A stretch of DNA of 64,000 bases from Nitrospirales bacterium (GTDB lineage: Bacteria > Nitrospirota > Nitrospiria > Nitrospirales > UBA8639). The stretch spans positions 1 through 64,000 of the forward strand of contig JAAXIB010000014.1 of the NCBI GenBank assembly GCA_012270585.1. Direction: 5' to 3'. Numbering within the stretch: position 1 is the first letter of the stretch; every line of letters starts with the position of its first letter. The notes under the pieces were generated by a model. It was not told the origin of the DNA and searched no databases. It was given only the letters and a program-made list of their open reading frames with translations. The translations under genes and the position numbers were made by a program. Shown here in pieces: positions 1 through 64,000 of the stretch.

Positions 1-166
1 AGGAGCCTGGGGGTTTGCTTTTTCCTCCGTTGGTGAAGAGAACGACCCTGAATCCTCGCGTTCACAAGGATGACAAAAGGAGACTGCAAAAATTGTCAAC
101 GAATTATTGAACATTTACAATTCCTCAGAATGACAGCGACACACACGTCATGCCGGTGCTCTCCGG
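1..166. other. Intergenic segment with degenerate hairpins
   Basis: No gene is visible here. Two small inverted repeats are present: ATCCT/AGGAT at 52-71 and ATTC/GAAT at 120-131, each followed by TGACA or TGACAG. They resemble worn copies of the intergenic hairpins seen elsewhere in this window that end in GGAATGACA. The left part may belong to a feature beyond the window edge. Confidence 0.4.
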
Positions 167-637
167 TCACTCTGCGCCCCGCTGCCCCTGCCTGTCCCGG
201 GCCCTTCTGACGTGGTCGATGGCCGCCCGAACCCCGAGTTCATAACTCAGTGCCCCAAACCCGCTGATTTGGCCGGTGGCCACTCCAGCCAGGTAGGAAC
301 GTTGGCGAAATTCCTCACGTTGGTGAATATTCGACAAATGCACTTCAACCGTCGGCAAGGTGACGCTCAATATGGCATCCCGCAGGGCAACACTGGTATG
401 CGTATAGGCCGCAGGATTGATCACGATCGCATCAAATTGGCTTCGGGCCTCCTGAATCCACGAAACCAATTCTCCTTCGCTGTTCGAGTGTTTTGCCTCA
501 AGAGTTACCCCTTCGGCCTTCGCCAATTCCATGAGTCGGGCATTGATCGATTGAAGGGTCTGATCCCCGTACGTCTCCTGCTCTCGCACGCCGAGCATAT
601 TGAGATTGGGCCCGTGCAATACTAAGATCCTGATCAT
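167..637 (-). CDS. aroQ: Type II 3-dehydroquinate dehydratase
   Basis: Converts 3-dehydroquinate to 3-dehydroshikimate in the shikimate pathway; a cytoplasmic dodecamer in the family. The protein starts [16 protein letters not shown], the family's N-terminal signature. It carries the catalytic-loop region around ETYG, the NPAAYTHTS substrate-binding stretch and the VEVHLSN motif with the catalytic histidine, then a normal C-terminus. I chose the ATG at 637, giving 156 residues, because the family begins at this point. An upstream in-frame ATG at 667 would add ten residues with no family support, although a GGAG lies just before it. The gene stands alone; the next leftward gene (841-2355) is about 200 bases upstream. 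Function is secure; the start is less so. Confidence 0.95.
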
Positions 638-840
638 GAAACCGTAGTGTTTGATGAAGGAATGCATGCTCCAGGTAAGGAAGGGACAAAAAGCTCAGTT
701 ACCGAGCATGCCCAAGTGCACGACACGTCGAAGAATTCTAACAAGGCAACGCACTCCGGTCAATGGCAGAGTTGCTCACGCGCAGGCCGATCCCCCTTTG
801 TTTCTCCCTGAGAGCGGCTATCAGGGAAGAAAAGGGGCCT

Positions 841-2355
841 CTACGCAGACGATTTCTCATCGCCGGCCGCCGACGGGGCCGCCGATTGCACTTTTTGAGA
901 CAGAACGCGCCGGAGTTCCACCATTCCCAACGTATCACGCGCACAATAAGCATGAAGCGCCGATGCCAAACGTTGACGCTCGACCCAATCGGTCACGGCA
1001 AACATCATTCGATGATACATGGCCGATGCGGTTGCGCCGTCCTTGATTTCCAGGTCTCCATAATCCAATGAGGGGACCAGGGCCGGCAGAACGGATTTGA
1101 TTGAAAACGACCCTTGAAAATCCGGATGGTAATAGTGGCTTTGAAGCACTTTCAAGAGATCCCAGAGGCGTTCCCCGAGTCGAAGCAAGTCTTGCCGCAG
1201 GTGTGGCACGGCTTCGGCCAATGCCTTCACGATGTAATGTTCATACTCGGAGTAGACGCAGATACTGCCTTCTTCTCCCACGGACTCCAGCAGGCTCAGG
1301 GCGATCTCTTCACGCGGATCTTTCTGCTCGGTACACAAATGGGCGGTGTGCCGCAAAGACCCGTCCTGCATCTCCGTATGGTTCGACCATTGAATTGGGA
1401 TGGGCTGATAGGGATTGGTGTGAGCGTACAGGGGAACGGCAGGCATCACCGTCTCGAAATCCAAATGATGGACCGGGGGCCGGATCGATTGAAGAACCTC
1501 CGCCAGCTTTGGCGAAATCCATTCCACGTTTTCCCGCATACGTTGTTGCAAGTGAGTCAGAGGAACCTGAGGAGGAATCTCGTCGATGGTTTCAATCCCC
1601 TGTTGACGAAAACGACGCACAAGGTCTTTACGACCGGGCAAATAATAGATCCACCGCGCCGGTTTGGAAGCCGTACAATGCGACCAGAACGGGCATTCAT
1701 AGGGAGCGTGACAATGGTGATCCGGCTCGACATCGGGAGCCCGGCTTTCGCCGAGCATCGAACGCATCTGCTCAAGACGCGCGGGAATACCCGGCAGCCT
1801 TTCACGAATCGTCCCGGTGAGGTCTTCGAGTACAAACAGTTGTTGCAGGTCCACGTCTCCTCCGGGATAGGAGTACTGTCGATTTACGTGCATCAAAAAC
1901 ACCCCGATCAGGTGAAGGCCATTTCCCCGGAGCACATGGGTTTGTACCGCCAGGTCGTCAAGATGGACGGATTTCACACGTGAGGCGGCTTTCACTTCAA
2001 CCAACCTCCAAGCACTATCGACCCGTTCGAGCACGTCCACCCGAACCAACGTTCCTTCAAATTGAAAGGCCCCTTCAAAGATAGCGGTCACGTTCGGATC
2101 AGCCATCAGGGCAGCCGTCTTTTCCAGGGCGGCAGTCGAATGACGGTGATTCTCGGCAACCAACGTGCCGCCCGGAAAATACCGGTGCGCAATTTGATTA
2201 ATTTCTTTCCCCATATCCAGCATCATTTGGCGCCGGTCATCAATGTCGGCGGCCAACTGAGGGGCATGGACCTCCAAATACAACCGTTTATGGCATTGAA
2301 GGCCAGAAAGAAATCTGGATTTGGAAAGACGCGTGGGGTAACGAGGGCTTGTCAT
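841..2355 (-). CDS. DUF2779-type nuclease: Cas4/RecB-like domain plus DEDD exonuclease-like domain
   Basis: A 504-residue protein with two nuclease-like halves. The first has Cys21, Asp107, Glu120 and Lys122 in an EVK motif, then Cys215, Cys221 and Cys227 in a C-x5-C-x5-C cluster. That is the arrangement of a PD-(D/E)XK nuclease with four cysteines able to hold an Fe-S cluster, as in Cas4 and AddB. The second begins with Asp299-x-Glu301 (HLDFET) and continues to a YCARD segment near the C-terminus, matching the ExoI and ExoIII motifs of a DEDDy 3'-5' exonuclease. The combination matches the DUF2779 family. The substrate is unknown; a role in DNA repair or defence is inference. It is flanked by unrelated genes, and no cas1 or cas2 is nearby. 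Start ATG at 2355; no strong ribosome-binding site. Confidence 0.8.
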   Translation of the reverse strand: MTSPRYPTRLSKSRFLSGLQCHKRLYLEVHAPQLAADIDDRRQMMLDMGKEINQIAHRYFPGGTLVAENHRHSTAALEKTAALMADPNVTAIFEGAFQFEGTLVRVDVLERVDSAWRLVEVKAASRVKSVHLDDLAVQTHVLRGNGLHLIGVFLMHVNRQYSYPGGDVDLQQLFVLEDLTGTIRERLPGIPARLEQMRSMLGESRAPDVEPDHHCHAPYECPFWSHCTASKPARWIYYLPGRKDLVRRFRQQGIETIDEIPPQVPLTHLQQRMRENVEWISPKLAEVLQSIRPPVHHLDFETVMPAVPLYAHTNPYQPIPIQWSNHTEMQDGSLRHTAHLCTEQKDPREEIALSLLESVGEEGSICVYSEYEHYIVKALAEAVPHLRQDLLRLGERLWDLLKVLQSHYYHPDFQGSFSIKSVLPALVPSLDYGDLEIKDGATASAMYHRMMFAVTDWVERQRLASALHAYCARDTLGMVELRRVLSQKVQSAAPSAAGDEKSSA

Positions 2356-2466
2356 GAATGAACGCTCTTCGAGAACGCTCCTGCATGCGCGGTGAACGCC
2401 AAGACGGCATCATTCTTTCCGGGTCTTGACAAAAAGCCTGCTTTGTTCAAACAATCTCTTTAATTC

Positions 2467-3018
2467 GTGAATCTTTCTTACGATTTCATGGCTGACGACC
2501 CTGTTTTTTCTCAACAACCCCTGGAGCCCGCCCTCGACGACGAGCAGGAACGGCAACGAGAAGCTCTGCGCGATTCCGCCGATTCCATAGCTCGTCTTCT
2601 CGATTCAGTCGTTCAAATCCCGGGGACTTCCATCCGCGTCGGATTGGACGCCCTGCTGGGTCTCATTCCAGGACTGGGCGACTGGATCGCCAATTTCATC
2701 GGTTCCACGATTTTGTTCCTCGCAGTGAGGCTCGAGGTGCCTAAAATCGTGATAGTCCGGATGGCTTTCAACATGGGCATTAACACCATTATCGGCACCA
2801 TCCCGGGCATCGGCGACCTGTTTTCAATCTGGTTTCGAAGCAACCTGAAAAATGCCCGGTTGTTACGCCGTTATACCAGCAAACGAACAAGCCGCGCGAC
2901 TCTCGGGGACTGGCTGTTCGTCATCGGATTGCTGATCGGTACGTTTGCCATCGCCATTGCGGCGTTCGCTCTTATCCTGTGGGGGTTCCTATCTCTATGG
3001 AACATGGAAGTTCAATAA
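2467..3018 (+). CDS. DUF4112 domain membrane protein
   Basis: 183 residues. The core carries the DUF4112 signature: RLLDSVVQIPGTSIRVGLDA followed by GLIPGLGDW, then a second GTIPGIGDL copy about 50 residues later. Two to three hydrophobic segments are visible: around residues 65-90, around 95-120 and the final 35. This points to an inner-membrane protein. The repeated G-x-I-P-G-x-G-D motif is characteristic of the family; no biochemical function is established. It begins at a GTG, and an ATG seven codons later (2488) is an alternative; neither has a clear ribosome-binding site. It converges with hemW, leaving 16 bases between the stops. Confidence 0.75.
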   Translation: MNLSYDFMADDPVFSQQPLEPALDDEQERQREALRDSADSIARLLDSVVQIPGTSIRVGLDALLGLIPGLGDWIANFIGSTILFLAVRLEVPKIVIVRMAFNMGINTIIGTIPGIGDLFSIWFRSNLKNARLLRRYTSKRTSRATLGDWLFVIGLLIGTFAIAIAAFALILWGFLSLWNMEVQ

Positions 3019-3034
3019 GCCGCTTGCATAACGT

Positions 3035-4210
3035 TCACAGTAATGCCACTGCCACGGTATCAGCATGACGAATGCCCAAACCGGTCAATCTCACTCGTCC
3101 TTGCCCCTCCACTCGCAACAACCCTTCCTTCTTCAATTGGTGAATCGTTCGGAGCAGGCCTGCTTTTTGACTATCCTCCTTGGATTTCAGCCTGACTCCT
3201 GATAACATTCGCAACCCCCATATGACGCGTTCACGATCTACCTGATCTTGGGATAAACGCGTTATCTCATCCAACGGCAACAGGCCTTTCTTCAAAGCAT
3301 CGGCATACCGTTCCAAATCTGCCACGTTTCCAAACCGGGCACGGCCAAGGCAGGATTGCGCACTCGGACCAAATCCGAGATAGGCCCGGACCTGCCAATA
3401 CCGCATATTATGACGACACTCGTAGCCAGGCAGGCAAAAGTTGGAAATTTCATATCGCTCAAATCCTGCGGAGGCCAAACATTCGACGGCTCTCTCTTCC
3501 AGGGCGACCTGAAATTCCTGGTCAGGCCCTGATCCCTTTCCGCACATCACCTCCCGATAAAACGGTGAACCCTCTTCCAGGGTGTAGGCGTAACAGGAGA
3601 GATGCGTGGGTGATACGGCAAGGGCCTCTTCCAAAGTCCGTTGCCACGATTCCATCGACTGTCCGGGGAATCCAAACAACAGATCAAGCGAAATATTTGT
3701 AAAGCCCCCGGCACGGGCCCAGGAGACGGCTTGCCTCACCCCGCCCCCGAAAGCTCGACCTCCCAATTCCCGGAGTTCGTTCTGATCAAACGATTGCCCC
3801 CCCACACTCAGTCGTGTAAACCCGGCTTGCCGAAGGGCTCCAAGACTCTCGGGGGAGACCGTTCCCGGATGAACTTCGATGGAAATCTCCGCATCGTCTC
3901 TTACCGCAAACCAGTGCCGGATGGCATTCAAAATCCGGATAAGTTGCTGCGAGGTCAGAGTCGACGGGGTTCCTCCGCCAAAATAGATCGTGTGAACCGG
4001 GATATGGCGAAGTCCCATGTCACACGCATACAGGCAGAGTTCATGATCCAACCCGGCCAGGAATGCTTGAACGCGATCCTCCCGGGGTCTCTCCATATAA
4101 AACGCGCAGAACCGGCAACGTACCCGACAAAACGGGACGTGCACATAGAGACCCAGATTCTCCTCGTGAATCCGCCCGAGGGTATTTTTAAAATCAGTAA
4201 CTGCCGTCAT
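3035..4210 (-). CDS. hemW: Radical SAM protein HemW (heme chaperone, coproporphyrinogen III oxidase-like)
   Basis: A 391-residue radical SAM enzyme. The cluster-binding motif is Cys28-x3-Cys32-x2-Cys35 within VPFCRVRCRFC, followed by IYFGGGTPS (the GGE-type SAM motif of the HemN/HemW group) at about residues 72-81 and IEVHPGT further on. HemW proteins are described as heme-binding chaperones that deliver heme to respiratory enzymes, not as true oxygen-independent coproporphyrinogen oxidases. The lack of the longer N-terminal arm and extra cysteine of HemN supports the HemW call. The C-terminal HemN domain with a winged-helix-like end is present. It is convergent with the DUF4112 gene and divergent from the methyltransferase at 4427. 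Confidence 0.88.
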   Translation of the reverse strand: MTAVTDFKNTLGRIHEENLGLYVHVPFCRVRCRFCAFYMERPREDRVQAFLAGLDHELCLYACDMGLRHIPVHTIYFGGGTPSTLTSQQLIRILNAIRHWFAVRDDAEISIEVHPGTVSPESLGALRQAGFTRLSVGGQSFDQNELRELGGRAFGGGVRQAVSWARAGGFTNISLDLLFGFPGQSMESWQRTLEEALAVSPTHLSCYAYTLEEGSPFYREVMCGKGSGPDQEFQVALEERAVECLASAGFERYEISNFCLPGYECRHNMRYWQVRAYLGFGPSAQSCLGRARFGNVADLERYADALKKGLLPLDEITRLSQDQVDRERVIWGLRMLSGVRLKSKEDSQKAGLLRTIHQLKKEGLLRVEGQGRVRLTGLGIRHADTVAVALL

Positions 4211-4426
4211 GGCCTGAGTCTTTCCTCACGGAAGTGTAACCCTGAATCATTGAACACTCAACGATAATCCTCGACGTTCATCCACGCCGGCCGGCCGAGC
4301 CATTGTTGATCCTTGCACCTCGTTCGCGATACAACGTCACGTCATGACAGAATCGAATGACCCACCGTACATTTCTGATTACCCTCATGCGTCAGAAAAC
4401 AACGTATCCCATTTGGAGGCATACAC

Positions 4427-5437
4427 ATGAACCCACCCCCGACTCCTGAAAACATCATGCACCTGGGCATGGCATTTTGGGGTTCCAAAACCTTATTAAG
4501 CGCAGTCGAACTCGAAGTATTCACGGTTTTGGCAAGAGAGCCGATGGATGCCTTGACCCTGCGAAAGCAACTGGGCCTGCACGAGCGAAGCGCCCTGGAC
4601 TTTTTCGACGCGTTGGTGGCCCTGGGCATGCTGGACCGGCGTGACGGACTCTATTCCAATACACCGGAGACGGACCTCTATCTTGATAAGGCAAAGCCGT
4701 CGTATATCGGGGGATTCCTGGCAATGGCCAACGACCGGCTCTATCGATTTTGGGGATCGCTGACCGAAGGACTGAAAACCGGCCAGCCTCAAAACGAAGT
4801 CAAAGACGGGGAAAACTTTTTTGAAATCCTCTCTCGCGATCCGGTCAAGCTGGCGAGCTTCATGCAGTCCATGACCGGTATCAGCATGGGCACCAGCAAA
4901 GCCATTGCCCAAAAATTTCCATGGAAAGAGTATCAAACCTTTATCGACATCGGCTCGGCTCAAGGGGGGCTGATCGTCGAAGTCGGCAAAGCGCATCCGC
5001 ATGTAACCGGCGGAGGCTTTGACCTTCCCATGACCGGCCCCATCTTTGAAGAATACGTGGCATCATTCGGATTGAGTGATCGATTCAAATTTATCCCCGG
5101 GGACTTCTTTGCCGATGAACTGCCTTGCGCCGACGTGCTCTCCATGGGTCACATCCTGCACGATTGGGATCTGGGCCAGAAAAAGACGTTGATCCAAAAA
5201 GCCTATAACGCCCTGCCCGATGATGGAGTCCTGCTGGTCTTCGAATCGCTCATTGACGATGAACGACGCAAGAATGCCTTCGGGTTGCTGATGAGCCTCA
5301 ACATGCTCATCGAACTCCCGGGAGGATTCGACTATACGGGGGCCGATTGTTGCGGATGGATGAAAGAAGCCGGCTTTCGGGAAACGCGGGTCGAACACTT
5401 GGCCGGCCCCGAGTCCATGGTCGTCGGAACGAAGTAA
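4427..5437 (+). CDS. SAM-dependent O-methyltransferase (family 2, winged-helix dimerisation domain)
   Basis: 336 residues. The N-terminal hundred or so form a winged-helix dimerisation domain ([20 protein letters not shown]), as in plant-type and antibiotic O-methyltransferases and BchU. The SAM-binding motif I, DIGSAQGG, lies near residue 174, and the motif around the catalytic base, GHILHDW, places His245 as the likely proton acceptor. The substrate cannot be read from sequence; a small hydroxylated aromatic is the usual target. The start is well supported: GGAGG lies seven bases before the ATG at 4427. It stands alone between hemW and tRNA-Leu, with 216 bases of non-coding DNA upstream. 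Confidence 0.85.
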
Positions 5438-5453
5438 CACCCGGACAGGAAAG

Positions 5454-5542
5454 TGGTGCTGGAGGCCGGACTTGAACCGGCACGCTTCTTGCGAAGCACG
5501 GGATTTTAAGTCCCGGGTGTCTGCCTGTTTCACCACTCCAGC
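5454..5542 (-). tRNA. tRNA-Leu (anticodon TAA)
   Basis: On the minus strand the 5' half GCTGGAG pairs with CTCCAGC at the 3' end, followed by A and an encoded CCA (5454-5456). The T arm GCCGG-TTCAAGT-CCGGC is intact, and the anticodon stem GGGA/TCCC holds the loop CTTAAAA, giving anticodon TAA. A long variable arm (class II tRNA) is present, as expected for leucine. Confidence 0.97.
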
Positions 5543-5613
5543 ACGGGAGATTCACTCTATCATCACGCTACCGGAGTGGCAAGAATTCACCTGTACGGCA
5601 AGGCGTTCCCTCT

Positions 5614-6621
5614 TCACCGGCCCAACACGTTCTCCTGATACCACGCCCAAAACCGACGAACGCCTTCGTGGACCGCGAATTGTGGTTCATAACCCAATAA
5701 CTCCCGCGCCTTGGAAATATCGGCACAGGTCGAGACGATATCAGCCTCCGGCATGGGAGCGGACACGACGTTGGCCTTTTGTCCAACGCACTCTTCGATC
5801 GCTCGAACAAACTCCGCCAATGAAACGGACTCTCCTCGTCCGAGATTCATGACTTCGTACCCAAACGGCCGGTCGACGGCACTGACCACACCCTGGACAA
5901 TATCGCTCACGAACGTCCAGTCCCGGTACATGTTCCCCGAATTATAGAGCGGGACTTCATGACCGAAAAAGATATTGTCCAGCACCTTATAGGCCATCAT
6001 GTCCGGACGGCCCCTCGGTCCGTACACCGTGAAAAACCTGACTGCCGTAAACGGCAACCCATACACATGATGATACGAATAACCCAACAATTCCCCGGCC
6101 CTCTTGCTGGCTGCATAAGGGGCCAGGGGGCGATCACAAGAATCGTGTTCCTGAAAGGGAATTGTTTGAGTATTGCCATACACGGACGAGGTCGAAGCAA
6201 ACACAAAGGTGGGGAACGAGGAACGCCGGGCCCTGCCCCCAATTCTGTTCACGGCGGCATCCAGCAAATGCAGCGTGCCATTGATATTCACGTCGCAGTA
6301 GAGATGGGGATTTTCAATCGAGACGCGAACGCCGGCCATCGCCGCCAAGTGGACAATTCCATCAATTTCATGGGATGAGAAGATCTCTTCCACGGTTTGT
6401 CGGTTTCGAATATCTCCCTGGATAAACGTAAAGGCTTCGCTCGAGCCATTCTGAGCCAAGGTTTGGCGGACCTCGTCCAAATTGGCGCATTTTCTGGAGG
6501 GGTCGTAATAGTCGTTGAGGTTATCGAGTCCCACGACCCGGTCGCCTCGGGTCGCAAGTGCCTGGACGGTATGGCTCCCGATAAATCCCGCTGCTCCCGT
6601 GACTAATAGGGTTTTACTCAA
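5614..6621 (-). CDS. NAD-dependent nucleotide-sugar epimerase (UDP-glucuronate 4-epimerase-like)
   Basis: An extended short-chain dehydrogenase of about 335 residues. The Rossmann motif is TGAAGFIGS (GxxGxxG at residues 9-15 from the chosen start), the active site has Ser145 in ASTSSVYG and Y169-x3-K173 (APYAASK), and the VRFFTVYGPRGRPDM segment is typical of the UDP-glucuronate 4-epimerase/CapI group. It would make UDP-galacturonate or a related sugar for LPS or capsule. I chose the TTG at 6621 because AAGGGAGGG lies a few bases upstream and the resulting length matches the family; an upstream TTG at 6657 is possible. Divergent from the ClpS-like gene at 6657; no sugar operon is adjacent. 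Confidence 0.88.
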   Translation of the reverse strand: MSKTLLVTGAAGFIGSHTVQALATRGDRVVGLDNLNDYYDPSRKCANLDEVRQTLAQNGSSEAFTFIQGDIRNRQTVEEIFSSHEIDGIVHLAAMAGVRVSIENPHLYCDVNINGTLHLLDAAVNRIGGRARRSSFPTFVFASTSSVYGNTQTIPFQEHDSCDRPLAPYAASKRAGELLGYSYHHVYGLPFTAVRFFTVYGPRGRPDMMAYKVLDNIFFGHEVPLYNSGNMYRDWTFVSDIVQGVVSAVDRPFGYEVMNLGRGESVSLAEFVRAIEECVGQKANVVSAPMPEADIVSTCADISKARELLGYEPQFAVHEGVRRFWAWYQENVLGR

Positions 6622-6656
6622 GCGCCCTCCCTTTTCCGTCACGCAAACGCGGCGCA

Positions 6657-7010
6657 ATGTTCAAGACAACGTTCTTGTGTCGTCCGGACACCATGGATAC
6701 AATGCGTTTCCGTATGAGCACTCTTCCCACCACAGAAGTGACGGAAGTCACGGAACAGGAAACCGGCCTGGCCGCCGGTCGCGACTTTGAAGCCGAAGTG
6801 ATCGTTTATAATTGCGATTGTCACACGTATCAACAAGTCATTGACCTGTTTTGCCGGCATATTCCCGGCATGACTTCATCCAAAGCCTTTGAATTGGCCT
6901 GGCGCATCGATCATCATGGAAACGCCCAGGTCTATCAGGGAACACGAAAGTCGGCTGAAACGATCGGCAAGAAACTTGCGGCCGGTGGATTGCGAGTCGC
7001 AGTTCACTAA
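6657..7010 (+). CDS. Divergent ClpS-like adaptor protein
   Basis: 117 residues from the first ATG; the conserved core starts near residue 45. The core EAEVIVYNCDCHTYQQVIDL, the A-F-E-L-A helix and the GNAQVYQG strand follow the ClpS fold order. ClpS delivers N-degron substrates to ClpA or ClpC. In E. coli the pocket uses Asn34, Asp35 and His66. By my hand alignment the first is kept (Asn52), but the second is Cys53 and the third is Asp85, so substrate choice may differ. No clpA lies nearby. The start is uncertain: in-frame ATGs at 6693, 6702 and 6714 would give about 98-105 residues, closer to family length, and none has a clear ribosome-binding site. Confidence 0.7.
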   Translation: MFKTTFLCRPDTMDTMRFRMSTLPTTEVTEVTEQETGLAAGRDFEAEVIVYNCDCHTYQQVIDLFCRHIPGMTSSKAFELAWRIDHHGNAQVYQGTRKSAETIGKKLAAGGLRVAVH

Positions 7011-7111
7011 CCAATTTTTATTCGCGTTGTTTTCATTTGCGTCGATGTCGTTCGTTTTCCAGAATGAAAAGTGGATGGCTGCTTTTTGCAACGGCTGTCA
7101 AACGAACATGG

Positions 7112-7747
7112 TCAGCGCGGTCGTTTAGCTTTTGAGGCCGACGTGGTCTTTCTCGTAGCCTGAGTCCTGGCTTTCACCTTGGGTTGGGTTTTTCCCTTAA
7201 CCTTGGGGCGAGCTTTTGCCGTGACTTTCGCTTGGGAGCGCGGCTGCGCCCGAGGCCTGGTCGGTTTGCCCGTGCCCCCCTTTTTCGCCACGCCTTGAGG
7301 TGTAACTGTACGAGAACTCTTTTTCGGGGAAGCTTGAACCTTCCGAGTCGCCTTCGGCTTGCTAATGGGCCTGGGGCTCTTGGACTGTATTTTAGGAGAA
7401 ACGTTTGTTTTTGATCGAGTCGGCTTCGGCGATGCGGATTTGGCCTTCGAAGCTGCCGGGCGCCTGACTTTCGGTGTGGCTTTGGGTTTTTTCGCCATAA
7501 CCTTGTGTTTCTTGACAGGCTTCTGCTTGGAAGGAGCCATCGTTTCTTTGGGCTTCGGAGGACTGAGCACCGGAAGCGATTTGCGAATTTTCAGGGATTT
7601 GAGACTGTCGCCGCTATACACCCGCACCTGATACAATTCCATAAGCTGATTAACGGCCCTTTGGTCCCCTTTCCGAGCCAACGCCAGCAAATGCCGGCGC
7701 TGATTCATTTCCTCTTCTTCAGTATGCGATGTAACGCGTCTCTCCAT
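7112..7747 (-). CDS. Protein with short helical head and long Lys/Arg/Pro/Ala-rich tail
   Basis: 211 residues in two unlike parts. Residues 14-55 are an ordinary amphipathic segment (RRHLLALARKGDQRAVNQL, then MELYQVRVYSGDSLKSL). From about residue 65 to the end the sequence is low-complexity K/R/P/A/S/T with repeated PKPK, KPKAT, KARPKVK and KVKART motifs, strongly basic and surely disordered. Such tails occur in bacterial histone H1-like and nucleoid-associated proteins and in some RNA-binding proteins; binding nucleic acid is an inference. The low-complexity DNA makes this a likely site of length variation. An alternative ATG at 7708 is preceded by GAAGAGGAA. The gene precedes nothing obvious and is convergent with the ClpS-like gene. 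Confidence 0.6.
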   Translation of the reverse strand: MERRVTSHTEEEEMNQRRHLLALARKGDQRAVNQLMELYQVRVYSGDSLKSLKIRKSLPVLSPPKPKETMAPSKQKPVKKHKVMAKKPKATPKVRRPAASKAKSASPKPTRSKTNVSPKIQSKSPRPISKPKATRKVQASPKKSSRTVTPQGVAKKGGTGKPTRPRAQPRSQAKVTAKARPKVKGKTQPKVKARTQATRKTTSASKAKRPR

Positions 7748-7827
7748 ACCAGTCCTATGGTATGCTCACAGTCCAGCCTTTTGCATGGGAAATCGTGAAA
7801 GCACGCCTGCAAGTTGCGGCTGTGCGG

Positions 7828-8016
7828 TTATTTTTTATTGCTGAAGACCGCGGCATCACACGAAAAATACTTCAATTGTTTGAGGGGGATAATGATGACC
7901 TCCTTGGGGGTGTCAATTTCCAGGATTTCCATATCATCGCTGATCGTATGACGAAGAGCATCGCTGACCATGAGTTCCTGGTTATCGATAAACACCACTT
8001 TGACCCAATACTGCAC
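7828..8016 (-). CDS. Small conserved-looking protein, possible SH3/Sm-like small barrel
   Basis: 62 residues starting at a GTG with AAGGAGT six bases upstream, one of the better ribosome-binding sites in this region. The pattern is VKVVFIDNQELMVSDAL, then DDMEILEIDTP, then EVIIIPLKQLKYFS. These are alternating short strands with the rhythm of small beta-barrel domains (first strand, D-G-like turn, and a final I-P-x-x-x-I-K-x-F strand). I do not recognise the family and infer no function. It lies 99 bases downstream of proC on the same strand and may share its transcript. Confidence 0.6.
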   Translation of the reverse strand: MQYWVKVVFIDNQELMVSDALRHTISDDMEILEIDTPKEVIIIPLKQLKYFSCDAAVFSNKK

Positions 8017-8115
8017 AATGGACTCCTTTCTTCTCTTCGCGCCTGCTTGAATTCCACGATACCAAGATGGCGTTCCGTTACGTGCCTTGCCGTCAACCGC
8101 GCCCCGCAGTTCGCT

Positions 8116-8970
8116 TCAACGGTGGGGAGGAACAGAGGATTCCCGGGAGACAATAGACTGTTGCCGTAACTCCTGACAACGAAGCGTGGCGGCTTCAACG
8201 GCGCTGACGACCGCCCCCCGTAGCCGTCCTTTCTCGAGTCGGTGCAAGCCGGCAATGGTCGTCCCCCCAGGTGAAGCTACTTGGTCTTTTAACGCTCCGG
8301 GATGCGCCTTCGTTTCCAGAACCATCTTGGCGGCACCCAACACCGTTTGCGCCGCCAAAAGTTGGGCTTGAGAGCGGGAAAGCCCCATTTTCACGCCACC
8401 ATCGGCCAATGCCTCGATAAACAGGCACACATAGGCCGGCCCTCCCCCGCTCAGACCTGTCACGGCATCCAAGTGTGATTCATCAACCACAACCACTTGT
8501 CCCATGGCCTCAAACATCGCCCGGGCCACTTTCATTTGTGCGGCTGTCACTCCGGGTCCGCCAGCCAGGGCCGTCGCGCCTTCCAGGACAACCGTCGGGG
8601 TGTTGGGCATGGCCCGGACCACACGAGCCTTCGGATGTGATCCTGAAATAATGGTCGCGATAGGAACCCCTGCCGCCACGGTGATGATGAGCTGATTGGC
8701 ACCGCTGGACAAATCCAGCTCATCAAAAACCTTATTTATAACTTGAGGTTTTACTGCCAGCACGATGATATCACTGGATGTAGAAGATTTTTTGTTGTCG
8801 TGAGAAACATGGACCTTGAAGGTCTTACGGAAATGCGCCAACCGTTGGGCATCCACGTCCGTGGCACAAATCTGGCCGGCATTGACTATGCCTCTTTTCA
8901 ACAAACCGGATACAATGGCTTCCGCCATGTTCCCCGCCCCGATGATTGCGATCGTTTTCCCTTTCAACAT
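8116..8970 (-). CDS. proC: Pyrroline-5-carboxylate reductase
   Basis: Last step of proline synthesis: NAD(P)H-dependent reduction of 1-pyrroline-5-carboxylate. The N-terminus has the dinucleotide motif IAIIGAGNMAEAI. VLAVKPQV, VRAMPNTP and the C-terminal dimerisation segment DAVTGLSGGGPAYV follow; the last holds the substrate-binding region, and SPGGTTIAGL is the family's C-terminal signature. The ATG at 8970 gives 284 residues, beginning MLKGKTIAII just before the Rossmann strand. A TTG at 9009 would add 13 residues without support. Divergent from the HEAT-repeat gene at 9158. Confidence 0.95.
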   Translation of the reverse strand: MLKGKTIAIIGAGNMAEAIVSGLLKRGIVNAGQICATDVDAQRLAHFRKTFKVHVSHDNKKSSTSSDIIVLAVKPQVINKVFDELDLSSGANQLIITVAAGVPIATIISGSHPKARVVRAMPNTPTVVLEGATALAGGPGVTAAQMKVARAMFEAMGQVVVVDESHLDAVTGLSGGGPAYVCLFIEALADGGVKMGLSRSQAQLLAAQTVLGAAKMVLETKAHPGALKDQVASPGGTTIAGLHRLEKGRLRGAVVSAVEAATLRCQELRQQSIVSRESSVPPHR

Positions 8971-9068
8971 AATGCCGGGAAGTATATCGTGGATTGTACG
9001 CCCATTCAACTCATGACTGATGACAGCCCTCGACCACGCTGCGTAACCGGGTATTTGTAAAAGACCTG

Positions 9069-9096
9069 TTGCTTTTTTGTCGAGCGGGAGTATAGT
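9069..9096 (+). promoter_or_regulatory. Candidate sigma-70 promoter for the HEAT-repeat genes
   Basis: TTGCTT at 9069-9074 and TATAGT at 9091-9096, separated by 16 bases. The -10 box matches five of six consensus positions and the -35 box three of six. Transcription would start near 9103, giving a leader of about 55 bases to the ATG at 9158. Confidence 0.45.
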
Positions 9097-9157
9097 AAAA
9101 GCACCGAAAAGTAGCCACCCTCACGGCATGGTCAACCCATGCGAAAGGAGGCTTCTT

Positions 9158-10264
9158 ATGAAAAACTGGCCCGTGGTGCTCATAATCTGTGCGATCTTCA
9201 GCGTCTCAATCGTGCTTGTACCTCAAAGTGCTGCTCGCCGAATCTACTTCACGCCCGAGCAAAAGCAACAACTGCAAAAGGCTCAAACCGTCTTCGTGAA
9301 TGCGCTCGCGCTGACCGAAAAAGGACGAACCGACTCCGAACAGCTTCAGGCTCTCGTTTCTCAACGACTCACAGAAGTCGGCTTTTCCGTGATCGTGGAT
9401 CGGAAGCAAGCCCACGATGTTGAATTCAAGGTGAAGTGTGAAGAGCGAAAAACGTGGACAGGTACCACTGCAGAAGGAGGAGACGCCGAACTGTTTGATG
9501 CCCCGTCCAGGCTCTGGAAAGGACCCGCGTGTTTGTTGACGTATTCGCTCAAGGGGAAAAATCTGGGATGGTATAAAGAAGTCCGGACGTCCTTCCACGA
9601 CGCCATGCAAGCCGCCAAAGCGGCAGGCGTCAAAGATGCGGGAACCTATGCTCTCACCAAATTGGCCGAACGCCTCAAGCAATACGATTTTCCGGTACTG
9701 TTGGCCGCGGAATGGGGACAACCCGACCGACTCATAACACTGCTGGACATGCCGGATACGCCGAAAATTCGCAAACTCTATATTCTCTCCACCTTGAGCG
9801 AAATAGAAGCCGAATCGGCGCTGCCTCATTTAACAAAGCTGATGCAAGATAAAGATCTGGCACAAGAAGCCGTGGAAGCACTGACCGGCGTGGGAGAAGA
9901 TTCCATTCCGTTGCTCACCGATTTATTTCAATCCTCAACGCAGCCCGAAATTCAAGCCGCGGCAGCCAGGGCCTTGGGTGACGTGGCAGGGAGCAGTGGA
10001 AACCCAACGGCTATTCCCCCGCTTCTTGAATACCTCAAAGCCGCCCTGAAGAATTTCAACACCTCAGCCGATATTAATTTCCCGGTTTTAACCGAAGTCG
10101 TCTGGAGCCTCGGTAAACTGAGAGACGAAGACTCGCTCGAACCCATGGACGAACTGAATCAGAGGGTTTGGTTGATCAGAGATAACTCAAAAGAAATGGC
10201 AGCCCTTCGAGAGGCGGCGAATTGGACGTATAAGCAACTCGACCTGGACGGACACGTGAGTTGA
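9158..10264 (+). CDS. Exported HEAT-repeat protein, copy 1 of a tandem pair
   Basis: 368 residues from the ATG at 9158, which has AAAGGAGG six bases upstream; longer in-frame starts lack this. A hydrophobic N-terminal signal segment (WPVVLIICAIFSVSIVLV) is followed by a cleavage-like SAARR. The middle (residues about 40-170) is a domain with HDVEFKVKCEERKTW, GGDAELFDAPSRLW and LGWYKEVRT. The C-terminal half has HEAT-like helical pairs (ALPHLTKLMQD, SIPLLTDLF, EIQAAAARALGDV). The product is probably periplasmic and may act in protein-protein contact; the family is not one I can name. The next gene is a paralogue, similar end to end and roughly half identical by eye. No catalytic motif is evident. 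Confidence 0.78.
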   Translation: MKNWPVVLIICAIFSVSIVLVPQSAARRIYFTPEQKQQLQKAQTVFVNALALTEKGRTDSEQLQALVSQRLTEVGFSVIVDRKQAHDVEFKVKCEERKTWTGTTAEGGDAELFDAPSRLWKGPACLLTYSLKGKNLGWYKEVRTSFHDAMQAAKAAGVKDAGTYALTKLAERLKQYDFPVLLAAEWGQPDRLITLLDMPDTPKIRKLYILSTLSEIEAESALPHLTKLMQDKDLAQEAVEALTGVGEDSIPLLTDLFQSSTQPEIQAAAARALGDVAGSSGNPTAIPPLLEYLKAALKNFNTSADINFPVLTEVVWSLGKLRDEDSLEPMDELNQRVWLIRDNSKEMAALREAANWTYKQLDLDGHVS

Positions 10265-10423
10265 CACCCGCACAAATCCCTCATCCCATGATTCCATGAG
10301 ACACGGCATGAGAGGAAATGGGGGAAGCCACCCTCTTTCCATACAGACCCATTATTCGGTACTATGCATATTCCAGTCGCTGATTTTTCAGGTTCACCCT
10401 GATTCCTGTCAGGAGGATTCATA

Positions 10424-11524
10424 ATGAGATACGTATCCGGAATACTCGTCTGTTTTTTGCTTTTGACGGCCACGACCGAAAGCATGGCACGCCGAACCCA
10501 CATGACAAACGAGCAAAAAGCACAATTGGCGAAGGTCAACACCATATACCTCAACGTCCTGGCCCTGACGGAAAACGGGCGCGTTCCACCGGCCGATCTG
10601 CTGGCAACGGCAAAGACACGGTTGGAAGCCATCGGATACAACATTGTGACCAACCGAAAAGAACCCCATGACGTAGAATTTCGCGTCAAATGCGAAGAAC
10701 GAAAACGGTGGGCGGGCACAACGCGCTCGGGTGGAGACGCGGAATTAGCCGACGCCCCTGCTCGACTGTGGACGGGGCCGGCTTGTCTCTTCAATTATCG
10801 CCTCGAGGGTCGGGACTTGGGGTGGTATAAAGAAACGCGAACCGATTTCGTCGATGCCTATGCCGCGGCTCGAAAAGCCAAAGCCAAAAGCTCCGGGAAG
10901 TACGCCTTGGACCAATTAAACCTGAAATTACAGGAATTCGATTTTCCGATCATGATTGCCACGGAATGGGGACATACCGACCGGTTGGCTCACCTCTTGG
11001 AAAACCCGGATACGGATAAACGCCGTAAACTTCGAATTCTTTCCACACTTTCCCGGGTTCAATCAAAACAGGCCTTTCCCCATTTAGTGAAATTGGCCAG
11101 AGACGAAAACGCCGAGTATGCCGAAGAAGCGATTATCGCCCTGGCCGGACTCGGCAGTTCGGCAACGCCCATTCTTACCGATATTTTTATCACGACCAAA
11201 AACTCGAAAATTCAAGCTGCCGCTGCAAAGGGATTGGGCCTGGTCGGGGCTCATACCGGCGATCCCAACATCACCCCACCCTTACTCGAGTATCTCAACA
11301 AAAACCTGGAAGACATGGACGAGTCATCCGACATCGATTTCCCGGTGCTCACCGAAGTCGTCTGGTCAATAGCGAAACTCCGAAACGAAAAATCCATCGA
11401 ACCGATTGAACAACTCAACATCAAGATCTGGCTCATTCGAGATACATCGGAAGAAATGAGAAAACTTCGGGAAGCCGCCAACGTTGCCACAAAAATGGTG
11501 GATCTCGACTATCAAATCATGTAG
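10424..11524 (+). CDS. Exported HEAT-repeat protein, copy 2 of a tandem pair
   Basis: 366 residues, paralogous to the gene at 9158-10264. It shares HDVEFRVKCEERKRW, GGDAELADAPARLW, GPACLFNYRLEG, LGWYKETRT, IQAAAAKGLGLVG and the shared segment DFPVLTEVVWSIAKLRNE. A signal segment (residues 3-18) ends at SMARR. The ATG at 10424 follows AGGAGG by seven bases. The intergenic region of 159 bases suggests separate or read-through expression. The strongest conservation between the copies is in the middle domain and around the DFPVLTEVVWS helix, hinting that these are the functional surfaces. The middle-domain cysteines in VKCEER and GPAC are kept in both copies, so a structural disulfide in the periplasm is possible. 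Confidence 0.78.
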   Translation: MRYVSGILVCFLLLTATTESMARRTHMTNEQKAQLAKVNTIYLNVLALTENGRVPPADLLATAKTRLEAIGYNIVTNRKEPHDVEFRVKCEERKRWAGTTRSGGDAELADAPARLWTGPACLFNYRLEGRDLGWYKETRTDFVDAYAAARKAKAKSSGKYALDQLNLKLQEFDFPIMIATEWGHTDRLAHLLENPDTDKRRKLRILSTLSRVQSKQAFPHLVKLARDENAEYAEEAIIALAGLGSSATPILTDIFITTKNSKIQAAAAKGLGLVGAHTGDPNITPPLLEYLNKNLEDMDESSDIDFPVLTEVVWSIAKLRNEKSIEPIEQLNIKIWLIRDTSEEMRKLREAANVATKMVDLDYQIM

Positions 11525-11537
11525 CCCTTCTTGCAGT

Positions 11538-11557
11538 TCTCAGGAAAATCCCTGAGA
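11538..11557 (+). terminator. Hairpin after the HEAT-repeat pair
   Basis: TCTCAGG and CCTGAGA form a perfect 7-bp stem with a 6-base loop, 14 bases after the stop at 11524. There is no T-run after it, so it is a weak candidate for intrinsic termination and could equally be an RNA-stability hairpin. Confidence 0.3.
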
Positions 11558-11627
11558 GTTGCCTGTCGTGTATCTCGGCCCGGGCAACCTTTTTCTTGCC
11601 GGTAAGAAGCGACCAGGATAGCTTTCG

Positions 11628-12152
11628 ATGGCACGTGCGCCACGCAATCGATCAAAACTCCAGCTACGTCTGTCCTGCGCTTTTAGCGCACTCATCCTCT
11701 GGCTCTGCGTTCCATCCAGCCAGGCCCAAACTACCGACGTCGAGAGAGAACTCTCACGGCTGCAAACGCTGGCAGAAGAATCCATGGCGCAAGAAGACGC
11801 CCAGGGCGCAGCCATCACTATTGGCCGGGCCGCCTTGTTGGCTTCTCAACTCAGCAAACAACAGGGACCGCAAACGGATCAACCGCCCTACCGGCTCATG
11901 GTCGATCTGTTTCGAACCCAGGAACAGGTATATCGTGCTATGGCACTGTTTCAACAGAGCGGAGAGCGAACCCCCGTCTCGTCCGGAATCTGCTCGTTAC
12001 TCTCCTTGGGAAGGCAACATGCAGGCCAGGCCCTGGAGAAGAATTCCGTCACGGCAGCGGGCCAGGTTTTTCATGAACCCCTTCACAACCAAATAACGGA
12101 ATGGCTGGAAATCGTTCAAGAACTCCAACGGGAATGGGATTGCAGGCAGTAA
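11628..12152 (+). CDS. Exported small helical protein of unknown function
   Basis: 174 residues. The N-terminus is a clear signal peptide: basic RAPRNRSKLQLR, a hydrophobic core SCAFSALILWLCV and a cleavage-type SSQAQ. The mature part is alpha-helical and Gln/Glu-rich (VERELSRLQTLAEES, then ITIGRAALLASQLSKQQ), with a pair of well-separated cysteines (GICSLL and EWDCRQ at the very end) that could form a disulfide in the periplasm. I do not recognise the family. It lies 103 bases after the second HEAT-repeat gene on the same strand and may be the third gene of that exported set. A +1-shifted overlapping reading frame (11596-12096) looks like a shadow. Confidence 0.65.
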   Translation: MARAPRNRSKLQLRLSCAFSALILWLCVPSSQAQTTDVERELSRLQTLAEESMAQEDAQGAAITIGRAALLASQLSKQQGPQTDQPPYRLMVDLFRTQEQVYRAMALFQQSGERTPVSSGICSLLSLGRQHAGQALEKNSVTAAGQVFHEPLHNQITEWLEIVQELQREWDCRQ

Positions 12153-12238
12153 GTGTCACGGATAAATTGTCATAATCTCATAATTTTTCAGGTATGCAGC
12201 GAGGGAGAAATTTCGAATATCCGTTCATCTCCCGGCAC

Positions 12239-13534
12239 TCACGCCATCTTTTTCTGCTCGTCAAAATATTCCCGCGTCACTTTAAAGACCATCGGCGCCA
12301 GCAGCAACAAGCCCACCAGATTGGGTACTGCCATCAAGCCATTCAAGGTATCGGACAAATTCCAAACGAAAGCCACCTTCACGTTGGCAAAGCTCAATAC
12401 CGCCGCTATCCACAACACACGGTAAACGATCAGACTGTTTTCGCTGAACAGGTATTGCCAGCATCGCTCACCGTAGTAAGACCAACCAAGAATGGTGGTG
12501 AACGCAAAGATGGCCAACGCGATGGTCACGATATATTGTCCACCGGCAATGGAAGTGTGAAAGGCCGTGGACGTGAGTGCCGCGCCGGTCAGGCCGCCTC
12601 CATCCTCACCCATGACGGTCCAGGCGCCGGAGGTCAGAATCACCAGCGCGGTCATGGTGCAGACGATGATGGTATCGATAAAAGTGCCCAGCATGGCGAC
12701 AATGCCCTGCCGGACGGGGTTATTGGTCTTGGCCGCGGCATGGGCAATGGCGGCGGAACCCAAGCCGGATTCATTGGAAAACACTCCACGAGCCACTCCG
12801 AAACGGATGGCCGCCGCCACGGCCGCCCCGGCAAAGCCACCCGTCGCCGCCGCGGGAGTAAAGGCGTGCGTGAAAATCAAGGCAATGGCTTCCGGCACTT
12901 CGGCGATTCTTCTGATGCCGCCGATGATGACAAACCCCACCAGTGCGGCCACGATGATTCCCGTCAGGAATTTGGGAACACTGAAGCTCTCTTTCAGCAC
13001 AACCCCCATTGAATTAACCTGAACCGCGTTGCCGATACCAAACGCGGCCACGGCACCGAACGCGGCAAAAGCCAGCCCCAACCATTTGCCCAACTCCGGG
13101 GCGAAAGCACCCACGCCGTTACGCAGGTAATACATCGGCCCACCCACGTATTTACCCGCTTCATCCACTTCACGATAGGTCACGGCACACACGGCTTCAG
13201 CGTACTTGGTGGCCATGCCAAACAGCGCGATGAGCCACATGTAAAAAATCGCACCTGGTCCGCCGAGGGCAATGGCCGTGGCAACCCCGGCAATGTTCCC
13301 GGTCCCCACGGTAGCGGATAGTGCCGTCATGAGTGCGTTGAAGGGCTTGACCTCCCCTTCACCGCCTGGATCACCTTTTTCGAATAGCAGCCTGAAGCCG
13401 TAACCCACTTTTCGCCACGGCATGAAAACCAGGCCAAGGGTCAACAACACACCGGTTCCACCCAACATACCGAGCATGGGCGGACCCCAAGCAAAGGCAT
13501 TGACTTCGTTAATCAACGCATTTAACTGTTCCAT
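12239..13534 (-). CDS. Alanine or glycine:sodium symporter (AGCS family)
   Basis: 431 residues from the ATG at 13534; a GTG at 13561 would add nine. About ten hydrophobic segments span the whole protein, so it is an inner-membrane carrier. Family marks are GTGNIAGVATAIALGGPGAIFYMW in two overlapping blocks, the conserved KYAEAVCAVTYR region, VFSNESGLGSAAIAHAAAKT and the GWSYYGERCWQYLF segment near the C-terminus. AGCS carriers import alanine, glycine or related small amino acids with Na+. The C-terminal end is convergent with the exported protein at 11628-12152. No transporter-associated gene is adjacent. Confidence 0.93.
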   Translation of the reverse strand: MEQLNALINEVNAFAWGPPMLGMLGGTGVLLTLGLVFMPWRKVGYGFRLLFEKGDPGGEGEVKPFNALMTALSATVGTGNIAGVATAIALGGPGAIFYMWLIALFGMATKYAEAVCAVTYREVDEAGKYVGGPMYYLRNGVGAFAPELGKWLGLAFAAFGAVAAFGIGNAVQVNSMGVVLKESFSVPKFLTGIIVAALVGFVIIGGIRRIAEVPEAIALIFTHAFTPAAATGGFAGAAVAAAIRFGVARGVFSNESGLGSAAIAHAAAKTNNPVRQGIVAMLGTFIDTIIVCTMTALVILTSGAWTVMGEDGGGLTGAALTSTAFHTSIAGGQYIVTIALAIFAFTTILGWSYYGERCWQYLFSENSLIVYRVLWIAAVLSFANVKVAFVWNLSDTLNGLMAVPNLVGLLLLAPMVFKVTREYFDEQKKMA

Positions 13535-13766
13535 GACAGTCCGAGCACTGTGTTGCGACACCTGGTTGGCGGGAAACGGAAAAAACGGGCGGTTTTCGAC
13601 GCGTTACGTGGAAATTTCCGGAATTGTAGCATGCGATCAATTATTTGGGTAGTATAAGTTTGCATGAAAAGGTCCAAAGATAAAGAGGCTGGATTCCCGA
13701 TTACTCCTGCGGGGATGGATCCAGGGTCTTTGTTTTTCCCTTCGTTCACCGGGATACGGACTCTGG

Positions 13767-13786
13767 ATTCCTGCTTTCGCAGGAAT
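13767..13786. repeat. Intergenic hairpin, ATTCCTGC/GCAGGAAT type
   Basis: Perfect 8-bp stem ATTCCTGC/GCAGGAAT with loop TTTC, within GGACTCTGGATTCC and followed by GACAG. The same hairpin with the same loop recurs at 24238-24261, there with a 10-bp stem. Both copies are intergenic. Confidence 0.75.
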
Positions 13787-13849
13787 GACAGTTCGGGGGT
13801 GTCTTAGCTATTTTCATACCAATGACAGAAGTGGGCATGAGCCCCGCAG

Positions 13850-13875
13850 GTCGGGTTGGCGTAGCGTAACCCGAC
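13850..13875. repeat. CGGGTT-type palindromic repeat, copy 1
   Basis: GTCGGGTT and AACCCGAC form perfect 8-bp arms around a 10-base spacer containing GTAGCG. Sister copies lie at 35752-35777 and 43028-43059. Confidence 0.75.
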
Positions 13876-13930
13876 AAAACCAAAAGTAACCCGACGGCCA
13901 TGTCGGCCGAAGAAGGAAGGAGAAAAACCC

Positions 13931-14101
13931 GTGGCAGAAGTCAAAATTCAAGATGGGATACTCAAGGTGACCGAACTGGACGTCCAGGACCCTCGAGTCG
14001 TAAAAATTCTGGAGGAATATCCACCCAACCGTTGGTGTGAAATCACGCGACGCGCCATTAAAATCGGACTCGGATATTTGCAGGGCGGAGCCCAGGACTA
14101 G
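13931..14101 (+). CDS. 56-residue small protein of unknown function
   Basis: Starts at GTG 13931 with AAGGAG nine to fourteen bases upstream and ends at TAG 14099-14101. The product begins VAEVKIQDGILKVTEL and ends ITRRAIKIGLGYLQGGAQD. It has a beta-like N-terminal stretch, then DPRVVKILEEYPPNRW and a helix. Its regular amphipathic pattern, ribosome-binding site and position 72 bases ahead of the DUF4301 gene on the same strand support a real gene. No hydrophobic segment or signal peptide is present. I do not recognise the family; transcription with the downstream gene is plausible. Confidence 0.5.
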   Translation: MAEVKIQDGILKVTELDVQDPRVVKILEEYPPNRWCEITRRAIKIGLGYLQGGAQD

Positions 14102-14173
14102 CCCGAAATCTTCTTCCCTGGAGGAGATACGTTAAAGGATGACAACCCGGACCAAAAGCCGGAGTCCAGCAGC

Positions 14174-15730
14174 GTGTCACGACAAATCGAAACGAGCCTG
14201 ACCCCACAGGACCACCGGCATCTCAATGAACGAGGGATCTCCCTTCAAACGATCGAGCACCAACTCGCGACGTTCCAACGCGGGATTCCTTTTACGAAGC
14301 TGAAAAGACCTTGCCGGCTGGACGACGGGATTCTCCGCCTCAGTTCACTGGATTCGCCCGCCGTGATAAGGCGCTTTGAACGCGCCAGGGCCGCCGGCCG
14401 TGTCACAAAATTTGTGCCGGCTTCCGGTGCCGGCACGCGCATGTTCAAGTTCCTGGAAACGGCTCGTCTTCACGGCGAATCCGGCGGGGTTGCAACAGCA
14501 GAGGAACACAAACTGGAACAATTTCTGTCCGGTCTTCCGAAATTTGCCTTTTACCATGATCTGAAAAACATCCTGCTGCGTCAGGGGCGCCAAGTCGACC
14601 GGTTAATCGACGAGAAACAGTATCATCCCGTCATCGACGCCCTTCTGGACTCGCTGAACTATGCCAGGCTGCCCAAAGGACTGATGACATTCCACCGTTA
14701 TACCGACACGACGCGAACCCCGATCGAAGAACATCTGGTAGAAGCCGTTGATTATGCCAAAGACGACAAAGGCCGCGCCCGCGTTCATTTCACGGTTTCA
14801 CCGGATCACCAACGCGCTATTCGACAACATATCGAACAAGCTCGACTGAAGCTTGACCAGCCTGCCGTCACGTGGCTCATCGACTGTTCCGTTCAACCGC
14901 CCTCGACGGATACCATCGCCGTTGACGTGGACAACCGCCCCTTCCGTGATTCCCATGGCAATCTCTTGTTCCGACCTGCAGGCCATGGAGCGTTGCTTTC
15001 GAATCTCCACAAACTCCACTGCGACGTCGTGTTCATCAAAAACATCGACAATGTCGTGCACGATCATCTGAAGGAAACGTCCTCCAAATATAAAAGGGTG
15101 CTTGGTGGGCTGCTCGTCGGGTTGCAAGACACGGTGTTCTCCTTTTTAACTCAACTCGAATCCGGCACGACGTCGTCTACCACCCTCGAACGGATAACGG
15201 AATGGGCCCGGCATACACTGGCGATGACGTTACCCGATGAGTGGAGCACGTGCACCAACTCACAAAAAACACAATGGCTGTTCAAATGGTTGAACCGGCC
15301 CCTCAGAGTCTGCGGGATGGTCCCCAACGTGAACCATCCTGGTGGCGGGCCTTTCTGGGTAGAACACGAGAATGGCGCCACCTCGTTGCAAATCGTGGAA
15401 TCCTCACAGGTCGATCCCGATTCTCCAATGCAACAAGACGTCTTCACGTCGTCAACCCACTTCAACCCGACGGATATGGTCTGTGGCATTCGAGATTATC
15501 AGGAGAATCCCTTCAACCTGTATCAATTTGTCGATCCCAATACGGGATTTATTGCAACAAAATCCTACGAAGGCAGAACGTTGAAGGCCCTGGAACTGCC
15601 CGGCTTATGGAACGGGAGCATGGCCAAATGGCATTCCGTGTTTGTCGAGGTACCACGCCAGACGTTCAATCCGGTCAAAACCGTATTGGACTTACTCTCG
15701 CCCGAGCATCAACCGCCGGCACGTCCCTGA
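14174..15730 (+). CDS. DUF4301 family protein (nucleotidyltransferase-like N-terminus)
   Basis: 518 residues with the DUF4301 layout: an N-terminal region, then VPASGAGTRMFKFLETAR at about residues 82-99, a phrase reminiscent of the G-x-G-T-R-M nucleotide-binding loop of sugar-nucleotidyltransferases. Conserved blocks RLPKGLMTFHRY, FRPAGHGALLSNL, NIDNVVHD and NHPGGGPFWVEHENG follow. The phrase GHGALLSNLHKLHCDVVFIKNIDN resembles the UDPGP-type pyrophosphorylase core, so a nucleotide-sugar reaction is a reasonable inference; no activity is established. In my knowledge the family is best known from Bacteroidetes, which raises the possibility of transfer. GTG start at 14174 with GGAG nine bases upstream; no in-frame ATG alternative upstream. 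Confidence 0.72.
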   Translation: MSRQIETSLTPQDHRHLNERGISLQTIEHQLATFQRGIPFTKLKRPCRLDDGILRLSSLDSPAVIRRFERARAAGRVTKFVPASGAGTRMFKFLETARLHGESGGVATAEEHKLEQFLSGLPKFAFYHDLKNILLRQGRQVDRLIDEKQYHPVIDALLDSLNYARLPKGLMTFHRYTDTTRTPIEEHLVEAVDYAKDDKGRARVHFTVSPDHQRAIRQHIEQARLKLDQPAVTWLIDCSVQPPSTDTIAVDVDNRPFRDSHGNLLFRPAGHGALLSNLHKLHCDVVFIKNIDNVVHDHLKETSSKYKRVLGGLLVGLQDTVFSFLTQLESGTTSSTTLERITEWARHTLAMTLPDEWSTCTNSQKTQWLFKWLNRPLRVCGMVPNVNHPGGGPFWVEHENGATSLQIVESSQVDPDSPMQQDVFTSSTHFNPTDMVCGIRDYQENPFNLYQFVDPNTGFIATKSYEGRTLKALELPGLWNGSMAKWHSVFVEVPRQTFNPVKTVLDLLSPEHQPPARP

Positions 15731-15835
15731 CGAAAGCATCTTGCACCATCATTCAGACCTACGCATAATGCACCTGTCATCGTTTGTGCATTCACCTGTT
15801 TTCCTCCCACGATTGACCATTGAGAGGATTCATCC

Positions 15836-17722
15836 ATGGCAGAACAAATTGAAACCCTGCTGAAAACATCGACCGTGTACCACCCGACCGGCAAAACGCT
15901 GGAACAGGCATATATCAAGGACTATGAAGCCGCCTACAAGGAATCGATCGCCAACCCTGAAAAATTTTGGGACGGCATTGCCAAGGAACTGGAATGGTTC
16001 GCTCCGTGGAACACGGTGCTGGAGTGGAACTACCCATGGGCGAAATGGTTTTTGGGAGGACGCTGTAATATCGCTTACAACTGTTTGGACCGGCACGTGA
16101 ACTCGTGGCGAAGAAACAAGGTCGCGGTCATTTGGGTGGGAGAGCATAACGAAGAACGGATCTTTACCTATGCCGAATTGTATCGCCAGGTCAATCGCTG
16201 CTCAAATGCCCTCAAAGCCCTTGGCATGAACACGGGCGATCGCGTCACGATTTACCTTCCGAAAATTCCTGAACAGATCGTGGCCATGCTGGCCTGTGCG
16301 CGTCTCGGGCTGATTCATTCCGTGGTCTATTCGGGCTTTAGTGCTCCCGCACTGGAATCCCGAATCAACGATGCGGAAGCCCGGCTCGTCATCACGGCGG
16401 ACTATGGATATGACCGAGGTAAACAGATCCCCCTCAAAACGGTGGTGGATGCCGCAATTGCAAACTGCCTGACCATAGAGAAAACGATTGTGGTACGACG
16501 GGAAAACCCCGGCATCGACCTGGATGCCAAAAAAGAACTCGATTGGGATGACTGGCTCGACGGGCAGTCAACGATCTGTGAAGCCGAGCATCTCGACGCC
16601 GAGACCCCACTCTATTTTCTCTACACCTCGGGCACTACGGGCAAACCCAAAGGCGTGGTCCACGTGCACGGTGGGTATATGGTCGGAACCTACATTACCG
16701 CCAAGTATGTGTTCGATTTGAAAGACGAAGACGTGTATTTCTGCGTGGCCGACCCCGGCTGGGTCACGGGGCACAGTTACATCGTGTACGGCCCGCTTCT
16801 GAATGGTGCAACCATCCTCACGGCTGAAGGGAAACCCGACTACCCCAACCCGGGCCGCTGGTGGGATCTCATCGAAAAATATGGGGTGTCGATTTTCTAT
16901 ACCACTCCAACGGCCATCCGCCTCCTCATGAAGTACGGTGAAGATTGGCCCAGGAAGTATGATCTCTCCACGCTGCGCGTATTGGGTTCAGTGGGCGAGC
17001 CCATCAACCCCGAAGCCTGGGAATGGTTTCACCGGGTCACCGGAGGAGACAAACCGATTATGGATACCTGGTGGCAAACGGAAACAGGATCGATTCTGGT
17101 GACTCCCCTCCCCTGCGTCCCCCTCAAACCAGGATCTGCCACGCGCCCGTTTTTAGGAATCGAGGCGGACGTCGTGGATAAGAGCGGCAAGAGTATCGGC
17201 ACTGGCGGAGGATTCGCGGTCATTAAGAAACCGTGGCCCTCCATGATGCGGACAATCCACAAAGATCCTGATCGTTACCTGGGTTACTGGAACAACATTC
17301 CCGGCTGTTACACCGCCGGCGACGTTTGTCATAAAGATGAAGACGGCTATTTCTGGTTCATGGGTCGGGCTGATGACGTCGTAAAAGTCGCAGGTAATCG
17401 TATCGGTACCGCGGAGGTAGAAAGCGCACTGGTCAGTCACGACGCGGTGGTCGAAGCGGCGGTGATCGGCAAACCGCATAAGACCGCAGGTGAGATGATC
17501 AAAGCGTTCGTCATCCTGAAACAGGGGCAAAGCGAAAGCGCGGAACTGCTCAAAACACTCAAGGCTCACGTCCAAACGGAGTTGGGCAAAATTGCGGTTC
17601 CTCGGGAGATTGAAGTAGTGACCTCGCTTCCCAAGACCCGGTCGGGAAAAATTATGCGCCGCGTCCTGAAAGCCAAAGAACTCGGGCAGGATCCCGGAGA
17701 CATTTCAACGTTGGAAGAATGA
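15836..17722 (+). CDS. acsA: Acetyl-CoA synthetase (AMP-forming)
   Basis: 628 residues. Activates acetate to acetyl-AMP and then acetyl-CoA. The adenylate-forming core motif YTSGTTGKPKGVVHVHGG, the WWQTETG motif and the hinge region YFWFMGRADDVVKVAGNRIG are all present. The C-terminal SRTRSGK-type motif is PKTRSGKIMRR, with Lys605 at the position acetylated and inactivated by Pat-type acetyltransferases in other bacteria. Close to the E. coli enzyme in length (652 there). ATG at 15836 preceded by GAGAGGATT. It faces the Pal lipoprotein gene with 27 bases between stops. No acetate transporter or phosphotransacetylase lies alongside. Confidence 0.96.
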   Translation: MAEQIETLLKTSTVYHPTGKTLEQAYIKDYEAAYKESIANPEKFWDGIAKELEWFAPWNTVLEWNYPWAKWFLGGRCNIAYNCLDRHVNSWRRNKVAVIWVGEHNEERIFTYAELYRQVNRCSNALKALGMNTGDRVTIYLPKIPEQIVAMLACARLGLIHSVVYSGFSAPALESRINDAEARLVITADYGYDRGKQIPLKTVVDAAIANCLTIEKTIVVRRENPGIDLDAKKELDWDDWLDGQSTICEAEHLDAETPLYFLYTSGTTGKPKGVVHVHGGYMVGTYITAKYVFDLKDEDVYFCVADPGWVTGHSYIVYGPLLNGATILTAEGKPDYPNPGRWWDLIEKYGVSIFYTTPTAIRLLMKYGEDWPRKYDLSTLRVLGSVGEPINPEAWEWFHRVTGGDKPIMDTWWQTETGSILVTPLPCVPLKPGSATRPFLGIEADVVDKSGKSIGTGGGFAVIKKPWPSMMRTIHKDPDRYLGYWNNIPGCYTAGDVCHKDEDGYFWFMGRADDVVKVAGNRIGTAEVESALVSHDAVVEAAVIGKPHKTAGEMIKAFVILKQGQSESAELLKTLKAHVQTELGKIAVPREIEVVTSLPKTRSGKIMRRVLKAKELGQDPGDISTLEE

Positions 17723-17749
17723 ACGGGGTGACCCGGAACGGGTCCCTAA

Positions 17750-18688
17750 CTACTGATGTACAAAATGCCCGCGTCGATTTTTTTGCCAGCAACCCGGCTT
17801 GGATTCCGTGCAAAACGGTTTTTCCTTCCCGTAGCTGACGATTCGAATTCTGGATTCTTCGACCCCCAGATCAACCAAATAGTCTTTCACGGCTTGAGCC
17901 CGACGCTTCCCTAATTCCAAGTTATACTCTACAGTTCCACGTTCGTCACAATGTCCTTCAATCAGCACGTTGGAATCCTTATAAGTACTCTTGAGAAGTT
18001 CGGCATCGTTCTCCAACACGGGCACGGCATCAGGACGAATTGCATACTGATCAAAATCAAAAAAGACATCGGCCAAGCCTGAATCCTTTACCGGAACTGG
18101 AGCCTCGCGCTTTTCCTCCTGAGCAGGCGCTTCAGGAACGAAATCGTCCGGCTCAAGTTTGGCGACCTCCGGCTCTGGTTCGGCCATGGGCTCCTCAGCG
18201 GGCACGGACTCTTCTACAACCTCACTCATGGGTGCCGGCGGCGCAGGCTCCTCGACGGAACTCACTCTAAACTCACTGACACGGGCATCACGAAAAACTT
18301 GAGGCGGTGAGTCGGGAACGTAGTCCGATGCAGGGCTACGTTCCACCCGTGGGAGTTCCGAATATCCTTCAGAAAGGACCGGCGCCGGAGCAGGAAGAGG
18401 AACCTCAGGACTGGATTCGATCTCAATACTGGGAGGAGATGCCGGACTGGGAGGAGGGGTCGGAGTAAAGGTGAACGTTTCTGACAAGCCCAGTGACTCC
18501 TGGTCAATGGATTCCCCCTCAAATGGAATGCCACTCTGATCACTTGGAGCGGTCTCCTTTTGAGCCTGGGCACGTAAATCTTCCGTGCTCATAATCTCGG
18601 CATGTTTCGATGTCTCACACGCCGCCAACGTCATCAGAAGCCACGTGCCGATAAAAACAAAGGTCACACAATTCCTGACCGCTCCCAT
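17750..18688 (-). CDS. pal: Peptidoglycan-associated lipoprotein (Pal/OmpA C-terminal domain) with long acidic proline-rich linker
   Basis: 312 residues from the ATG at 18688, which has AAAGGAG nine bases upstream. The N-terminus is a lipoprotein signal with the lipobox LAAC (Cys24). Residues about 30-200 are a Pro/Glu/Ser/Val-rich linker (PPPSPASPPS, EVPLPAPAPV, EESVPAEEPMAEPEPE), much longer than in E. coli Pal. The last 105 or so are an OmpA-like domain: DVFFDFDQYAIRPDA, LIEGHCDERGTVEYNLELGK with the Asp and Arg that hold meso-diaminopimelate, and a C-terminal RRGHFV. It should anchor the outer membrane to peptidoglycan. No tolA, tolB or tolQR is nearby, so calling it Pal is by domain. A candidate promoter lies at 18845-18874. 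Confidence 0.88.
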   Translation of the reverse strand: MGAVRNCVTFVFIGTWLLMTLAACETSKHAEIMSTEDLRAQAQKETAPSDQSGIPFEGESIDQESLGLSETFTFTPTPPPSPASPPSIEIESSPEVPLPAPAPVLSEGYSELPRVERSPASDYVPDSPPQVFRDARVSEFRVSSVEEPAPPAPMSEVVEESVPAEEPMAEPEPEVAKLEPDDFVPEAPAQEEKREAPVPVKDSGLADVFFDFDQYAIRPDAVPVLENDAELLKSTYKDSNVLIEGHCDERGTVEYNLELGKRRAQAVKDYLVDLGVEESRIRIVSYGKEKPFCTESKPGCWQKNRRGHFVHQ

Positions 18689-18844
18689 ACTGAAATCTCC
18701 TTTCCTCACATTCTCTTCATCAACGCAAATTGGTAGAGGACCCCACGCCACCACAGGTCTTTCATCTAACTCCACTTATCTGAAAAAGGGAACGGATAAT
18801 AACCGGAAGAATTGAAGTCTCTATCAAAACTCGTAGACTTTTCC

Positions 18845-18874
18845 ATTAGAAAATAATCTCTCCAAACTTGTCAA
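18845..18874 (-). promoter_or_regulatory. Candidate promoter for pal
   Basis: Read on the minus strand: TTGACA (18874-18869) and TCTAAT (18850-18845), separated by 18 bases. The -35 box is a full match and the -10 box five of six. Transcription would begin near 18838, leaving a leader of about 150 bases before the ATG at 18688. Confidence 0.55.
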
Positions 18875-18915
18875 CAAAAAAATCGGGGATTTTGCTCGCT
18901 TGTTCTTGGTTCCCC

Positions 18916-18944
18916 TTGACGAACATTTGTCCGGTCAGTATGCT
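18916..18944 (+). promoter_or_regulatory. Candidate promoter for the gld-like ABC cluster
   Basis: TTGACG at 18916-18921 and TATGCT at 18939-18944, separated by 17 bases. Start expected near 18951, 83 bases before the ATG at 19034. Confidence 0.5.
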
Positions 18945-19033
18945 CTTTTATCCTGCCGTGCCTCGTACCCGACACTCAACCTGGTTAACTGTTTGTTCCG
19001 GGAAATACCCCGTTCTTTCCCTTCGATGGCTTC

Positions 19034-20032
19034 ATGATTACCGTACAACACGTCTCGAAACACTATGGACACCACACGGCCCTCGATGACGTGACGTTTC
19101 ACGTCAAGAAGGGCGAAATCCTGGCTTTCCTGGGCCCGAACGGAGCTGGAAAAACCACCACCATGCGGATTTTAACCTGTTTTATGCCCCAAAATGAAGG
19201 CATGGCAACAGTTGCAGGATTTGATTGTCTGGATCAACCGATGGAAGTCAAACGGCACCTCGGCTACTTACCCGAAACCCCGCCTCTCTACCCGGAGCTC
19301 ACCGTTGATGAATATTTAACGTTCGTGGGTCGGTTAAAAAGGTTGGCGCCACAACACCTGGCTTCACAAAAGTCCCGCGTGATCGACCAGATGGGATTGG
19401 GCTCCGTGCATCACCGCGTGATCGGTCATCTCTCCAGGGGCTATCGCCAGCGGGTCGGTCTGGCGCAGGCCCTGATCCACGATCCGCCCGTGCTGATTCT
19501 GGATGAGCCCACCGTCGGACTCGATCCCAAACAAATCATCGAGATGCGCGGGCTCATCAAAGGTCTGGCCGGCTCACATACCATCATCCTCAGCACCCAT
19601 GTTCTCCCCGAGGCCATGGCCACCTGTGACCGCGTTGTGATTATTCACCAGGGTCGCATTGTCGCCGAGGATTCGCCCGATCGGCTATCCGGCCAGTTGC
19701 GGCAATCCGAGAAAATGAGCCTCACCGTCAAACATCCCCTGCCTGATTGGCTGGAACGGCTCAGAACGCTTCCCGGCGTGCTCAACGTCCTGCCAGCCAC
19801 CCACCCCCATACCTGTACCATCGACTGTCAACCGGGGCAGGATCTCCGCGAGACACTCTCTCAATTTGTCGTGAGCCAGGGGTACGGACTTCTCGAACTC
19901 AAGCCCCTTTCCCTTTCCCTGGAAGAGATCTTTCTCCAACTCACCCGCCAGGAGGAAAACGTCGAGATGGGTGAACCCAACCACTTTGATTCAGGTGGGC
20001 AATCAAGCCGGAGGGAGCAACCGCCCGCATGA
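19034..20032 (+). CDS. ABC transporter ATP-binding protein (GldA-like)
   Basis: 332 residues. Walker A is FLGPNGAGKTTT at about residues 34-45, the signature LSRGYRQRVGLAQAL and Walker B ILILDEPTVGLDP follow, then a C-terminal accessory domain with a final Gln-rich segment. The protein energises export or membrane remodelling with the permease genes that follow. The set and order (ATPase, ABC-2 permease, GldG-like, DUF4340) match the GldA/F/G-type transporter first described for gliding in Bacteroidetes, and also widespread in non-gliding bacteria. First gene of a four-gene operon; its stop overlaps the start of the permease gene. Confidence 0.85.
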   Translation: MITVQHVSKHYGHHTALDDVTFHVKKGEILAFLGPNGAGKTTTMRILTCFMPQNEGMATVAGFDCLDQPMEVKRHLGYLPETPPLYPELTVDEYLTFVGRLKRLAPQHLASQKSRVIDQMGLGSVHHRVIGHLSRGYRQRVGLAQALIHDPPVLILDEPTVGLDPKQIIEMRGLIKGLAGSHTIILSTHVLPEAMATCDRVVIIHQGRIVAEDSPDRLSGQLRQSEKMSLTVKHPLPDWLERLRTLPGVLNVLPATHPHTCTIDCQPGQDLRETLSQFVVSQGYGLLELKPLSLSLEEIFLQLTRQEENVEMGEPNHFDSGGQSSRREQPPA

Positions 20033-20799
20033 CCCCGTTCCAGACCATACTCGCTAAAGAATTGCGGTGTTTTTTCATCTCACCCGTTTTTTACGCCGTC
20101 GGAGCGGTCTTTCTTTTTATCTCCGGCTTCATCGCCCACCTCATGACGGTGAACGCAGGTCAGCAAGCGGTTCGATTCCTGCAAATTCAAAACACCTACG
20201 CTCAACTGAACCTGAACGAGTTGATCTTCCGTTCACTGTTTTACAGTTTGGATTTCGTTCTCATGTTTCTCCTCCCGATTCTGACGATGCGGCTGTTTGC
20301 GGAAGAACGGAAATTGCAGACGTTCGAACTCCTGCTCACCTCGCCCGTCGGGATTAACGAACTGATTTCGGCCAAATACATCAGTGTGCTCTTGATCTAT
20401 TTGGGGCTCCTCTCCCTGACGAGCCTGACGCCCATCCTCCTGTCTTTGTACAGCAGCTTTCATTGGGATCCCATCCTGACCGGGTACGTGGCACTGGTGT
20501 TGCAGGGTGGGTTTTTCCTGGCCTGTGGCCTCCTGGCCTCCGCCACGACCGAGAATCAGGTCGTCGCGGCTTTTTTGAGTTTCGGGATGATTCTGCTTAT
20601 CTGGTTACTCGGGGGGTTGGGTTCATTATTGGGCGACACGACGATCGGAAACGTCCTCTCCTATTTGTCGTTCAGCGAACATTATGATCGGCTCGTTCGC
20701 GGTCTCCTGGAGGCGAAAGACATTGTGTATTACCTGTCAGGCATTGTGCTGATGCTGTTCATTGCGCATCGAATCGTTGATTCGCACCGATGGTCATAA
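20029..20799 (+). CDS. ABC-2 type permease (GldF-like)
   Basis: 256 residues with six hydrophobic segments (about residues 20-45, 70-90, 105-130, 140-165, 175-195, 225-245), the standard ABC-2 permease shape. The segment MRLFAEERKLQTFELLLTSP is the conserved cytoplasmic coupling helix of this family. Its ATG overlaps the ATPase stop by four bases (ATGA), which suggests translational coupling. It is likely half of a dimeric or heteromeric channel with the GldG-like protein. Confidence 0.85.
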   Translation: MTPFQTILAKELRCFFISPVFYAVGAVFLFISGFIAHLMTVNAGQQAVRFLQIQNTYAQLNLNELIFRSLFYSLDFVLMFLLPILTMRLFAEERKLQTFELLLTSPVGINELISAKYISVLLIYLGLLSLTSLTPILLSLYSSFHWDPILTGYVALVLQGGFFLACGLLASATTENQVVAAFLSFGMILLIWLLGGLGSLLGDTTIGNVLSYLSFSEHYDRLVRGLLEAKDIVYYLSGIVLMLFIAHRIVDSHRWS

Positions 20800-22322
20800 A
20801 GCACCTGTTACCCGTTCTGGGCCTGTTGGGAGTCGGATTGGGGTTGGGAGGGCTGATCCTTTCCCAAACCGACACCAATCGGCCAAGTACGATCTTCCTG
20901 TTGGAAGGGATCGCGTTACTGTGTCTCATAATCTATTTCGCAGGGAACTGGACACGACTCAAAACCTTTTCCGGCTCCCGGGCAACGCGACTCGGATTGA
21001 ACGGCATCCTGGCCATTCTCCTCATGGCCGGCATCCTGACCATCATCAATTTTCTGGTTATCCGGCACGGCGGACGGTGGGACTTGTCCGAAACGCAACA
21101 CTTTTCTTTGGCCCCACAAACCCTGCAAGTGCTCGGACAACTCAAGAGCGACGTACGGGTCCTGGTGTTTGCTCATGAACGAAGTCCGGGGTTTCGGACG
21201 TATCGTGACCTGTTGGATGGATACGTGCACGCAAGCCCGCGAATGTCCGTGACCTATATCGATCCCGAAAAAGAACCGGGCATGGCTCGCGAATATGAGA
21301 TTTCCAGGATCGATACCGCCGTCTTTGAAAGCGGCGAACAGACCATCCACGTCCCCAAACCCAGTGAATCGAACCTCACAAGTGCATTGATTCGCGTAAC
21401 GAAAGAGCAATCCAAGCGCCTTGTCTTCCTGGAAGGACATGGTGAACGCCAGATCACGGACCAGGAACGTGGAGGGTTATCACTCGCCAGGAAAAAACTC
21501 GAAGCACAAGGATACCGGATCGCACGAGGCTCTTTCCCGAAAGACCAGACCCTGCTGGATGATACCGCCGTCCTCATTATTCCCGGACCTCGGGAAACGG
21601 TCGAACAGGAGGAATTGAAGCGCATCACGAGCTTCGTAGCCCGGGGTGGACGACTCCTGCTGCTGCTCGATCCGCAAACCTCGGGTGGTCTCGAAGAATG
21701 GATCTCCCAATGGGGGCTGACGCTCGGACCCGGGATCGTTGTCGATCCCGAGGATCGCGTGGCCCAGGGCAGCCCAACGGCCTTACTCGTCCGTCGATTT
21801 ACCGACCATCACATTACCAAAGGATTTACCGCTCCGATTTTGCTTCCCGTCCTGCAACCAGTGTCGTTTGACCAACCCCCGGGCGACGATCTGAACTTCA
21901 CATCTCTTTTACAATCGTCTGAACAGAGTTGGGCCGAAACAAACTTTGACCGGACCACTCCGGAATTTGAAGAAGGGTCCGACAGGAAAGGCCCGTTTAC
22001 GCTCGCCGGGGCATTGGGCCGAAAAAACACGAACGCGGAGTCAACCGTCGTGCAACCCGTGCTGGTGATCGTCGGGAATTCGGCGTTTGCCGGCAACACC
22101 TATCTGCAGTTTCCGGGGAATACTGATTTTTTGTCCAATGCCATCGCCTGGTTGGCTGATGAGGAAACGTTGATTTCAGTCAATCCCAAGGAATCTCCGT
22201 TTCCGCCATTCATTCCGAATCCCACCCAGGAACACATGCTGTTTGCCGTACAAGTCTTCTCGGTTCCGTTCCTCTTGCTCTTGTCCGGCCTGACGGTGTG
22301 GCGACGCCGAAGGCGCCTCTGA
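20790..22322 (+). CDS. GldG-like ABC-type transport component
   Basis: 510 residues. It starts 10 bases inside the permease gene. There are two or three N-terminal hydrophobic segments (to about residue 80), then a long periplasmic region of the ABC-type uncharacterised transport (GldG/DUF4350-like) family: FSLAPQTLQVLGQL, VRVLVFAHERSPGFRTYRDL, VTYIDPEKEPG and the phrase VFLEGHGERQ. LLLLLDPQTSGGLEEW follows, and a final transmembrane segment before a basic RRRRRL C-terminus. In Bacteroidetes GldG works with GldF; here the function is inferred from family and order. No gld motor genes (gldK-N, sprA) are nearby. Confidence 0.8.
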   Translation: MVIKHLLPVLGLLGVGLGLGGLILSQTDTNRPSTIFLLEGIALLCLIIYFAGNWTRLKTFSGSRATRLGLNGILAILLMAGILTIINFLVIRHGGRWDLSETQHFSLAPQTLQVLGQLKSDVRVLVFAHERSPGFRTYRDLLDGYVHASPRMSVTYIDPEKEPGMAREYEISRIDTAVFESGEQTIHVPKPSESNLTSALIRVTKEQSKRLVFLEGHGERQITDQERGGLSLARKKLEAQGYRIARGSFPKDQTLLDDTAVLIIPGPRETVEQEELKRITSFVARGGRLLLLLDPQTSGGLEEWISQWGLTLGPGIVVDPEDRVAQGSPTALLVRRFTDHHITKGFTAPILLPVLQPVSFDQPPGDDLNFTSLLQSSEQSWAETNFDRTTPEFEEGSDRKGPFTLAGALGRKNTNAESTVVQPVLVIVGNSAFAGNTYLQFPGNTDFLSNAIAWLADEETLISVNPKESPFPPFIPNPTQEHMLFAVQVFSVPFLLLLSGLTVWRRRRRL

Positions 22323-22338
22323 ACAATCCGGTTCATCC

Positions 22339-23709
22339 ATGGCGGCGTATCGAACCACGTTTCTCCTGGCAGTCGTTTTTGCAGGGCTTGGGGTGTACGT
22401 CTATACCATCGAAGTACCGACCATGGAACACGACACGATTCAACAAACCCAGGCACAACGACTCCTGCCTTTCGATTACCGGGACGTGACGCGTCTGGCA
22501 TATACCACGCGAACCGAACGGATCCTGATGAATCGTGACGAACGAAATCGTTGGCAGATCGTTGAACCGGTGGAAGCCCGGGGTGACGCCCGCGAGATTG
22601 AAAGCGTTCTGCGTGCCCTGGAAATCGGCAAAATCTCTCGTTTCATTCAAGAAGAAGGGCCAGAGAAAAAAGTGACCGCTGAACAATACGGTTTAAAATC
22701 CCCGTACGTGACCATCGACCTGACGACACAGGAGTATATGGAGTCATTGGCCCTGGGTAACACGGGACCCTTATCGTCCACCCTGTATGCTCGACGAGGA
22801 TCGGACCAAAAAATTCTGCTGACCACGCTCATGGTTGAGGACTTCCGGGCAAAATCCCTGAAGACCTTTCGCCTGAAGGATATCCTCTTCTTCGACCGGA
22901 CACGTGTTGAACGCATCCAACTGCAGACACCGAGCCAAAACATCACACTCCAACGCGGAGCCGGTTTCCATGGTCCTGTTCCCGGGTGGGATTTCACGTC
23001 TCCGGTGAACGCCCCGGCCGATAAAACCGCCGTTGGCATCCTGCTCATGACGCTCAAAGATTTGACCGCAACGGGATTCATCGATTCACCGGCCGAGAAG
23101 GAAGCCCTCCTGAAAAAACTCGGAATCCCGTCGTTGACGGCTACCGTTCATACAAAAAAACGAGGCCATCACGTCGCGTTCTTTGAACCGGTGGCACCCG
23201 GCGAAGATGCGTACGCCATCACGTCCGCGATGGACCCCATATATCGGATACCGGCTCACGTGCTTCAGAAACTGCCGAGTGAAACGTTTCACTTACAAGA
23301 CAAACGCTTGTTCGGCATGCAAATGGGAGAGATCGCTCTCTTAACCGTCAAGACCGACGACTCGCGGTACACCCTGATCCAGCAGCACGGGGAATGGTAT
23401 CTCGAAGGGAAAGAAGCGGAGCCGATCGACCAGCAACAAGTCAAATTGTTCGTCAGCCGTCTCGTTGATCTTCCAGCGGAACTGTCCGTCAGTGAAACGA
23501 AAGACAGGCCGGACCAATACGGTCTCAGGCCCCCTGCGATTGAGATTACGGGCATTGACCAAAAAGGTCGGCCCCGTGGACGCTTGGCGTTAGGCACGCG
23601 AGAGAAAGGCCTGGTTTATGCCACCGGAGCCGGAATACCCGGCCTTTATCAGACCCGTTCCCTGATACTAAATCAGATTCCTTCTCCCGAGACGCTGCTG
23701 GACCACTAG
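22339..23709 (+). CDS. DUF4340 domain protein, membrane-anchored
   Basis: 456 residues. One N-terminal transmembrane segment (FLLAVVFAGLGVYVYTI) is followed by repeated DUF4340-type units. Each has a beta-rich pattern of the kind RILMNRDERNRWQIVEPV and TLIQQHGEWYLEG, and there is a QYGLKSPYVTIDLTT stretch echoed later by DQYGLRPPAIEITGID. The paired QYGL phrases point to an internal duplication. The 16-base gap from the GldG-like gene and the shared strand make it part of that operon, where such proteins are the usual partner. The role is unknown; the bulk should be periplasmic. Confidence 0.8.
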   Translation: MAAYRTTFLLAVVFAGLGVYVYTIEVPTMEHDTIQQTQAQRLLPFDYRDVTRLAYTTRTERILMNRDERNRWQIVEPVEARGDAREIESVLRALEIGKISRFIQEEGPEKKVTAEQYGLKSPYVTIDLTTQEYMESLALGNTGPLSSTLYARRGSDQKILLTTLMVEDFRAKSLKTFRLKDILFFDRTRVERIQLQTPSQNITLQRGAGFHGPVPGWDFTSPVNAPADKTAVGILLMTLKDLTATGFIDSPAEKEALLKKLGIPSLTATVHTKKRGHHVAFFEPVAPGEDAYAITSAMDPIYRIPAHVLQKLPSETFHLQDKRLFGMQMGEIALLTVKTDDSRYTLIQQHGEWYLEGKEAEPIDQQQVKLFVSRLVDLPAELSVSETKDRPDQYGLRPPAIEITGIDQKGRPRGRLALGTREKGLVYATGAGIPGLYQTRSLILNQIPSPETLLDH

Positions 23710-23802
23710 CAGGGCGTTCACAAGGCGGCATGGCGTCATCTCTGCCTGTCCTTCGTGACGATCGTCTCTCCATATCTCTTCCCTGGACAACGTAACCACC
23801 GA

Positions 23803-24123
23803 TTACGAAGGATTGGGAGCCATAAAGACGAGCACTCGCAGTCTGGCTCCGGAATGATTGGTGACGGCGTGTTCTTCACCGGCCGGGGCCAACGTCCCCT
23901 GTCCGGATCCCAGGACGTGTTCCTGATTGCCGACACGAAAGGTCCCCTGCCCCTCCAACACCACGTACACCTTATCTTCTTGGGCATGAACGTGCCCTTT
24001 CTGCACTTGATCCGGTTCAAAACAGTAGACGTCGCAAAAGAATCGAGGCGTTTCAAACACGTTATGCTTTTTCATCTTTTCACTGGAAAATCCCTGAAAA
24101 TCCGCCAAACTGATGACCTTCAT
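23803..24123 (-). CDS. Small cupin-domain protein
   Basis: 106 residues. A single cupin barrel: GHVHAQEDKVYVVLEGQG matches cupin motif 1, with two histidines and a glutamate-like position for metal binding, and APAGEEHAVTN matches motif 2. The middle ends with the LRVLVFMAP strand. Such one-domain cupins bind small molecules or metals, and many serve as enzymes or sensors; the substrate cannot be deduced. ATG at 24123, with a purine-rich GGGGAGG about 11 bases upstream. It stands alone, convergent with the DUF4340 gene. Confidence 0.8.
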   Translation of the reverse strand: MKVISLADFQGFSSEKMKKHNVFETPRFFCDVYCFEPDQVQKGHVHAQEDKVYVVLEGQGTFRVGNQEHVLGSGQGTLAPAGEEHAVTNHSGARLRVLVFMAPNPS

Positions 24124-24237
24124 GCTCTCCTGACCTCCCCTGCTTACCTGTTTCGTAAAATCGTCAATTCAGCCATTGTACCAAAGGCAAGTGACGTTCC
24201 CAAGCTTATCCTCGATTCCCGATCGAGTACGGACTCT

Positions 24238-24261
24238 GGATTCCTGCTTTCGCAGGAATCC
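24238..24261. repeat. Intergenic hairpin, GGATTCCTGC type, second copy
   Basis: GGATTCCTGC and GCAGGAATCC form a perfect 10-bp stem with loop TTTC; same core and loop as 13767-13786. Confidence 0.75.
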
Positions 24262-24265
24262 TTCA

Positions 24266-24283
24266 TGCAGGCTTGCGCCTGCA
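24266..24283. repeat. Short hairpin TGCAGGC/GCCTGCA
   Basis: Perfect 7-bp stem with loop TTGC, four bases after the previous hairpin. I found no other copy in the window. Confidence 0.5.
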
Positions 24284-24322
24284 CCCCAAGAGATGAAAAT
24301 GGGGACATTGTACCAATCTGTC

Positions 24323-24347
24323 ATCCTCGACATTTTTAATCGAGGAT
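24323..24347. repeat. Covarying-stem hairpin, copy 1
   Basis: ATCCTCGA and TCGAGGAT form a perfect 8-bp stem with the 9-base loop CATTTTTAA, preceded by TC and followed by CCAGGGTTTTTGC. Related copies lie at 35841-35863 and 59046-59068. Confidence 0.7.
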
Positions 24348-24483
24348 CCAGGGTTTTTGCTTTTGCCTTCGCCCTTGTCTGTCATCCTCGACGCTTGCCG
24401 CCACCGGTTTTGCCCTATCGAGACCGCCCATGATACCGTAGCAACAGCGTAACGGGTCTTCGCATTCAGCAAAGGAGCGATAC

Positions 24484-25119
24484 ATGAACGTCTTGCAAAA
24501 AGGAAGAACCATTCTTTTGTGTGGGATCGTGTTCCTCCCTCTGCTATTCGCGGGTATCCAGGCTGCGGAACGATTGCCGGGTGATTATCAGGTGATAAAG
24601 GGTGAACGTTCCCTTCATACGCCAGGGAAAGTCCTGCTTTTGGAATTTGCCGATTTTTATTGCCCTCATTGCCACCTTTTCGAGAAGATCGTGACTTCAC
24701 AACTGAAAAAAGAATTCGGTGAACGACTGGAAGTCCGGTTGGTGGGGTTTCCCGTGATTCGCGGGAAGCTTCCCACGGCTTTTGAAATGTATGAGCAGGC
24801 CAGAGCAATGGGAAAAGGTTCCGAAATGAAGGACGTCTTATTCCACACGATCCACAAAGAGAAGATTCATGTTTTTGATCGAGGCATCCGCTCACTGCTG
24901 ATTCGTGAGGTCGGGTTGGACGGCAAAGCCTTCGAGGACGGACTGGCGAGTGGCGAGCCTTACAAGGCCTTGGAAAAAGGCAAAGCCTGGGGTGAACGCA
25001 TTAACGTCAAGCATACGCCCACCGTCGTTCTTGACGGAAACCTGCAGGTCCCGAATCTGGATATCGACAATCTCCGCACCCTGATCAACGGCATTCTCAA
25101 GAAAGACAAAAACTCATAA
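24484..25119 (+). CDS. DsbA-like exported thioredoxin-fold protein
   Basis: 211 residues. A signal peptide covers residues 1-27 (basic QKGR, hydrophobic ILLCGIVFLPLLFAGI, then QAA). The redox motif is Cys60-Pro-His-Cys63 within FADFYCPHCH, the same CPHC dipeptide as E. coli DsbA, and the cis-proline loop appears as KHTPTVVLDG. It should act as a periplasmic thiol oxidase or a relative. AAAGGAG lies six bases before the ATG at 24484. No dsbB is nearby; the exported proteins of this window, several with cysteine pairs, are possible clients. Confidence 0.88.
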   Translation: MNVLQKGRTILLCGIVFLPLLFAGIQAAERLPGDYQVIKGERSLHTPGKVLLLEFADFYCPHCHLFEKIVTSQLKKEFGERLEVRLVGFPVIRGKLPTAFEMYEQARAMGKGSEMKDVLFHTIHKEKIHVFDRGIRSLLIREVGLDGKAFEDGLASGEPYKALEKGKAWGERINVKHTPTVVLDGNLQVPNLDIDNLRTLINGILKKDKNS

Positions 25120-25259
25120 GGTCAGCGGCTCGGGGTCAAGTCACTCTTTTTTTCTCCACCGGCTCGACAATGACCTACCGTGAATTGATATAATCCTTGA
25201 AGCAAACCGTGGCTCTTGAGACCATGATTTGTATGTCATGCAGACCGGAGGAACGTCCC

Positions 25260-25472
25260 ATGGGTAAAAAAAAGTTGCCGAAAGTCTCATTCCCCGAACT
25301 AGAGGCCATGCTCGAAGACATGCAGGAATTACTCACGGACGAATATGGGAATCCCCTTCCACCCGACCATCCACAGGTGAAAAAGCTGCAAGGCCTTGCC
25401 GAACAACTGGAAGCCGGCACACCGCCCCAAGCTGAAAACGAAGGCGGGGGACCGTTGTCGGGCCATGCCTAA
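25260..25472 (+). CDS. Small acidic helical protein of unknown function
   Basis: 70 residues from the ATG at 25260, which GGAGGAACGTCCC precedes. It begins MGKKKLPKVSFPELEAML and continues DEYGNPLPPDHPQVKK, then QLEAGTPPQAENEGG. The even spacing of charged and hydrophobic residues suggests a soluble helical protein. It has no motif that I recognise and no signal peptide. A longer start at 25197 exists, but the ribosome-binding site favours 25260. It follows the DsbA-like gene by 140 bases on the same strand. Confidence 0.6.
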   Translation: MGKKKLPKVSFPELEAMLEDMQELLTDEYGNPLPPDHPQVKKLQGLAEQLEAGTPPQAENEGGGPLSGHA

Positions 25473-25612
25473 GGAAGGCTGTCACGTTACGCGACCCCAA
25501 CCAACCTGCTGGACTGTTAAAACTAGACTTCTGCAGAAATTTCGCCTAGAGTAAATCGTGTTGTTGAGAGATCGAACGTAGAAGCCTTAGCAGCAGGCAA
25601 TGACGTGATGTC

Positions 25613-25703
25613 GGAGAGGTGGCCGAGCGGCCGAAGGCAACGGTTTGCTAAACCGTCGTAGGCTAACCCCCTACCGCGGGTTCAAATCCCGCCCTCTCCG
25701 CCA
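25613..25703 (+). tRNA. tRNA-Ser (anticodon GCT)
   Basis: GGAGAGG at 25613-25619 pairs with CCTCTCC at 25693-25699, followed by G and an encoded CCA to 25703. The anticodon stem CGGTTTGCTAAACCG gives GCT. The long variable arm and the T arm GCGGG-TTCAAAT-CCCGC are present, fitting a class II tRNA-Ser. Confidence 0.97.
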
Positions 25704-25898
25704 TTTCACGCAAGACAGCACAGGCAAGTAGTTGTCCCTATTTTTCCGCCCATCTCCCAGGATGGCAGGATTTGAATGGGGATTGGAAGGGGGTATTCCC
25801 CCTTCATAAATCTCTGCTTGCTTCTTTTTCCTCACCGCCAAGCATGCAAGTCCGACTGAAGCACAAGTCGCTTCTCCATTTCCCGCAGGAAGGGTTTC

Positions 25899-26960
25899 AT
25901 GCGTGAACAGCGCTGGGAATCCCGTCAATCCTTAAGTTTCCCACAGGTCCTCGACCTGCTCGATCGACTTCAAGCCAAAGGATTGCGTCCCGTCGATCCT
26001 GAAAAAGAAGGAATCTGTTACATCGAAGAATGGCCCGTTCCATCGCCGGAGGCCATTCAACGACTCGATCAATGGCCCCTTGAGGACGTGACCATGATTC
26101 ACGTGCTCGATGAATGGAAGGACGACTTTTTTCTCCTGACGGGCCGCTACCATTCGACTTTCCAACGCTACCAATCTGTCAGCGCTTATTGCTCCGTCAG
26201 CCACCCGTGGCATCTTTCCGGCCATCTGGCCACACTTCGGCCCCTTGCCATGTTCTGGGTTGGATTTCGGCATACGCACTCATTCATCAGGATTCGGTTC
26301 CATACGACTGCGATTATTGCCCAGGGTGAACCCTATGCCCACCACCAACGGCCAATCTGGTTGGAGGAACGACAGGCGGCCTTCCATGAAGCGATTGACC
26401 TGCTTGATCTGCCGATAGACGTCTCAATTCAAAAGGACCGGGTCACGCTTCGCAACGCACACGAAGAGGTCCCGTTTTTTTGTTCCTGGCCGGACGCATT
26501 CGGACCGTGTCAATTCGAATTCAATTCTTCAGACCCATTCGCCTTTCTCGTGCCGGCCAGTGGTTTGGCTTCGACGCATCGACTGCCCACGGCAACGGTT
26601 CGGATTTATTTGACCGGTTTTTCCCGGGAAGCCCTGAATGAGTTCAAGGCTATCGAACCTGACGTGCGCACGGTCTACCGCTGCTCCGCGCATACTTGCC
26701 TCACGGACCTTCCCGCCCTGTTGGACGTTGTGGGAAAGGGAGGCCGGCTGTACACCACCGTGTCAGAATTTCGAACTCAAACCGTTCTATCTGGTCATCC
26801 GGATGCCGCTGCCATTATTGGAATCATGGGAACGGAAAACCGCTATCAACTGGAAGTCCGGTTGAATGTGATGCCATTGCCCATGGATGAGATGACCGCT
26901 TGGTTCGAGGAGTTGTTCACCTACCCCATGACCTATGCCCCACTCTCCCCCTTTCCGTAA
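25899..26960 (+). CDS. Unrecognised 353-residue soluble protein
   Basis: No family recognised. It starts at ATG 25899 with AGGAAGGG a few bases upstream. The sequence is globular with aromatic-rich segments (SVSHPWHLSGH and FWVGFRHTHSF near residues 100-128, FFCSWPDAFGPCQFEF around 195) and no transmembrane segment or signal peptide. Several His and Trp clusters occur, but no known catalytic motif. A hydrophobic core segment DLPALLDVVGKGGRLY lies near residue 270. Neighbours are tRNA-Ser upstream and a 400-base gap followed by the AT-rich glycan island. Codon use resembles the surrounding chromosome, not the island. Confidence 0.65.
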   Translation: MREQRWESRQSLSFPQVLDLLDRLQAKGLRPVDPEKEGICYIEEWPVPSPEAIQRLDQWPLEDVTMIHVLDEWKDDFFLLTGRYHSTFQRYQSVSAYCSVSHPWHLSGHLATLRPLAMFWVGFRHTHSFIRIRFHTTAIIAQGEPYAHHQRPIWLEERQAAFHEAIDLLDLPIDVSIQKDRVTLRNAHEEVPFFCSWPDAFGPCQFEFNSSDPFAFLVPASGLASTHRLPTATVRIYLTGFSREALNEFKAIEPDVRTVYRCSAHTCLTDLPALLDVVGKGGRLYTTVSEFRTQTVLSGHPDAAAIIGIMGTENRYQLEVRLNVMPLPMDEMTAWFEELFTYPMTYAPLSPFP

Positions 26961-27369
26961 AACGATTGTCAACCATACCGTTGTCCTATAAGAACACTCC
27001 AGGCAATCGAATCTCTCGTAGATCATTTGGGTCATTCAGCCTCGTGGTCCCCGGACATCGGACCAGACGGGCTTATTCTCGGTCTCCACCGGAAAACGGT
27101 AGGATTGGCTCCATCCTGATGAGAAGATCCGGCACCGGGGAAGTTCGTTGAAGCCCAACTCCTAAGTGGACCGCTTTATGGAGGGAAGGTCAATGAGAAT
27201 CACTCAATCTTTGCATAAACGGATGGAGTGATATACGATTTTCGAATGTATGCGATAGCTTCCAACAACGTCGTATCACAACAGGGAACTTTCATCCGCC
27301 AATCATAAAAATCTTTCTCTATTCCATTCTGAAAAATATCGTTGTTCATCGCTTAGCCAAGGATTTCCG
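26961..27369. other. Gene-free border region before the AT-rich island
   Basis: 409 bases with no gene I can support. The composition turns clearly AT-rich from about 27180. A small ACCG/CGGT hairpin lies at about 27089-27101. No repeat or IS element was found here; an overlapping plus-strand frame (26900-27151) has no ribosome-binding site or plausible product. Confidence 0.5.
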
Positions 27370-28437
27370 GTGAAGATTGCACAGGTTATGCTCGACCCAA
27401 ACTATGGTGGTGTGCAAAGATATTTTGCAGATCTTTGTTTGGAACTCGCTGGAAGGGGCAATTCAGTACTATCCATAATCCGAAAAAACAGCGTCGTAGA
27501 GTCTGAATTAATCTCGATAAAAAATATTCAGGTGGTAGCGATCAACAACCAGTTTGGGTGGTATGATCCATTTGCCACGATTCAAATGAAAACCGCACTC
27601 AATCGATTTCAGCCGAATATTGTCGAAGCACATTTGGCCCGAGCGGCGTTTCTCACAGGAAGAATCAAACACACCGGCAAGTGGCCGTTGATCGCCAAAA
27701 CGCACAACAATTTCAACGGCAAGTATTACCGAAAAATGGATGGCATTGTTCCATGTACAGCGCAGGCCACGCAATCGGAATACCATCGCGATATTCCCCA
27801 TCATAAGTTTACTACGGTCATTCCCAACTTTTCACGACTTAAACCTGTGTCAAGAGTTGCAAAACCTCCTCGAATAGATAAGATTTTTGCAGCAGGACGG
27901 TTTGTGAAAAAAAAGGGGTTTAATATTTTGCTGGAAGCACTGGCCGCGTTGAAATCGATTAATATAAATTTTTCACTGCAAATAGCTGGAAATGGCCCGG
28001 AATTCTACTCGCTCAGGGCACTGTCAACTGAATTGGGATTAAACGAAAATGTGCAGTTTCTGGGTCACAGAAACGACATTCCAAATTTGATTAAAAATGC
28101 CGACCTCTTCGTACTACCGTCTCTGAGAGAACCTTTTGGAATCATTGTCCTGGAAGCAATGGCAATGGGAACTCCGATTATTGCGACCCGTTCTGAGGGT
28201 CCGATGGAAGTGCTTGATGATAATTCAGCAATACTCGTCGACAAAGGTGAAAAATCCGCACTCTTTCATGGACTACGGAAAGCAATAGAGGACCCGGGAA
28301 GTTGTCGAGATCGGGCACAACACGCGTTGACTTTATATAAGAGCTGCTATATCGCTGATGCCGTCGTGCCAAAAATTCTTGCTCTTTACCATGATGTCAT
28401 ACGGCAGTTCGAATGCAAAAATGGCATTCGGCATTAA
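27370..28437 (+). CDS. Glycosyltransferase family 4
   Basis: 355 residues with the GT-B fold of GT4 enzymes. The N-terminal half starts IAQVMLDPNYGGVQRYFADL, with the G-G-V/x-Q/E-x loop typical of GT4. The C-terminal half has FAAGRFVKKKGFNILLEAL and the EX7E motif EPFGIIVLE, followed by AMAMGTPIIAT. The donor and acceptor are unknown; by context it adds a sugar to LPS core, O-antigen or another surface glycan. GTG start at 27370. The coding sequence is AT-rich next to the flanking chromosome. It is followed by another glycosyltransferase on the same strand. Confidence 0.87.
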   Translation: MKIAQVMLDPNYGGVQRYFADLCLELAGRGNSVLSIIRKNSVVESELISIKNIQVVAINNQFGWYDPFATIQMKTALNRFQPNIVEAHLARAAFLTGRIKHTGKWPLIAKTHNNFNGKYYRKMDGIVPCTAQATQSEYHRDIPHHKFTTVIPNFSRLKPVSRVAKPPRIDKIFAAGRFVKKKGFNILLEALAALKSININFSLQIAGNGPEFYSLRALSTELGLNENVQFLGHRNDIPNLIKNADLFVLPSLREPFGIIVLEAMAMGTPIIATRSEGPMEVLDDNSAILVDKGEKSALFHGLRKAIEDPGSCRDRAQHALTLYKSCYIADAVVPKILALYHDVIRQFECKNGIRH

Positions 28438-28598
28438 TTGCACACAACCGATGGAGATTTGACGAACTCCCGGAATAACATCGATCGTCTGCCCCCATGC
28501 ACACATTTCTCGTTATACTGAGAAATCCCGATTCCTGTTGCCAAACTGAGTTGCGTTCTCTAATTGACGAAAAAATATCACCTTCGATTTGTGTTTAA

Positions 28599-29351
28599 AT
28601 GGCGCCTGTCAACGTCATCACAATCAAATGGGGCGATCATTATGGGCCCCACTATGTCAATCGCTTGTATGCAGGGGTTCAACGAAACTTACGTGCCGCA
28701 TTTAGATTCGTCTGCTTTACGGACAATTCGCAGGGGATTCGCCCCGAGGTAGAAGTTTATCCGTTACCGGAAATAAATCTTGAAGCCGCAACTCACTTCA
28801 CAAACGGTCGAAAACTGGGACTTTTTCAGAGTGGGATAGGCGATCTTGAGGGCCCATGTCTATACTTCGATCTGGATGTCATTATCGTCCGATCGATTGA
28901 TTGTTTTTTCGAATATTTGCCTGGCAAGTTTTGTGTTTGTAGCGAGTGGCTCCCACCCAATAAGCGCTTATTAAAAAAACTCTTTGATTATCCAATTGGT
29001 GTGAATACTTCGATTTTCAGATTTGAAGCAAACTCAATGCAATTCGTTGTCGATAGGATGAGCAAGGCACCACAGATCCTGAAGGACATTACCCTCGAGC
29101 AAAGGTGGGTCGCCCACGTTGTGGGAGATCGAGTTAATTGGTGGCCTTCCGAGTGGGTATCCAGTTTCAAGCATAGAAAACCTGTTTATCCATTCAGCTT
29201 TTTCTGGCCACCCGTACTGCCCCGTAGAACACGGGTCATGATATTCAACGGACCATTGAAACCCTCACACGCAGTAAAAGGAAACTTTGAGTTATCCCCG
29301 CGGCGTGTATGCCGTTCTGCACAATGGGCAAAACAGCACTGGATTGACTAG
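28599..29351 (+). CDS. Putative GT-A type glycosyltransferase with DxD motif
   Basis: 250 residues. The N-terminus ITIKWGDHYGPHYVNRLYAG resembles the start of family 8-like and related GT-A transferases; the metal-binding DxD motif is FDLDV (Asp91, Asp93) at the end of a predicted strand. PIGVNTSIFRFEA and LEQRWVAHVVGDRVNWWPSEW follow, positions where these enzymes bind acceptor. Assignment to a precise family is not possible by eye. It lies 161 bases after the GT4 gene on the same strand in the AT-rich island, and its end faces the methyltransferase gene. Confidence 0.7.
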   Translation: MAPVNVITIKWGDHYGPHYVNRLYAGVQRNLRAAFRFVCFTDNSQGIRPEVEVYPLPEINLEAATHFTNGRKLGLFQSGIGDLEGPCLYFDLDVIIVRSIDCFFEYLPGKFCVCSEWLPPNKRLLKKLFDYPIGVNTSIFRFEANSMQFVVDRMSKAPQILKDITLEQRWVAHVVGDRVNWWPSEWVSSFKHRKPVYPFSFFWPPVLPRRTRVMIFNGPLKPSHAVKGNFELSPRRVCRSAQWAKQHWID

Positions 29352-29556
29352 AAACTACTCAAAATGGAAGGCGTTGTAGACCGGCTGCTGGTGGCCTTTC
29401 CCCGTAACTTGGAACTGCGCGACAAGAATAACCGTAAGCGTTCCCTCCAAACGTCATCGATGATTCGGTTCGAAGAATCCGTAATGGTTTCACTTGAACC
29501 TGGTTCGTTCGGCCTCAAGCGCGATACCTTTAACGCAGAGAAGGAACCTTAGGGGA

Positions 29557-30990
29557 TCAATGGCCGTGTCGTTGCAGACAATACAAAACGCGCTTACCGG
29601 TGGGAAGTTCATGGCGATCTACCAGTGAAAAATGTTTGAAGGCCTCAGTCTCAAAGACCAACAGGTTATACCACGGATAGACATCCTCCCGGTTGGTAAG
29701 GAGCTTCTTCACCATGGGATCAGATTTGGGCACAAACTCAACAATGACGTACTCAGCCTCAACAATCAGCAGCAAATTAAAAATATACTCAAAGGGCACA
29801 TTGTGTGTGACACAGAGATGATGCAAAAGGGCCAACATCAATACCATCGTCGGCTTGCCTCGGTCCAGGAAACCCTGCCGAGCGAGGTTGTTCCATCCTA
29901 AGCCGGGTGAGGGGTTCGTGACATCCAGGACCATCGGCAAAATCTCCGAAATTCCGTTTTGTCGACAGTACCGATAGAGGTGATTTACAGATTCCGGATC
30001 AGCATCTGCCGCAACTACCAGAGGAGTATATTTTCGGGCAATCAAGGAAAATTCTCCTGTATTGCATCCCAGATCCCAAACGGAATTGGGCCGTACGTTC
30101 TCCAAATGTTTTTCCACAAATCTTCGCTTAGCCTCAACTTCCAAGGCTGTATAGGAACGATTATCAGAATACCCGACCCAGTGACGTTGGGAAGACCCTT
30201 GGTGTAGTTGAGTGACGATTTTTTTCATGGCACAAACGAGGGCATTCACGTGATCCAGAGAAAACTTCAGTGATTGAAAATTCGACTTCAGCGCCGGATT
30301 GTCGGCCTGAAACCCCGATTGGAAAAAAGATTGGAGAATAACGTGTTTAAACATACCGGCTTTTCTCCAACCTGACCCTCCAAGAAGAGGTTTCATCACA
30401 TGAAGTGGAATTCCCTCAAGATAACTTCTCAAAAAGTGCTGAAAATGGACGCTTCTATGAGCTGTCAAAGCCAAGGGAAATAAAAACTGTTGGCAAAACT
30501 GTGTATAGCCTGCCCATGGTGTGCCAGGAACATATTTCGCGATTGAAAGAATATCAATGAAAATCGGACGACATCCCAAAAATTGTATGTTATAGGCGGT
30601 AGCATCCTTTAAGATAAACTCATATTTCCCACTACAAAGCAGAAGGTCCAGAGTGTGTAATGCTGCATCCTTCAACATATCAAAGGACCATTCATAGGGA
30701 TAGCTAATGAAGGGAATTCGGCTTTGCTCAATGATTCCTGTAATCTCCGGGTACTTCGCGGCAATGGCACCCACAGACGCGGCATCATCAGTTTCCCACG
30801 TTCGAGTTACCCACTTTTCCTCCTCCAACCATTCACACAAAGGACTTTGGCGAAAATCATGGTACGAGGCCAATCCATCCTTTGTGAGTGCCCGAAACAC
30901 GCGATTGTCCTGATAAAAGACAAACCCCTCGGGGTCACGGTAGGATCCCGCAACCCGCACGAAATCGGGGGAAAACTCAGGTGTCATCAT
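29557..30990 (-). CDS. Kinase-like/SAM-methyltransferase two-domain protein (NoeA-like layout)
   Basis: 477 residues in two parts. Residues about 1-200 include ILKDATAYNIQF and RPIFIDILS. The spacing of Asp129, Asn134 and Asp146 recalls the catalytic and metal-binding residues of phosphotransferase-fold kinases, though the HxD form is altered, so activity is uncertain. From about residue 300 comes a class I SAM-methyltransferase domain with VWDLGCNTGEFSLIA and VVAADADPESV. I recall the same layout, including a D-A-S/T-A-Y-N phrase, in methyltransferases related to NoeA of rhizobia; that is memory, not a search. It overlaps the YIDP gene by 14 bases and has AAGGAACGGG before its ATG. A role in surface-glycan modification is inference from neighbours. 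Confidence 0.7.
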   Translation of the reverse strand: MMTPEFSPDFVRVAGSYRDPEGFVFYQDNRVFRALTKDGLASYHDFRQSPLCEWLEEEKWVTRTWETDDAASVGAIAAKYPEITGIIEQSRIPFISYPYEWSFDMLKDAALHTLDLLLCSGKYEFILKDATAYNIQFLGCRPIFIDILSIAKYVPGTPWAGYTQFCQQFLFPLALTAHRSVHFQHFLRSYLEGIPLHVMKPLLGGSGWRKAGMFKHVILQSFFQSGFQADNPALKSNFQSLKFSLDHVNALVCAMKKIVTQLHQGSSQRHWVGYSDNRSYTALEVEAKRRFVEKHLENVRPNSVWDLGCNTGEFSLIARKYTPLVVAADADPESVNHLYRYCRQNGISEILPMVLDVTNPSPGLGWNNLARQGFLDRGKPTMVLMLALLHHLCVTHNVPFEYIFNLLLIVEAEYVIVEFVPKSDPMVKKLLTNREDVYPWYNLLVFETEAFKHFSLVDRHELPTGKRVLYCLQRHGH

Positions 30991-31207
30991 CCCGTTCCTT
31001 ACAAAAATACTTGGTAAGTTTTCCCCAATACAATTTTACCAAAACTCCGATGCCAGCAACGCCCCCCAGTAATATTTGAACCAACAAACCTCCGGCCGAC
31101 GGATCAATATAAGCCTGAGCAAAGTCAGGCTCGATCAAAATTATTCCCAAGAGGAAGGCTCCGATCGTTTTTCGCACTGTCTGCTTCCTTGTATAAATCA
31201 CAATCAC
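30977..31207 (-). CDS. Small YIDP-motif membrane protein
   Basis: 76 residues. The N-terminus has a signal-like hydrophobic stretch, then AYIDPSAGGLLVQILLGGVAGIGVLVKLYWGKL. I recognise the Y-I-D-P-x-x-G-x-L-L-Q phrase as that of a small membrane protein found beside surface-polysaccharide and sulfatase genes in many bacteria. The C-terminal tail is basic and cytoplasmic. Its GTG at 31207 overlaps the TGA of the preceding sulfatase gene by four bases (GTGA), so the two are probably translationally coupled, and its own stop lies 14 bases inside the methyltransferase gene. No function is known; the coupling suggests it belongs to the same membrane complex or pathway. Confidence 0.75.
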   Translation of the reverse strand: MIVIYTRKQTVRKTIGAFLLGIILIEPDFAQAYIDPSAGGLLVQILLGGVAGIGVLVKLYWGKLTKYFCKERDDDT

Positions 31208-32748
31208 TTGGGTGGCAACTGACTCTGATGTTTCACTCTTTCCATCTTGTTCAGTAAAACACCAAAAAACTCGGATGTATCAATAAACCGACGATTCACT
31301 ACACCGTGAGTTTGTCCGGGTGACTTGATCAAAAAGGGCACACGGGCCACGTGCTCATGCTCAAGTACGCGACCAGGTTTCTGCGGGTCAAAACTTGTTC
31401 CATGGTCGCTCATGACCACGATATATGATTGTGCATACAGTTCTTTGGCCTTGAGTTGGTCAACAAATTCTCCAAACAAGGAGTCTACATATGTCAACTG
31501 TTCTCTGTAAAACTTTTGCAATTCTTCAAGTTCGTCGTGACTCAAATCTTTACTTGGTCCACCATCATATACTATTTGCCTGACATCACCATTACTTGCA
31601 AATTGAAAAGGGTAATGAGGCAAGCCCTCATGAATATAGGTGAAAGTGGGATGATCGAAAGATTGGCCCATGCTGAGCGCACGAGTGATTGGGCGTCCTT
31701 GAAGAGCGAGTTGATCAGATTGTGGGAGAATCAGGCTTCGTAACTTCCTTCCTATTTTGGTATTGCGTAACTCCCCGGGGACAGATCTATGCCAAACATG
31801 CCTGGCCAAGTGGCCATAATCGGTAAACCCTTTGTCAAGATAAATCCGACACCTCTCAGCCACCTGCTGAAAAGCATGGCAATAGGGCAAATAATATCCG
31901 AGGATGAATACTTCCATGTTTTGAGCCATGAAAGAAAGATAATTTTGGGAATCGAAGTTATCTATGAAATGGTGGGAAAAGTGAAGGACATCTTTTTTTG
32001 CCAAAAGCAACGCTGAAACGGCCTGGCTGGTCTTTGAATAGAGAGTTCGCGCATGCGGATACCACGTACTGGTTTCGGAGAATTTTGCCAAATTGGGAAC
32101 AACGCTGACGTCAAATTCATCGCCCTCCAGACTCTGGACAAGCGAAAACTCGTCGAAAATTATCCAAAATACATGATGCCCATTCCCGCTCAAAGCAACT
32201 TGTTCCACCCTCTTATGGGTGGACTCCATGTTGGCTTCCAATTCGTGTGCTTGAAGAATGATCCGACCGAAATTCAATGCTTCATACAAGAAAAGAACGA
32301 AAAAAAACTGATGCACAAGAATGACCGTTTTTTTCTTGCCTCGTAAAAACCCTATCACAGCAGGAGCAAGCGCCACGACGCAACCAATGACATACAGGGT
32401 ATTCGATGAAGAAGGAATCATAGTAATTTGAATAAGGTGCAAAAAAGAAACGAGGGCCACAATCGACAGAATTTTTTGAACAAGTAAAGCAACCTTTTCA
32501 TCTGCCCACCAATGCACCAAAAACAGGGAAAAGCCCACGACGAGTATCCCAAATCCGTATGCTGTGAAAAGACACGAAATACAGACCGGTTCATAGGGAT
32601 GAGCTAGGATGAGACTATTCAACGGGGCCATGAACACTAGCGTGACTACATTAATGCCAATAAGAACAGTCGCAAAAACTGAGCCTGAATTCACCGATCT
32701 TCTCTTATGAGTATTGGCCGAAAAATTAAAGAAGCCTTTTCGTGGCAT
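31204..32748 (-). CDS. Membrane-embedded alkaline-phosphatase-superfamily enzyme (sulfatase/LtaS-like)
   Basis: 514 residues. The first 165 hold four or five transmembrane segments (about 22-40, 57-79, 88-110, 118-135, 142-160); the rest is a periplasmic domain of the alkaline phosphatase superfamily. FWIIFDEFS provides Asp199-Glu200 for the first metal site, ARTLYSKTSQAV holds Thr240 as a candidate nucleophile, and VVMSDHG (Asp448, His449) is the second metal-binding motif. The layout matches LtaS-type and phosphoethanolamine-transferase-like enzymes that decorate surface glycans, but the substrate cannot be read. First gene of a coupled trio with the YIDP protein and the kinase-like/methyltransferase. 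The upstream gap contains an IS-end-like repeat at 32843-32882. Confidence 0.75.
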   Translation of the reverse strand: MPRKGFFNFSANTHKRRSVNSGSVFATVLIGINVVTLVFMAPLNSLILAHPYEPVCISCLFTAYGFGILVVGFSLFLVHWWADEKVALLVQKILSIVALVSFLHLIQITMIPSSSNTLYVIGCVVALAPAVIGFLRGKKKTVILVHQFFFVLFLYEALNFGRIILQAHELEANMESTHKRVEQVALSGNGHHVFWIIFDEFSLVQSLEGDEFDVSVVPNLAKFSETSTWYPHARTLYSKTSQAVSALLLAKKDVLHFSHHFIDNFDSQNYLSFMAQNMEVFILGYYLPYCHAFQQVAERCRIYLDKGFTDYGHLARHVWHRSVPGELRNTKIGRKLRSLILPQSDQLALQGRPITRALSMGQSFDHPTFTYIHEGLPHYPFQFASNGDVRQIVYDGGPSKDLSHDELEELQKFYREQLTYVDSLFGEFVDQLKAKELYAQSYIVVMSDHGTSFDPQKPGRVLEHEHVARVPFLIKSPGQTHGVVNRRFIDTSEFFGVLLNKMERVKHQSQLPPK

Positions 32749-32842
32749 GTCGAAAAGGTCAGAAACTCTACCTTAGAACTGTCTCATTGACGGAGAAGCT
32801 TACGTGTTTGCTCTCCATTTCGGTTGAGGGTAAATCATAAAC

Positions 32843-32882
32843 TGTACATGTCCCAAGTGTTACCATGTCCCAGGTCTGTACA
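32843..32882. repeat. Short repeat array resembling an insertion-sequence end
   Basis: TGTACA at 32843-32848 and again at 32877-32882 frame two direct copies of CATGTCCCA (32847-32855 and 32864-32872), 17 bases apart. Paired short repeats of this kind occur as transposase-binding sites at the ends of some DDE insertion sequences. No transposase gene is present, so this would be a remnant. It sits at the edge of the AT-rich segment. Confidence 0.45.
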
Positions 32883-32886
32883 TTCG

Positions 32887-33951
32887 TCAAGTGAGAGGAG
32901 AGTTAAGCGCTAAAATTCTTTCGGCATGGCTGACCACTTCCTCGACTGAAATGGATTCCAGACATTCCAGGTAATGTGGATTTCGACATTGATACGATCC
33001 GCAGGGATGACAAGGGGTTGTCGGACTGACCAGACTTACATGGCCTGAACCATAAGGAGCAGCCGCCTTGGGATTCGAGGGGCCGTAACATGCCACCACT
33101 GGGACCCCACAAGCCGCAGCCACGTGAATCGGACCTGAATCATTTCCGATGCACAGATGAACTTTATCAAAGACCAGGCTTAATTGGCGGATCCTCGTCT
33201 GCCCAACCAGATTGACTAACACGGAGCCAAGCGCCTGGGAAAATCTCTGGCTAATTGCGTGGTCGTTCGATGATCCGATTAGAACGATTTTCACATTATT
33301 TTGCTTTGCCAAAGATACGGCCACCTGAATAAACCGTTCCAAGGGCCAATTTTTAGCCATTTGTCCGGAGATCGGGGCAATCGCGATGAGTCGATCCCGA
33401 GATTCCACCCCGGCTTCTGCGAACAACTGATCGACTACCGTCCGATCTTTCTCCGATCTGGGCAGTCGGAATTGTGGATGTTCCATGGAGGCGCCAAACA
33501 CCTTGGCGATTTCGAGATACCGGTCCACCATATGAACATCGAGTATTCGCCAGTGCTTTGTACCCTCATTCAATATGTGAACGCGATGGGTGTAAAACCA
33601 CGGACTTCCCTCCCGTCCTTGCGCAAACCCCACCCGAACTTTGGCTCCCGACAGACCGGCGATAAGACCGGACCGGAATAATCCTTGCAGATCAACAACA
33701 CAATCAAACGCCCGTTCGCGAACCCTTGCGATGATCTCCCACCACGAACGAAGACAAAAGTTCACAGGGATGACTTCAGAGAGGTCCGGGTGTCCCTCCA
33801 GTACTTCCGCCCATTCCGATTTGACCAGCCAGGAAATTCGTGACTGCGGACAAACCGACCGCAAGGCACTCAAAGTCGGCAGGGCTTGAATGATGTCACC
33901 CAATGCACTTGGCTTGATAATCAGAAGGTTTTCGGGTTGGAACGCAAGCAT
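32887..33951 (-). CDS. Glycosyltransferase family 9 (heptosyltransferase-like)
   Basis: 354 residues. The N-terminus LLIIKPSALGDIIQALPTL is the GT9 signature, and FDKVHLCIGNDSGPIHVAAACG and PVVACYGPSNP form the donor-binding half, with the conserved GNDSGP motif. It resembles WaaC/WaaQ-type heptosyltransferases, which add L-glycero-D-manno-heptose to the LPS inner core; distinguishing which one is not possible here. Last gene of the long lpx/waa operon on this strand. The gap to gmhB upstream holds an 11-bp perfect hairpin, so its expression may be set apart from the rest. Confidence 0.85.
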   Translation of the reverse strand: MLAFQPENLLIIKPSALGDIIQALPTLSALRSVCPQSRISWLVKSEWAEVLEGHPDLSEVIPVNFCLRSWWEIIARVRERAFDCVVDLQGLFRSGLIAGLSGAKVRVGFAQGREGSPWFYTHRVHILNEGTKHWRILDVHMVDRYLEIAKVFGASMEHPQFRLPRSEKDRTVVDQLFAEAGVESRDRLIAIAPISGQMAKNWPLERFIQVAVSLAKQNNVKIVLIGSSNDHAISQRFSQALGSVLVNLVGQTRIRQLSLVFDKVHLCIGNDSGPIHVAAACGVPVVACYGPSNPKAAAPYGSGHVSLVSPTTPCHPCGSYQCRNPHYLECLESISVEEVVSHAERILALNSPLT

Positions 33952-33997
33952 GTATTATATGTAATCCGCTACAAACCCTCCCCTGCTTCCTCACCTC

Positions 33998-34022
33998 GGC
34001 CCTCTCCCAAAGGGAGAGGGCC
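33998..34022 (-). repeat. Perfect 11-bp hairpin between gmhB and the last heptosyltransferase gene
   Basis: GGCCCTCTCCC and GGGAGAGGGCC form an 11-bp stem with the loop AAA. It lies in the 95-base gap between two genes of the same operon. There is no T-run on either side, so termination is doubtful; RNA processing or protection is possible. The same phrase is common as an intergenic element in other genomes. Confidence 0.7.
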
Positions 34023-34046
34023 TGAAGCGGCGGAACAAACCCTTTC

Positions 34047-34616
34047 CTAACGCAGGATCCAGGAGACGGCTTCGGAGAAACTCGGAGCGATGAAAGCGAC
34101 CGACAATTTTTTGTTTTGACAGATCGCTAACGAATCGTCACTGTTGGTCCCCGTCATGACCAAGACACTCTTGGCCCCTACCCGATGAGCCAGTTCGATA
34201 TCGATATGCCTGTCACCTACGATGTAGCTCTTCGACACATCGATCGGATACCGCGCCAGGGCTTGTTCGATCATTCCAGGATTCGGTTTTCGACACCAGC
34301 ATCCGTCATCGGGATGATGTGGGCAAAACAGCACGTCATCCAGCCACGCCCTTGATTGGGCGAGGCAGTCCTGCAATTTCCGGTGGATAGAGTGCAGGTC
34401 CGCAAGCAAAAAATAGCCGCGTGCTATTCCGGATTGATTCGTTACCACAATGACTTTCAGCCCTGCCAGGTTCAATCGTCGAACCGACGCTGCAACGTCG
34501 GGGAACAATTCAAATTGATCGGGAGACGAGAGATAATCGACATCGCGATTCAACGTCCCGTCACGGTCCACGAACACGGCCGCCTGTTTTCCCATCACCG
34601 TCGGAGATTCATTCAT
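34047..34616 (-). CDS. gmhB: D-glycero-beta-D-manno-heptose-1,7-bisphosphate phosphatase
   Basis: 189 residues. HAD-superfamily phosphatase of the ADP-heptose pathway. FVDRDGTLNRDVDYL holds the nucleophile and acid/base aspartates; VVTNQSGIARG holds the HAD Thr (motif II). The zinc-binding loop is C-P-H-H-P-D-D-G-C-W-C, matching the GmhB C-x-H and C-x-C ligands, and SYIVGDRHIDIELAHRVG carries motif IV. It removes the 7-phosphate on the way to ADP-heptose, the donor for the heptosyltransferases on either side. It lies 18 bases after waaF in the same operon; gmhA and hldE are not in the window. Confidence 0.92.
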   Translation of the reverse strand: MNESPTVMGKQAAVFVDRDGTLNRDVDYLSSPDQFELFPDVAASVRRLNLAGLKVIVVTNQSGIARGYFLLADLHSIHRKLQDCLAQSRAWLDDVLFCPHHPDDGCWCRKPNPGMIEQALARYPIDVSKSYIVGDRHIDIELAHRVGAKSVLVMTGTNSDDSLAICQNKKLSVAFIAPSFSEAVSWILR

Positions 34617-34634
34617 GGTCTCACGCAGCTCCGC

Positions 34635-35735
34635 TCAGGACACCATCCGTTTTGCGAGGATCCCCTTTGCGGCTTGAAACACCTGCTCGGTGGAAATTGA
34701 AGTCATGCAGCGATGGTCAATGGGACATTCGCGAAGGAAACAGGGTGAACAGTTGATGGGATTTCTGACAATCGTATGCAGGGCATTATAAGGCACCGTG
34801 GCCACGGGATCGGTCGGCCCGAAAATCGCCACAACGGGAACGCCCAGGGCCTTGGCTACGTACATCGGGCCCGTATCATTCGTCACAAAAAGATGGCATC
34901 GCTTAATAACGGCTTTCAACTCGCCCAATGAGGTTCTTCCCGAAAGGACCAGTGGATTTGCATCCATCCGCTGTGCAATGGCCTCACCCAATTCTTCCTC
35001 TCCCGGCCCTCCGAGGATCAGACATCGGACGGAATGGGTATCCTGTTGCCGTAACTCGTCAATCAACCGATCAGCCACTACGGCAAACCGTTCCGGCAAC
35101 CAACGCTTCGCCCCACCATAAACGGAGCCCGGGTTCAGCCCAATAACGACCTCCGAAGTCTGAATGCCACCCTCTTGCAGTAAGCACGCCGCTCGCACCT
35201 GTTCTTCGGGAGATACGTGGAGTACTGGCTTCGAGGTGGAAGCTTCTTGCACAAGAGGCTTCAGCATGTCCATATAATAGTGCACCTGATGTACCGTACG
35301 CGTTCCATCCGGGGGAGCGACGGGGTGTGTGAGCAACAACCTCCGACCATCCGTGGCATACCCGTATCGCAGACGAATGCCGGCAAGTACGCTCAACAAT
35401 GCGGCTTCAAAGGCATTTTGAAAAAGCAAAACCAGATCGTATTGTTCCCGGCGAAGACTCGCGGCCAGTCTGAACTTTCCGCGCCAGCCGGCGTGCATGC
35501 CCCGATGCTCATAGACGACAACACGATCCACACCGGGATGCCCCACGAATAATTCGCCCACCGTGGAACGAACCAAGAGGGCAATTTCCGAATCGGGAAA
35601 CGCTCGACGGACCGTATCCAAGGCCGGGACACACATTACCGCGTCACCCACCCAATTCGGCCCGCGAACCAGAATTTTCTTTATCCTGTCCGGTGGGATC
35701 TTGAGCGCTTTCACGGCCATGGTTTCCTGAAACAT
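34635..35735 (-). CDS. waaF: LPS heptosyltransferase II (GT9)
   Basis: 366 residues. ILVRGPNWVGDAVMCVPAL is the GT9 start, and HLFVTNDTGPMYVAKALGVP and IFGPTDPVATVP are the donor-site block. It transfers the second heptose to heptose I of the LPS inner core. The phrase NWVGD (Trp in place of the LGD of family 9 relatives) is the mark usually seen in WaaF. Cytoplasmic face of the inner membrane. It is followed by gmhB, and preceded by an intergenic block of repeats (35752-35863) that separates it from lpxK. Confidence 0.9.
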   Translation of the reverse strand: MFQETMAVKALKIPPDRIKKILVRGPNWVGDAVMCVPALDTVRRAFPDSEIALLVRSTVGELFVGHPGVDRVVVYEHRGMHAGWRGKFRLAASLRREQYDLVLLFQNAFEAALLSVLAGIRLRYGYATDGRRLLLTHPVAPPDGTRTVHQVHYYMDMLKPLVQEASTSKPVLHVSPEEQVRAACLLQEGGIQTSEVVIGLNPGSVYGGAKRWLPERFAVVADRLIDELRQQDTHSVRCLILGGPGEEELGEAIAQRMDANPLVLSGRTSLGELKAVIKRCHLFVTNDTGPMYVAKALGVPVVAIFGPTDPVATVPYNALHTIVRNPINCSPCFLRECPIDHRCMTSISTEQVFQAAKGILAKRMVS

Positions 35736-35751
35736 TCGATTTAGCTCCGCT

Positions 35752-35777
35752 GTCGGGTTACGCTACGCTAACCCGAC
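35752..35777. repeat. CGGGTT-type palindromic repeat, copy 2
   Basis: GTCGGGTTA and TAACCCGAC form perfect 9-bp arms around an 8-base spacer CGCTACGC. Sister copies at 13850-13875 and 43028-43059. Confidence 0.75.
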
Positions 35778-35812
35778 CTACGATCTCCGACCCTTCTGTC
35801 ATTCCCGACGCC

Positions 35813-35851
35813 TGTCCTCGACGTTTGTCCTCGACGTTTGTCCTCGACGTT
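35813..35851. repeat. Three tandem 13-base units
   Basis: The unit TGTCCTCGACGTT occurs three times without error (35813, 35826, 35839) and a fourth copy begins at 35852 but diverges to TGTAATCG. The last unit forms one arm of the hairpin at 35841-35863. Confidence 0.8.
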
Positions 35852-35863
35852 TGTAATCGAGGA
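35841..35863. repeat. Covarying-stem hairpin, copy 2
   Basis: TCCTCGA and TCGAGGA form a perfect 7-bp stem with the 9-base loop CGTTTGTAA, followed by TCCAGGGTCTTTG. Compare 59046-59068, where the stem is TCCCCGA/TCGGGGA with almost the same loop. Confidence 0.75.
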
Positions 35864-35898
35864 TCCAGGGTCTTTGTTTCCCCCCATCTTCTCTTTTG

Positions 35899-36924
35899 TT
35901 ACAAAGCCGATAATGCTTTTTCCAATCGACGCTGCCCATCCAAAAACTCCAATTCGAGAAAAACGGCAAAAAGAGGCGTGGGAACCGACCAACTCGATTG
36001 CACTTTTATCAGATCTTTTTCCGTCGTGAGCACCAAGTCCGGGTTGCTCTGCTCAATACGTCGATAAATACCTTCGACTCTGGAATGGACATACGCTTCA
36101 TGATCCCGAAAAACAAGTTCATCCACCACCTGCATGCCGAGCGCTTTCACCGTCCGGTTGAACTGGTTCGGGTTGCCGATGCCGCTGAAGATGAGCACCT
36201 TTTTCCCGCAGGCGTCGGAAAGCGGCATGATTTCCGAGGCGCCGACCAATTCTTTGACTGTGAATCTCGTGGTGATGGGATAGATGCTGGAACCCATGGC
36301 TGTCTCAATGGGTTCCAATACGTTGGGAATCATTGACTCATTCTCAACCCGCGTCAGAATGATATCCGACGCTCTTCTGGCTTCACCGAGCGGTTCCCGG
36401 AGTCTCCCCACGGGCAACAATTCTCTCATTCCTGCGGGATCGGAACTATCCACCAACAACAGGTTCACCTCACGGTCGAGGCCCAAATGTTGAAACCCGT
36501 CATCCAGAACGAAACAGTCGACGGACATTCGGCTCAACACCCAACGGCCCAATGCATACCGGTCGACCCCGACGGCTACGACAACACCCCGACACCGTGT
36601 CGCCATCAGATAGGGTTCATCGCCCGCCTCATGGGGTCCGGCAAGAATCGACGTTCCATCGGATACCAGCAAAAATTCCCGTTGACTATTGCGACGGTAC
36701 CCCCGGCTCAAGATGGCTGGCTTTTTCCCTTGTTCCAACAGCTTTTCAGCCACCCACATGGCCATGGGTGTTTTCCCCGTTCCGCCAGCCGTGAGGTTCC
36801 CCACACTGACGACCGGACAGGGCAACCGGCGTCGCCTCAACCATCCTCGTTCATACAGCCACGTCCGAAAACACGTTGCGAATTGATACGGGCCGGCTAG
36901 CAGCGACTTCCATCCATTCATCAT
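35899..36924 (-). CDS. lpxK: Tetraacyldisaccharide 4'-kinase
   Basis: Phosphorylates the 4' position of the tetraacyl disaccharide, giving lipid IVA. About 341 residues from the ATG at 36924. An N-terminal membrane-associating helix (LLAGPYQFATCFRTWLYERG) is followed by the P-loop VSVGNLTAGGTGKTPMAMWV, then GYRRNSQREF and the DDGFQHLGLDREVNLLLVD catalytic block typical of LpxK. Longer starts within waaA are possible, but the ATG at 36924, five bases after the waaA stop at 36929, fits operon spacing. Preceded by waaA and followed by the repeat block at 35752-35863. Confidence 0.93.
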   Translation of the reverse strand: MMNGWKSLLAGPYQFATCFRTWLYERGWLRRRRLPCPVVSVGNLTAGGTGKTPMAMWVAEKLLEQGKKPAILSRGYRRNSQREFLLVSDGTSILAGPHEAGDEPYLMATRCRGVVVAVGVDRYALGRWVLSRMSVDCFVLDDGFQHLGLDREVNLLLVDSSDPAGMRELLPVGRLREPLGEARRASDIILTRVENESMIPNVLEPIETAMGSSIYPITTRFTVKELVGASEIMPLSDACGKKVLIFSGIGNPNQFNRTVKALGMQVVDELVFRDHEAYVHSRVEGIYRRIEQSNPDLVLTTEKDLIKVQSSWSVPTPLFAVFLELEFLDGQRRLEKALSAL

Positions 36925-36928
36925 GGGT

Positions 36929-38263
36929 TCATGAATGCACACCCGTCTCTCTTTCGAGAAGAAAGGAAGGACGTGGCTCACGAAAGCCGAAGAGTTGTTC
37001 GACCATATTCAAATTTCTCTCGACCACCCCTTGATTGTCGTCGATGGTCTTCCCCGCATTCAGCCCTACACGAGCCACCCAATCCTGATTTTGCATTCCC
37101 TTCACAAATGCTTCGGTCAATTCCTGCCCATTCCGGACTCGGATACCGCCTCCGGATTCAATCAACAACTCAGCAATTTCCTGGCAGTGATCCGTATACG
37201 GGCCGAAACACACCGGCTTTCCCCAAGCCGGCGGTTCCAGGAGATTATGCCCTCCGACGGGAACCAGTGTCCCGCCGACGAACGTCATAAACGCCAGACC
37301 GTACACTTGAGCCAATTCTCCGCGGGTATCCAGAAGGATGATCCGGGGTCCCCCGGGTTTCTGCTGACCCTCTTCACGCAACTGGCTTCGTCTCACCACG
37401 GGAAACCCGAACGCCTCGATTGTCCGGGTCAGAACGTCGCTTCGTTCGATATGTCGTGGAGCCAACAGCAGGACCGCGTTGGGGAATGAACGGATCAAGT
37501 CGCGGTAACTCTCCAAAAGGATTTCTTCCTCCGTGGGATGAGTACTCCCCGCCACCAGCAGCAGTTCGTCTTCCGACACCCCGAATGCCGAACGCTCAAT
37601 CGATGATTGGGACACGAAACCTCCGTTCATCGTCAGATCGAATTTCATGTTCCCCGTACGGTGCATCCGGCCCGGCAAAGCCCCCAACTCGATGAATCGT
37701 CGTTCATCCCGTCCGGTTTGCAGAAGCCCCAAGGAAACGGCCGAAAGAATCTGCCGCATGAATGGCCTGATCCACTGGTAGCGGAGAAAGGAACGGGACG
37801 ACAAGCGCCCGTTTATAATAACGGAAGGGATTCCCCGGCGGGAGAGAGCCCGTAACAGGTTCGGCCAAAGCTCGGTTTCAACGACTAAAAACCCAATCGG
37901 ATTCAGGGATGCAATGAACCGGTTGACGATCCAAGGATAATCCAAGGGCAAAAAACAATGTGTCGCGATGCCAGCCAATCGTTGTCGCACGGCTTCCTGG
38001 CCGGTTTCCGTAATGGTCGACACGATGATCTTGACCGCGGGATATCGGTGATGGAGCGTCGTCACAAACGGCACGATGGCGGAAATTTCTCCCAATGACA
38101 CGGCATGAATCCAAAGAACTTTATCCTGAGAGCCCCACCCCCGAGGCACAACCCATCCTATCCGTTGTAACAGGCCGGATCGACACCGTTTTTTGAGCAA
38201 CAACGCGCAAAGAATGAATGGAAAACTGAGGATAAGGAGCACATTATAAATGCCGTACCACAT
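36929..38263 (-). CDS. waaA: 3-deoxy-D-manno-octulosonic acid transferase
   Basis: 444 residues. Transfers Kdo from CMP-Kdo to lipid IVA at the inner membrane. An N-terminal membrane anchor (VLLILSFPFILCALLL) precedes the GT30 domain: LWIHAVSLGEISA, VETELWPNLL and PSVIINGRLS, then the C-terminal GT-B half with VGGTLVPVGGHNLLEPPAWG, the CMP-binding motif. The ATG at 38263 has AGGGGA about eleven bases upstream. It comes after the DUF374 acyltransferase gene and 4 bases before the lpxK start. Confidence 0.94.
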   Translation of the reverse strand: MWYGIYNVLLILSFPFILCALLLKKRCRSGLLQRIGWVVPRGWGSQDKVLWIHAVSLGEISAIVPFVTTLHHRYPAVKIIVSTITETGQEAVRQRLAGIATHCFLPLDYPWIVNRFIASLNPIGFLVVETELWPNLLRALSRRGIPSVIINGRLSSRSFLRYQWIRPFMRQILSAVSLGLLQTGRDERRFIELGALPGRMHRTGNMKFDLTMNGGFVSQSSIERSAFGVSEDELLLVAGSTHPTEEEILLESYRDLIRSFPNAVLLLAPRHIERSDVLTRTIEAFGFPVVRRSQLREEGQQKPGGPRIILLDTRGELAQVYGLAFMTFVGGTLVPVGGHNLLEPPAWGKPVCFGPYTDHCQEIAELLIESGGGIRVRNGQELTEAFVKGMQNQDWVARVGLNAGKTIDDNQGVVERNLNMVEQLFGFREPRPSFLLERETGVHS

Positions 38264-38336
38264 TTCAGTACGAATCCCCTCAATGTGTCATTCCTGCGGA
38301 AGCGGGAAGTATGAAATCGGTCGGAGCAACGGACGG

Positions 38337-38995
38337 CTATTCACCCGAATCATAACACATCGCTTCCGCTTCTGATGACAGTGAGGAGAGAGTGGTTTCC
38401 AACTCCACCCGTATTCGTTCCATGGTAGCAGCATCGGCATCACGGTCAACCCAAATCGGGTCGCCCCACAGAAAGATTCCACGGGAAAACGGATACGGGA
38501 CTATAAATCGATCCCAACTGGAAAAGACTTTTTTTTTGAGCACGCAAACGCCAGAGGAACAATAGGGAGACCGGTGAATTTGGCGAGGGCAACGACCCCC
38601 TGTTGCACGCAATGCCTGGGCCCTTTGGGACCATCGGGCGTAATAACAAGATCAACGCCCTGCCGGCCAAGGCGAATGAGTTGACGCAATGCCTTTGGCC
38701 CACCCCTTGTCGTTGATCCACGGACGGCTCCGAACCCAAATCGTTTGACGATTCGATAAATGAGTTCCCCGTCCCGATGCCGGCTGATCAGAATCTCGGG
38801 GTGAGGGCCACGATAGCCCAACGGAATCATCAACTGTTGCCCGTGCCAGAATGCCAGGATAATATTGCGACCGTCCTGATAAACATGATCGACCGGCTCG
38901 AATCGATAGGACTGCAAGGACATTGACTTGCCAAGAAGACGAATCGTTACCACGCCGAGAAACGACAGGATGCTCAATTTCAACCGATTTATCAT
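38337..38995 (-). CDS. DUF374/lysophospholipid acyltransferase-like protein, interrupted by a frameshift at a nine-A run
   Basis: The zero frame opens at ATG 38995 (MINRLKLSILSFLGVV, a membrane anchor), carries the LPLAT motifs AFWHGQQLMIP, SRHRDGELI and VITPDGPKGPRHCVQQG, and stops at 38501-38503 after 164 codons. The -1 frame then encodes the expected C-terminus (VFSSWDRFIVPYPFSRG, then IFLWGDP) to 38337. The two join at A9 (plus-strand T at 38529-38537), which contains the slippery heptamer A-AAA-AAG in the right register. Full product 219 residues, the family's usual length. DUF374 proteins add secondary acyl chains to lipid A or core precursors. Whether this is programmed slippage, transcription slippage, a pseudogene or a sequencing error cannot be settled from this sequence alone. 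Confidence 0.75.
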
Positions 38996-39017
38996 AAAAG
39001 CTGTTGGCCTTCCCTGA

Positions 39018-40766
39018 CTACCGCAACGTGGGCGCCTCGGGAACGTCGTGGAATTGGGTTTGATAGAGTCGCGTGTACACCCCGTTTCGACGAAGCAATT
39101 CATGATGGATACCCTCTTCCACAATGCGCCCTTCATCCAGAACGATAATGCGGTCCGCGTGTTGAACGGTCGAGAGGCGGTGCGCAATGACAAGCGTCGT
39201 CCGGTTTTTCATCAATTCAGCCAGGGCAGCCTGGACGTTTCGTTCGGATTCGGTATCCAAGGCGGAGGTGGCCTCATCGAGAATGAGCAGAGAGGGATTC
39301 CGCAACATCGCGCGGGCGATGGCCAACCGTTGACGTTGCCCGCCGGAAAGGTTGACGCCGTTTTCTCCTATCAGCGTATTCAAGCCCTCGGGTAATTCTT
39401 CAATAAATTCCCACGCATGCGCCGCCCGTGCTGCCTGGATGATTTCTTCCTCGGACGCTTCCGAGCGACCGTACGCAATGTTGGCCCGTACGGTATCATC
39501 AAACAGAACCGTCTCCTGAGAGACGATGGCCATCTGTGCCCGCAAGGAGGTCAACGTCACGTCCCTGATATCCCGTCCGTCAATCAGAATGCGGCCTTCT
39601 GAGTGATCATGCAACCTCGGGACCAAACTCATCAAGGTGGATTTGCCGCTCCCGCTTTTCCCGACCAACGCCACCACTTCGCCGAACTCGACGGTGAGGT
39701 GAACGTGCTCGATTGCCGCTTCGTCACTCCCTTCATAATAAAAGCTCACGTCACGAAACTCCAGGGACCGCGAGATGGCCGGCAATTCCACGCGTCCGTG
39801 ATCATGAATGAATTCGTGATCCCGATCCAGCATTTCAAAGACTCGATTCGCCGCAGCGATCGCCTGTTGAATCAGCACATTGGCGCCGGCAAGTCTCTTT
39901 ACCGGCCTATATGCCAAAAACATGGCCGCCAAAAAGGAAAAAAATTCTCCCGGTTTCATTTGTCCATCAATGACCAAGAGCCCCCCGTACCACACAATAA
40001 AGGCAATTCCGCTTATCCCGATCACTTCCAACAGCGGCGAACTCAGCGCCGCCAGTTGTGCCGACTTCATCACTGCCCGCAAATATGCGGCATTCCCTCT
40101 GGAAAACCGTTGTTGTTCAATGGGTTCACCCCCGTACGCTTTGACCATGCGAATGCCGGCAAAGGCTTCTTTCAGCGTCGAGGCCATATCCCCCATCGAT
40201 TCCTGCCCCCTGGCGGCCAACTTTCGCAACCGCTTACCGATCTTGACGATGGCGTAGGTTGAGACCGGCATCACCAGGATCAACGCCGTGGCCAACTTCC
40301 AATTCTGGTAAAAGGCCACGCCGGTCAACGCCAGGCAGGTCAGTCCCTGTTGAAGCAAATCTTTAATCACATTGGGAATGGCATTGGCCATTTCATTGAC
40401 ATCGTTGATGACCCGCGCGACCAGACGACCGCTGGAATGTTTATGATGAAACGTCAGGGGAAGGCGGAGAAAGTGCCCAAACAATTTCTGCCGGATTTCG
40501 GCCACCACGCGATGACCCACGTAACTCATCAGATAGGCTTGGCCATACGAGAAGACCCCTTTCAACGCGGCCGCACCGAGAATCACCAGGGGCAAAACCA
40601 TAAGGAGCAGTTGATCCTTGGCAATAAAAATTTCGTCCAGGACCGGTTGCACCAGCCAAGCATACAATCCTGACATGCCCGCCACGCCCGCCGCACACAC
40701 GCAAGCCGCGACCAACCGGACCCGGTACGCATGCACGTAAAACAAGAGTCTGAGAAAAGCGGTCAT
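39018..40766 (-). CDS. msbA: Lipid A export permease/ATP-binding protein MsbA
   Basis: 582 residues from the ATG at 40766. Half-size ABC transporter: six transmembrane segments in the N-terminal 310 residues, then VALVGKSGSGKSTLMSLV (Walker A), LSGGQRQRLAIARAML (signature) and LLILDEATSALD (Walker B). The context (between lpxB and an acyltransferase gene) points to MsbA, which flips lipid A-core across the inner membrane. The start: an ATG four bases into the lpxB stop (ATGA at 40763-40766) is typical coupling; an ATG at 40775 gives three more residues. Confidence 0.9.
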   Translation of the reverse strand: MTAFLRLLFYVHAYRVRLVAACVCAAGVAGMSGLYAWLVQPVLDEIFIAKDQLLLMVLPLVILGAAALKGVFSYGQAYLMSYVGHRVVAEIRQKLFGHFLRLPLTFHHKHSSGRLVARVINDVNEMANAIPNVIKDLLQQGLTCLALTGVAFYQNWKLATALILVMPVSTYAIVKIGKRLRKLAARGQESMGDMASTLKEAFAGIRMVKAYGGEPIEQQRFSRGNAAYLRAVMKSAQLAALSSPLLEVIGISGIAFIVWYGGLLVIDGQMKPGEFFSFLAAMFLAYRPVKRLAGANVLIQQAIAAANRVFEMLDRDHEFIHDHGRVELPAISRSLEFRDVSFYYEGSDEAAIEHVHLTVEFGEVVALVGKSGSGKSTLMSLVPRLHDHSEGRILIDGRDIRDVTLTSLRAQMAIVSQETVLFDDTVRANIAYGRSEASEEEIIQAARAAHAWEFIEELPEGLNTLIGENGVNLSGGQRQRLAIARAMLRNPSLLILDEATSALDTESERNVQAALAELMKNRTTLVIAHRLSTVQHADRIIVLDEGRIVEEGIHHELLRRNGVYTRLYQTQFHDVPEAPTLR

Positions 40767-41899
40767 GCCTGACATTCGGCCAACACGACCTCCGCCGCTC
40801 TAAGAGAAGCCCCAGGAGATCCAAGCCGGGCGCGAATGTCGCCCAACGCTTCCCGCATTTGGTCATACCGCGTTCGATCCTTCAGAAGGCGAAGCGCCTC
40901 CTCGCTCAATCGTTCCGCCGTCATCTCCGATTGCAATAATTCCGGAACAATGCCGCGCCCGGCGACCAGGTTCACCAAACCCACGTGTTCGACGGTTATG
41001 AGCATTCTTGCAAGAAGGTAGGTCAACCGGGAAACACGATACGCAAGGATCATGGGTGTGCCCACCAGCGCAGCCTGCAAGGTGGCCGTCCCCGAAGCCA
41101 CCAACAGTAAATCCGCGGCTGCCATGACCTCGGTTGGTCGATTGGGCACCACGGTCACGGGAAGCGTCTTCCGAGCAACCACCTCGTTGACCCACTCCCC
41201 AGCTACCGTGGGGGCTTGTCCGATGACGCAATGAAGGTCGGGAAACGATTCCCTGATTCGCCTCGCCGCCTCCATCATGGCCGGCAGCAGCGACTGGATT
41301 TCGGAATGGCGACTCCCGGGAAACACTCCCAGCATTAAGCCTTGAGCCGGAAGACCCAATTGCTGTCGTAAACGGGCCGCATCATCGCGTTGTGCCACCT
41401 GGTCGAGTAAGGGATGTCCCACGAAACTACAGGGTACGTCGGCTTGGCGAAATATCGGCTCCTCAAAGGGTAGAATCACGATCATCCGGCGTACCACGCG
41501 CCTGATCAAATTGATCCGGTGTCGCCCCCAGGCCCAAATCTGCGGAGCTATATAGTAGATCACGCGATGGCCGAGCTTGGCCGCGATCCTGGCTAATCGA
41601 AGGTTCATGGACGGATTATCCACAAAGACCACGCCGTCCAAGGACTCCCGTCTGAAAAATCGTTTCAAGGTCAAGAGGTTGGCCAGTCCTTTCCAAATCA
41701 TGACCGGTCCCGGCACACCGACGACGTCCAGGCGATGTAAGTCTTGCACCAATTCCACTCCTGCGGCCCGCATGTGCTGTCCGCCTACCCCAACGAGCCT
41801 GATCTCAGGCTGAAGTTCTTTTAAGGCTTTTGCCAAGTCTGCACCATGAAGGTCACCCGACGCCTCACCGGTGACGATCATGATTGACAGACCAGCCAT
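40763..41899 (-). CDS. lpxB: Lipid-A-disaccharide synthase
   Basis: 378 residues. Condenses UDP-2,3-diacylglucosamine with lipid X to the tetraacyl disaccharide. The N-terminus IMIVTGEASGDLHGADLA is the LpxB signature; VFVDNPSMNLRLA and YYIAPQIWAWGRHRINLIRR are its catalytic region, and FPGSRHSEIQSLLP its GT-B C-terminal half. Membrane-associated on the cytoplasmic side. It starts 9 bases after the Gfo/Idh stop and overlaps msbA. Confidence 0.95.
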   Translation of the reverse strand: MAGLSIMIVTGEASGDLHGADLAKALKELQPEIRLVGVGGQHMRAAGVELVQDLHRLDVVGVPGPVMIWKGLANLLTLKRFFRRESLDGVVFVDNPSMNLRLARIAAKLGHRVIYYIAPQIWAWGRHRINLIRRVVRRMIVILPFEEPIFRQADVPCSFVGHPLLDQVAQRDDAARLRQQLGLPAQGLMLGVFPGSRHSEIQSLLPAMMEAARRIRESFPDLHCVIGQAPTVAGEWVNEVVARKTLPVTVVPNRPTEVMAAADLLLVASGTATLQAALVGTPMILAYRVSRLTYLLARMLITVEHVGLVNLVAGRGIVPELLQSEMTAERLSEEALRLLKDRTRYDQMREALGDIRARLGSPGASLRAAEVVLAECQA

Positions 41900-41907
41900 A
41901 CCCTCCT

Positions 41908-42876
41908 CTAGGGCGTGACCTTTGATACCCCGGTCAGCGGATGCGTCGTTCCACGAATGGAATGAATGATCGCATGGACCAGTTCCAGGGCGGCCACGCC
42001 CTCCTCACCGGAGACCCCGCCAGGAGCACCAGTCTGCATGGCTTGCACAAAGGCCTGCAATTCCCGTTTAAGCGGTTCTTCATCCCCTGCCTGGATCGCT
42101 TCCTCCTGCACGAATGCTTCAACGGTCGCCGGTTCCGTTTGTCGATACACGATGCCCTGGCGAGAGAGAAAGTCAACGGAAAGATAGAGGCGTTCCTGAA
42201 AGAGTCGCATTTTTCGCAAACGGCCGGTCGACATTCGGCTGGCCGTAAAATTGACGACGCACCCTTTGTCGAATTCGACCCGGGCATGGGCAAAATCGAC
42301 CTGCGGGGAAAGAACGGCGATCCCCACGGCCTCCACCGTGTTGACCTGGCCCAAGCCGAAAGACAAAATCAAATCGACGTCGTGAATCATCAGATCCAGC
42401 ACCACATCGACGTCCGTTCCCCGTGGTTGAAAGGGGGCGAGCCGGTGGCATTCGATAAACCTGGGATTCGAGATACGATCCTTGACCAGATCCCTGACGG
42501 GATTGAACCGCTCAACGTGACCCACGTGCAGAACCAACCCGTTCTGTTTTGCACGGCGGACCATCTGCCGTCCTTCCTCAGGCGTGGCGGCAATGGGCTT
42601 TTCAACCAGGACGTGCACGCCGGCTTCAAGGCAGTCCAACACGACTTCCCGGTGCCGTCGGGTCGGCACTGCAACGCTCACCGCGTCGACCTGACCCAAC
42701 AGACTCCGGCAATCCTCAAAATGGGCCACACCAAAACGATTGCCGATTTCGGTGCGCCGGGTCCGGTCAAGATCAACCACACCCACCAAACGGGTCTGGG
42801 GTAATTCGGAATAGATACGGGCATGATGTTGCCCAAGATGTCCCACGCCGATGACGCCGGCCTTGATGACTTCCAT
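41908..42876 (-). CDS. Gfo/Idh/MocA family oxidoreductase in the lipid A operon (GnnA-like candidate)
   Basis: 322 residues from the ATG at 42876, just after AGAGGAGAT. NAD(P)-binding GVIGVGHLGQHHARIY, then VDLDRTRR, VEKPIA (conserved Lys) and HRLAPFQPRGTDVDVVLDLMIHDVDLIL. A family member of this kind in the lpx operon recalls GnnA, which oxidises the 3-hydroxyl of UDP-GlcNAc so that GnnB can aminate it, giving lipid A with amide-linked chains. The identification is by family and location only; gnnB is not in the window. Members of the same family with other substrates (for example UDP-N-acetyl-glucosamine dehydrogenases of other pathways) are alternatives. Upstream gap 42877-43150 contains dispersed repeats. 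Confidence 0.75.
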   Translation of the reverse strand: MEVIKAGVIGVGHLGQHHARIYSELPQTRLVGVVDLDRTRRTEIGNRFGVAHFEDCRSLLGQVDAVSVAVPTRRHREVVLDCLEAGVHVLVEKPIAATPEEGRQMVRRAKQNGLVLHVGHVERFNPVRDLVKDRISNPRFIECHRLAPFQPRGTDVDVVLDLMIHDVDLILSFGLGQVNTVEAVGIAVLSPQVDFAHARVEFDKGCVVNFTASRMSTGRLRKMRLFQERLYLSVDFLSRQGIVYRQTEPATVEAFVQEEAIQAGDEEPLKRELQAFVQAMQTGAPGGVSGEEGVAALELVHAIIHSIRGTTHPLTGVSKVTP

Positions 42877-42908
42877 ATCTCCTCTTGGCATGAAAATAGC
42901 AATAAGCG

Positions 42909-42990
42909 GTCATTCTGAACGAAGCGAAGAATCTCTCCCTCAACAACCGAACGCCTGGAAAAGCAAATCCTTCGCTTGGCTCAGGATGAC
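42909..42990. repeat. Imperfect long inverted repeat GTCATTCTGAACGAAGC type
   Basis: Arms of about 26 bases starting GTCATTCTGAAC and ending CTCAGGATGAC, with about 20 of 26 positions matching, enclose a 30-base loop. It lies between the Gfo/Idh and lpxI genes of one operon and is an example of a widely occurring intergenic element. Confidence 0.65.
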
Positions 42991-43027
42991 AACCTGGTCG
43001 CGTGGAGACTTCTTTCAACAGTCGGGG

Positions 43028-43059
43028 CATGTCGGGTTGGCCCAGCGTAACCCGACATG
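43028..43059. repeat. CGGGTT-type palindromic repeat, copy 3
   Basis: CATGTCGGGTT and AACCCGACATG form perfect 11-bp arms around a 10-base spacer GGCCCAGCGT. It lies between the Gfo/Idh and lpxI genes. Confidence 0.75.
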
Positions 43060-43150
43060 TCCGGCTTAAGTCCCAACTTCAACAGAAAGTTGAAAGGCAT
43101 GGCGACTGCAAAAATCCGAGTGGCCCGTTGCGCAATAGTACATCCCCCAA

Positions 43151-44017
43151 TTATGCCGGAACACCAATAACTGCGATGCCGGCTTGACGAGCTTTTTCCA
43201 GCATCTCTTCTCGATCAAGCATAATGGTCTTGTGGGCCTCCAGTGCCAGCACCGAAGCCTTGGCTTCATCCATCACGTCGATGGTTTGGGGACCGACCAC
43301 AGGCAAGTCAAAGCGCAAATCCTGCTGGGGCTTGCAACACTTGACGACGACGGCCCCACTCCGAGCCAATCGACCACCACGCCGGATGGTCTCATCCGTG
43401 CCTTCGACCACTTCAACCGCGACGACCACACGATCTTTGACTACCACGCATTGACCAATGTCCATTCGGCCAATTTCTTTCGCAATACTCCATCCGCAGG
43501 ATACGTCCTCCCGTTCCTTTTTGGACAGTCCCCTCCGGGTCAACGTTCCTTCCGGAACGACCAGATTGGAAAGCCCGAACGTGGACTCTCGAATGGTAAT
43601 TCCTTCGTCTTCCAGGTCGTCGGCAATGGCCCTGAGAATATGATCATCCTTCCATGACTTCAGTTTGGCAAAAAACGCCATGGCCCGGAAATCCGGACGA
43701 ACACCGGAAAAGAGATGCGTTTTTTTCATCCCCCCCAGCATCACGGCTTGCTCGACCCCGTCACATTTGAGAGCTCGAATGACCTTCCCGAATTGACCAA
43801 TACGCACCCAATGCATCCGGTCGACCACCTGCTCCAATTCGGGAGCCGTTTCACCGTGATGGGCGACAGCCGATACTCGAAACCCGAGTTTTCTGGCGTT
43901 TTCGGCAAAGATGATGGGGAACCGACCGTTGCCTGCGATAAGGCCTATCCATGCACCAGTGGGAGGAAGCGGCAAAGCTGACGACGACAATTCTCGAGTC
44001 ACCGCGTGTGGGGTCAC
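43151..44017 (-). CDS. lpxI: UDP-2,3-diacylglucosamine diphosphatase, LpxI type (DUF1009)
   Basis: 288 residues. Hydrolyses UDP-2,3-diacylglucosamine to lipid X, the step done by LpxH in E. coli. The DUF1009 markers are IGLIAGNGRFPIIFAENAR, VMLGGMKKTHLF, the block LEDEGITIRESTF and the C-terminal DLPVVGPQTIDVMDEA. Its GTG at 44017 directly follows the lpxA TAG at 44018-44020, so it is tightly coupled to lpxA. Such a pathway set (LpxI with no LpxH) is known from several non-enteric phyla. A 133-base gap holding two repeats separates it from the Gfo/Idh gene. Confidence 0.93.
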   Translation of the reverse strand: MTPHAVTRELSSSALPLPPTGAWIGLIAGNGRFPIIFAENARKLGFRVSAVAHHGETAPELEQVVDRMHWVRIGQFGKVIRALKCDGVEQAVMLGGMKKTHLFSGVRPDFRAMAFFAKLKSWKDDHILRAIADDLEDEGITIRESTFGLSNLVVPEGTLTRRGLSKKEREDVSCGWSIAKEIGRMDIGQCVVVKDRVVVAVEVVEGTDETIRRGGRLARSGAVVVKCCKPQQDLRFDLPVVGPQTIDVMDEAKASVLALEAHKTIMLDREEMLEKARQAGIAVIGVPA

Positions 44018-44839
44018 CTAAAATTCTTCCTGATCGCTTTGACCTTTTCGCGCAGAACGACACATCCCACGAATCGAGGTTTCCAAAAACGTCAGCAGGA
44101 CCAGGACGTCAGGACTATCCTGGAATTGATGGCGCGCCAGTTTGATGGAATCGGCCATGCGCTGATTTTTTCGGAACAGCAAGCTGTAGGCTTGTTTCAA
44201 TGTGCGGATACGCTGGGCGGAAAACCCTCCCCGACGAAGCCCGACGGCGTTGATCCCATAAAGATTGGCCCGGTTTCCGACCGCACGCATGAACGGAGGC
44301 ACGTCCCTTGCGACGGCGGAACACCCGCCGATCATGGCATAATCCCCGATCCGCACGTATTGATGGACGCCGACCAACCCACCGATGACCGCGTAGTTCC
44401 CGACCGAAATATGCCCGGCAAGCGTCGCGGCATTGGCCATGACGACATGATCGCCGATGTGACAATCGTGCGCAACGTGCACGTAGGCCATCAAAAAATT
44501 ATGCCGGCCGATCGTCGTGACACCTCCGCCAAATGCCGTCCCGCGGTGAATCGTGACGTACTCCCGTAAGATATTTTCATCGCCGATGATTACGCGCGTC
44601 GGCTCATCATGATACTGAAGGTGCTGGGGCGGAGCCCCTATCGAAGCATAGGGAAAAATTTTACACCGTTGTCCGATTTCCGTATGGCCCTCTATACACA
44701 CGTACGCACACAGTTCAGTGCCCAGACCGACTTTCACGTGTTCGCCGATCACACAAAAAGGACCCACAATCACGTCCTCATCGAGTTCGGATTTCTGATG
44801 CACGATAGCCGTGGGATGAATTGACCGACTCGACATCAT
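44018..44839 (-). CDS. lpxA: UDP-N-acetylglucosamine acyltransferase
   Basis: 273 residues. First step of lipid A synthesis, adding a hydroxyacyl chain to position 3 of UDP-GlcNAc (or, if the GnnA-like route holds, to the 3-amine of UDP-GlcNAc3N). A left-handed beta-helix of hexapeptide repeats (IHPTAIVHQKSELDEDVIVG, then NFLMAYVHVAHDCHIGDHV, which holds the catalytic His) is followed by a C-terminal helical domain. Trimer in the cytoplasm. Its ATG at 44839 shares one base with the fabZ stop (TAATG). Confidence 0.95.
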   Translation of the reverse strand: MMSSRSIHPTAIVHQKSELDEDVIVGPFCVIGEHVKVGLGTELCAYVCIEGHTEIGQRCKIFPYASIGAPPQHLQYHDEPTRVIIGDENILREYVTIHRGTAFGGGVTTIGRHNFLMAYVHVAHDCHIGDHVVMANAATLAGHISVGNYAVIGGLVGVHQYVRIGDYAMIGGCSAVARDVPPFMRAVGNRANLYGINAVGLRRGGFSAQRIRTLKQAYSLLFRKNQRMADSIKLARHQFQDSPDVLVLLTFLETSIRGMCRSARKGQSDQEEF

Positions 44840-45336
44840 TATCCTGGAAGGTTTGACTGCTCCGTCCAGGCATTCGTGGAGTCTGCATCTTCCGACCGCA
44901 TCATCGCCGTTGATTCAGCCTCACAAACCAGATCCGACCCCACAAAGGCTTTCCCTTGCATCTTCCAAAACGGTGACCGGCGTTTGATCACTTCGACTTC
45001 CAACCGTATCTGATCCCCGGGAATCACGGGTTTGCGAAACTTTACCTTGTCGATTCCCGTCAGGTACACGATCGGGGCACCCTCAACGGATGACGATCGA
45101 ATGGCCAACACTCCACCCAATTGGGCAAGCGCTTCTACAATTAAAACACCGGGAAAGACGGGACGCCCGGGGAAATGGCCTTGAAAGTAGGGGTCGTTGA
45201 TCGTGACGTTTTTCAGCCCGACCGCCCGTCGACCGGCTTCAAACTCCACCACTCGATCCACGAGCAGAAACGGGTAACGGTGAGGAAGGATGGATTGCAC
45301 CTCAACGATATCCATGACGGTCTCTGACTCAGCCAT
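44839..45336 (-). CDS. fabZ: 3-hydroxyacyl-[ACP] dehydratase
   Basis: 165 residues. Hot-dog fold dehydratase of fatty-acid elongation: HRYPFLLVDRVVEF, then GHFPGRPVFPGVLIVEALAQ with the catalytic His and Glu, then KVKFRKPVIPGDQIRLEVEV. It competes with lpxA for 3-hydroxyacyl-ACP, the reason the two genes travel together. GGGAGCGATCAG precedes the ATG at 45336. In enteric bacteria lpxD lies between the OmpH and fabZ genes; here the two are separated by only 86 non-coding bases and lpxD is absent. Confidence 0.95.
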   Translation of the reverse strand: MAESETVMDIVEVQSILPHRYPFLLVDRVVEFEAGRRAVGLKNVTINDPYFQGHFPGRPVFPGVLIVEALAQLGGVLAIRSSSVEGAPIVYLTGIDKVKFRKPVIPGDQIRLEVEVIKRRSPFWKMQGKAFVGSDLVCEAESTAMMRSEDADSTNAWTEQSNLPG

Positions 45337-45422
45337 CTGATCGCTCCCAGTCTACTACGCGCGCTCAAACACAAACCGTCCGTCACACGGCGTCGACGCT
45401 GTGACACATGCCGCGTTGTTCC

Positions 45423-46028
45423 TCAGCGGAACGTGGTCTGATCCAAGATTTCCAACACGTCGGACGAAAAATCCATGCTCGAATCATAATACCGTGTTGG
45501 AGTATTCTTCCCTTTTTCCACGACTAAAACCAACCCCTGTTGTTGAGCAATTTGTTTGACCACCAAATCGACCTGGTCACGAAATTCGCCCAGCAACTCG
45601 GCCTGTCTAGCCTGGAACTCCCGTGTCATATTACCGGCTTTTTGCTGGTAAGCCAACATCCGTTGGCGCAATTGCTCTTCCTTTTGTTGCTTGGCTGCGG
45701 GACTTAAGACGCTGCCTTGACGCAATAGTTCATTTTCCAAATTCCGCAGTTCCTGCTGTTCAAGTTCGAGCAACGCCTGCCGATCCTTCATAAACTGGTT
45801 GAGAGTCTCATTGACCTGACGTCCGAGTTTTGATTCTTTCAACAACCATTGCGGATCCACCACACCGATAGCAATACCGGACGACACCGGGCGTTCCGTT
45901 CGGGAAATTCCGGACGTTTCAGAAGCGGAAGTCGCGCATCCCGTCGCCGCGGACAACATGAGGGACATGCCTGCCAGGAGAACGCCTCCAGGGAACGATA
46001 CCTCCTTCGAGTGGCTCATTCTCGTCAT
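45423..46028 (-). CDS. OmpH/Skp family periplasmic chaperone, possibly lipidated
   Basis: 201 residues from the ATG at 46028 (AAAGGGACAATT before it). Skp-type proteins carry unfolded outer-membrane proteins to BamA. A signal segment is present (GVLLAGMSLMLSAATGC). The body has an IAIGVVDPQWLL strand, long helices (LELEQQELRNLENELLRQ, and KQQKEEQLRQRM) forming the tentacles, and a C-terminal VVKQIAQQQGLVLVVEKG strand, matching the family. An AATGC lipobox-like end to the signal hints at a lipoprotein, unlike soluble E. coli Skp. Second gene after bamA, ten bases from its stop. Confidence 0.85.
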   Translation of the reverse strand: MTRMSHSKEVSFPGGVLLAGMSLMLSAATGCATSASETSGISRTERPVSSGIAIGVVDPQWLLKESKLGRQVNETLNQFMKDRQALLELEQQELRNLENELLRQGSVLSPAAKQQKEEQLRQRMLAYQQKAGNMTREFQARQAELLGEFRDQVDLVVKQIAQQQGLVLVVEKGKNTPTRYYDSSMDFSSDVLEILDQTTFR

Positions 46029-46038
46029 AATTGTCCCT

Positions 46039-48372
46039 TTAAAATACGTTCCCAACGGAAAACTCAAAGACGCTCTCTTGCTCCTGGGGCTCACGATCCA
46101 GTTTGAGCCCCCACGCCGCGCGTAAAGGACCAAACGGCGAGATCCACCGTACCTCTAATCCCGTCGCCGCTCGCAACTGGAAATCCAAGCCTTCGTCTTC
46201 GGCAAAGCCTTTCCCGTAATCGAAAAAGAGCACCCCATTCAATTTCGCAGCAGGAAGGACGGGAAAAATCAACTCGGAATTAAAAATCAACTGTTTATTC
46301 CCGCCCGCCAACGTTCCGGATGGGGTCACGGGACCGGCTCGCCCATATTGAAATCCGCGCATCGTATTGATGCCACCGACAAAAAAGAGTTCCGTCAGGG
46401 GCACGGAGTCTCCCGAGTAGCCTTCCGCCATGCCGAAACGACTGCGAAACGCCATCCGGAGATCCCAAACGGGTAACGGGATGTATTTCAACCCATCAAG
46501 TGCGAACCGATAGAAATTGTTGGTCCCGCCCAGCGCCTCGGTTCCAAAACCCAGGCGCAGACCCGTTCTCGATCCGGTCCGCGGATCCTGGAAAAAATCA
46601 CGGGTATCACGAAAAATACTCGAACGGAACCCCGTCGTGGATTGATCACCGAGTTGGGCTTGAATGAAGTCTGGCGCATCGGTGGCCAGATTTTTAATCC
46701 TGATTGTTTCCCCGACGAGGGTCAAACTCCCCGACATATATTCAGAAAAGGCCCGTCCCCATTGGACCGTTCCTCCCTTTCTTTCTTCCTGATACGTCAG
46801 AAAATTCGTTTCCGTACTAAACCCGTCTGCCTGAAAGGAAGTGGGACCGTCAAACAGTGCCGGATTCCTGAACGTTAAGACCCCAATGGTACGACGAACA
46901 CCGACCTGTCCGCGAATGCGAACCAGGTACCCCAAGCCCAACAAATTGCCTTCTGAGATATTGGCAATGGCCGTAAATTGATCGAGAGTGCTGAACCCGC
47001 CACCAATACTGAATTGCCCCGTGGGTTTCTCTTTGACTCGGACTTCAACGTCAACTTTATCTTCCTCCACCTGTTCGGGAAAAAGTTCAACCGTTTCAAA
47101 AAAATTCAGATTGTTGAGTCGTTGAAAACTTCGCTTGATTGCCGCGGAATGTAGGACCTCTTGTTCATCCACTCGCAACTCCCGGCGAATGACGTTATCA
47201 CGTGTTTTATCATTCCCCGTAATGTGAATCTCTCTCACCCGGATCAGCGCCCCTTCTTTGATCGTAAAGGTAATCTCCGTCGCCAGCGTTTCAGGATTCG
47301 GGGCCAGATTAGGTGTGACCTCGGCAAATGAATACCCTTCTGCTCCATACCTGTCCGTTATCCGAGAGATCTCTTCCCTGATCGTCGTTCGTTGAAACAC
47401 GTCATTGGGACGGATAAACGAAAACCGCGCAAGGTCTTCGTCTTCGAAAACCGTATTCCCTTCATAGCGAACCGTTTGAACCGTATAGGGCTGACCTTCA
47501 CTGATTCGAAACGTCAGGTTCACGTTTTCTTTATCGTCACTCAGTTCAATAGCCGGCGTGCCTATCTGGACGTCGAGATATCCTCTGTTCGAATAAAATT
47601 CCTTGATCCGTTCTATATCATTGGAGAGTTCTTCCTGGTGTAAAATTCCGGCGTCCGTTATGAGGGAGAGGAAGGGAGTCCATTCCTGGTTGGCCATCAC
47701 GCCCAACAAATCCTTCTTGTTGAAGACAGTCATGCCTGCGAAACGGATCGAATCAATCTTGGCTCGCGCTCCTTCCTGAATAAAAAAGGTCACACGATTG
47801 CGACTCTCCTGTAACTCCTGAACAACAGGAATGACTTTGACCTTATGATACCCGTTCTTTTCATATTCAACCCGAATCTTTTCCGCACTCACTTTAATCG
47901 CTTGTTGATCGAGAAACACTTGATTCTTCAGCGTGATGACCTCTCTCAATTTGTCGTCCGATAACGCGTCATTTCCATCAAAGATAATGTTCGTCACAAA
48001 GGGCTTTTCCCGTACCACGAAAATGACCGCCACGCCCTTTGTTTTCGTCTCGGTCTGCACTTGCACGTCGTCGAAGAACCCCATCCCGTAAATCAGTCGA
48101 ATCTGCTCTTGGGTCACCTGCGTGGTTAGCAGGTCTCCTGTTTTCAGGGTCACGTTTCCGAGAATCGCCGCCGCCTCAATTCGCTGATTCCCTTGAATGA
48201 CAATGCTCTCGACGATCAAATCCTGTGATTGGCTCGATACCGGCGAGGGCCCACTCATGAACATGAGCCCATACACGAGAATCACCCCCAACACTCGACT
48301 GGTTGTTGTTCTCCGAGGGATCCCGTGGTTGTGCATCGTAAAACGCTGATTTTCCGAATTGACGTTCATCAT
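46039..48372 (-). CDS. bamA: Outer membrane protein assembly factor BamA
   Basis: 777 residues from the ATG pair at 48372/48369 (a GTG at 48426 gives 795). After the signal sequence come five POTRA-type units (starting IVESIVIQGNQRIEAAAILG, later IIFDGNDALSDDKLREVI, SIRFAGMTVFNKKDLLG, TVRYEGNTVFEDEDLARF, REIHITGNDKTRDNVIRREL), then a C-terminal Omp85 beta-barrel with FFVGGINTMRGFQYGRAGPV and a terminal Phe (VGNVF), as expected for insertion signals. It inserts outer-membrane proteins. A near-consensus promoter lies 160 bases upstream, so bamA heads the lpx operon. Confidence 0.95.
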   Translation of the reverse strand: MMNVNSENQRFTMHNHGIPRRTTTSRVLGVILVYGLMFMSGPSPVSSQSQDLIVESIVIQGNQRIEAAAILGNVTLKTGDLLTTQVTQEQIRLIYGMGFFDDVQVQTETKTKGVAVIFVVREKPFVTNIIFDGNDALSDDKLREVITLKNQVFLDQQAIKVSAEKIRVEYEKNGYHKVKVIPVVQELQESRNRVTFFIQEGARAKIDSIRFAGMTVFNKKDLLGVMANQEWTPFLSLITDAGILHQEELSNDIERIKEFYSNRGYLDVQIGTPAIELSDDKENVNLTFRISEGQPYTVQTVRYEGNTVFEDEDLARFSFIRPNDVFQRTTIREEISRITDRYGAEGYSFAEVTPNLAPNPETLATEITFTIKEGALIRVREIHITGNDKTRDNVIRRELRVDEQEVLHSAAIKRSFQRLNNLNFFETVELFPEQVEEDKVDVEVRVKEKPTGQFSIGGGFSTLDQFTAIANISEGNLLGLGYLVRIRGQVGVRRTIGVLTFRNPALFDGPTSFQADGFSTETNFLTYQEERKGGTVQWGRAFSEYMSGSLTLVGETIRIKNLATDAPDFIQAQLGDQSTTGFRSSIFRDTRDFFQDPRTGSRTGLRLGFGTEALGGTNNFYRFALDGLKYIPLPVWDLRMAFRSRFGMAEGYSGDSVPLTELFFVGGINTMRGFQYGRAGPVTPSGTLAGGNKQLIFNSELIFPVLPAAKLNGVLFFDYGKGFAEDEGLDFQLRAATGLEVRWISPFGPLRAAWGLKLDREPQEQESVFEFSVGNVF

Positions 48373-48525
48373 CCTCTGTCGGAGATACAAAACACCCTTC
48401 CTAGGAGGCGGAAAACAGACAAGCACCAGTTATGGCCCGCACTCAACGGTGAGAGGCACACGGTTGTTATCTGGGGACCTGATTCAGACACTCAAACCTG
48501 AAAGGAAGCCAAAAAAGGCTGCGCC

Positions 48526-48554
48526 ATTATAGAGCGACCTGTATTGCTTGTAAA
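48526..48554 (-). promoter_or_regulatory. Promoter of the bamA-lpx-waa operon
   Basis: Minus strand: TTTACA (48554-48549), 17-base spacer, TATAAT (48531-48526), a full -10 match and a five-of-six -35 match. Transcription would begin near 48519, giving a leader of about 150 bases to bamA. Confidence 0.75.
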
Positions 48555-48599
48555 GTTTGGGACGCTTGTTTGGGATGCTTGAAAGCGGAGTTTCCTTGC

Positions 48600-48629
48600 T
48601 TGACTTTCATTTTTTGGTTCACCTACTAT
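48600..48629 (+). promoter_or_regulatory. Candidate promoter of lon
   Basis: TTGACT at 48600-48605, 18 bases, TACTAT at 48624-48629. No CIRCE-like or other heat-shock operator is evident here. The leader to the ATG at 48781 would be about 145 bases. Confidence 0.45.
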
Positions 48630-48780
48630 CAAATGGTCTGTTGGAAACAAATGCTGTAGACACAGTCACAACCCGTATGGGTCAAAGACGGACGATTCCT
48701 GCCCCCGGCAGTGCAACCCAACAACTTTTTTCTTATTACTCGCAACGTTTACCGGCCTGATTTATTCAAACGCATAATCG

Positions 48781-51228
48781 ATGACGCAAGAACTCCATCC
48801 GGCTCCTCAACACGTTGACATTCCTGACGATCTACCGTTGATTCCCGTCAGGGACATCGTCGTCTTTCCATACATGGTTCTGCCCCTGTTTGTCGGGCGG
48901 GAAATGTCGATTAAAGCGATTGAGACGGCTCTCGCCGGCAATAGAATGGTCCTGTTGGCGACTCAGAAAGCCCATGATACCGAAGCGCCCAAACCGGCGG
49001 ATATTTTCGAAACCGGGACCGTCGGCATGATCATGCGCATGCTGAAGCTACCCGACGAACGGATCAAAATTCTGGTCCAGGGTCTGACCAAAGCGAAAAT
49101 CATCGACTATCTCCAATCTGAACCGTTTTACTCCGTCCGCATTCAACCCTTCCCGACTTCTGGAGAGCAGGCACCGTCCCTCGAGACAGAAGCCGTCATT
49201 CGGACTGCAAAAGAGGGAGTGGACCGGATCGCCAGTCTTGGGAAAGTACTCATGCCGGACGTCATGGTGGTCATCGAAAACATGGATGAACCCGGCCGGC
49301 TGGCGGACATCATCGTATCGAACCTCGGATTGAAAGTGGACGTGACCCAGGAAATTTTGGAAATTGACGATCCGGTGACCCGCTTGAAGCGCGTCACGGA
49401 GATCTTGTCGAAAGAGATCGACGTTTTGTCGATGCAACAAAAAATCCAGGCCGACGCCAAAGGCGAAATTGATAAGACCCAGCGGGAATATTTTCTTCGT
49501 GAGCAGTTGAAGGCGATTCAGAAGGAACTTGGAGAGCTGGATGATCGGGCCGAAGAAGTGGCGGAATTTCGGAAACGCATCGAAGAATGCCGCATGCCCG
49601 AAAAGGTGCTGAAGGAAGCGGACAAACAATTGAAACGTCTGGAAAAAATGCACCCCGACACCGCCGAAGCGGCTACCGTGCGCACCTACATGGAATGGAT
49701 GGTGGAAATTCCGTGGAGTCACGCCTCCACGGACAATCTGGATATTCAAGCCGCCAAAAAGGTGCTCAACGACGACCATTACGATCTGGAAAAAGTCAAG
49801 GAACGCATCCTTGAATATTTGGCCGTACGCAAACTCAAAGAGAAACTCAAAGGACCGATTCTGTGCTTCGTCGGTCCACCCGGCGTGGGAAAAACGTCGT
49901 TGGGGAAATCCATTGCCCGGGCCTTGGGTCGGGAATTCGTGCGCATGAGTCTGGGCGGGGTGCGGGACGAAGCCGAAATCAGAGGGCATCGCCGTACGTA
50001 CGTTGGAGCCTTGCCCGGACGTATCATGCAAGGGATCAAGCAGGCAGGCACCAACAATCCCGTGTTCATGCTGGATGAAGTCGACAAAGTCGGAATGGAT
50101 TTCCGCGGCGATCCTTCAGCCGCGCTCTTGGAAGTGTTGGACCCCGAGCAAAATCACGCGTTCACGGATCATTATTTGGGAGTCCCCTTCGACCTCAGCA
50201 ACGTGATGTTCATCACGACGGCCAATCTCATGGATCCTATTCTTTCGGCTCTGCGGGATCGAATGGAAATCATTGAAATTCCCGGATATACCGAAGAAGA
50301 AAAACTCGGGATTGCCCGCCGCTATCTCATCCCACGACAACTGGAAAAACATGGAATTTCGGAGAAACATTTTCGCATTACCGATCCTGCCGTGCAGAGA
50401 ATCGTGACCCACTATACGCGTGAAGCCGGTGTCCGCAACCTTGAACGGGAACTCGCCAACGCCATGCGGAAAGTCGCCAGGCGCGTTGCCGAAGGCAAAC
50501 CGAAAACCTATTCCATCACGCCGCATTCCCTCCGCACCTATCTCGGCATTCCCAAATACCTGCCGGAAACCGAAAAGGAAAAAGACCAAGTCGGGTTGAC
50601 CATCGGGCTGGCATGGACGGAAACGGGCGGTGAGACGCTGCACATCGAAGCCACGGGGATGCAGGGCAAAGGGAACCTGACTTTAACGGGCCACCTCGGG
50701 GACGTCATGAAGGAATCCGCCCAAGCCGCGCTCAGCTACGTCCGCGCGCAGGCCGGCACATTGGGCATCAAGGAAGAAACCTTCTCGACGACCGACATTC
50801 ATATTCACGTTCCCGCGGGCGCTATCCCCAAGGATGGGCCTTCAGCTGGGATTACCATGGCCACGGCGCTCGCGTCGAGTCTGGCGAATATTCCCGCCAG
50901 ACATGACGTCGCCATGACGGGAGAAATCACCCTCCGCGGCCGCATTCTCCCCATTGGCGGCTTAAAAGAGAAAATTCTTGCGGCGAAGCGAGCCTCAATC
51001 CCCCGCATCATTCTCCCGAAACGAAACGAAAAGGATTTGGAAGAGCTCCCCAAACATTTACTGAAAGGCGTCAAGATCATTTTTGTGGAGACGGTGGATC
51101 AGGTCTTTGCGGCGGCGCTTCAACGCCCGGCACGCAGCAGACCCAAACCTCCCACACGCTCCAAAACAGCAGTTTCAAACCGAAAAAAACGGGTATCAGC
51201 TTTGCCTGCAAAAAAGGCTCGGCGGTGA
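48781..51228 (+). CDS. lon: ATP-dependent protease La (Lon)
   Basis: 815 residues. Residues about 15-215 are the N-terminal substrate-recognition domain. Walker A is GPPGVGKT at residues 365-372 and Walker [12 protein letters not shown] at 428-438. The proteolytic domain holds KDGPSAG with catalytic Ser688, and GGLKEK with Lys731 as partner (numbering by my count against the E. coli pair Ser679/Lys722). It degrades damaged and regulatory proteins in the cytoplasm. The C-terminus adds about 40 basic residues ([20 protein letters not shown]). The thiL start overlaps the lon stop (GTGA), so the two are coupled. Confidence 0.97.
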
Positions 51229-52304
51229 ACCGCTCGAACGAGTTCTCTCCATTATGGATGAGCCAATCCTCCACGCGTGATTCCCTGAAGACCATCGGAG
51301 AATTCGGTCTCATCCGGCAACTGAAACAACAATGGTCCACGTCCTCTCCATGGATCGTCAAAGGGATTGGCGATGATGCCGCCATTCTGAAAACTCGTCA
51401 GGGACAACAGCTTCTTATCAGCACCGACGTTTTTATTGAGGGGGTCCATTTTGATCTTGCCTCTCAAGCCCCGAAGGACGTGGGATGGCGAGCGGGAGTG
51501 GCCAACCTCAGTGACGTCGCTGCCATGGGGGGAAGCCCGCTGTACCTGCTCGTATCAATGGCCGTTCCGGTCCGGATTCCGCCAAAAAACATTCGAGAAC
51601 TCTATCGGGGCCTGAAAGACGCCTGCGCCCCCTGCCACGTCGAATTGATCGGCGGAGATACCTCATCTTCTCCGTCGCATATGTTTCTCAGCCTGACCAT
51701 TGTGGGATCCGTTCGAGCGAATCGTGCGCTTACCAGACACGGGGCTGAAGTCGGGGACCATATTTACGTGACCGGGACAGTGGGTGATTCCAACGCCGGT
51801 CTCCGCATCCTGCAAACCCGTTCAAACAACCTCCGACGTTTCAGCCCGTCGACCGCTGAAAAATTTTTAATCCGTCGTCATGTACGACCCACCCCACGGA
51901 TTCGCATCGGGCGGCTCCTGGTCGACCGAAAGCTCGCGCACGCTGCCATCGATCTCTCCGACGGACTCTCTTCAGACGTGGGGCACGTCTGCGAAGAAAG
52001 TCAGGTGGGTGTCGAGATCCGGGGGAAGGCCCTTCCGCTTTCTTCCCAACTTCGTGCCTTTGCACGACAGAACAACCTGGATCCCATGGAGCTTGCGCTG
52101 CAAGGAGGGGAAGACTATGAACTCCTGTTTACCGCCCCCGCCAAACATCACCAGAAAGTGCTGAACGTATCCAGGCAAACCAAGGTGCCTATTTCCTGCA
52201 TTGGTGAGATAAAACCGAAAACCTTCGGTCAACAACTTGAGCTTCCCGAAGGACGGAAACAAAAACTGGCAAAAAAGAGTTTCAACCACTTCGGCAACCG
52301 GTAA
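51225..52304 (+). CDS. thiL: Thiamine-phosphate kinase
   Basis: 359 residues. Converts thiamine phosphate to thiamine diphosphate with ATP. GIGDDAAIL near residue 45 is the family's metal/nucleotide-binding start, with LISTDVFIEGVHFDL, VANLSDVAAMGGSP and HAAIDLSDGLSSDVGHVCEES completing the PurM-like fold. The GTG at 51225 overlaps the lon TGA (GTGA), giving an extended N-terminus; the ATG at 51258 is an alternative. No other thi gene is in the window. Confidence 0.93.
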   Translation: MNRSNEFSPLWMSQSSTRDSLKTIGEFGLIRQLKQQWSTSSPWIVKGIGDDAAILKTRQGQQLLISTDVFIEGVHFDLASQAPKDVGWRAGVANLSDVAAMGGSPLYLLVSMAVPVRIPPKNIRELYRGLKDACAPCHVELIGGDTSSSPSHMFLSLTIVGSVRANRALTRHGAEVGDHIYVTGTVGDSNAGLRILQTRSNNLRRFSPSTAEKFLIRRHVRPTPRIRIGRLLVDRKLAHAAIDLSDGLSSDVGHVCEESQVGVEIRGKALPLSSQLRAFARQNNLDPMELALQGGEDYELLFTAPAKHHQKVLNVSRQTKVPISCIGEIKPKTFGQQLELPEGRKQKLAKKSFNHFGNR

Positions 52305-52330
52305 ATTTCCCTATTGCCGACTCCCTCATC

Positions 52331-52810
52331 GTGATCACGCTCAAACACGTTCACCCTAAAATACGCGAGGTGCTCCACCTTGGAGAAACACCCCAACGCA
52401 CGGCCGTTGCTTTTGCTCTCGGGATCTTTATTGCGTTCACTCCGACCTATGGCCTGCATTTTGTCAGTGTTGTTTCCTTGGCTTGGGCCTTCCGTCTGAA
52501 TTTTCCCGCTCTCCTCCTTGGCTCACTCGTTAATAATCCCTGGACGATCGCTCCGATTTTAGGAGCGACGATGTGGACGGGATTTTTCCTGTTGGGAATG
52601 CCGGAAGTTCCAGATGTTTCCTGGAAGGATCTTTCCATGATCACACTATACGAATCGGTGCGGCCCTTTATTCTTCCGTTTACCCTTGGAGCACTCACAC
52701 TGGGTGTACTGGCTGCCTCGCTGGCTTATCCTTTGGGGGTCCTGTTGATTTCCTGGTATCGAACAGCCCGCAACGTGGGCAACCACATTGCCCAAAAAAG
52801 ATCAACTTAA
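52331..52810 (+). CDS. DUF2062 membrane protein
   Basis: 159 residues. The DUF2062 signature is visible: AVAFALGIFIAFTPTYGLH, then LNFPALLLGSLVNNPWT and a final LGVLAASLAYPLGVLLI segment. Three or four transmembrane segments make up most of the protein. No activity is known; many members sit next to glycan or cofactor genes. GTG start at 52331, 26 bases after thiL, probably one operon with lon and thiL. Confidence 0.8.
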   Translation: MITLKHVHPKIREVLHLGETPQRTAVAFALGIFIAFTPTYGLHFVSVVSLAWAFRLNFPALLLGSLVNNPWTIAPILGATMWTGFFLLGMPEVPDVSWKDLSMITLYESVRPFILPFTLGALTLGVLAASLAYPLGVLLISWYRTARNVGNHIAQKRST

Positions 52811-53003
52811 ACGCACCTCTCCGTAATTGGAAAATACGGTCGTGTCCTGAAACATCAGACATCCACGATTTCCTTTTCCCCGACTGTCATCAGGTTGCTC
52901 ATACTTCAGCCACTCACGATACGGGAACGCGGCGTCAGTTGTTCGTTCCATCAAGCTGCGTTAAGATTTGCTTGAGATTCTTCCATCTCTTTCGACGCGA
53001 TCC

Positions 53004-54389
53004 ATGATGGCCCAACCAGTCCGCCACGACGTCTCCCTTATTGCCGATCCTATTCATCACTACATCCAATTTACGATTCCCCATTCTGCATCAGGCTCCG
53101 GCGAAACGACCGAGAAAGATCTCATCGATTCTCCCTGGCTCCAACGTCTTCGGTACATCTATCAATTGCAGAGCGCGCGCTGGGTCTATCCTGCAGCGGA
53201 ACACAGCCGCTTCCAACATTCCCTGGGAGCCATGCATCTTGCCGGGCAATACGCGAAGCACGTGCATCCGACCCTGGCCGAAACGGTTCGGGACGTTCCT
53301 ACCCTCCCGTACGTCGAAGAATTACTCAGGATCACCGCACTGCTCCATGACGTGGGACACGGCCCGTTTTGTCATTTTTTCGATCACCACTTTCTTCAAC
53401 AATACGGGTTGTCCCACGAACACGTGAGTCAAGCCATTATTCGTCATGAGGTCGGCCCCCTGATCAAGGAGATACGGCGGAGTCCTTCAGGAAAGTTTGC
53501 AGACCATGAAACGCTTGACCCCGAGTACGTGGCCTTTCTGATTCTGAAAGATCCCAACAAGCGGAGCCGACACTATCCCCGGTGGCTTCAGCTTCTTCAA
53601 CCGTTAATCGGAGGACTGTTCACGGCGGACAACTTCGACTACGTCTTGCGCGATTCCTACATGTGTGGAGTCGCGATCGGGCCGGTGGATATTCCCAGAC
53701 TGATTCATTACACGTTGATCACCCCAAAAGGGTTGACCATTCATAAGAACGGCTTGCCCGCCCTTCAGATGTTTCTCAACGCCAGGCTCTATCTCTATTC
53801 CAACGTGTATTACCACCGTACCTCACGAGCCATTGATCTGCACCTCCTGGAGATTTTCCACGAAACCATGGAATGTATTTTCCCCCATAACCCTCTTGAA
53901 CACATGCGGCAATATCTTCGGCTGACGGATTGGTCGCTTCTGGAAACGGTCCGCACCTGGGAATCGTCATCAAATCGCAAGAGACGGCGGATCGGAAAAG
54001 AATGGGCCCGTGTGTTGGGACGACAGGTCAAATGGAAAACGGCCTATAGCAAAGTACTGACGATTCGAGATTGCCGTCCGCGAGGACCGGCGGCGACACC
54101 TGCAACGCTCGAATCCCGTATTCGTCAAAAACTGCCCGGGCGACTGCAGGGACTGACGTTTAGAGTGGATATGGCCAGCAAGGATACCCGGCCCTTCAAC
54201 CTTCTCAACATGGGCCAGTTTCAGTTTTATCTCTACGATCCGGCCACCCAGTCCGTTGAAAAAGAAAAACTGCAAGAACTGCTTGAATTTTTACCCTCTC
54301 AGATCGTTCAACTGCGGATTTTCGCCGAAGATCATCACGCCGACGCTGCATTGGCCACGGCGGTCGAACAGGTGCTTCACGGCCGGTGA
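53004..54389 (+). CDS. HD-superfamily phosphohydrolase (dNTPase-like)
   Basis: 461 residues from the ATG at 53004. Metal-binding residues are the first His in EHSRFQHSLGAMH, His-Asp in ALLHDVGHGPFCH and the Asp in FTADNFDYVLRDS, the H...HD...D order of HD phosphohydrolases. The protein follows the layout of bacterial COG1078-type HD proteins, which act as deoxynucleoside triphosphate phosphohydrolases or related enzymes; the substrate is not set by sequence. A TTG at 52968 gives 12 more residues with no support. It has its own 193-base gap after the DUF2062 gene and faces lptD at its end. Confidence 0.85.
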   Translation: MMAQPVRHDVSLIADPIHHYIQFTIPHSASGSGETTEKDLIDSPWLQRLRYIYQLQSARWVYPAAEHSRFQHSLGAMHLAGQYAKHVHPTLAETVRDVPTLPYVEELLRITALLHDVGHGPFCHFFDHHFLQQYGLSHEHVSQAIIRHEVGPLIKEIRRSPSGKFADHETLDPEYVAFLILKDPNKRSRHYPRWLQLLQPLIGGLFTADNFDYVLRDSYMCGVAIGPVDIPRLIHYTLITPKGLTIHKNGLPALQMFLNARLYLYSNVYYHRTSRAIDLHLLEIFHETMECIFPHNPLEHMRQYLRLTDWSLLETVRTWESSSNRKRRRIGKEWARVLGRQVKWKTAYSKVLTIRDCRPRGPAATPATLESRIRQKLPGRLQGLTFRVDMASKDTRPFNLLNMGQFQFYLYDPATQSVEKEKLQELLEFLPSQIVQLRIFAEDHHADAALATAVEQVLHGR

Positions 54390-54451
54390 TGAGATGAAAG
54401 AAACCGGCTTTGCTCCCTTGCTCGGCATGCGGAGAAAAAACACGGTTTCGG

Positions 54452-56776
54452 TCAGGACCACGGCAGGCCCGGTTCATCCTGAAGAAGGGGGCCCAAAATA
54501 CGCTTGAGAAGTTGAGTGCCTAATCCGGTGGTTGCCCCCAGGCCACGTAAGGTGAGGACAAAATTAAATTGATTGCGTTCGGGGAGACCGTTTCCGCCGG
54601 ATAAGCGAATATAATACAGGCCAAGCGACCAACATTTGCAGGAATTTTGATACAATCCCACCACGTCCCATTCGGGAGTCCGGCCCGTGACAAAATCATG
54701 GTAGGCCTTTGTCCCCACCGTCCATCCCAAGGGCAGGCGGACGGCACCACCCACCGTAAAGAAGTTAATTTCCGATTGAGCCGCCAACACTTCGTTAAAG
54801 GACACCGGATTCCAGATATCTCCCCGGCGAGGGATAAGGCCCGATCGTGTATAGCGGTGCCCCAATTGCACGTATGCCTGCCGGTGAGCCTGCACCGTGA
54901 CGTCTGAATTGAATTGCGTCAATTCATGCTCGTCCGGATCATAGAACGTATCAACACTCAGGCTGAGGCGACTCAGCCCCCCCGGCAATTGTCTCCCCGG
55001 AAGTTCGAACGTCGCCCTTCCCCACACGTCGGAGAACGTATTCGCCGAGCCCGGCGCGTCGGCGAGATGATAACTTTGGGCGATCATGACATCCACCAAC
55101 GTTGCAGGCCGTTTGCCGCTCGCCTCATCCTGCAATCTGGATCTCAGGGAATAGGTCAACAGGTGTTTCTTCAGAAGATTGTCGGTGGCATCGATCTGAG
55201 GGAGGTCGGACTGCCTGGTAGCCGGCACGTATTCGTAGAACAATCGCGGCTCAATCGCGTGACGCAGTCGATGCCCGGTCCCAGCCTGAAAGTCGCGCGA
55301 GACGTTCGAGATCGCCTCCAAACCAAGCCAAAACGTCCCACGATCACGAGCCTCATCCTGAACCTGTCCCCGGGAGTAGAGGACCTCTCTGATTTTGAAT
55401 TGCGGGCGAAGACCGATCATGTGCCCCAGGTGCAACCCCTGAACGGCTAGGGACGGCATGAAGTCGACGCGACTGACGTTGAACCCTTGCTCACGAGCAA
55501 AGTGCACGAACGTCGAGTCCAATCCGATATCGAGACTGAACGTCTCCGCACCCATGGTCAATCGACGCCCGTACCGGTGCCCGATTTCCGGCAGCCGTTG
55601 AAACGTGCCCCGGCCTCCGGAGTCCAATGGTTGTAGATATTGAGCCCTGAGATAAGCCGCCCCTCCCGGCAATCGACGCGTCACGTTCAGCACGGATTCC
55701 TGGCTGGGCAGCGCCCGGAAAATTCCGGAAGCACTCAGATCCCGCAAGAGTGTCCGATCGGTCGCATAGTTGACATTGGCTTGAATCAGAAGGTCGTCCT
55801 GCACGTGGTGAACGTGGGCACCCGTAATTTGTGCACGAGCCTGATCCGCCTCGGTATCATGAAACGCATTGACTAACCAGTTCCCTCTCGAACGGCGACT
55901 CAGGACGTAACGATACGTCACGTCCCCCCCTTGTCCGCGTTTGGATAAAATTTGCGGGGCTATGGTCAGGTCCTGGCTGGGAGAAAGCGCCCAATAGAAC
56001 CCTTGGCGATATTGAACGCCTAACACGTTGTCGAACCCGATGGTCGGAACCAAAAATCCGGTTTTTCTGGCGTCCGGCATCGGATAGCGCAACACGGGAA
56101 TCGGGACAATCGGTTGATTGCGAACATTCAGCCATACATTGTTGGCAAAGACGCTATCGCCCTGTTCCACTTCCACGTCCTGAAACGAAAAGCTCCAATC
56201 GAGGATTTGCCCATCATCCGCTTCGCAATTCGTAAACGTGCCGTCCCTCACGCGATAATGGGTTTCGGAAAACCGTTGAAAGAGACGGCCTCGGAGCCAC
56301 GTGCCCGTTTCTTTCAGATAAATCTTTCCATTGACGATGAGAACGGACTCCGTATTCACGTTGATGGTCAACTCTTCCGCCCACATGTCAGTCACCGGGT
56401 CCCTGAGGTGAACGTGACCCGTCGCCGTTAATCGGCCGGACAGTTTGTGAAGGAAAGCCTGGTCGGCGGTCAACCGAACGGCACCCTGTGTCACCACCAC
56501 TGAGCCGACGGCTGCGAATGTCTCCGTCACTTGATCGAATTCGGTTCGTTCGGCCGTGATGCGAAGCGGGAAAGAATCTTCGGTTCGTTCGGGTGTGACG
56601 GGAAAGGGGGAAGGGCTTTCCGATTCCATGGGCTCAGACGCGGGAAACATGGGCAACGCATGGGTCGTACGCGCCAGCGTGAAAACAATCTGACCGGCAA
56701 CCAGCAACCCAACCGCGTTGATCCACAGGGCGTCACGTGAACGGCCTCGACTACCCCAGAACCGGTTCATACGCAT
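54452..56776 (-). CDS. lptD: LPS-assembly protein LptD
   Basis: 774 residues. Outer-membrane half of the LPS transporter. An N-terminal hydrophobic signal (AVGLLVAGQIVFTLA) precedes a beta-jellyroll OstA domain (LRITAERTEFDQVTETFAAV, then LTADQAFLHKLSGRLTATGH), then a large beta-barrel domain running to the C-terminus. Cysteines occur in TNCEADD and as a close pair in NSCKCWS near the end, positions that recall the disulfides of E. coli LptD. The ATG at 56776 overlaps the folC stop by 26 bases. It is the last gene of the moa-accD-folC run. Confidence 0.93.
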   Translation of the reverse strand: MRMNRFWGSRGRSRDALWINAVGLLVAGQIVFTLARTTHALPMFPASEPMESESPSPFPVTPERTEDSFPLRITAERTEFDQVTETFAAVGSVVVTQGAVRLTADQAFLHKLSGRLTATGHVHLRDPVTDMWAEELTINVNTESVLIVNGKIYLKETGTWLRGRLFQRFSETHYRVRDGTFTNCEADDGQILDWSFSFQDVEVEQGDSVFANNVWLNVRNQPIVPIPVLRYPMPDARKTGFLVPTIGFDNVLGVQYRQGFYWALSPSQDLTIAPQILSKRGQGGDVTYRYVLSRRSRGNWLVNAFHDTEADQARAQITGAHVHHVQDDLLIQANVNYATDRTLLRDLSASGIFRALPSQESVLNVTRRLPGGAAYLRAQYLQPLDSGGRGTFQRLPEIGHRYGRRLTMGAETFSLDIGLDSTFVHFAREQGFNVSRVDFMPSLAVQGLHLGHMIGLRPQFKIREVLYSRGQVQDEARDRGTFWLGLEAISNVSRDFQAGTGHRLRHAIEPRLFYEYVPATRQSDLPQIDATDNLLKKHLLTYSLRSRLQDEASGKRPATLVDVMIAQSYHLADAPGSANTFSDVWGRATFELPGRQLPGGLSRLSLSVDTFYDPDEHELTQFNSDVTVQAHRQAYVQLGHRYTRSGLIPRRGDIWNPVSFNEVLAAQSEINFFTVGGAVRLPLGWTVGTKAYHDFVTGRTPEWDVVGLYQNSCKCWSLGLYYIRLSGGNGLPERNQFNFVLTLRGLGATTGLGTQLLKRILGPLLQDEPGLPWS

Positions 56777-58052
56777 TTCCCGTCATCAGGCTTTTCACGT
56801 GCCCGACAAGAAACAATGATCCCGTAATACAGATCAGATCGTTTTCACTCGCCAAACACGTTGCCAAGTCCATTGCCGCTTCGGGCGTGTCGCGTTCATA
56901 CACCGGACGATCAATAACCGGCAGGGCCTCTTTCAAGGCACGTACGGTGGCTGCCCGTGGAGAATTGATTTTCGTCAATATCACCGCTTCGGCCAGCGGG
57001 ACCAGCGTGTTCAAAAATACGGCAAGGTTCTTGTCCTGCATCATACCGATCACCAAAATGAGACGGCGCGCTCGTTGTGCGGAAACGTTCCGTTGCAAAG
57101 AAATCTTGAGGCATTCTGCCGCAGCCGGGTTGTGAGCTCCGTCACAGAGGACCAAAGGACGACGCCGAAGCCGTTCGAGCCGACCAGGCCAGGACACCTG
57201 CTCCAGACCCTGCCTGACGGCCCACTCGGGAATCGAGGTCCGGGGCATGACACCGGCTTCAAGGACGGCTAAGGCACAGGCAGCGTTGACTGTTTGATGC
57301 TTGCCTTCCAGCGCGCACCGAAGATTCGCGTAATTTCGATGCATCCCGACGAAATCAAACGCCCCGGATGGATGGGAAACACTCAGAAACTCGCTGCCGA
57401 ATTTGAACGTCGGAACCTGCTTTTGTCTCGCCTGTTCCTGTAAAACGCGATCGACCGATCGTTCGACCGGCCCCATGACCAGCGGAACGTTCCATTTCAG
57501 AATCCCCGCTTTCTCAAACGCAATCGCCTCCAGGGAAGAGCCCAGGTATTTCTCATGATCGAATGAAACGTTGGTTATGACCGTCCCGGTCGGCCGGCAC
57601 ACGTTCGTCGCGTCGAATCTCCCCCCCAACCCGACTTCCATCACGGCAATTTCCACTTGTTCTTCGGCAAAATACTGAAAGGCCATGGCGGTGGCCACTT
57701 CAAAAAAGGTCGGCGGCACGGCGAATGAAGGCAGCGATTGGATTCTGTCGAACAGTTCAACGACTCGACCCCCGGGAATGCACCTCCCTCGGATCTGGAT
57801 GCGTTCACGAAAATCAAGAAGATGCGGAGAGGTATATAACCCCACGCGGATTCCGGCAGCCTGCAAAATCGAAGCCGTGATGGCGGCTACGGACCCCTTC
57901 CCGTTGGTCCCGGCAACGTGCAGGACCGGAAAACGATCTTGGGGATTTCCGAGTTCCGACAACAGCGAGGAAACCGTTTCAAGTCCCAGGTGGATTCCGA
58001 ATTGTTGCAACGCGTAGAGACGTCCTCGTGCCGCTTCGTAGGAACGCTTCAT
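56751..58052 (-). CDS. folC: Folylpolyglutamate synthase/dihydrofolate synthase
   Basis: 433 residues. Adds glutamate to dihydropteroate and folates. VLHVAGTNGKGSVAAITASIL is the ATP-binding P-loop, TSPHLLDFRERIQI and EVGLGGRFDATNV follow, and VLCDGAHNPAAAECL is the C-terminal marker. The ATG at 58052 is chosen over a TTG at 58055. It lies 126 bases after accD, on the same strand, in the usual accD-folC order found in many bacteria, and overlaps the lptD start. Confidence 0.95.
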   Translation of the reverse strand: MKRSYEAARGRLYALQQFGIHLGLETVSSLLSELGNPQDRFPVLHVAGTNGKGSVAAITASILQAAGIRVGLYTSPHLLDFRERIQIRGRCIPGGRVVELFDRIQSLPSFAVPPTFFEVATAMAFQYFAEEQVEIAVMEVGLGGRFDATNVCRPTGTVITNVSFDHEKYLGSSLEAIAFEKAGILKWNVPLVMGPVERSVDRVLQEQARQKQVPTFKFGSEFLSVSHPSGAFDFVGMHRNYANLRCALEGKHQTVNAACALAVLEAGVMPRTSIPEWAVRQGLEQVSWPGRLERLRRRPLVLCDGAHNPAAAECLKISLQRNVSAQRARRLILVIGMMQDKNLAVFLNTLVPLAEAVILTKINSPRAATVRALKEALPVIDRPVYERDTPEAAMDLATCLASENDLICITGSLFLVGHVKSLMTGNAYEPVLG

Positions 58053-58178
58053 CAACGATTCTCGTGATTAGCCTGCCAACGTCGGAGAGAGACCGCGGGA
58101 ACGCGTTGGTCTGGCTTCTTCCTCTTCGCAAAACCCGGAACGGGCTCGAGGCAGGGACGGCGGCCGTTCAACATCCGG

Positions 58179-59024
58179 TTAGGCACTGGCACTCAGGTGC
58201 CGTAAAACTGTGTGGAGCGTCTGCCGAAGACGGGGCCGACTCACAATGGCGTCAATCATACCATGTTCGAGTAAGAATTCTGCGCGCTGAAACCCGTCCG
58301 GCAACCGCTGTTTAATGGTTTGTTCAATGACGCGTGGCCCGGCAAACCCGATCAGGGCTCCCGGTTCAGCCAGGATGACGTCCCCTAACATGGCCACACT
58401 TGCGGTGACGCCCCCAAAGGTTGGATTCGTCAGGAGAGAAATGAACGGCACGCCGGCTTCATGAAGCCGCGCGACGGCCGCCGAGGTCCTGGCCATTTGC
58501 ATGAGAGAGAGGATGCCTTCCTGCATTCTCGCGCCACCGGACGTGGTCACGAGCAAGAACGGCGTGTTTCCCTCTATGGCCCGACCGGCAGCACGGCAGA
58601 TCTTTTCTCCAACCACGGATCCCATGCTGCCTCCCATAAATCCAAAATCAAAAATCCCGACGATAACCGGACAAGCATGGAGCCTCCCTTCTCCCGTGAC
58701 AATGGCATCGCGTCGGCCGGTTTTCTTCTGATAGGTCTCGATTCGTCCGGGGTATGATTGCGTATCGACAAAGGCCAGGGGATCGCCTGCTGACAATTCA
58801 GCATCCCATTCCTGAAAACTGTCCGGATCCAGCAAGTCTTCAATCCGTTCCGGAACCGACAAGGGAAAATGGTAGCCACACTTGGGACACAGTTTGAAAT
58901 TTTGATCGACCTCTTTCCGATAGACGATGGCGCGGCACGAGGCACATTTGACCCACATGCCGTCCGCGATGTTCAGCTTGCCCCTTTTCCGTTCTTCCGG
59001 GGAGCTCTTCTTAAACCAACCCAT
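58179..59024 (-). CDS. accD: Acetyl-CoA carboxylase carboxyltransferase subunit beta
   Basis: 281 residues from the ATG at 59024 (AAAGG upstream); a longer open frame to 59261 has no family support. A zinc ribbon uses Cys27, Cys30, Cys46 and Cys49 (CASC and CPKC). The carboxyltransferase domain has VTGEGRLHACPVIVGIFDFG, then FLLVTTSGGARMQEG and LIGFAGPRVIEQTI. It forms the transferase with AccA, which is not here, for malonyl-CoA synthesis. 70 bases downstream of moaA with a hairpin repeat in between. Confidence 0.95.
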   Translation of the reverse strand: MGWFKKSSPEERKRGKLNIADGMWVKCASCRAIVYRKEVDQNFKLCPKCGYHFPLSVPERIEDLLDPDSFQEWDAELSAGDPLAFVDTQSYPGRIETYQKKTGRRDAIVTGEGRLHACPVIVGIFDFGFMGGSMGSVVGEKICRAAGRAIEGNTPFLLVTTSGGARMQEGILSLMQMARTSAAVARLHEAGVPFISLLTNPTFGGVTASVAMLGDVILAEPGALIGFAGPRVIEQTIKQRLPDGFQRAEFLLEHGMIDAIVSRPRLRQTLHTVLRHLSASA

Positions 59025-59041
59025 CGAGACCTTTCCCTGGG

Positions 59042-59074
59042 CTTGTCCCCGACGTTCGTAATCGGGGATACAAG
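59042..59074. repeat. Covarying-stem hairpin, copy 3
   Basis: TCCCCGA (59046-59052) and TCGGGGA (59062-59068) form a perfect 7-bp stem with 9-base loop CGTTCGTAA, with an outer CTTG/CAAG pair at 59042-59045 and 59071-59074. Between moaA and accD. Confidence 0.75.
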
Positions 59075-59094
59075 AAAAACCGGCGGCGGAACAA

Positions 59095-60144
59095 TCAGCC
59101 GCCGCGCGCGTGCATTTCCAAATGTGGATCCTGGCGAAGTTCTTCGATCTGAATGAATTGGCCGCGCCCGCTTGAAGACTCGAGGGCCTTGCGTTCTTCG
59201 GCGCCGCGGTCGGTCCGCTGCCGCCATCCCGACCGAATGCGGGCCCGCACGGCCGCGTCATCGTTCACCCGAAGCGGTTCCCGCAAGTCCAATCCGTGTT
59301 TGGCATAGAGACACAGATACCACATGCCGTCCGCCGTCAGACGACTCCGATCACACGTGGCACAAAACGGCGCCGTCGTGGAGGGAATGATGCCAAATGT
59401 CGTCCCGTCGGGTAATCGGAACCGCCGGGCCGGAGCCGAACTGTTTTCCCGAATCGACTCAATCGGGCCATACGTCTGCCGGAGGCTTTCCAGGATCTCT
59501 GCCTGGGAAAAGACTTTTTCCATGCCCCAATCATTCGCGCCACCCACGTCCATGTACTCGATAAATCGAACTTCCGCCTCGACGCTTTTTCCATATTCGA
59601 TCAACTCGATGAGTTCGTCGTCATTGAATCCTTTTATGACAACGGTATCAATTTTGAGTCCGGTTAATCCGACCGTCCTGACGTGCGCAATACCCTGTAA
59701 GACTCGATCAAAGGAATCACGTTTGGTAAGAATTTTAAACTTGCCGGGTTTCAAGGTATCGAGACTGACCGTGATGCGATGTAAGCCGGCGTCACGGAGT
59801 GATTCAGCTTGCTCATCCAACAAAATTCCATTGGTGGTCAGGGCGATATCCTGAATGGAGACCTGTTGCTTCAACAGACGAATCAGGGTGGGGAGGTCAC
59901 GACGAAGCAGGGGTTCTCCTCCCGTCAATCGGACTTTATCAACACCGAACTCCGCAAAGATCTCCACCAACCGGTTGATTTCTTCAAAACTCAGGAGGGT
60001 TTCACGGGGAAGCCACGTATAGTCATCTTCCGGCATACAATATCGACAACGCAGGTTACACCGATCCGTGACCGACACGCGCAAACTCCGCAAGGGACGA
60101 TCGAACGCGTCAAAAAAATCTGAATCTGTCGGCACGACGTTCAT
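59095..60144 (-). CDS. moaA: GTP 3',8-cyclase
   Basis: 349 residues. Radical SAM enzyme of the first step of molybdopterin synthesis. N-terminal cluster motif VTDRCNLRCRYCMPED, later TGGEPLLRRDLP, a GLTGLKIDTVVIKGFNDDE region and a second cluster-type segment CATCDRSRLTADGMWYLCLY, and the C-terminal double glycine RGG needed for activity. The ATG at 60144 overlaps the moaE stop (ATGA at 60141-60144). Last of the moaC-D-E-A operon. Confidence 0.96.
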   Translation of the reverse strand: MNVVPTDSDFFDAFDRPLRSLRVSVTDRCNLRCRYCMPEDDYTWLPRETLLSFEEINRLVEIFAEFGVDKVRLTGGEPLLRRDLPTLIRLLKQQVSIQDIALTTNGILLDEQAESLRDAGLHRITVSLDTLKPGKFKILTKRDSFDRVLQGIAHVRTVGLTGLKIDTVVIKGFNDDELIELIEYGKSVEAEVRFIEYMDVGGANDWGMEKVFSQAEILESLRQTYGPIESIRENSSAPARRFRLPDGTTFGIIPSTTAPFCATCDRSRLTADGMWYLCLYAKHGLDLREPLRVNDDAAVRARIRSGWRQRTDRGAEERKALESSSGRGQFIQIEELRQDPHLEMHARGG

Positions 60145-60584
60145 GGATGTTGTTCGACCCATACCTGCCCGTCCGGCGTCTGTTCACATTTCCAGATTGG
60201 CGTGATCTGTTTTAGTTCGTCGATGCACCATTTGCAGGCCTTGAACGCATCCGCTCGATGCATGGCACCCACCACGATCAGGACAATGTTTTCCCCAATG
60301 TTGATTTCTCCATACCGGTGCAGAATCAGCACTTCGATGACGTCAAACTCCTGCAACGCACGCTCACGAATTTCCCGGAGTTTCTTTTGGGCCATTCCTT
60401 CATAGTATTCAAACGTGATCCTGCTCACGTCCCGATCCTCCGACCGATCCCGCGCCGTTCCAAGAAAGGTCGCAATGCCACCAATGCGTGTGGATCGATT
60501 CCGCACCCGGTCGATTTCCTCGTCAATCGAAAAATTTTCTCGTTGGACCCGGACCAACATGGCTTCTGTATCAACGGTAGACAT
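60141..60584 (-). CDS. moaE: Molybdopterin synthase catalytic subunit
   Basis: 147 residues. Holds precursor Z and takes sulfur from MoaD thiocarboxylate. EYYEGMAQKKLREI and HRYGEINIGENIVLIVVGA are family motifs; ADAFKACKWCIDELKQITPIWKCE carries the active-site lysines. The ATG at 60584 has AGGAGGG about a dozen bases upstream. It lies inside the end of moaD (14-base overlap), and its stop overlaps moaA. An upstream ATG would give 181 residues without support. Confidence 0.94.
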   Translation of the reverse strand: MSTVDTEAMLVRVQRENFSIDEEIDRVRNRSTRIGGIATFLGTARDRSEDRDVSRITFEYYEGMAQKKLREIRERALQEFDVIEVLILHRYGEINIGENIVLIVVGAMHRADAFKACKWCIDELKQITPIWKCEQTPDGQVWVEQHP

Positions 60585-60864
60585 CGGAAGACATCCCTCC
60601 TGATGCACATGATCCGCCGGAAAACGGCGGAAGCAACGCAATTTCATCGGCGCTTGTGAGTTCGGTTTCACAGTGCGCAATTTCATGGTTCACCGACACA
60701 AGAATTTTTCTCTTGAGCAACAAGTCCCCCACCTCCGGGTTCATCGACTGGATGGCCGCGATCAGATCATCGACCCGGCACCCCTGATCCAACCGCACTT
60801 TCAGTTCGGGGGCGTCGGAAAGCTGCGTTCTCAACATGCCGAACAATTTCACCGTGACGGTCAT
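60571..60864 (-). CDS. moaD: Molybdopterin synthase sulfur carrier subunit with C-terminal tail
   Basis: 97 residues, a ubiquitin-like protein. The core is MTVTVKLFGMLRTQL to ADEIALLPPFSGG, where Gly84 should be the C-terminus that receives sulfur. Here the frame continues another 13 residues (SCASGGMSSDVYR) to a TGA within the moaE start. Thiocarboxylation needs a terminal Gly, so either the tail is cut off after translation, as for some sulfur-carrier proteins, or it reflects an unusual coupling of moaD and moaE. ATG at 60864 overlaps the moaC stop (ATGA). Confidence 0.88.
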   Translation of the reverse strand: MTVTVKLFGMLRTQLSDAPELKVRLDQGCRVDDLIAAIQSMNPEVGDLLLKRKILVSVNHEIAHCETELTSADEIALLPPFSGGSCASGGMSSDVYR

Positions 60865-61391
60865 GACTGTGACCCGTGAGACGGCGTCAAGGCCTCGACG
60901 TCGGATCGTTGGTAGATCCCGGACTTCCCTCCGGATTTCGAGACCAAACACACGTCTCCAAAACTCATGCCCTTATCGACGGCTTTACACATATCGTAAA
61001 TCGTCAACGCCGCAATCGCCACGGCGGTCATGGCTTCCATTTCGACTCCGGTCTGACCGTTGGTTTTGACGGCGGCCTGGATGGTTATGGAACACTGTCC
61101 CCTCTCATCGGGCGTGGCCTGTTCCTGGAAGTCGATATTCACGCTCGTGAGCATCAGCGGATGACACATGGGAACCAGATCCGGTGTCCGTTTGGCGCCC
61201 ATGACCCCGGCCACCTGAGCCACGGCCAAAACGTCGCCTTTAGCGATTTTCCCTTCCTGAATACGGCGTAGGGTTTCCGGGAGCATCAACACCCGTCCGT
61301 GAGCGACCGCGATTCGTTCACTCGAACCCTTGGCTGAAACATCGACCATCCTCGCGCGTCCGGATTCATTGAAATGCGTAAAATCAGCCAT
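60861..61391 (-). CDS. moaC: Cyclic pyranopterin monophosphate synthase
   Basis: 176 residues. Second enzyme of molybdopterin synthesis, acting on the MoaA product. MVDVSAKG near the N-terminus, VPMCHPLMLTSVNIDF and VEMEAMTAVAIAALTIYDMCK are family motifs. MCHPL and the following region form the active site. ATG at 61391 with AAAGG ten bases upstream. First gene of moaCDEA under a near-consensus promoter at 61430-61459. Confidence 0.94.
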   Translation of the reverse strand: MADFTHFNESGRARMVDVSAKGSSERIAVAHGRVLMLPETLRRIQEGKIAKGDVLAVAQVAGVMGAKRTPDLVPMCHPLMLTSVNIDFQEQATPDERGQCSITIQAAVKTNGQTGVEMEAMTAVAIAALTIYDMCKAVDKGMSFGDVCLVSKSGGKSGIYQRSDVEALTPSHGSQS

Positions 61392-61429
61392 TTGTCTCAA
61401 CCTTTGCCGCTCAAGCGTTTCTTCCTGCT

Positions 61430-61459
61430 ATTATAGGAGTCCTCCGAAAAGCGGGTCAA
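61430..61459 (-). promoter_or_regulatory. Promoter of the moaCDEA operon
   Basis: Minus strand: TTGACC (61459-61454), 18 bases, TATAAT (61435-61430). Transcription would begin near 61423, about 32 bases before the moaC ATG at 61391, too short a leader for a Moco riboswitch. Confidence 0.7.
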
Positions 61460-61509
61460 GCGGGTCCGGCCTTCTCACGCCCGGTCGGAGCGGGACGGTG
61501 CAACCGGAC

Positions 61510-61538
61510 TTGACACGTTTTTTCCCCTTCCCGACAAT
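61510..61538 (+). promoter_or_regulatory. Candidate promoter of the FolB fusion gene
   Basis: TTGACA at 61510-61515, 17 bases, GACAAT at 61533-61538. The expected start (about 61545) falls on the GTG of the gene, so the message would be leaderless if this is the true promoter. Confidence 0.45.
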
Positions 61539-61544
61539 GCCCGT

Positions 61545-62465
61545 GTGTCCGAAGCCATCATCATTGAAGAAATATGTTTTCAGGCAAAGTGCGGGGTTAC
61601 GCTTGACGAACGACAGCGCCCGCAGCCTCTCTTGGCTGACCTCGAAATCACCTGTTCGGTCGAGGACGCCATTCATTCCGACAGCCTCACCAAAACCGTG
61701 GATTACGCACGGGTCATCCGACGGGTGATTGCCATAGGGACCGCTAATGAAAACGCGTTGATCGAACGATTGGCGGACCAGATTGCTCAAGCTCTCATGC
61801 TGGAGTTTCCTATCCATCGATTAACGATCTGGCTTCGTAAAACCGCTCCACCGCTCTCTGACGTGTCGGGTTCGGTGGGCGTACGCCTGACGTACCCGCG
61901 CCCGAGAACGGTCGATTCCCCTTCCTTGTTCCAACCTTCGCCTTTTCTGCACGCCACCGCCGACATGATCCCCAAAGGAAAAGTCTTGGACGTGGCCGCC
62001 GGGGAAGGGCGACACGCCCTGTACATGGCTTCTCGAGGGTATGAAGTGATCGGTCTTGATCGGGACGAGAACGCACTCGCCACCCTGACGCGTACGGCCC
62101 AGGACCATCGTCTCTCAAATCTTTCGACGTGGAACGTAAACCTGGAAAAACACCCGGAGGCACCGCCCTCCCTGGGCAATCAGGAATACGACGGGATTCT
62201 GGTGTTCTTCTATCTCTTCCGACCACTTTTTCCTTCGATCCTTCAGGCCCTCAAGCCTGGAGGCGTCCTGATCTATGAAACGTTTTTGATCGATAACCAC
62301 GTACGGTTCCAGCATCCCCGGAGGAAGGAATTCTGTTTGGGGCATAACGAACTGCTGCACTTAACGCACCCGCTTCGAGTGCTGCACTATGAGGAAGGCT
62401 CCCACCCCACCTCTCCTCATCAAAGGCCTGCCATTACCGCACGACTCGTGGCCCAACAAGCTTGA
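61545..62465 (+). CDS. FolB dihydroneopterin aldolase fused to a SAM-dependent methyltransferase
   Basis: 306 residues in two domains. Residues 1-120 are a FolB-type dihydroneopterin aldolase: Glu22 in DERQRPQPLLADLEI, Tyr54 in TVDYARVI and Lys99 in IWLRKTAPP take the places of the E. coli catalytic Glu22, Tyr54 and Lys100. Residues about 135-306 are a class I methyltransferase with VLDVAAGEGRHALYMASRG, GLDRDENAL, YDGILVFFYLFRP and PGGVLIYETF, of the TehB-like type. FolB makes 6-hydroxymethyl-dihydropterin in folate synthesis; the methyltransferase substrate is unknown. No stop or break between the domains, and no start in the linker looks likely. GTG at 61545. Confidence 0.88.
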   Translation: MSEAIIIEEICFQAKCGVTLDERQRPQPLLADLEITCSVEDAIHSDSLTKTVDYARVIRRVIAIGTANENALIERLADQIAQALMLEFPIHRLTIWLRKTAPPLSDVSGSVGVRLTYPRPRTVDSPSLFQPSPFLHATADMIPKGKVLDVAAGEGRHALYMASRGYEVIGLDRDENALATLTRTAQDHRLSNLSTWNVNLEKHPEAPPSLGNQEYDGILVFFYLFRPLFPSILQALKPGGVLIYETFLIDNHVRFQHPRRKEFCLGHNELLHLTHPLRVLHYEEGSHPTSPHQRPAITARLVAQQA

Positions 62466-62495
62466 CCCGGGGTCACGACCGGAGGCAATCGTTTT

Positions 62496-63341
62496 TTGGC
62501 ACGAATCGATCTTCATCTTCATACCCGCTACTCCGACGGCAGTCTGACGCCGGCGGACGTCGTGACCTTGGCCCATCAGGCGGGAGTCACGGCCATGGCG
62601 ATCACGGATCACGACATCGTGGACGGCATTCCCCACGCCATGGAGGCGGCAACGAAGCTGGGCATCGAAGTCATCCCCGGCGTCGAGTTAAGCTCTCGAT
62701 TTGACGGACGGGAACTCCACGTCCTCGGCTATTGCTTCGATTGGCAGGACCCGACCTTCCAGGACCATCTGGCTCGACAACGTCTTTCGCGACACGTCAG
62801 AAATCCGCAGACCATCGAACGACTCAATGCTTTAGGGCTTGAACTTTCCGAAGAAGATGTCAGGGAAAAGGCCGGATCCGACTCCATTGGCCGTCCGCAC
62901 ATCGCTCAGGTTCTGGTTGACAAGGGGTACGTGCGCCATAGCCGGGAAGCCTTCGACCGCTACCTGGGCGAGGGAGCCGCGGCCTACGTGCCTCGGACGC
63001 TCGCCGACACTCGGGAGGTCATCACATGGATTCGCAACGCGGGAGGAGTTCCGGTCATGGCGCACCCGACGTGGACCCGGTGTGAGGGGGAAACCCTCCA
63101 TCGCTTGTGTGCGTGCTTAAAGGAAGCCGGGCTATTGGGATTGGAAGTGTTTTACAGCACGCATAACCGGAAACAAACTTCGCAGTATCTTGAATTGGCA
63201 AAACGGCTGGATCTGTTAGTCACCGGCGGAAGCGATTTCCACGGTGCGGCAAGCCCGGCCATCCAGGTCGGCCGAGGAAAGGGAAACCTGAAAGTCCCGG
63301 CTACGTTATTGGAGCCCTTACGCCGGGCCGCCCGCCCATAA
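62496..63341 (+). CDS. PHP-domain phosphoesterase (RNase AM/YciV-like)
   Basis: 281 residues. IDLHLHTRYSDGS with His7 and His9, ITDHD with His39-Asp40, Glu64 in PGVEL, MAHPTW near residue 190 and GSDFHG near 250 form the full trinuclear metal-binding set of PHP proteins. It resembles YciV/RNase AM, a 5'-3' exonuclease for RNA and 3',5'-nucleotide hydrolysis. TTG start at 62496, 30 bases after the fusion gene on the same strand. An alternative is a histidinol-phosphatase relative, but the layout fits YciV better. Confidence 0.87.
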   Translation: MARIDLHLHTRYSDGSLTPADVVTLAHQAGVTAMAITDHDIVDGIPHAMEAATKLGIEVIPGVELSSRFDGRELHVLGYCFDWQDPTFQDHLARQRLSRHVRNPQTIERLNALGLELSEEDVREKAGSDSIGRPHIAQVLVDKGYVRHSREAFDRYLGEGAAAYVPRTLADTREVITWIRNAGGVPVMAHPTWTRCEGETLHRLCACLKEAGLLGLEVFYSTHNRKQTSQYLELAKRLDLLVTGGSDFHGAASPAIQVGRGKGNLKVPATLLEPLRRAARP

Positions 63342-63391
63342 TCTGTTATGGATTATTGTAGATTGCGGACAGGTTCAGTTCAGATACAATA

Positions 63392-63416
63392 TCTGACAAG
63401 CTGGTATCCTGTCAGA
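63392..63416 (+). terminator. Possible terminator hairpin after the PHP gene
   Basis: TCTGACA and TGTCAGA form a perfect 7-bp stem with an 11-base loop, followed by GGTTGTAATTTTTCCC, a T-rich tail 10 bases later. It lies 50 bases after the stop at 63341. Confidence 0.4.
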
Positions 63417-63504
63417 GGTTGTAATTTTTCCCTCAGACCATTCCATTTCCGAAACAATTTTCATATCGAATTCTAACATCTCGCAGTACAACGATTCGGC
63501 CCTC

Positions 63505-63532
63505 TTGAAAAAAGTATCACTAATGATACTAT
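63505..63532 (+). promoter_or_regulatory. hicAB: hicAB promoter with overlapping operator palindrome
   Basis: TTGAAA at 63505-63510, 16-base spacer, TACTAT at 63527-63532. A perfect 7-bp inverted repeat AGTATCA/TGATACT with 4-base spacer at 63513-63530 covers the spacer and -10, a fitting operator for HicB autorepression. Confidence 0.6.
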
Positions 63533-63542
63533 AGAGTGAACA

Positions 63543-63791
63543 ATGGCGAACATTGAAGGCACGCTCGTTCAAATGAGGCGAAACCCGAGGGGTATCCGTT
63601 TCGATGGATTGTGTAAAATCTGCGATTACTTTTTTGGCGAACCGAGACAGACGGGGTCCAATCACAGGGTATACAAAACGCTGTGGCAGGGCGACCCTCG
63701 CGTTAACATCCAAAACGCCAAGGGCATGGCCAAGCCGTACCAAGTTCGCCAGGTTCTGCGGGCGATCGATCGTTTGGAGGCTGAATCATGA
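63543..63791 (+). CDS. hicA: HicA-family toxin (type II toxin-antitoxin)
   Basis: 82 residues. Contains the HicA-type core: a helical GLCKICDYFFGEPRQTGSNHRVY with the catalytic His in the GSNH form of the usual GSH motif, then a VNIQNAKGMAKPYQVRQVLRAI end. HicA cleaves mRNA or tmRNA. Its stop overlaps the hicB start (ATGA at 63788-63791). The sequence runs longer N-terminally than a 60-residue HicA, and a long reverse frame covers it (63375-63743, rejected). Confidence 0.75.
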   Translation: MANIEGTLVQMRRNPRGIRFDGLCKICDYFFGEPRQTGSNHRVYKTLWQGDPRVNIQNAKGMAKPYQVRQVLRAIDRLEAES

Positions 63792-64000
63792 GCAAAGAAT
63801 ATGATCGGTACACTTACCGAGTCACATGGTCTGAAGAAGACCGGGAGCACGTTGGCTTATGCGCCGAGTTTCCCGGTCTGAGTTGGCTTGACACCTCACC
63901 TGAGAAAGCGCTGGCGGGTATTCGCCGGCTGGTCAGGGAATGCCTCAGAGATATGCGAAGGAACAAGGAGGATGTACCTGAACCTATTGCGCTGAAAAAC
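63788..64000 (+). CDS. hicB: HicB-family antitoxin, truncated by window end
   Basis: At least 71 residues from ATG 63788: MSKEYDRYTYRVTWSEED, HVGLCAEFPGLSWLDTSP and EKALAGIRRLVRECL. This is the HicB fold start, with the typical sequence around the third strand (LCAEFPGLS) and following helix. HicB binds and neutralises HicA and represses the operon through its C-terminal DNA-binding domain, which would lie beyond position 64000. Confidence 0.78.
   Translation, partial: MSKEYDRYTYRVTWSEEDREHVGLCAEFPGLSWLDTSPEKALAGIRRLVRECLRDMRRNKEDVPEPIALKN

Follow-up and report, generated by a model that had tools for sequence, protein, structure and literature searches.

A lipid A acyltransferase gene of the Nitrospirota, split at a conserved run of nine or ten A's and probably expressed through slippage

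Expression that depends on slippage is already known as a kind of mechanism, although the described cases differ from the one presented here in ways that matter. In Blochmannia, old frameshifts in homopolymers have reportedly been retained through slippage (as is said of work by Wernegreen from 2010), but these are AT-rich endosymbionts, whereas the gene considered here belongs to Nitrospirota with few runs of nine A's (A9; 17 such runs, and no run of ten, in the 2.5-Mb host genome). Thermus thermophilus dnaX, like our gene, contains nine A's within coding sequence, and slippage there produces mRNAs in all frames with no need of a ribosomal signal (PMC1088944, PMC5009743). The outcome is reversed, however: in Thermus the unslipped mRNA encodes the long protein and slippage yields the short one, whereas here slippage appears to be needed for the long, active form. 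The latter arrangement is shared with Shigella mxiE and Citrobacter rodentium tssM, whose longer products also require slippage (PMC1088944; PMC4256274, in which the tssM run is A11), but those are secretion-system genes of a few enterobacteria, whereas ours is an envelope housekeeping gene found across a phylum.

The protein itself resembles LpxJ (DUF374) of Helicobacter, Campylobacter and Rickettsia in family, in fold class and in the residues W-H, D, D and W-D. PMC6148475 describes no frame break in those enzymes, and the Nitrospirota enzyme is an LpxJ by prediction. Among the open-licence papers searched we found no report of a slippage-dependent lpxJ or of its deep conservation, and a large survey (Antonov 2013) included one Nitrospirae genome; obligatory slippage conserved phylum-wide in an envelope gene appears to be new to that literature.

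A lipid A operon gene in two reading frames

The window, that is, the whole stretch of 64 kb that was analysed, carries on its minus strand a lipid A operon with genes for LpxA, LpxB, MsbA, a DUF374 protein, Kdo transferase and LpxK. The features are as follows.

38337 to 38995, minus strand: predicted DUF374/LpxJ-type lipid A late acyltransferase gene (PF04028), in two frames, 219 amino acids when joined
38501 to 38995, minus strand: zero-frame part, 164 codons and a stop, with the W-H and D-G motifs inside
38529 to 38537, minus strand: putative slippage run, A9, reading T9 on the plus strand; every one of the 104 split homologues has 9 or 10 A's here
38337 to 38528, minus strand: tail in the -1 frame, VFSSWDRFIVPYP..., with the W-D pair essential in LpxJ inside; under purifying selection in that frame
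39018 to 40775, minus strand: MsbA lipid A exporter gene, upstream neighbour (TIGR02203, over cut-off)
36929 to 38263, minus strand: Kdo transferase (WaaA/KdtA) gene, downstream neighbour (PF04413)
35899 to 36981, minus strand: LpxK gene (TIGR00682, over cut-off)
40763 to 41899, minus strand: LpxB gene (TIGR00215, over cut-off)
44018 to 44839, minus strand: LpxA gene (TIGR01852, over cut-off)

From the ATG at 38995 the zero frame of the DUF374 gene runs for 164 codons to a stop that lies eight codons past the A9, and coding sequence continues beyond this stop, 192 bases being open in the -1 frame down to 38337. The initial annotation had described just this arrangement, with the A9 as the switch point, TCA AAA AAA AAG as the zero-frame codons on it and 219 residues in the joined protein, and each of these points is borne out. 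The run is also the sole homopolymer of at least nine bases in the window. The DUF374 domain scores 96 bits against a curated cut-off of 26.8 (Pfam PF04028), and the host genome has a single gene of this kind; no PF03279 (LpxL/LpxM-type) gene was found in that genome or in five other tested genomes of its family, and such genes are present in some other genomes of the order and phylum. The host genome thus seems to have no lipid A late acyltransferase gene besides the DUF374 gene. Operon context and fold predict that the Nitrospirota protein is a late acyltransferase of the LpxJ type and carries out secondary acylation of lipid A.

In the alignment of intact relatives, W50 H51, D75, D121 and W161 D162 are invariant, and their spacing matches that of W60 H61, D86, D132 and W172 D173 of Rickettsia typhi LpxJ to within a residue (comparison with PMC6148475). 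By motif and spacing, W161-D162, which sit in the tail 4–5 codons past the run, correspond to R. typhi W172-D173, and replacement of the latter abolishes activity in mutagenesis (PMC6148475). A structural model of an intact relative (L041; pLDDT 92), closest among solved structures to PatA, PlsC and LpxM, places two strands and the C-terminal helices past the slip site. Because the essential W-D pair and these structural elements lie beyond the run, and because the genome has one DUF374 gene and no PF03279 gene, the 164 zero-frame residues by themselves would not be expected to make an active enzyme, and the full protein should be required.

Conservation of the A-run and the probable nature of the slip

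A search with the joined protein recovered the gene in two frame-shifted pieces throughout the genus (14 of 14 genomes) and, within the order, in nearly every genome with a DUF374 gene; genomes from further families of the class and from other parts of the phylum have it in two pieces as well. Among 125 distinct homologues, drawn from this order, from four further families of the class and from four families in other parts of the Nitrospirota, the frame breaks at the A-run in 104, and the shift is -1 in 103 of these. Conservation of the run and of the same shift in relatives, which the initial annotation had proposed as a check, is hence extensive. In each of the 104 split genes the run counts 9 or 10 A's, whereas 20 of the 21 intact homologues have runs of 2–8 and the remaining one (L041) has 10 in frame; a run of at least nine is thus found in 104/104 split and 1/21 intact genes (Fisher p = 3e-22, with rows that are not independent). 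This invariance is not a codon habit, since elsewhere in these genes AAA accounts for 42% of Lys codons and TCA for 8.5% of Ser codons.

Nearly everything else about the site is variable. The run may start at codon position 3 (TCA AAA AAA AAN) or at position 1 (TCT, CGT or CGC followed by AAA AAA AAA), the base 3′ of it may be C, G or T, the last zero-frame codon on it, in the A-site, is AAC in 49, AAG in 33 and AAA in 21 of the 104 split genes, and the zero-frame stop falls anywhere from 1 to 81 codons past it. It is therefore the length of the run, and not the dnaX-type heptamer to which the initial annotation had given the key role, that is conserved.

These observations bear directly on the main rival explanation, in which the mRNA is unaltered and the ribosome itself shifts by -1 on A_AAA_AAA or A_AAA_AAG. 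Suitable sequences are available, as every run, in either phase, contains a zero-frame A_AAA_AAA, and the AAG class contains A_AAA_AAG as well. Ribosomal heptamers need 6–7 A's and usually stimulators, and a tRNA-Lys(CUU) should, from the dnaX work, weaken slippage on AAG. Yet all split genes have at least nine A's: the AAG class keeps an A before the heptamer and the AAC class keeps a ninth A. AAC is the commonest A-site codon, A_AAA_AAG is not conserved, and tRNA-Lys(CUU) is encoded beside tRNA-Lys(UUU) in the genomes checked. Consistent with the earlier remark that stimulators were lacking, an SD-like element was found in 1 of 103 split genes, and no downstream hairpin is conserved among them (mean folding z = -0.37).

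A second point for the ribosome is that synonymous change is reduced right after the run, with ratios of 0.16, 0.22 and 0.42 at codons 157, 159 and 160. Put otherwise, three of the four codons 157–160 (about 38516–38528 in the window) show 16–42% of the expected synonymous change, and beyond them it is mostly normal. Run length alone leaves this unexplained; it may reflect a context effect on slippage. On balance we regard a ribosomal shift as rather improbable.

The alternative, already raised in the initial annotation and supported by the conserved run length, is that RNA polymerase slips. The threshold for transcriptional slippage is nine A's in many bacteria (PMC1088944, PMC5009743), and ribosome sliding in Escherichia coli requires 11 (PMC4363877); the runs of the split genes, at 9–10, lie at the former and below the latter. 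A run of about nine or more A's or T's at the frame change, as is looked for in transcriptional slippage, is present in 104 of 104 split genes, and both the site and the frame change are conserved, with coding selection beyond them. Given the lack of a conserved SD-like element or hairpin, the two tRNA-Lys genes, and a run that stays below 11 and whose minimum equals the threshold of nine, we infer slippage by RNA polymerase and not by the ribosome. Taken as a whole, the reading we think probable is that of a functional LpxJ-type gene whose full-length product arises through a programmed, most likely transcriptional, slip at 9–10 A's.

Other long runs in the host genome offer some context. A9 occurs in frame in the ribonuclease P protein gene rnpA (L091, C29:51005) and in a biotin ligase gene (L101, C72:80934), so that slippage at A9 must be partial, and not overwhelming, there. 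T9 runs are found close to the 5′ part of two genes, one PP-loop (tilS-like; L090, C25:130315) and one NAD synthetase-like, named by eye (L096, C47:95427); runs of T may slip too.

Spacing across the run and the history of the break

It is informative to examine the distance between conserved residues on either side of the run. P147 and W161 lie 41 nt apart in 101 of 103 split genes, against 42 nt in 19 of the 21 intact ones. The exceptions among the split genes are L177, an apparent mapping artefact, and L004. The latter (G007:C34) has A10 and, right after it, lacks one T that its nearest relative has, and the offset of its tail differs from -1; this may be an error or a real variant and, if real, its tail would not be served by a ribosomal -1 slip but could be by transcriptional slippage.

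Homopolymers in LPS genes are classical phase switches, and one could therefore suppose a contingency locus in which replication slippage in the A-run turns the gene on and off. An in-frame run of at least nine, however, occurs in only 1 of 105 genes (L041), and the offset is nearly always -1. With the spacing fixed at -1 in 101 of 103 genes, changes in run length come from substitutions instead of indels, and we consider phase variation very improbable.

The remaining alternatives are weaker still. A homopolymer error in sequencing or assembly was a natural suspicion while the finding consisted of one homopolymer in one draft assembly, but with the same break and the same P147-to-W161 spacing in relatives, several of the split copies coming from single-contig genomes, it can be dismissed. 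A pseudogene, as the stop codon ahead of the C-terminus might suggest, is hardly credible given the long-term conservation and the pattern of differences between relatives, which at codon positions 1, 2 and 3 amount to 0.101, 0.057 and 0.374 in the head and to 0.146, 0.090 and 0.327 in the tail when read in the -1 frame; this bias indicates that the tail is coding sequence under purifying selection. Both error and decay had been entertained in the initial annotation, and neither survives. Nor is there much room for a split enzyme assembled from two polypeptides with starts of their own: a TTG codon does open the -1 frame in the window (38612), but in 62 of 103 split genes the stretch ahead of the tail that is open in the -1 frame offers neither ATG nor GTG nor TTG, which excludes separately started halves, ATG is present there in only two, and the W-D pair follows within 4–5 codons of the run.

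In-frame relatives that lack a slippery site, which the initial annotation had anticipated as a counterexample, do exist in a few lineages among the split ones and as distant homologues, but not elsewhere. A tree of the head contains seven changes between the split and intact states. If the distant intact groups are placed outside, it would suggest one gain of the break and about six returns to a single frame, a count made unsure by some deep forks and long branches. The lineages back in a single frame are L041, L071, L072, L076/L114, L104 and L045, and in all but L041 the run has decayed to 2–6 A's. L041 (positions 1496–2206) is a natural in-frame A10 copy inside a split clade that retains its MsbA and Kdo transferase neighbours, and it represents a recent return to one frame. 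In a single scan of genome contigs, no frame break was found outside the Nitrospirota, the relatives from other phyla (L045, L058 and L066–L069) being intact.

Probable slippage and lipid A acylation in the Nitrospirota

In the mechanism that we favour, RNA polymerase would slip on the A-tract and add one A, or another frame-equivalent number, in a fraction of the transcripts. Ordinary translation of the slipped mRNAs would give the 219-residue enzyme, and the unslipped mRNAs would give a 164-residue protein without the W-D pair, the last strands and the helix, presumably inactive. Slippage would probably be partial. One can also imagine, more tentatively, that the slip serves regulation, with lipid A acylation set by how much lpxJ mRNA is slipped relative to unslipped, in response to the state of RNA polymerase, temperature or nucleotide pools. 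This seems to us possible though doubtful; it would account for why the phylum keeps the break although a single indel would remove it, as happened in about six lineages.

For this enzyme the Nitrospirota with the split gene appear to depend on a molecular slip, RNA polymerase being its most likely source. If true, this would be among the most widely conserved bacterial cases of slippage-dependent gene expression, and it would make testable the question of why evolution retains an obligatory transcription error. A gene that is likely annotated as broken in Nitrospira and its relatives, which are major nitrifiers, would in fact be expressed.
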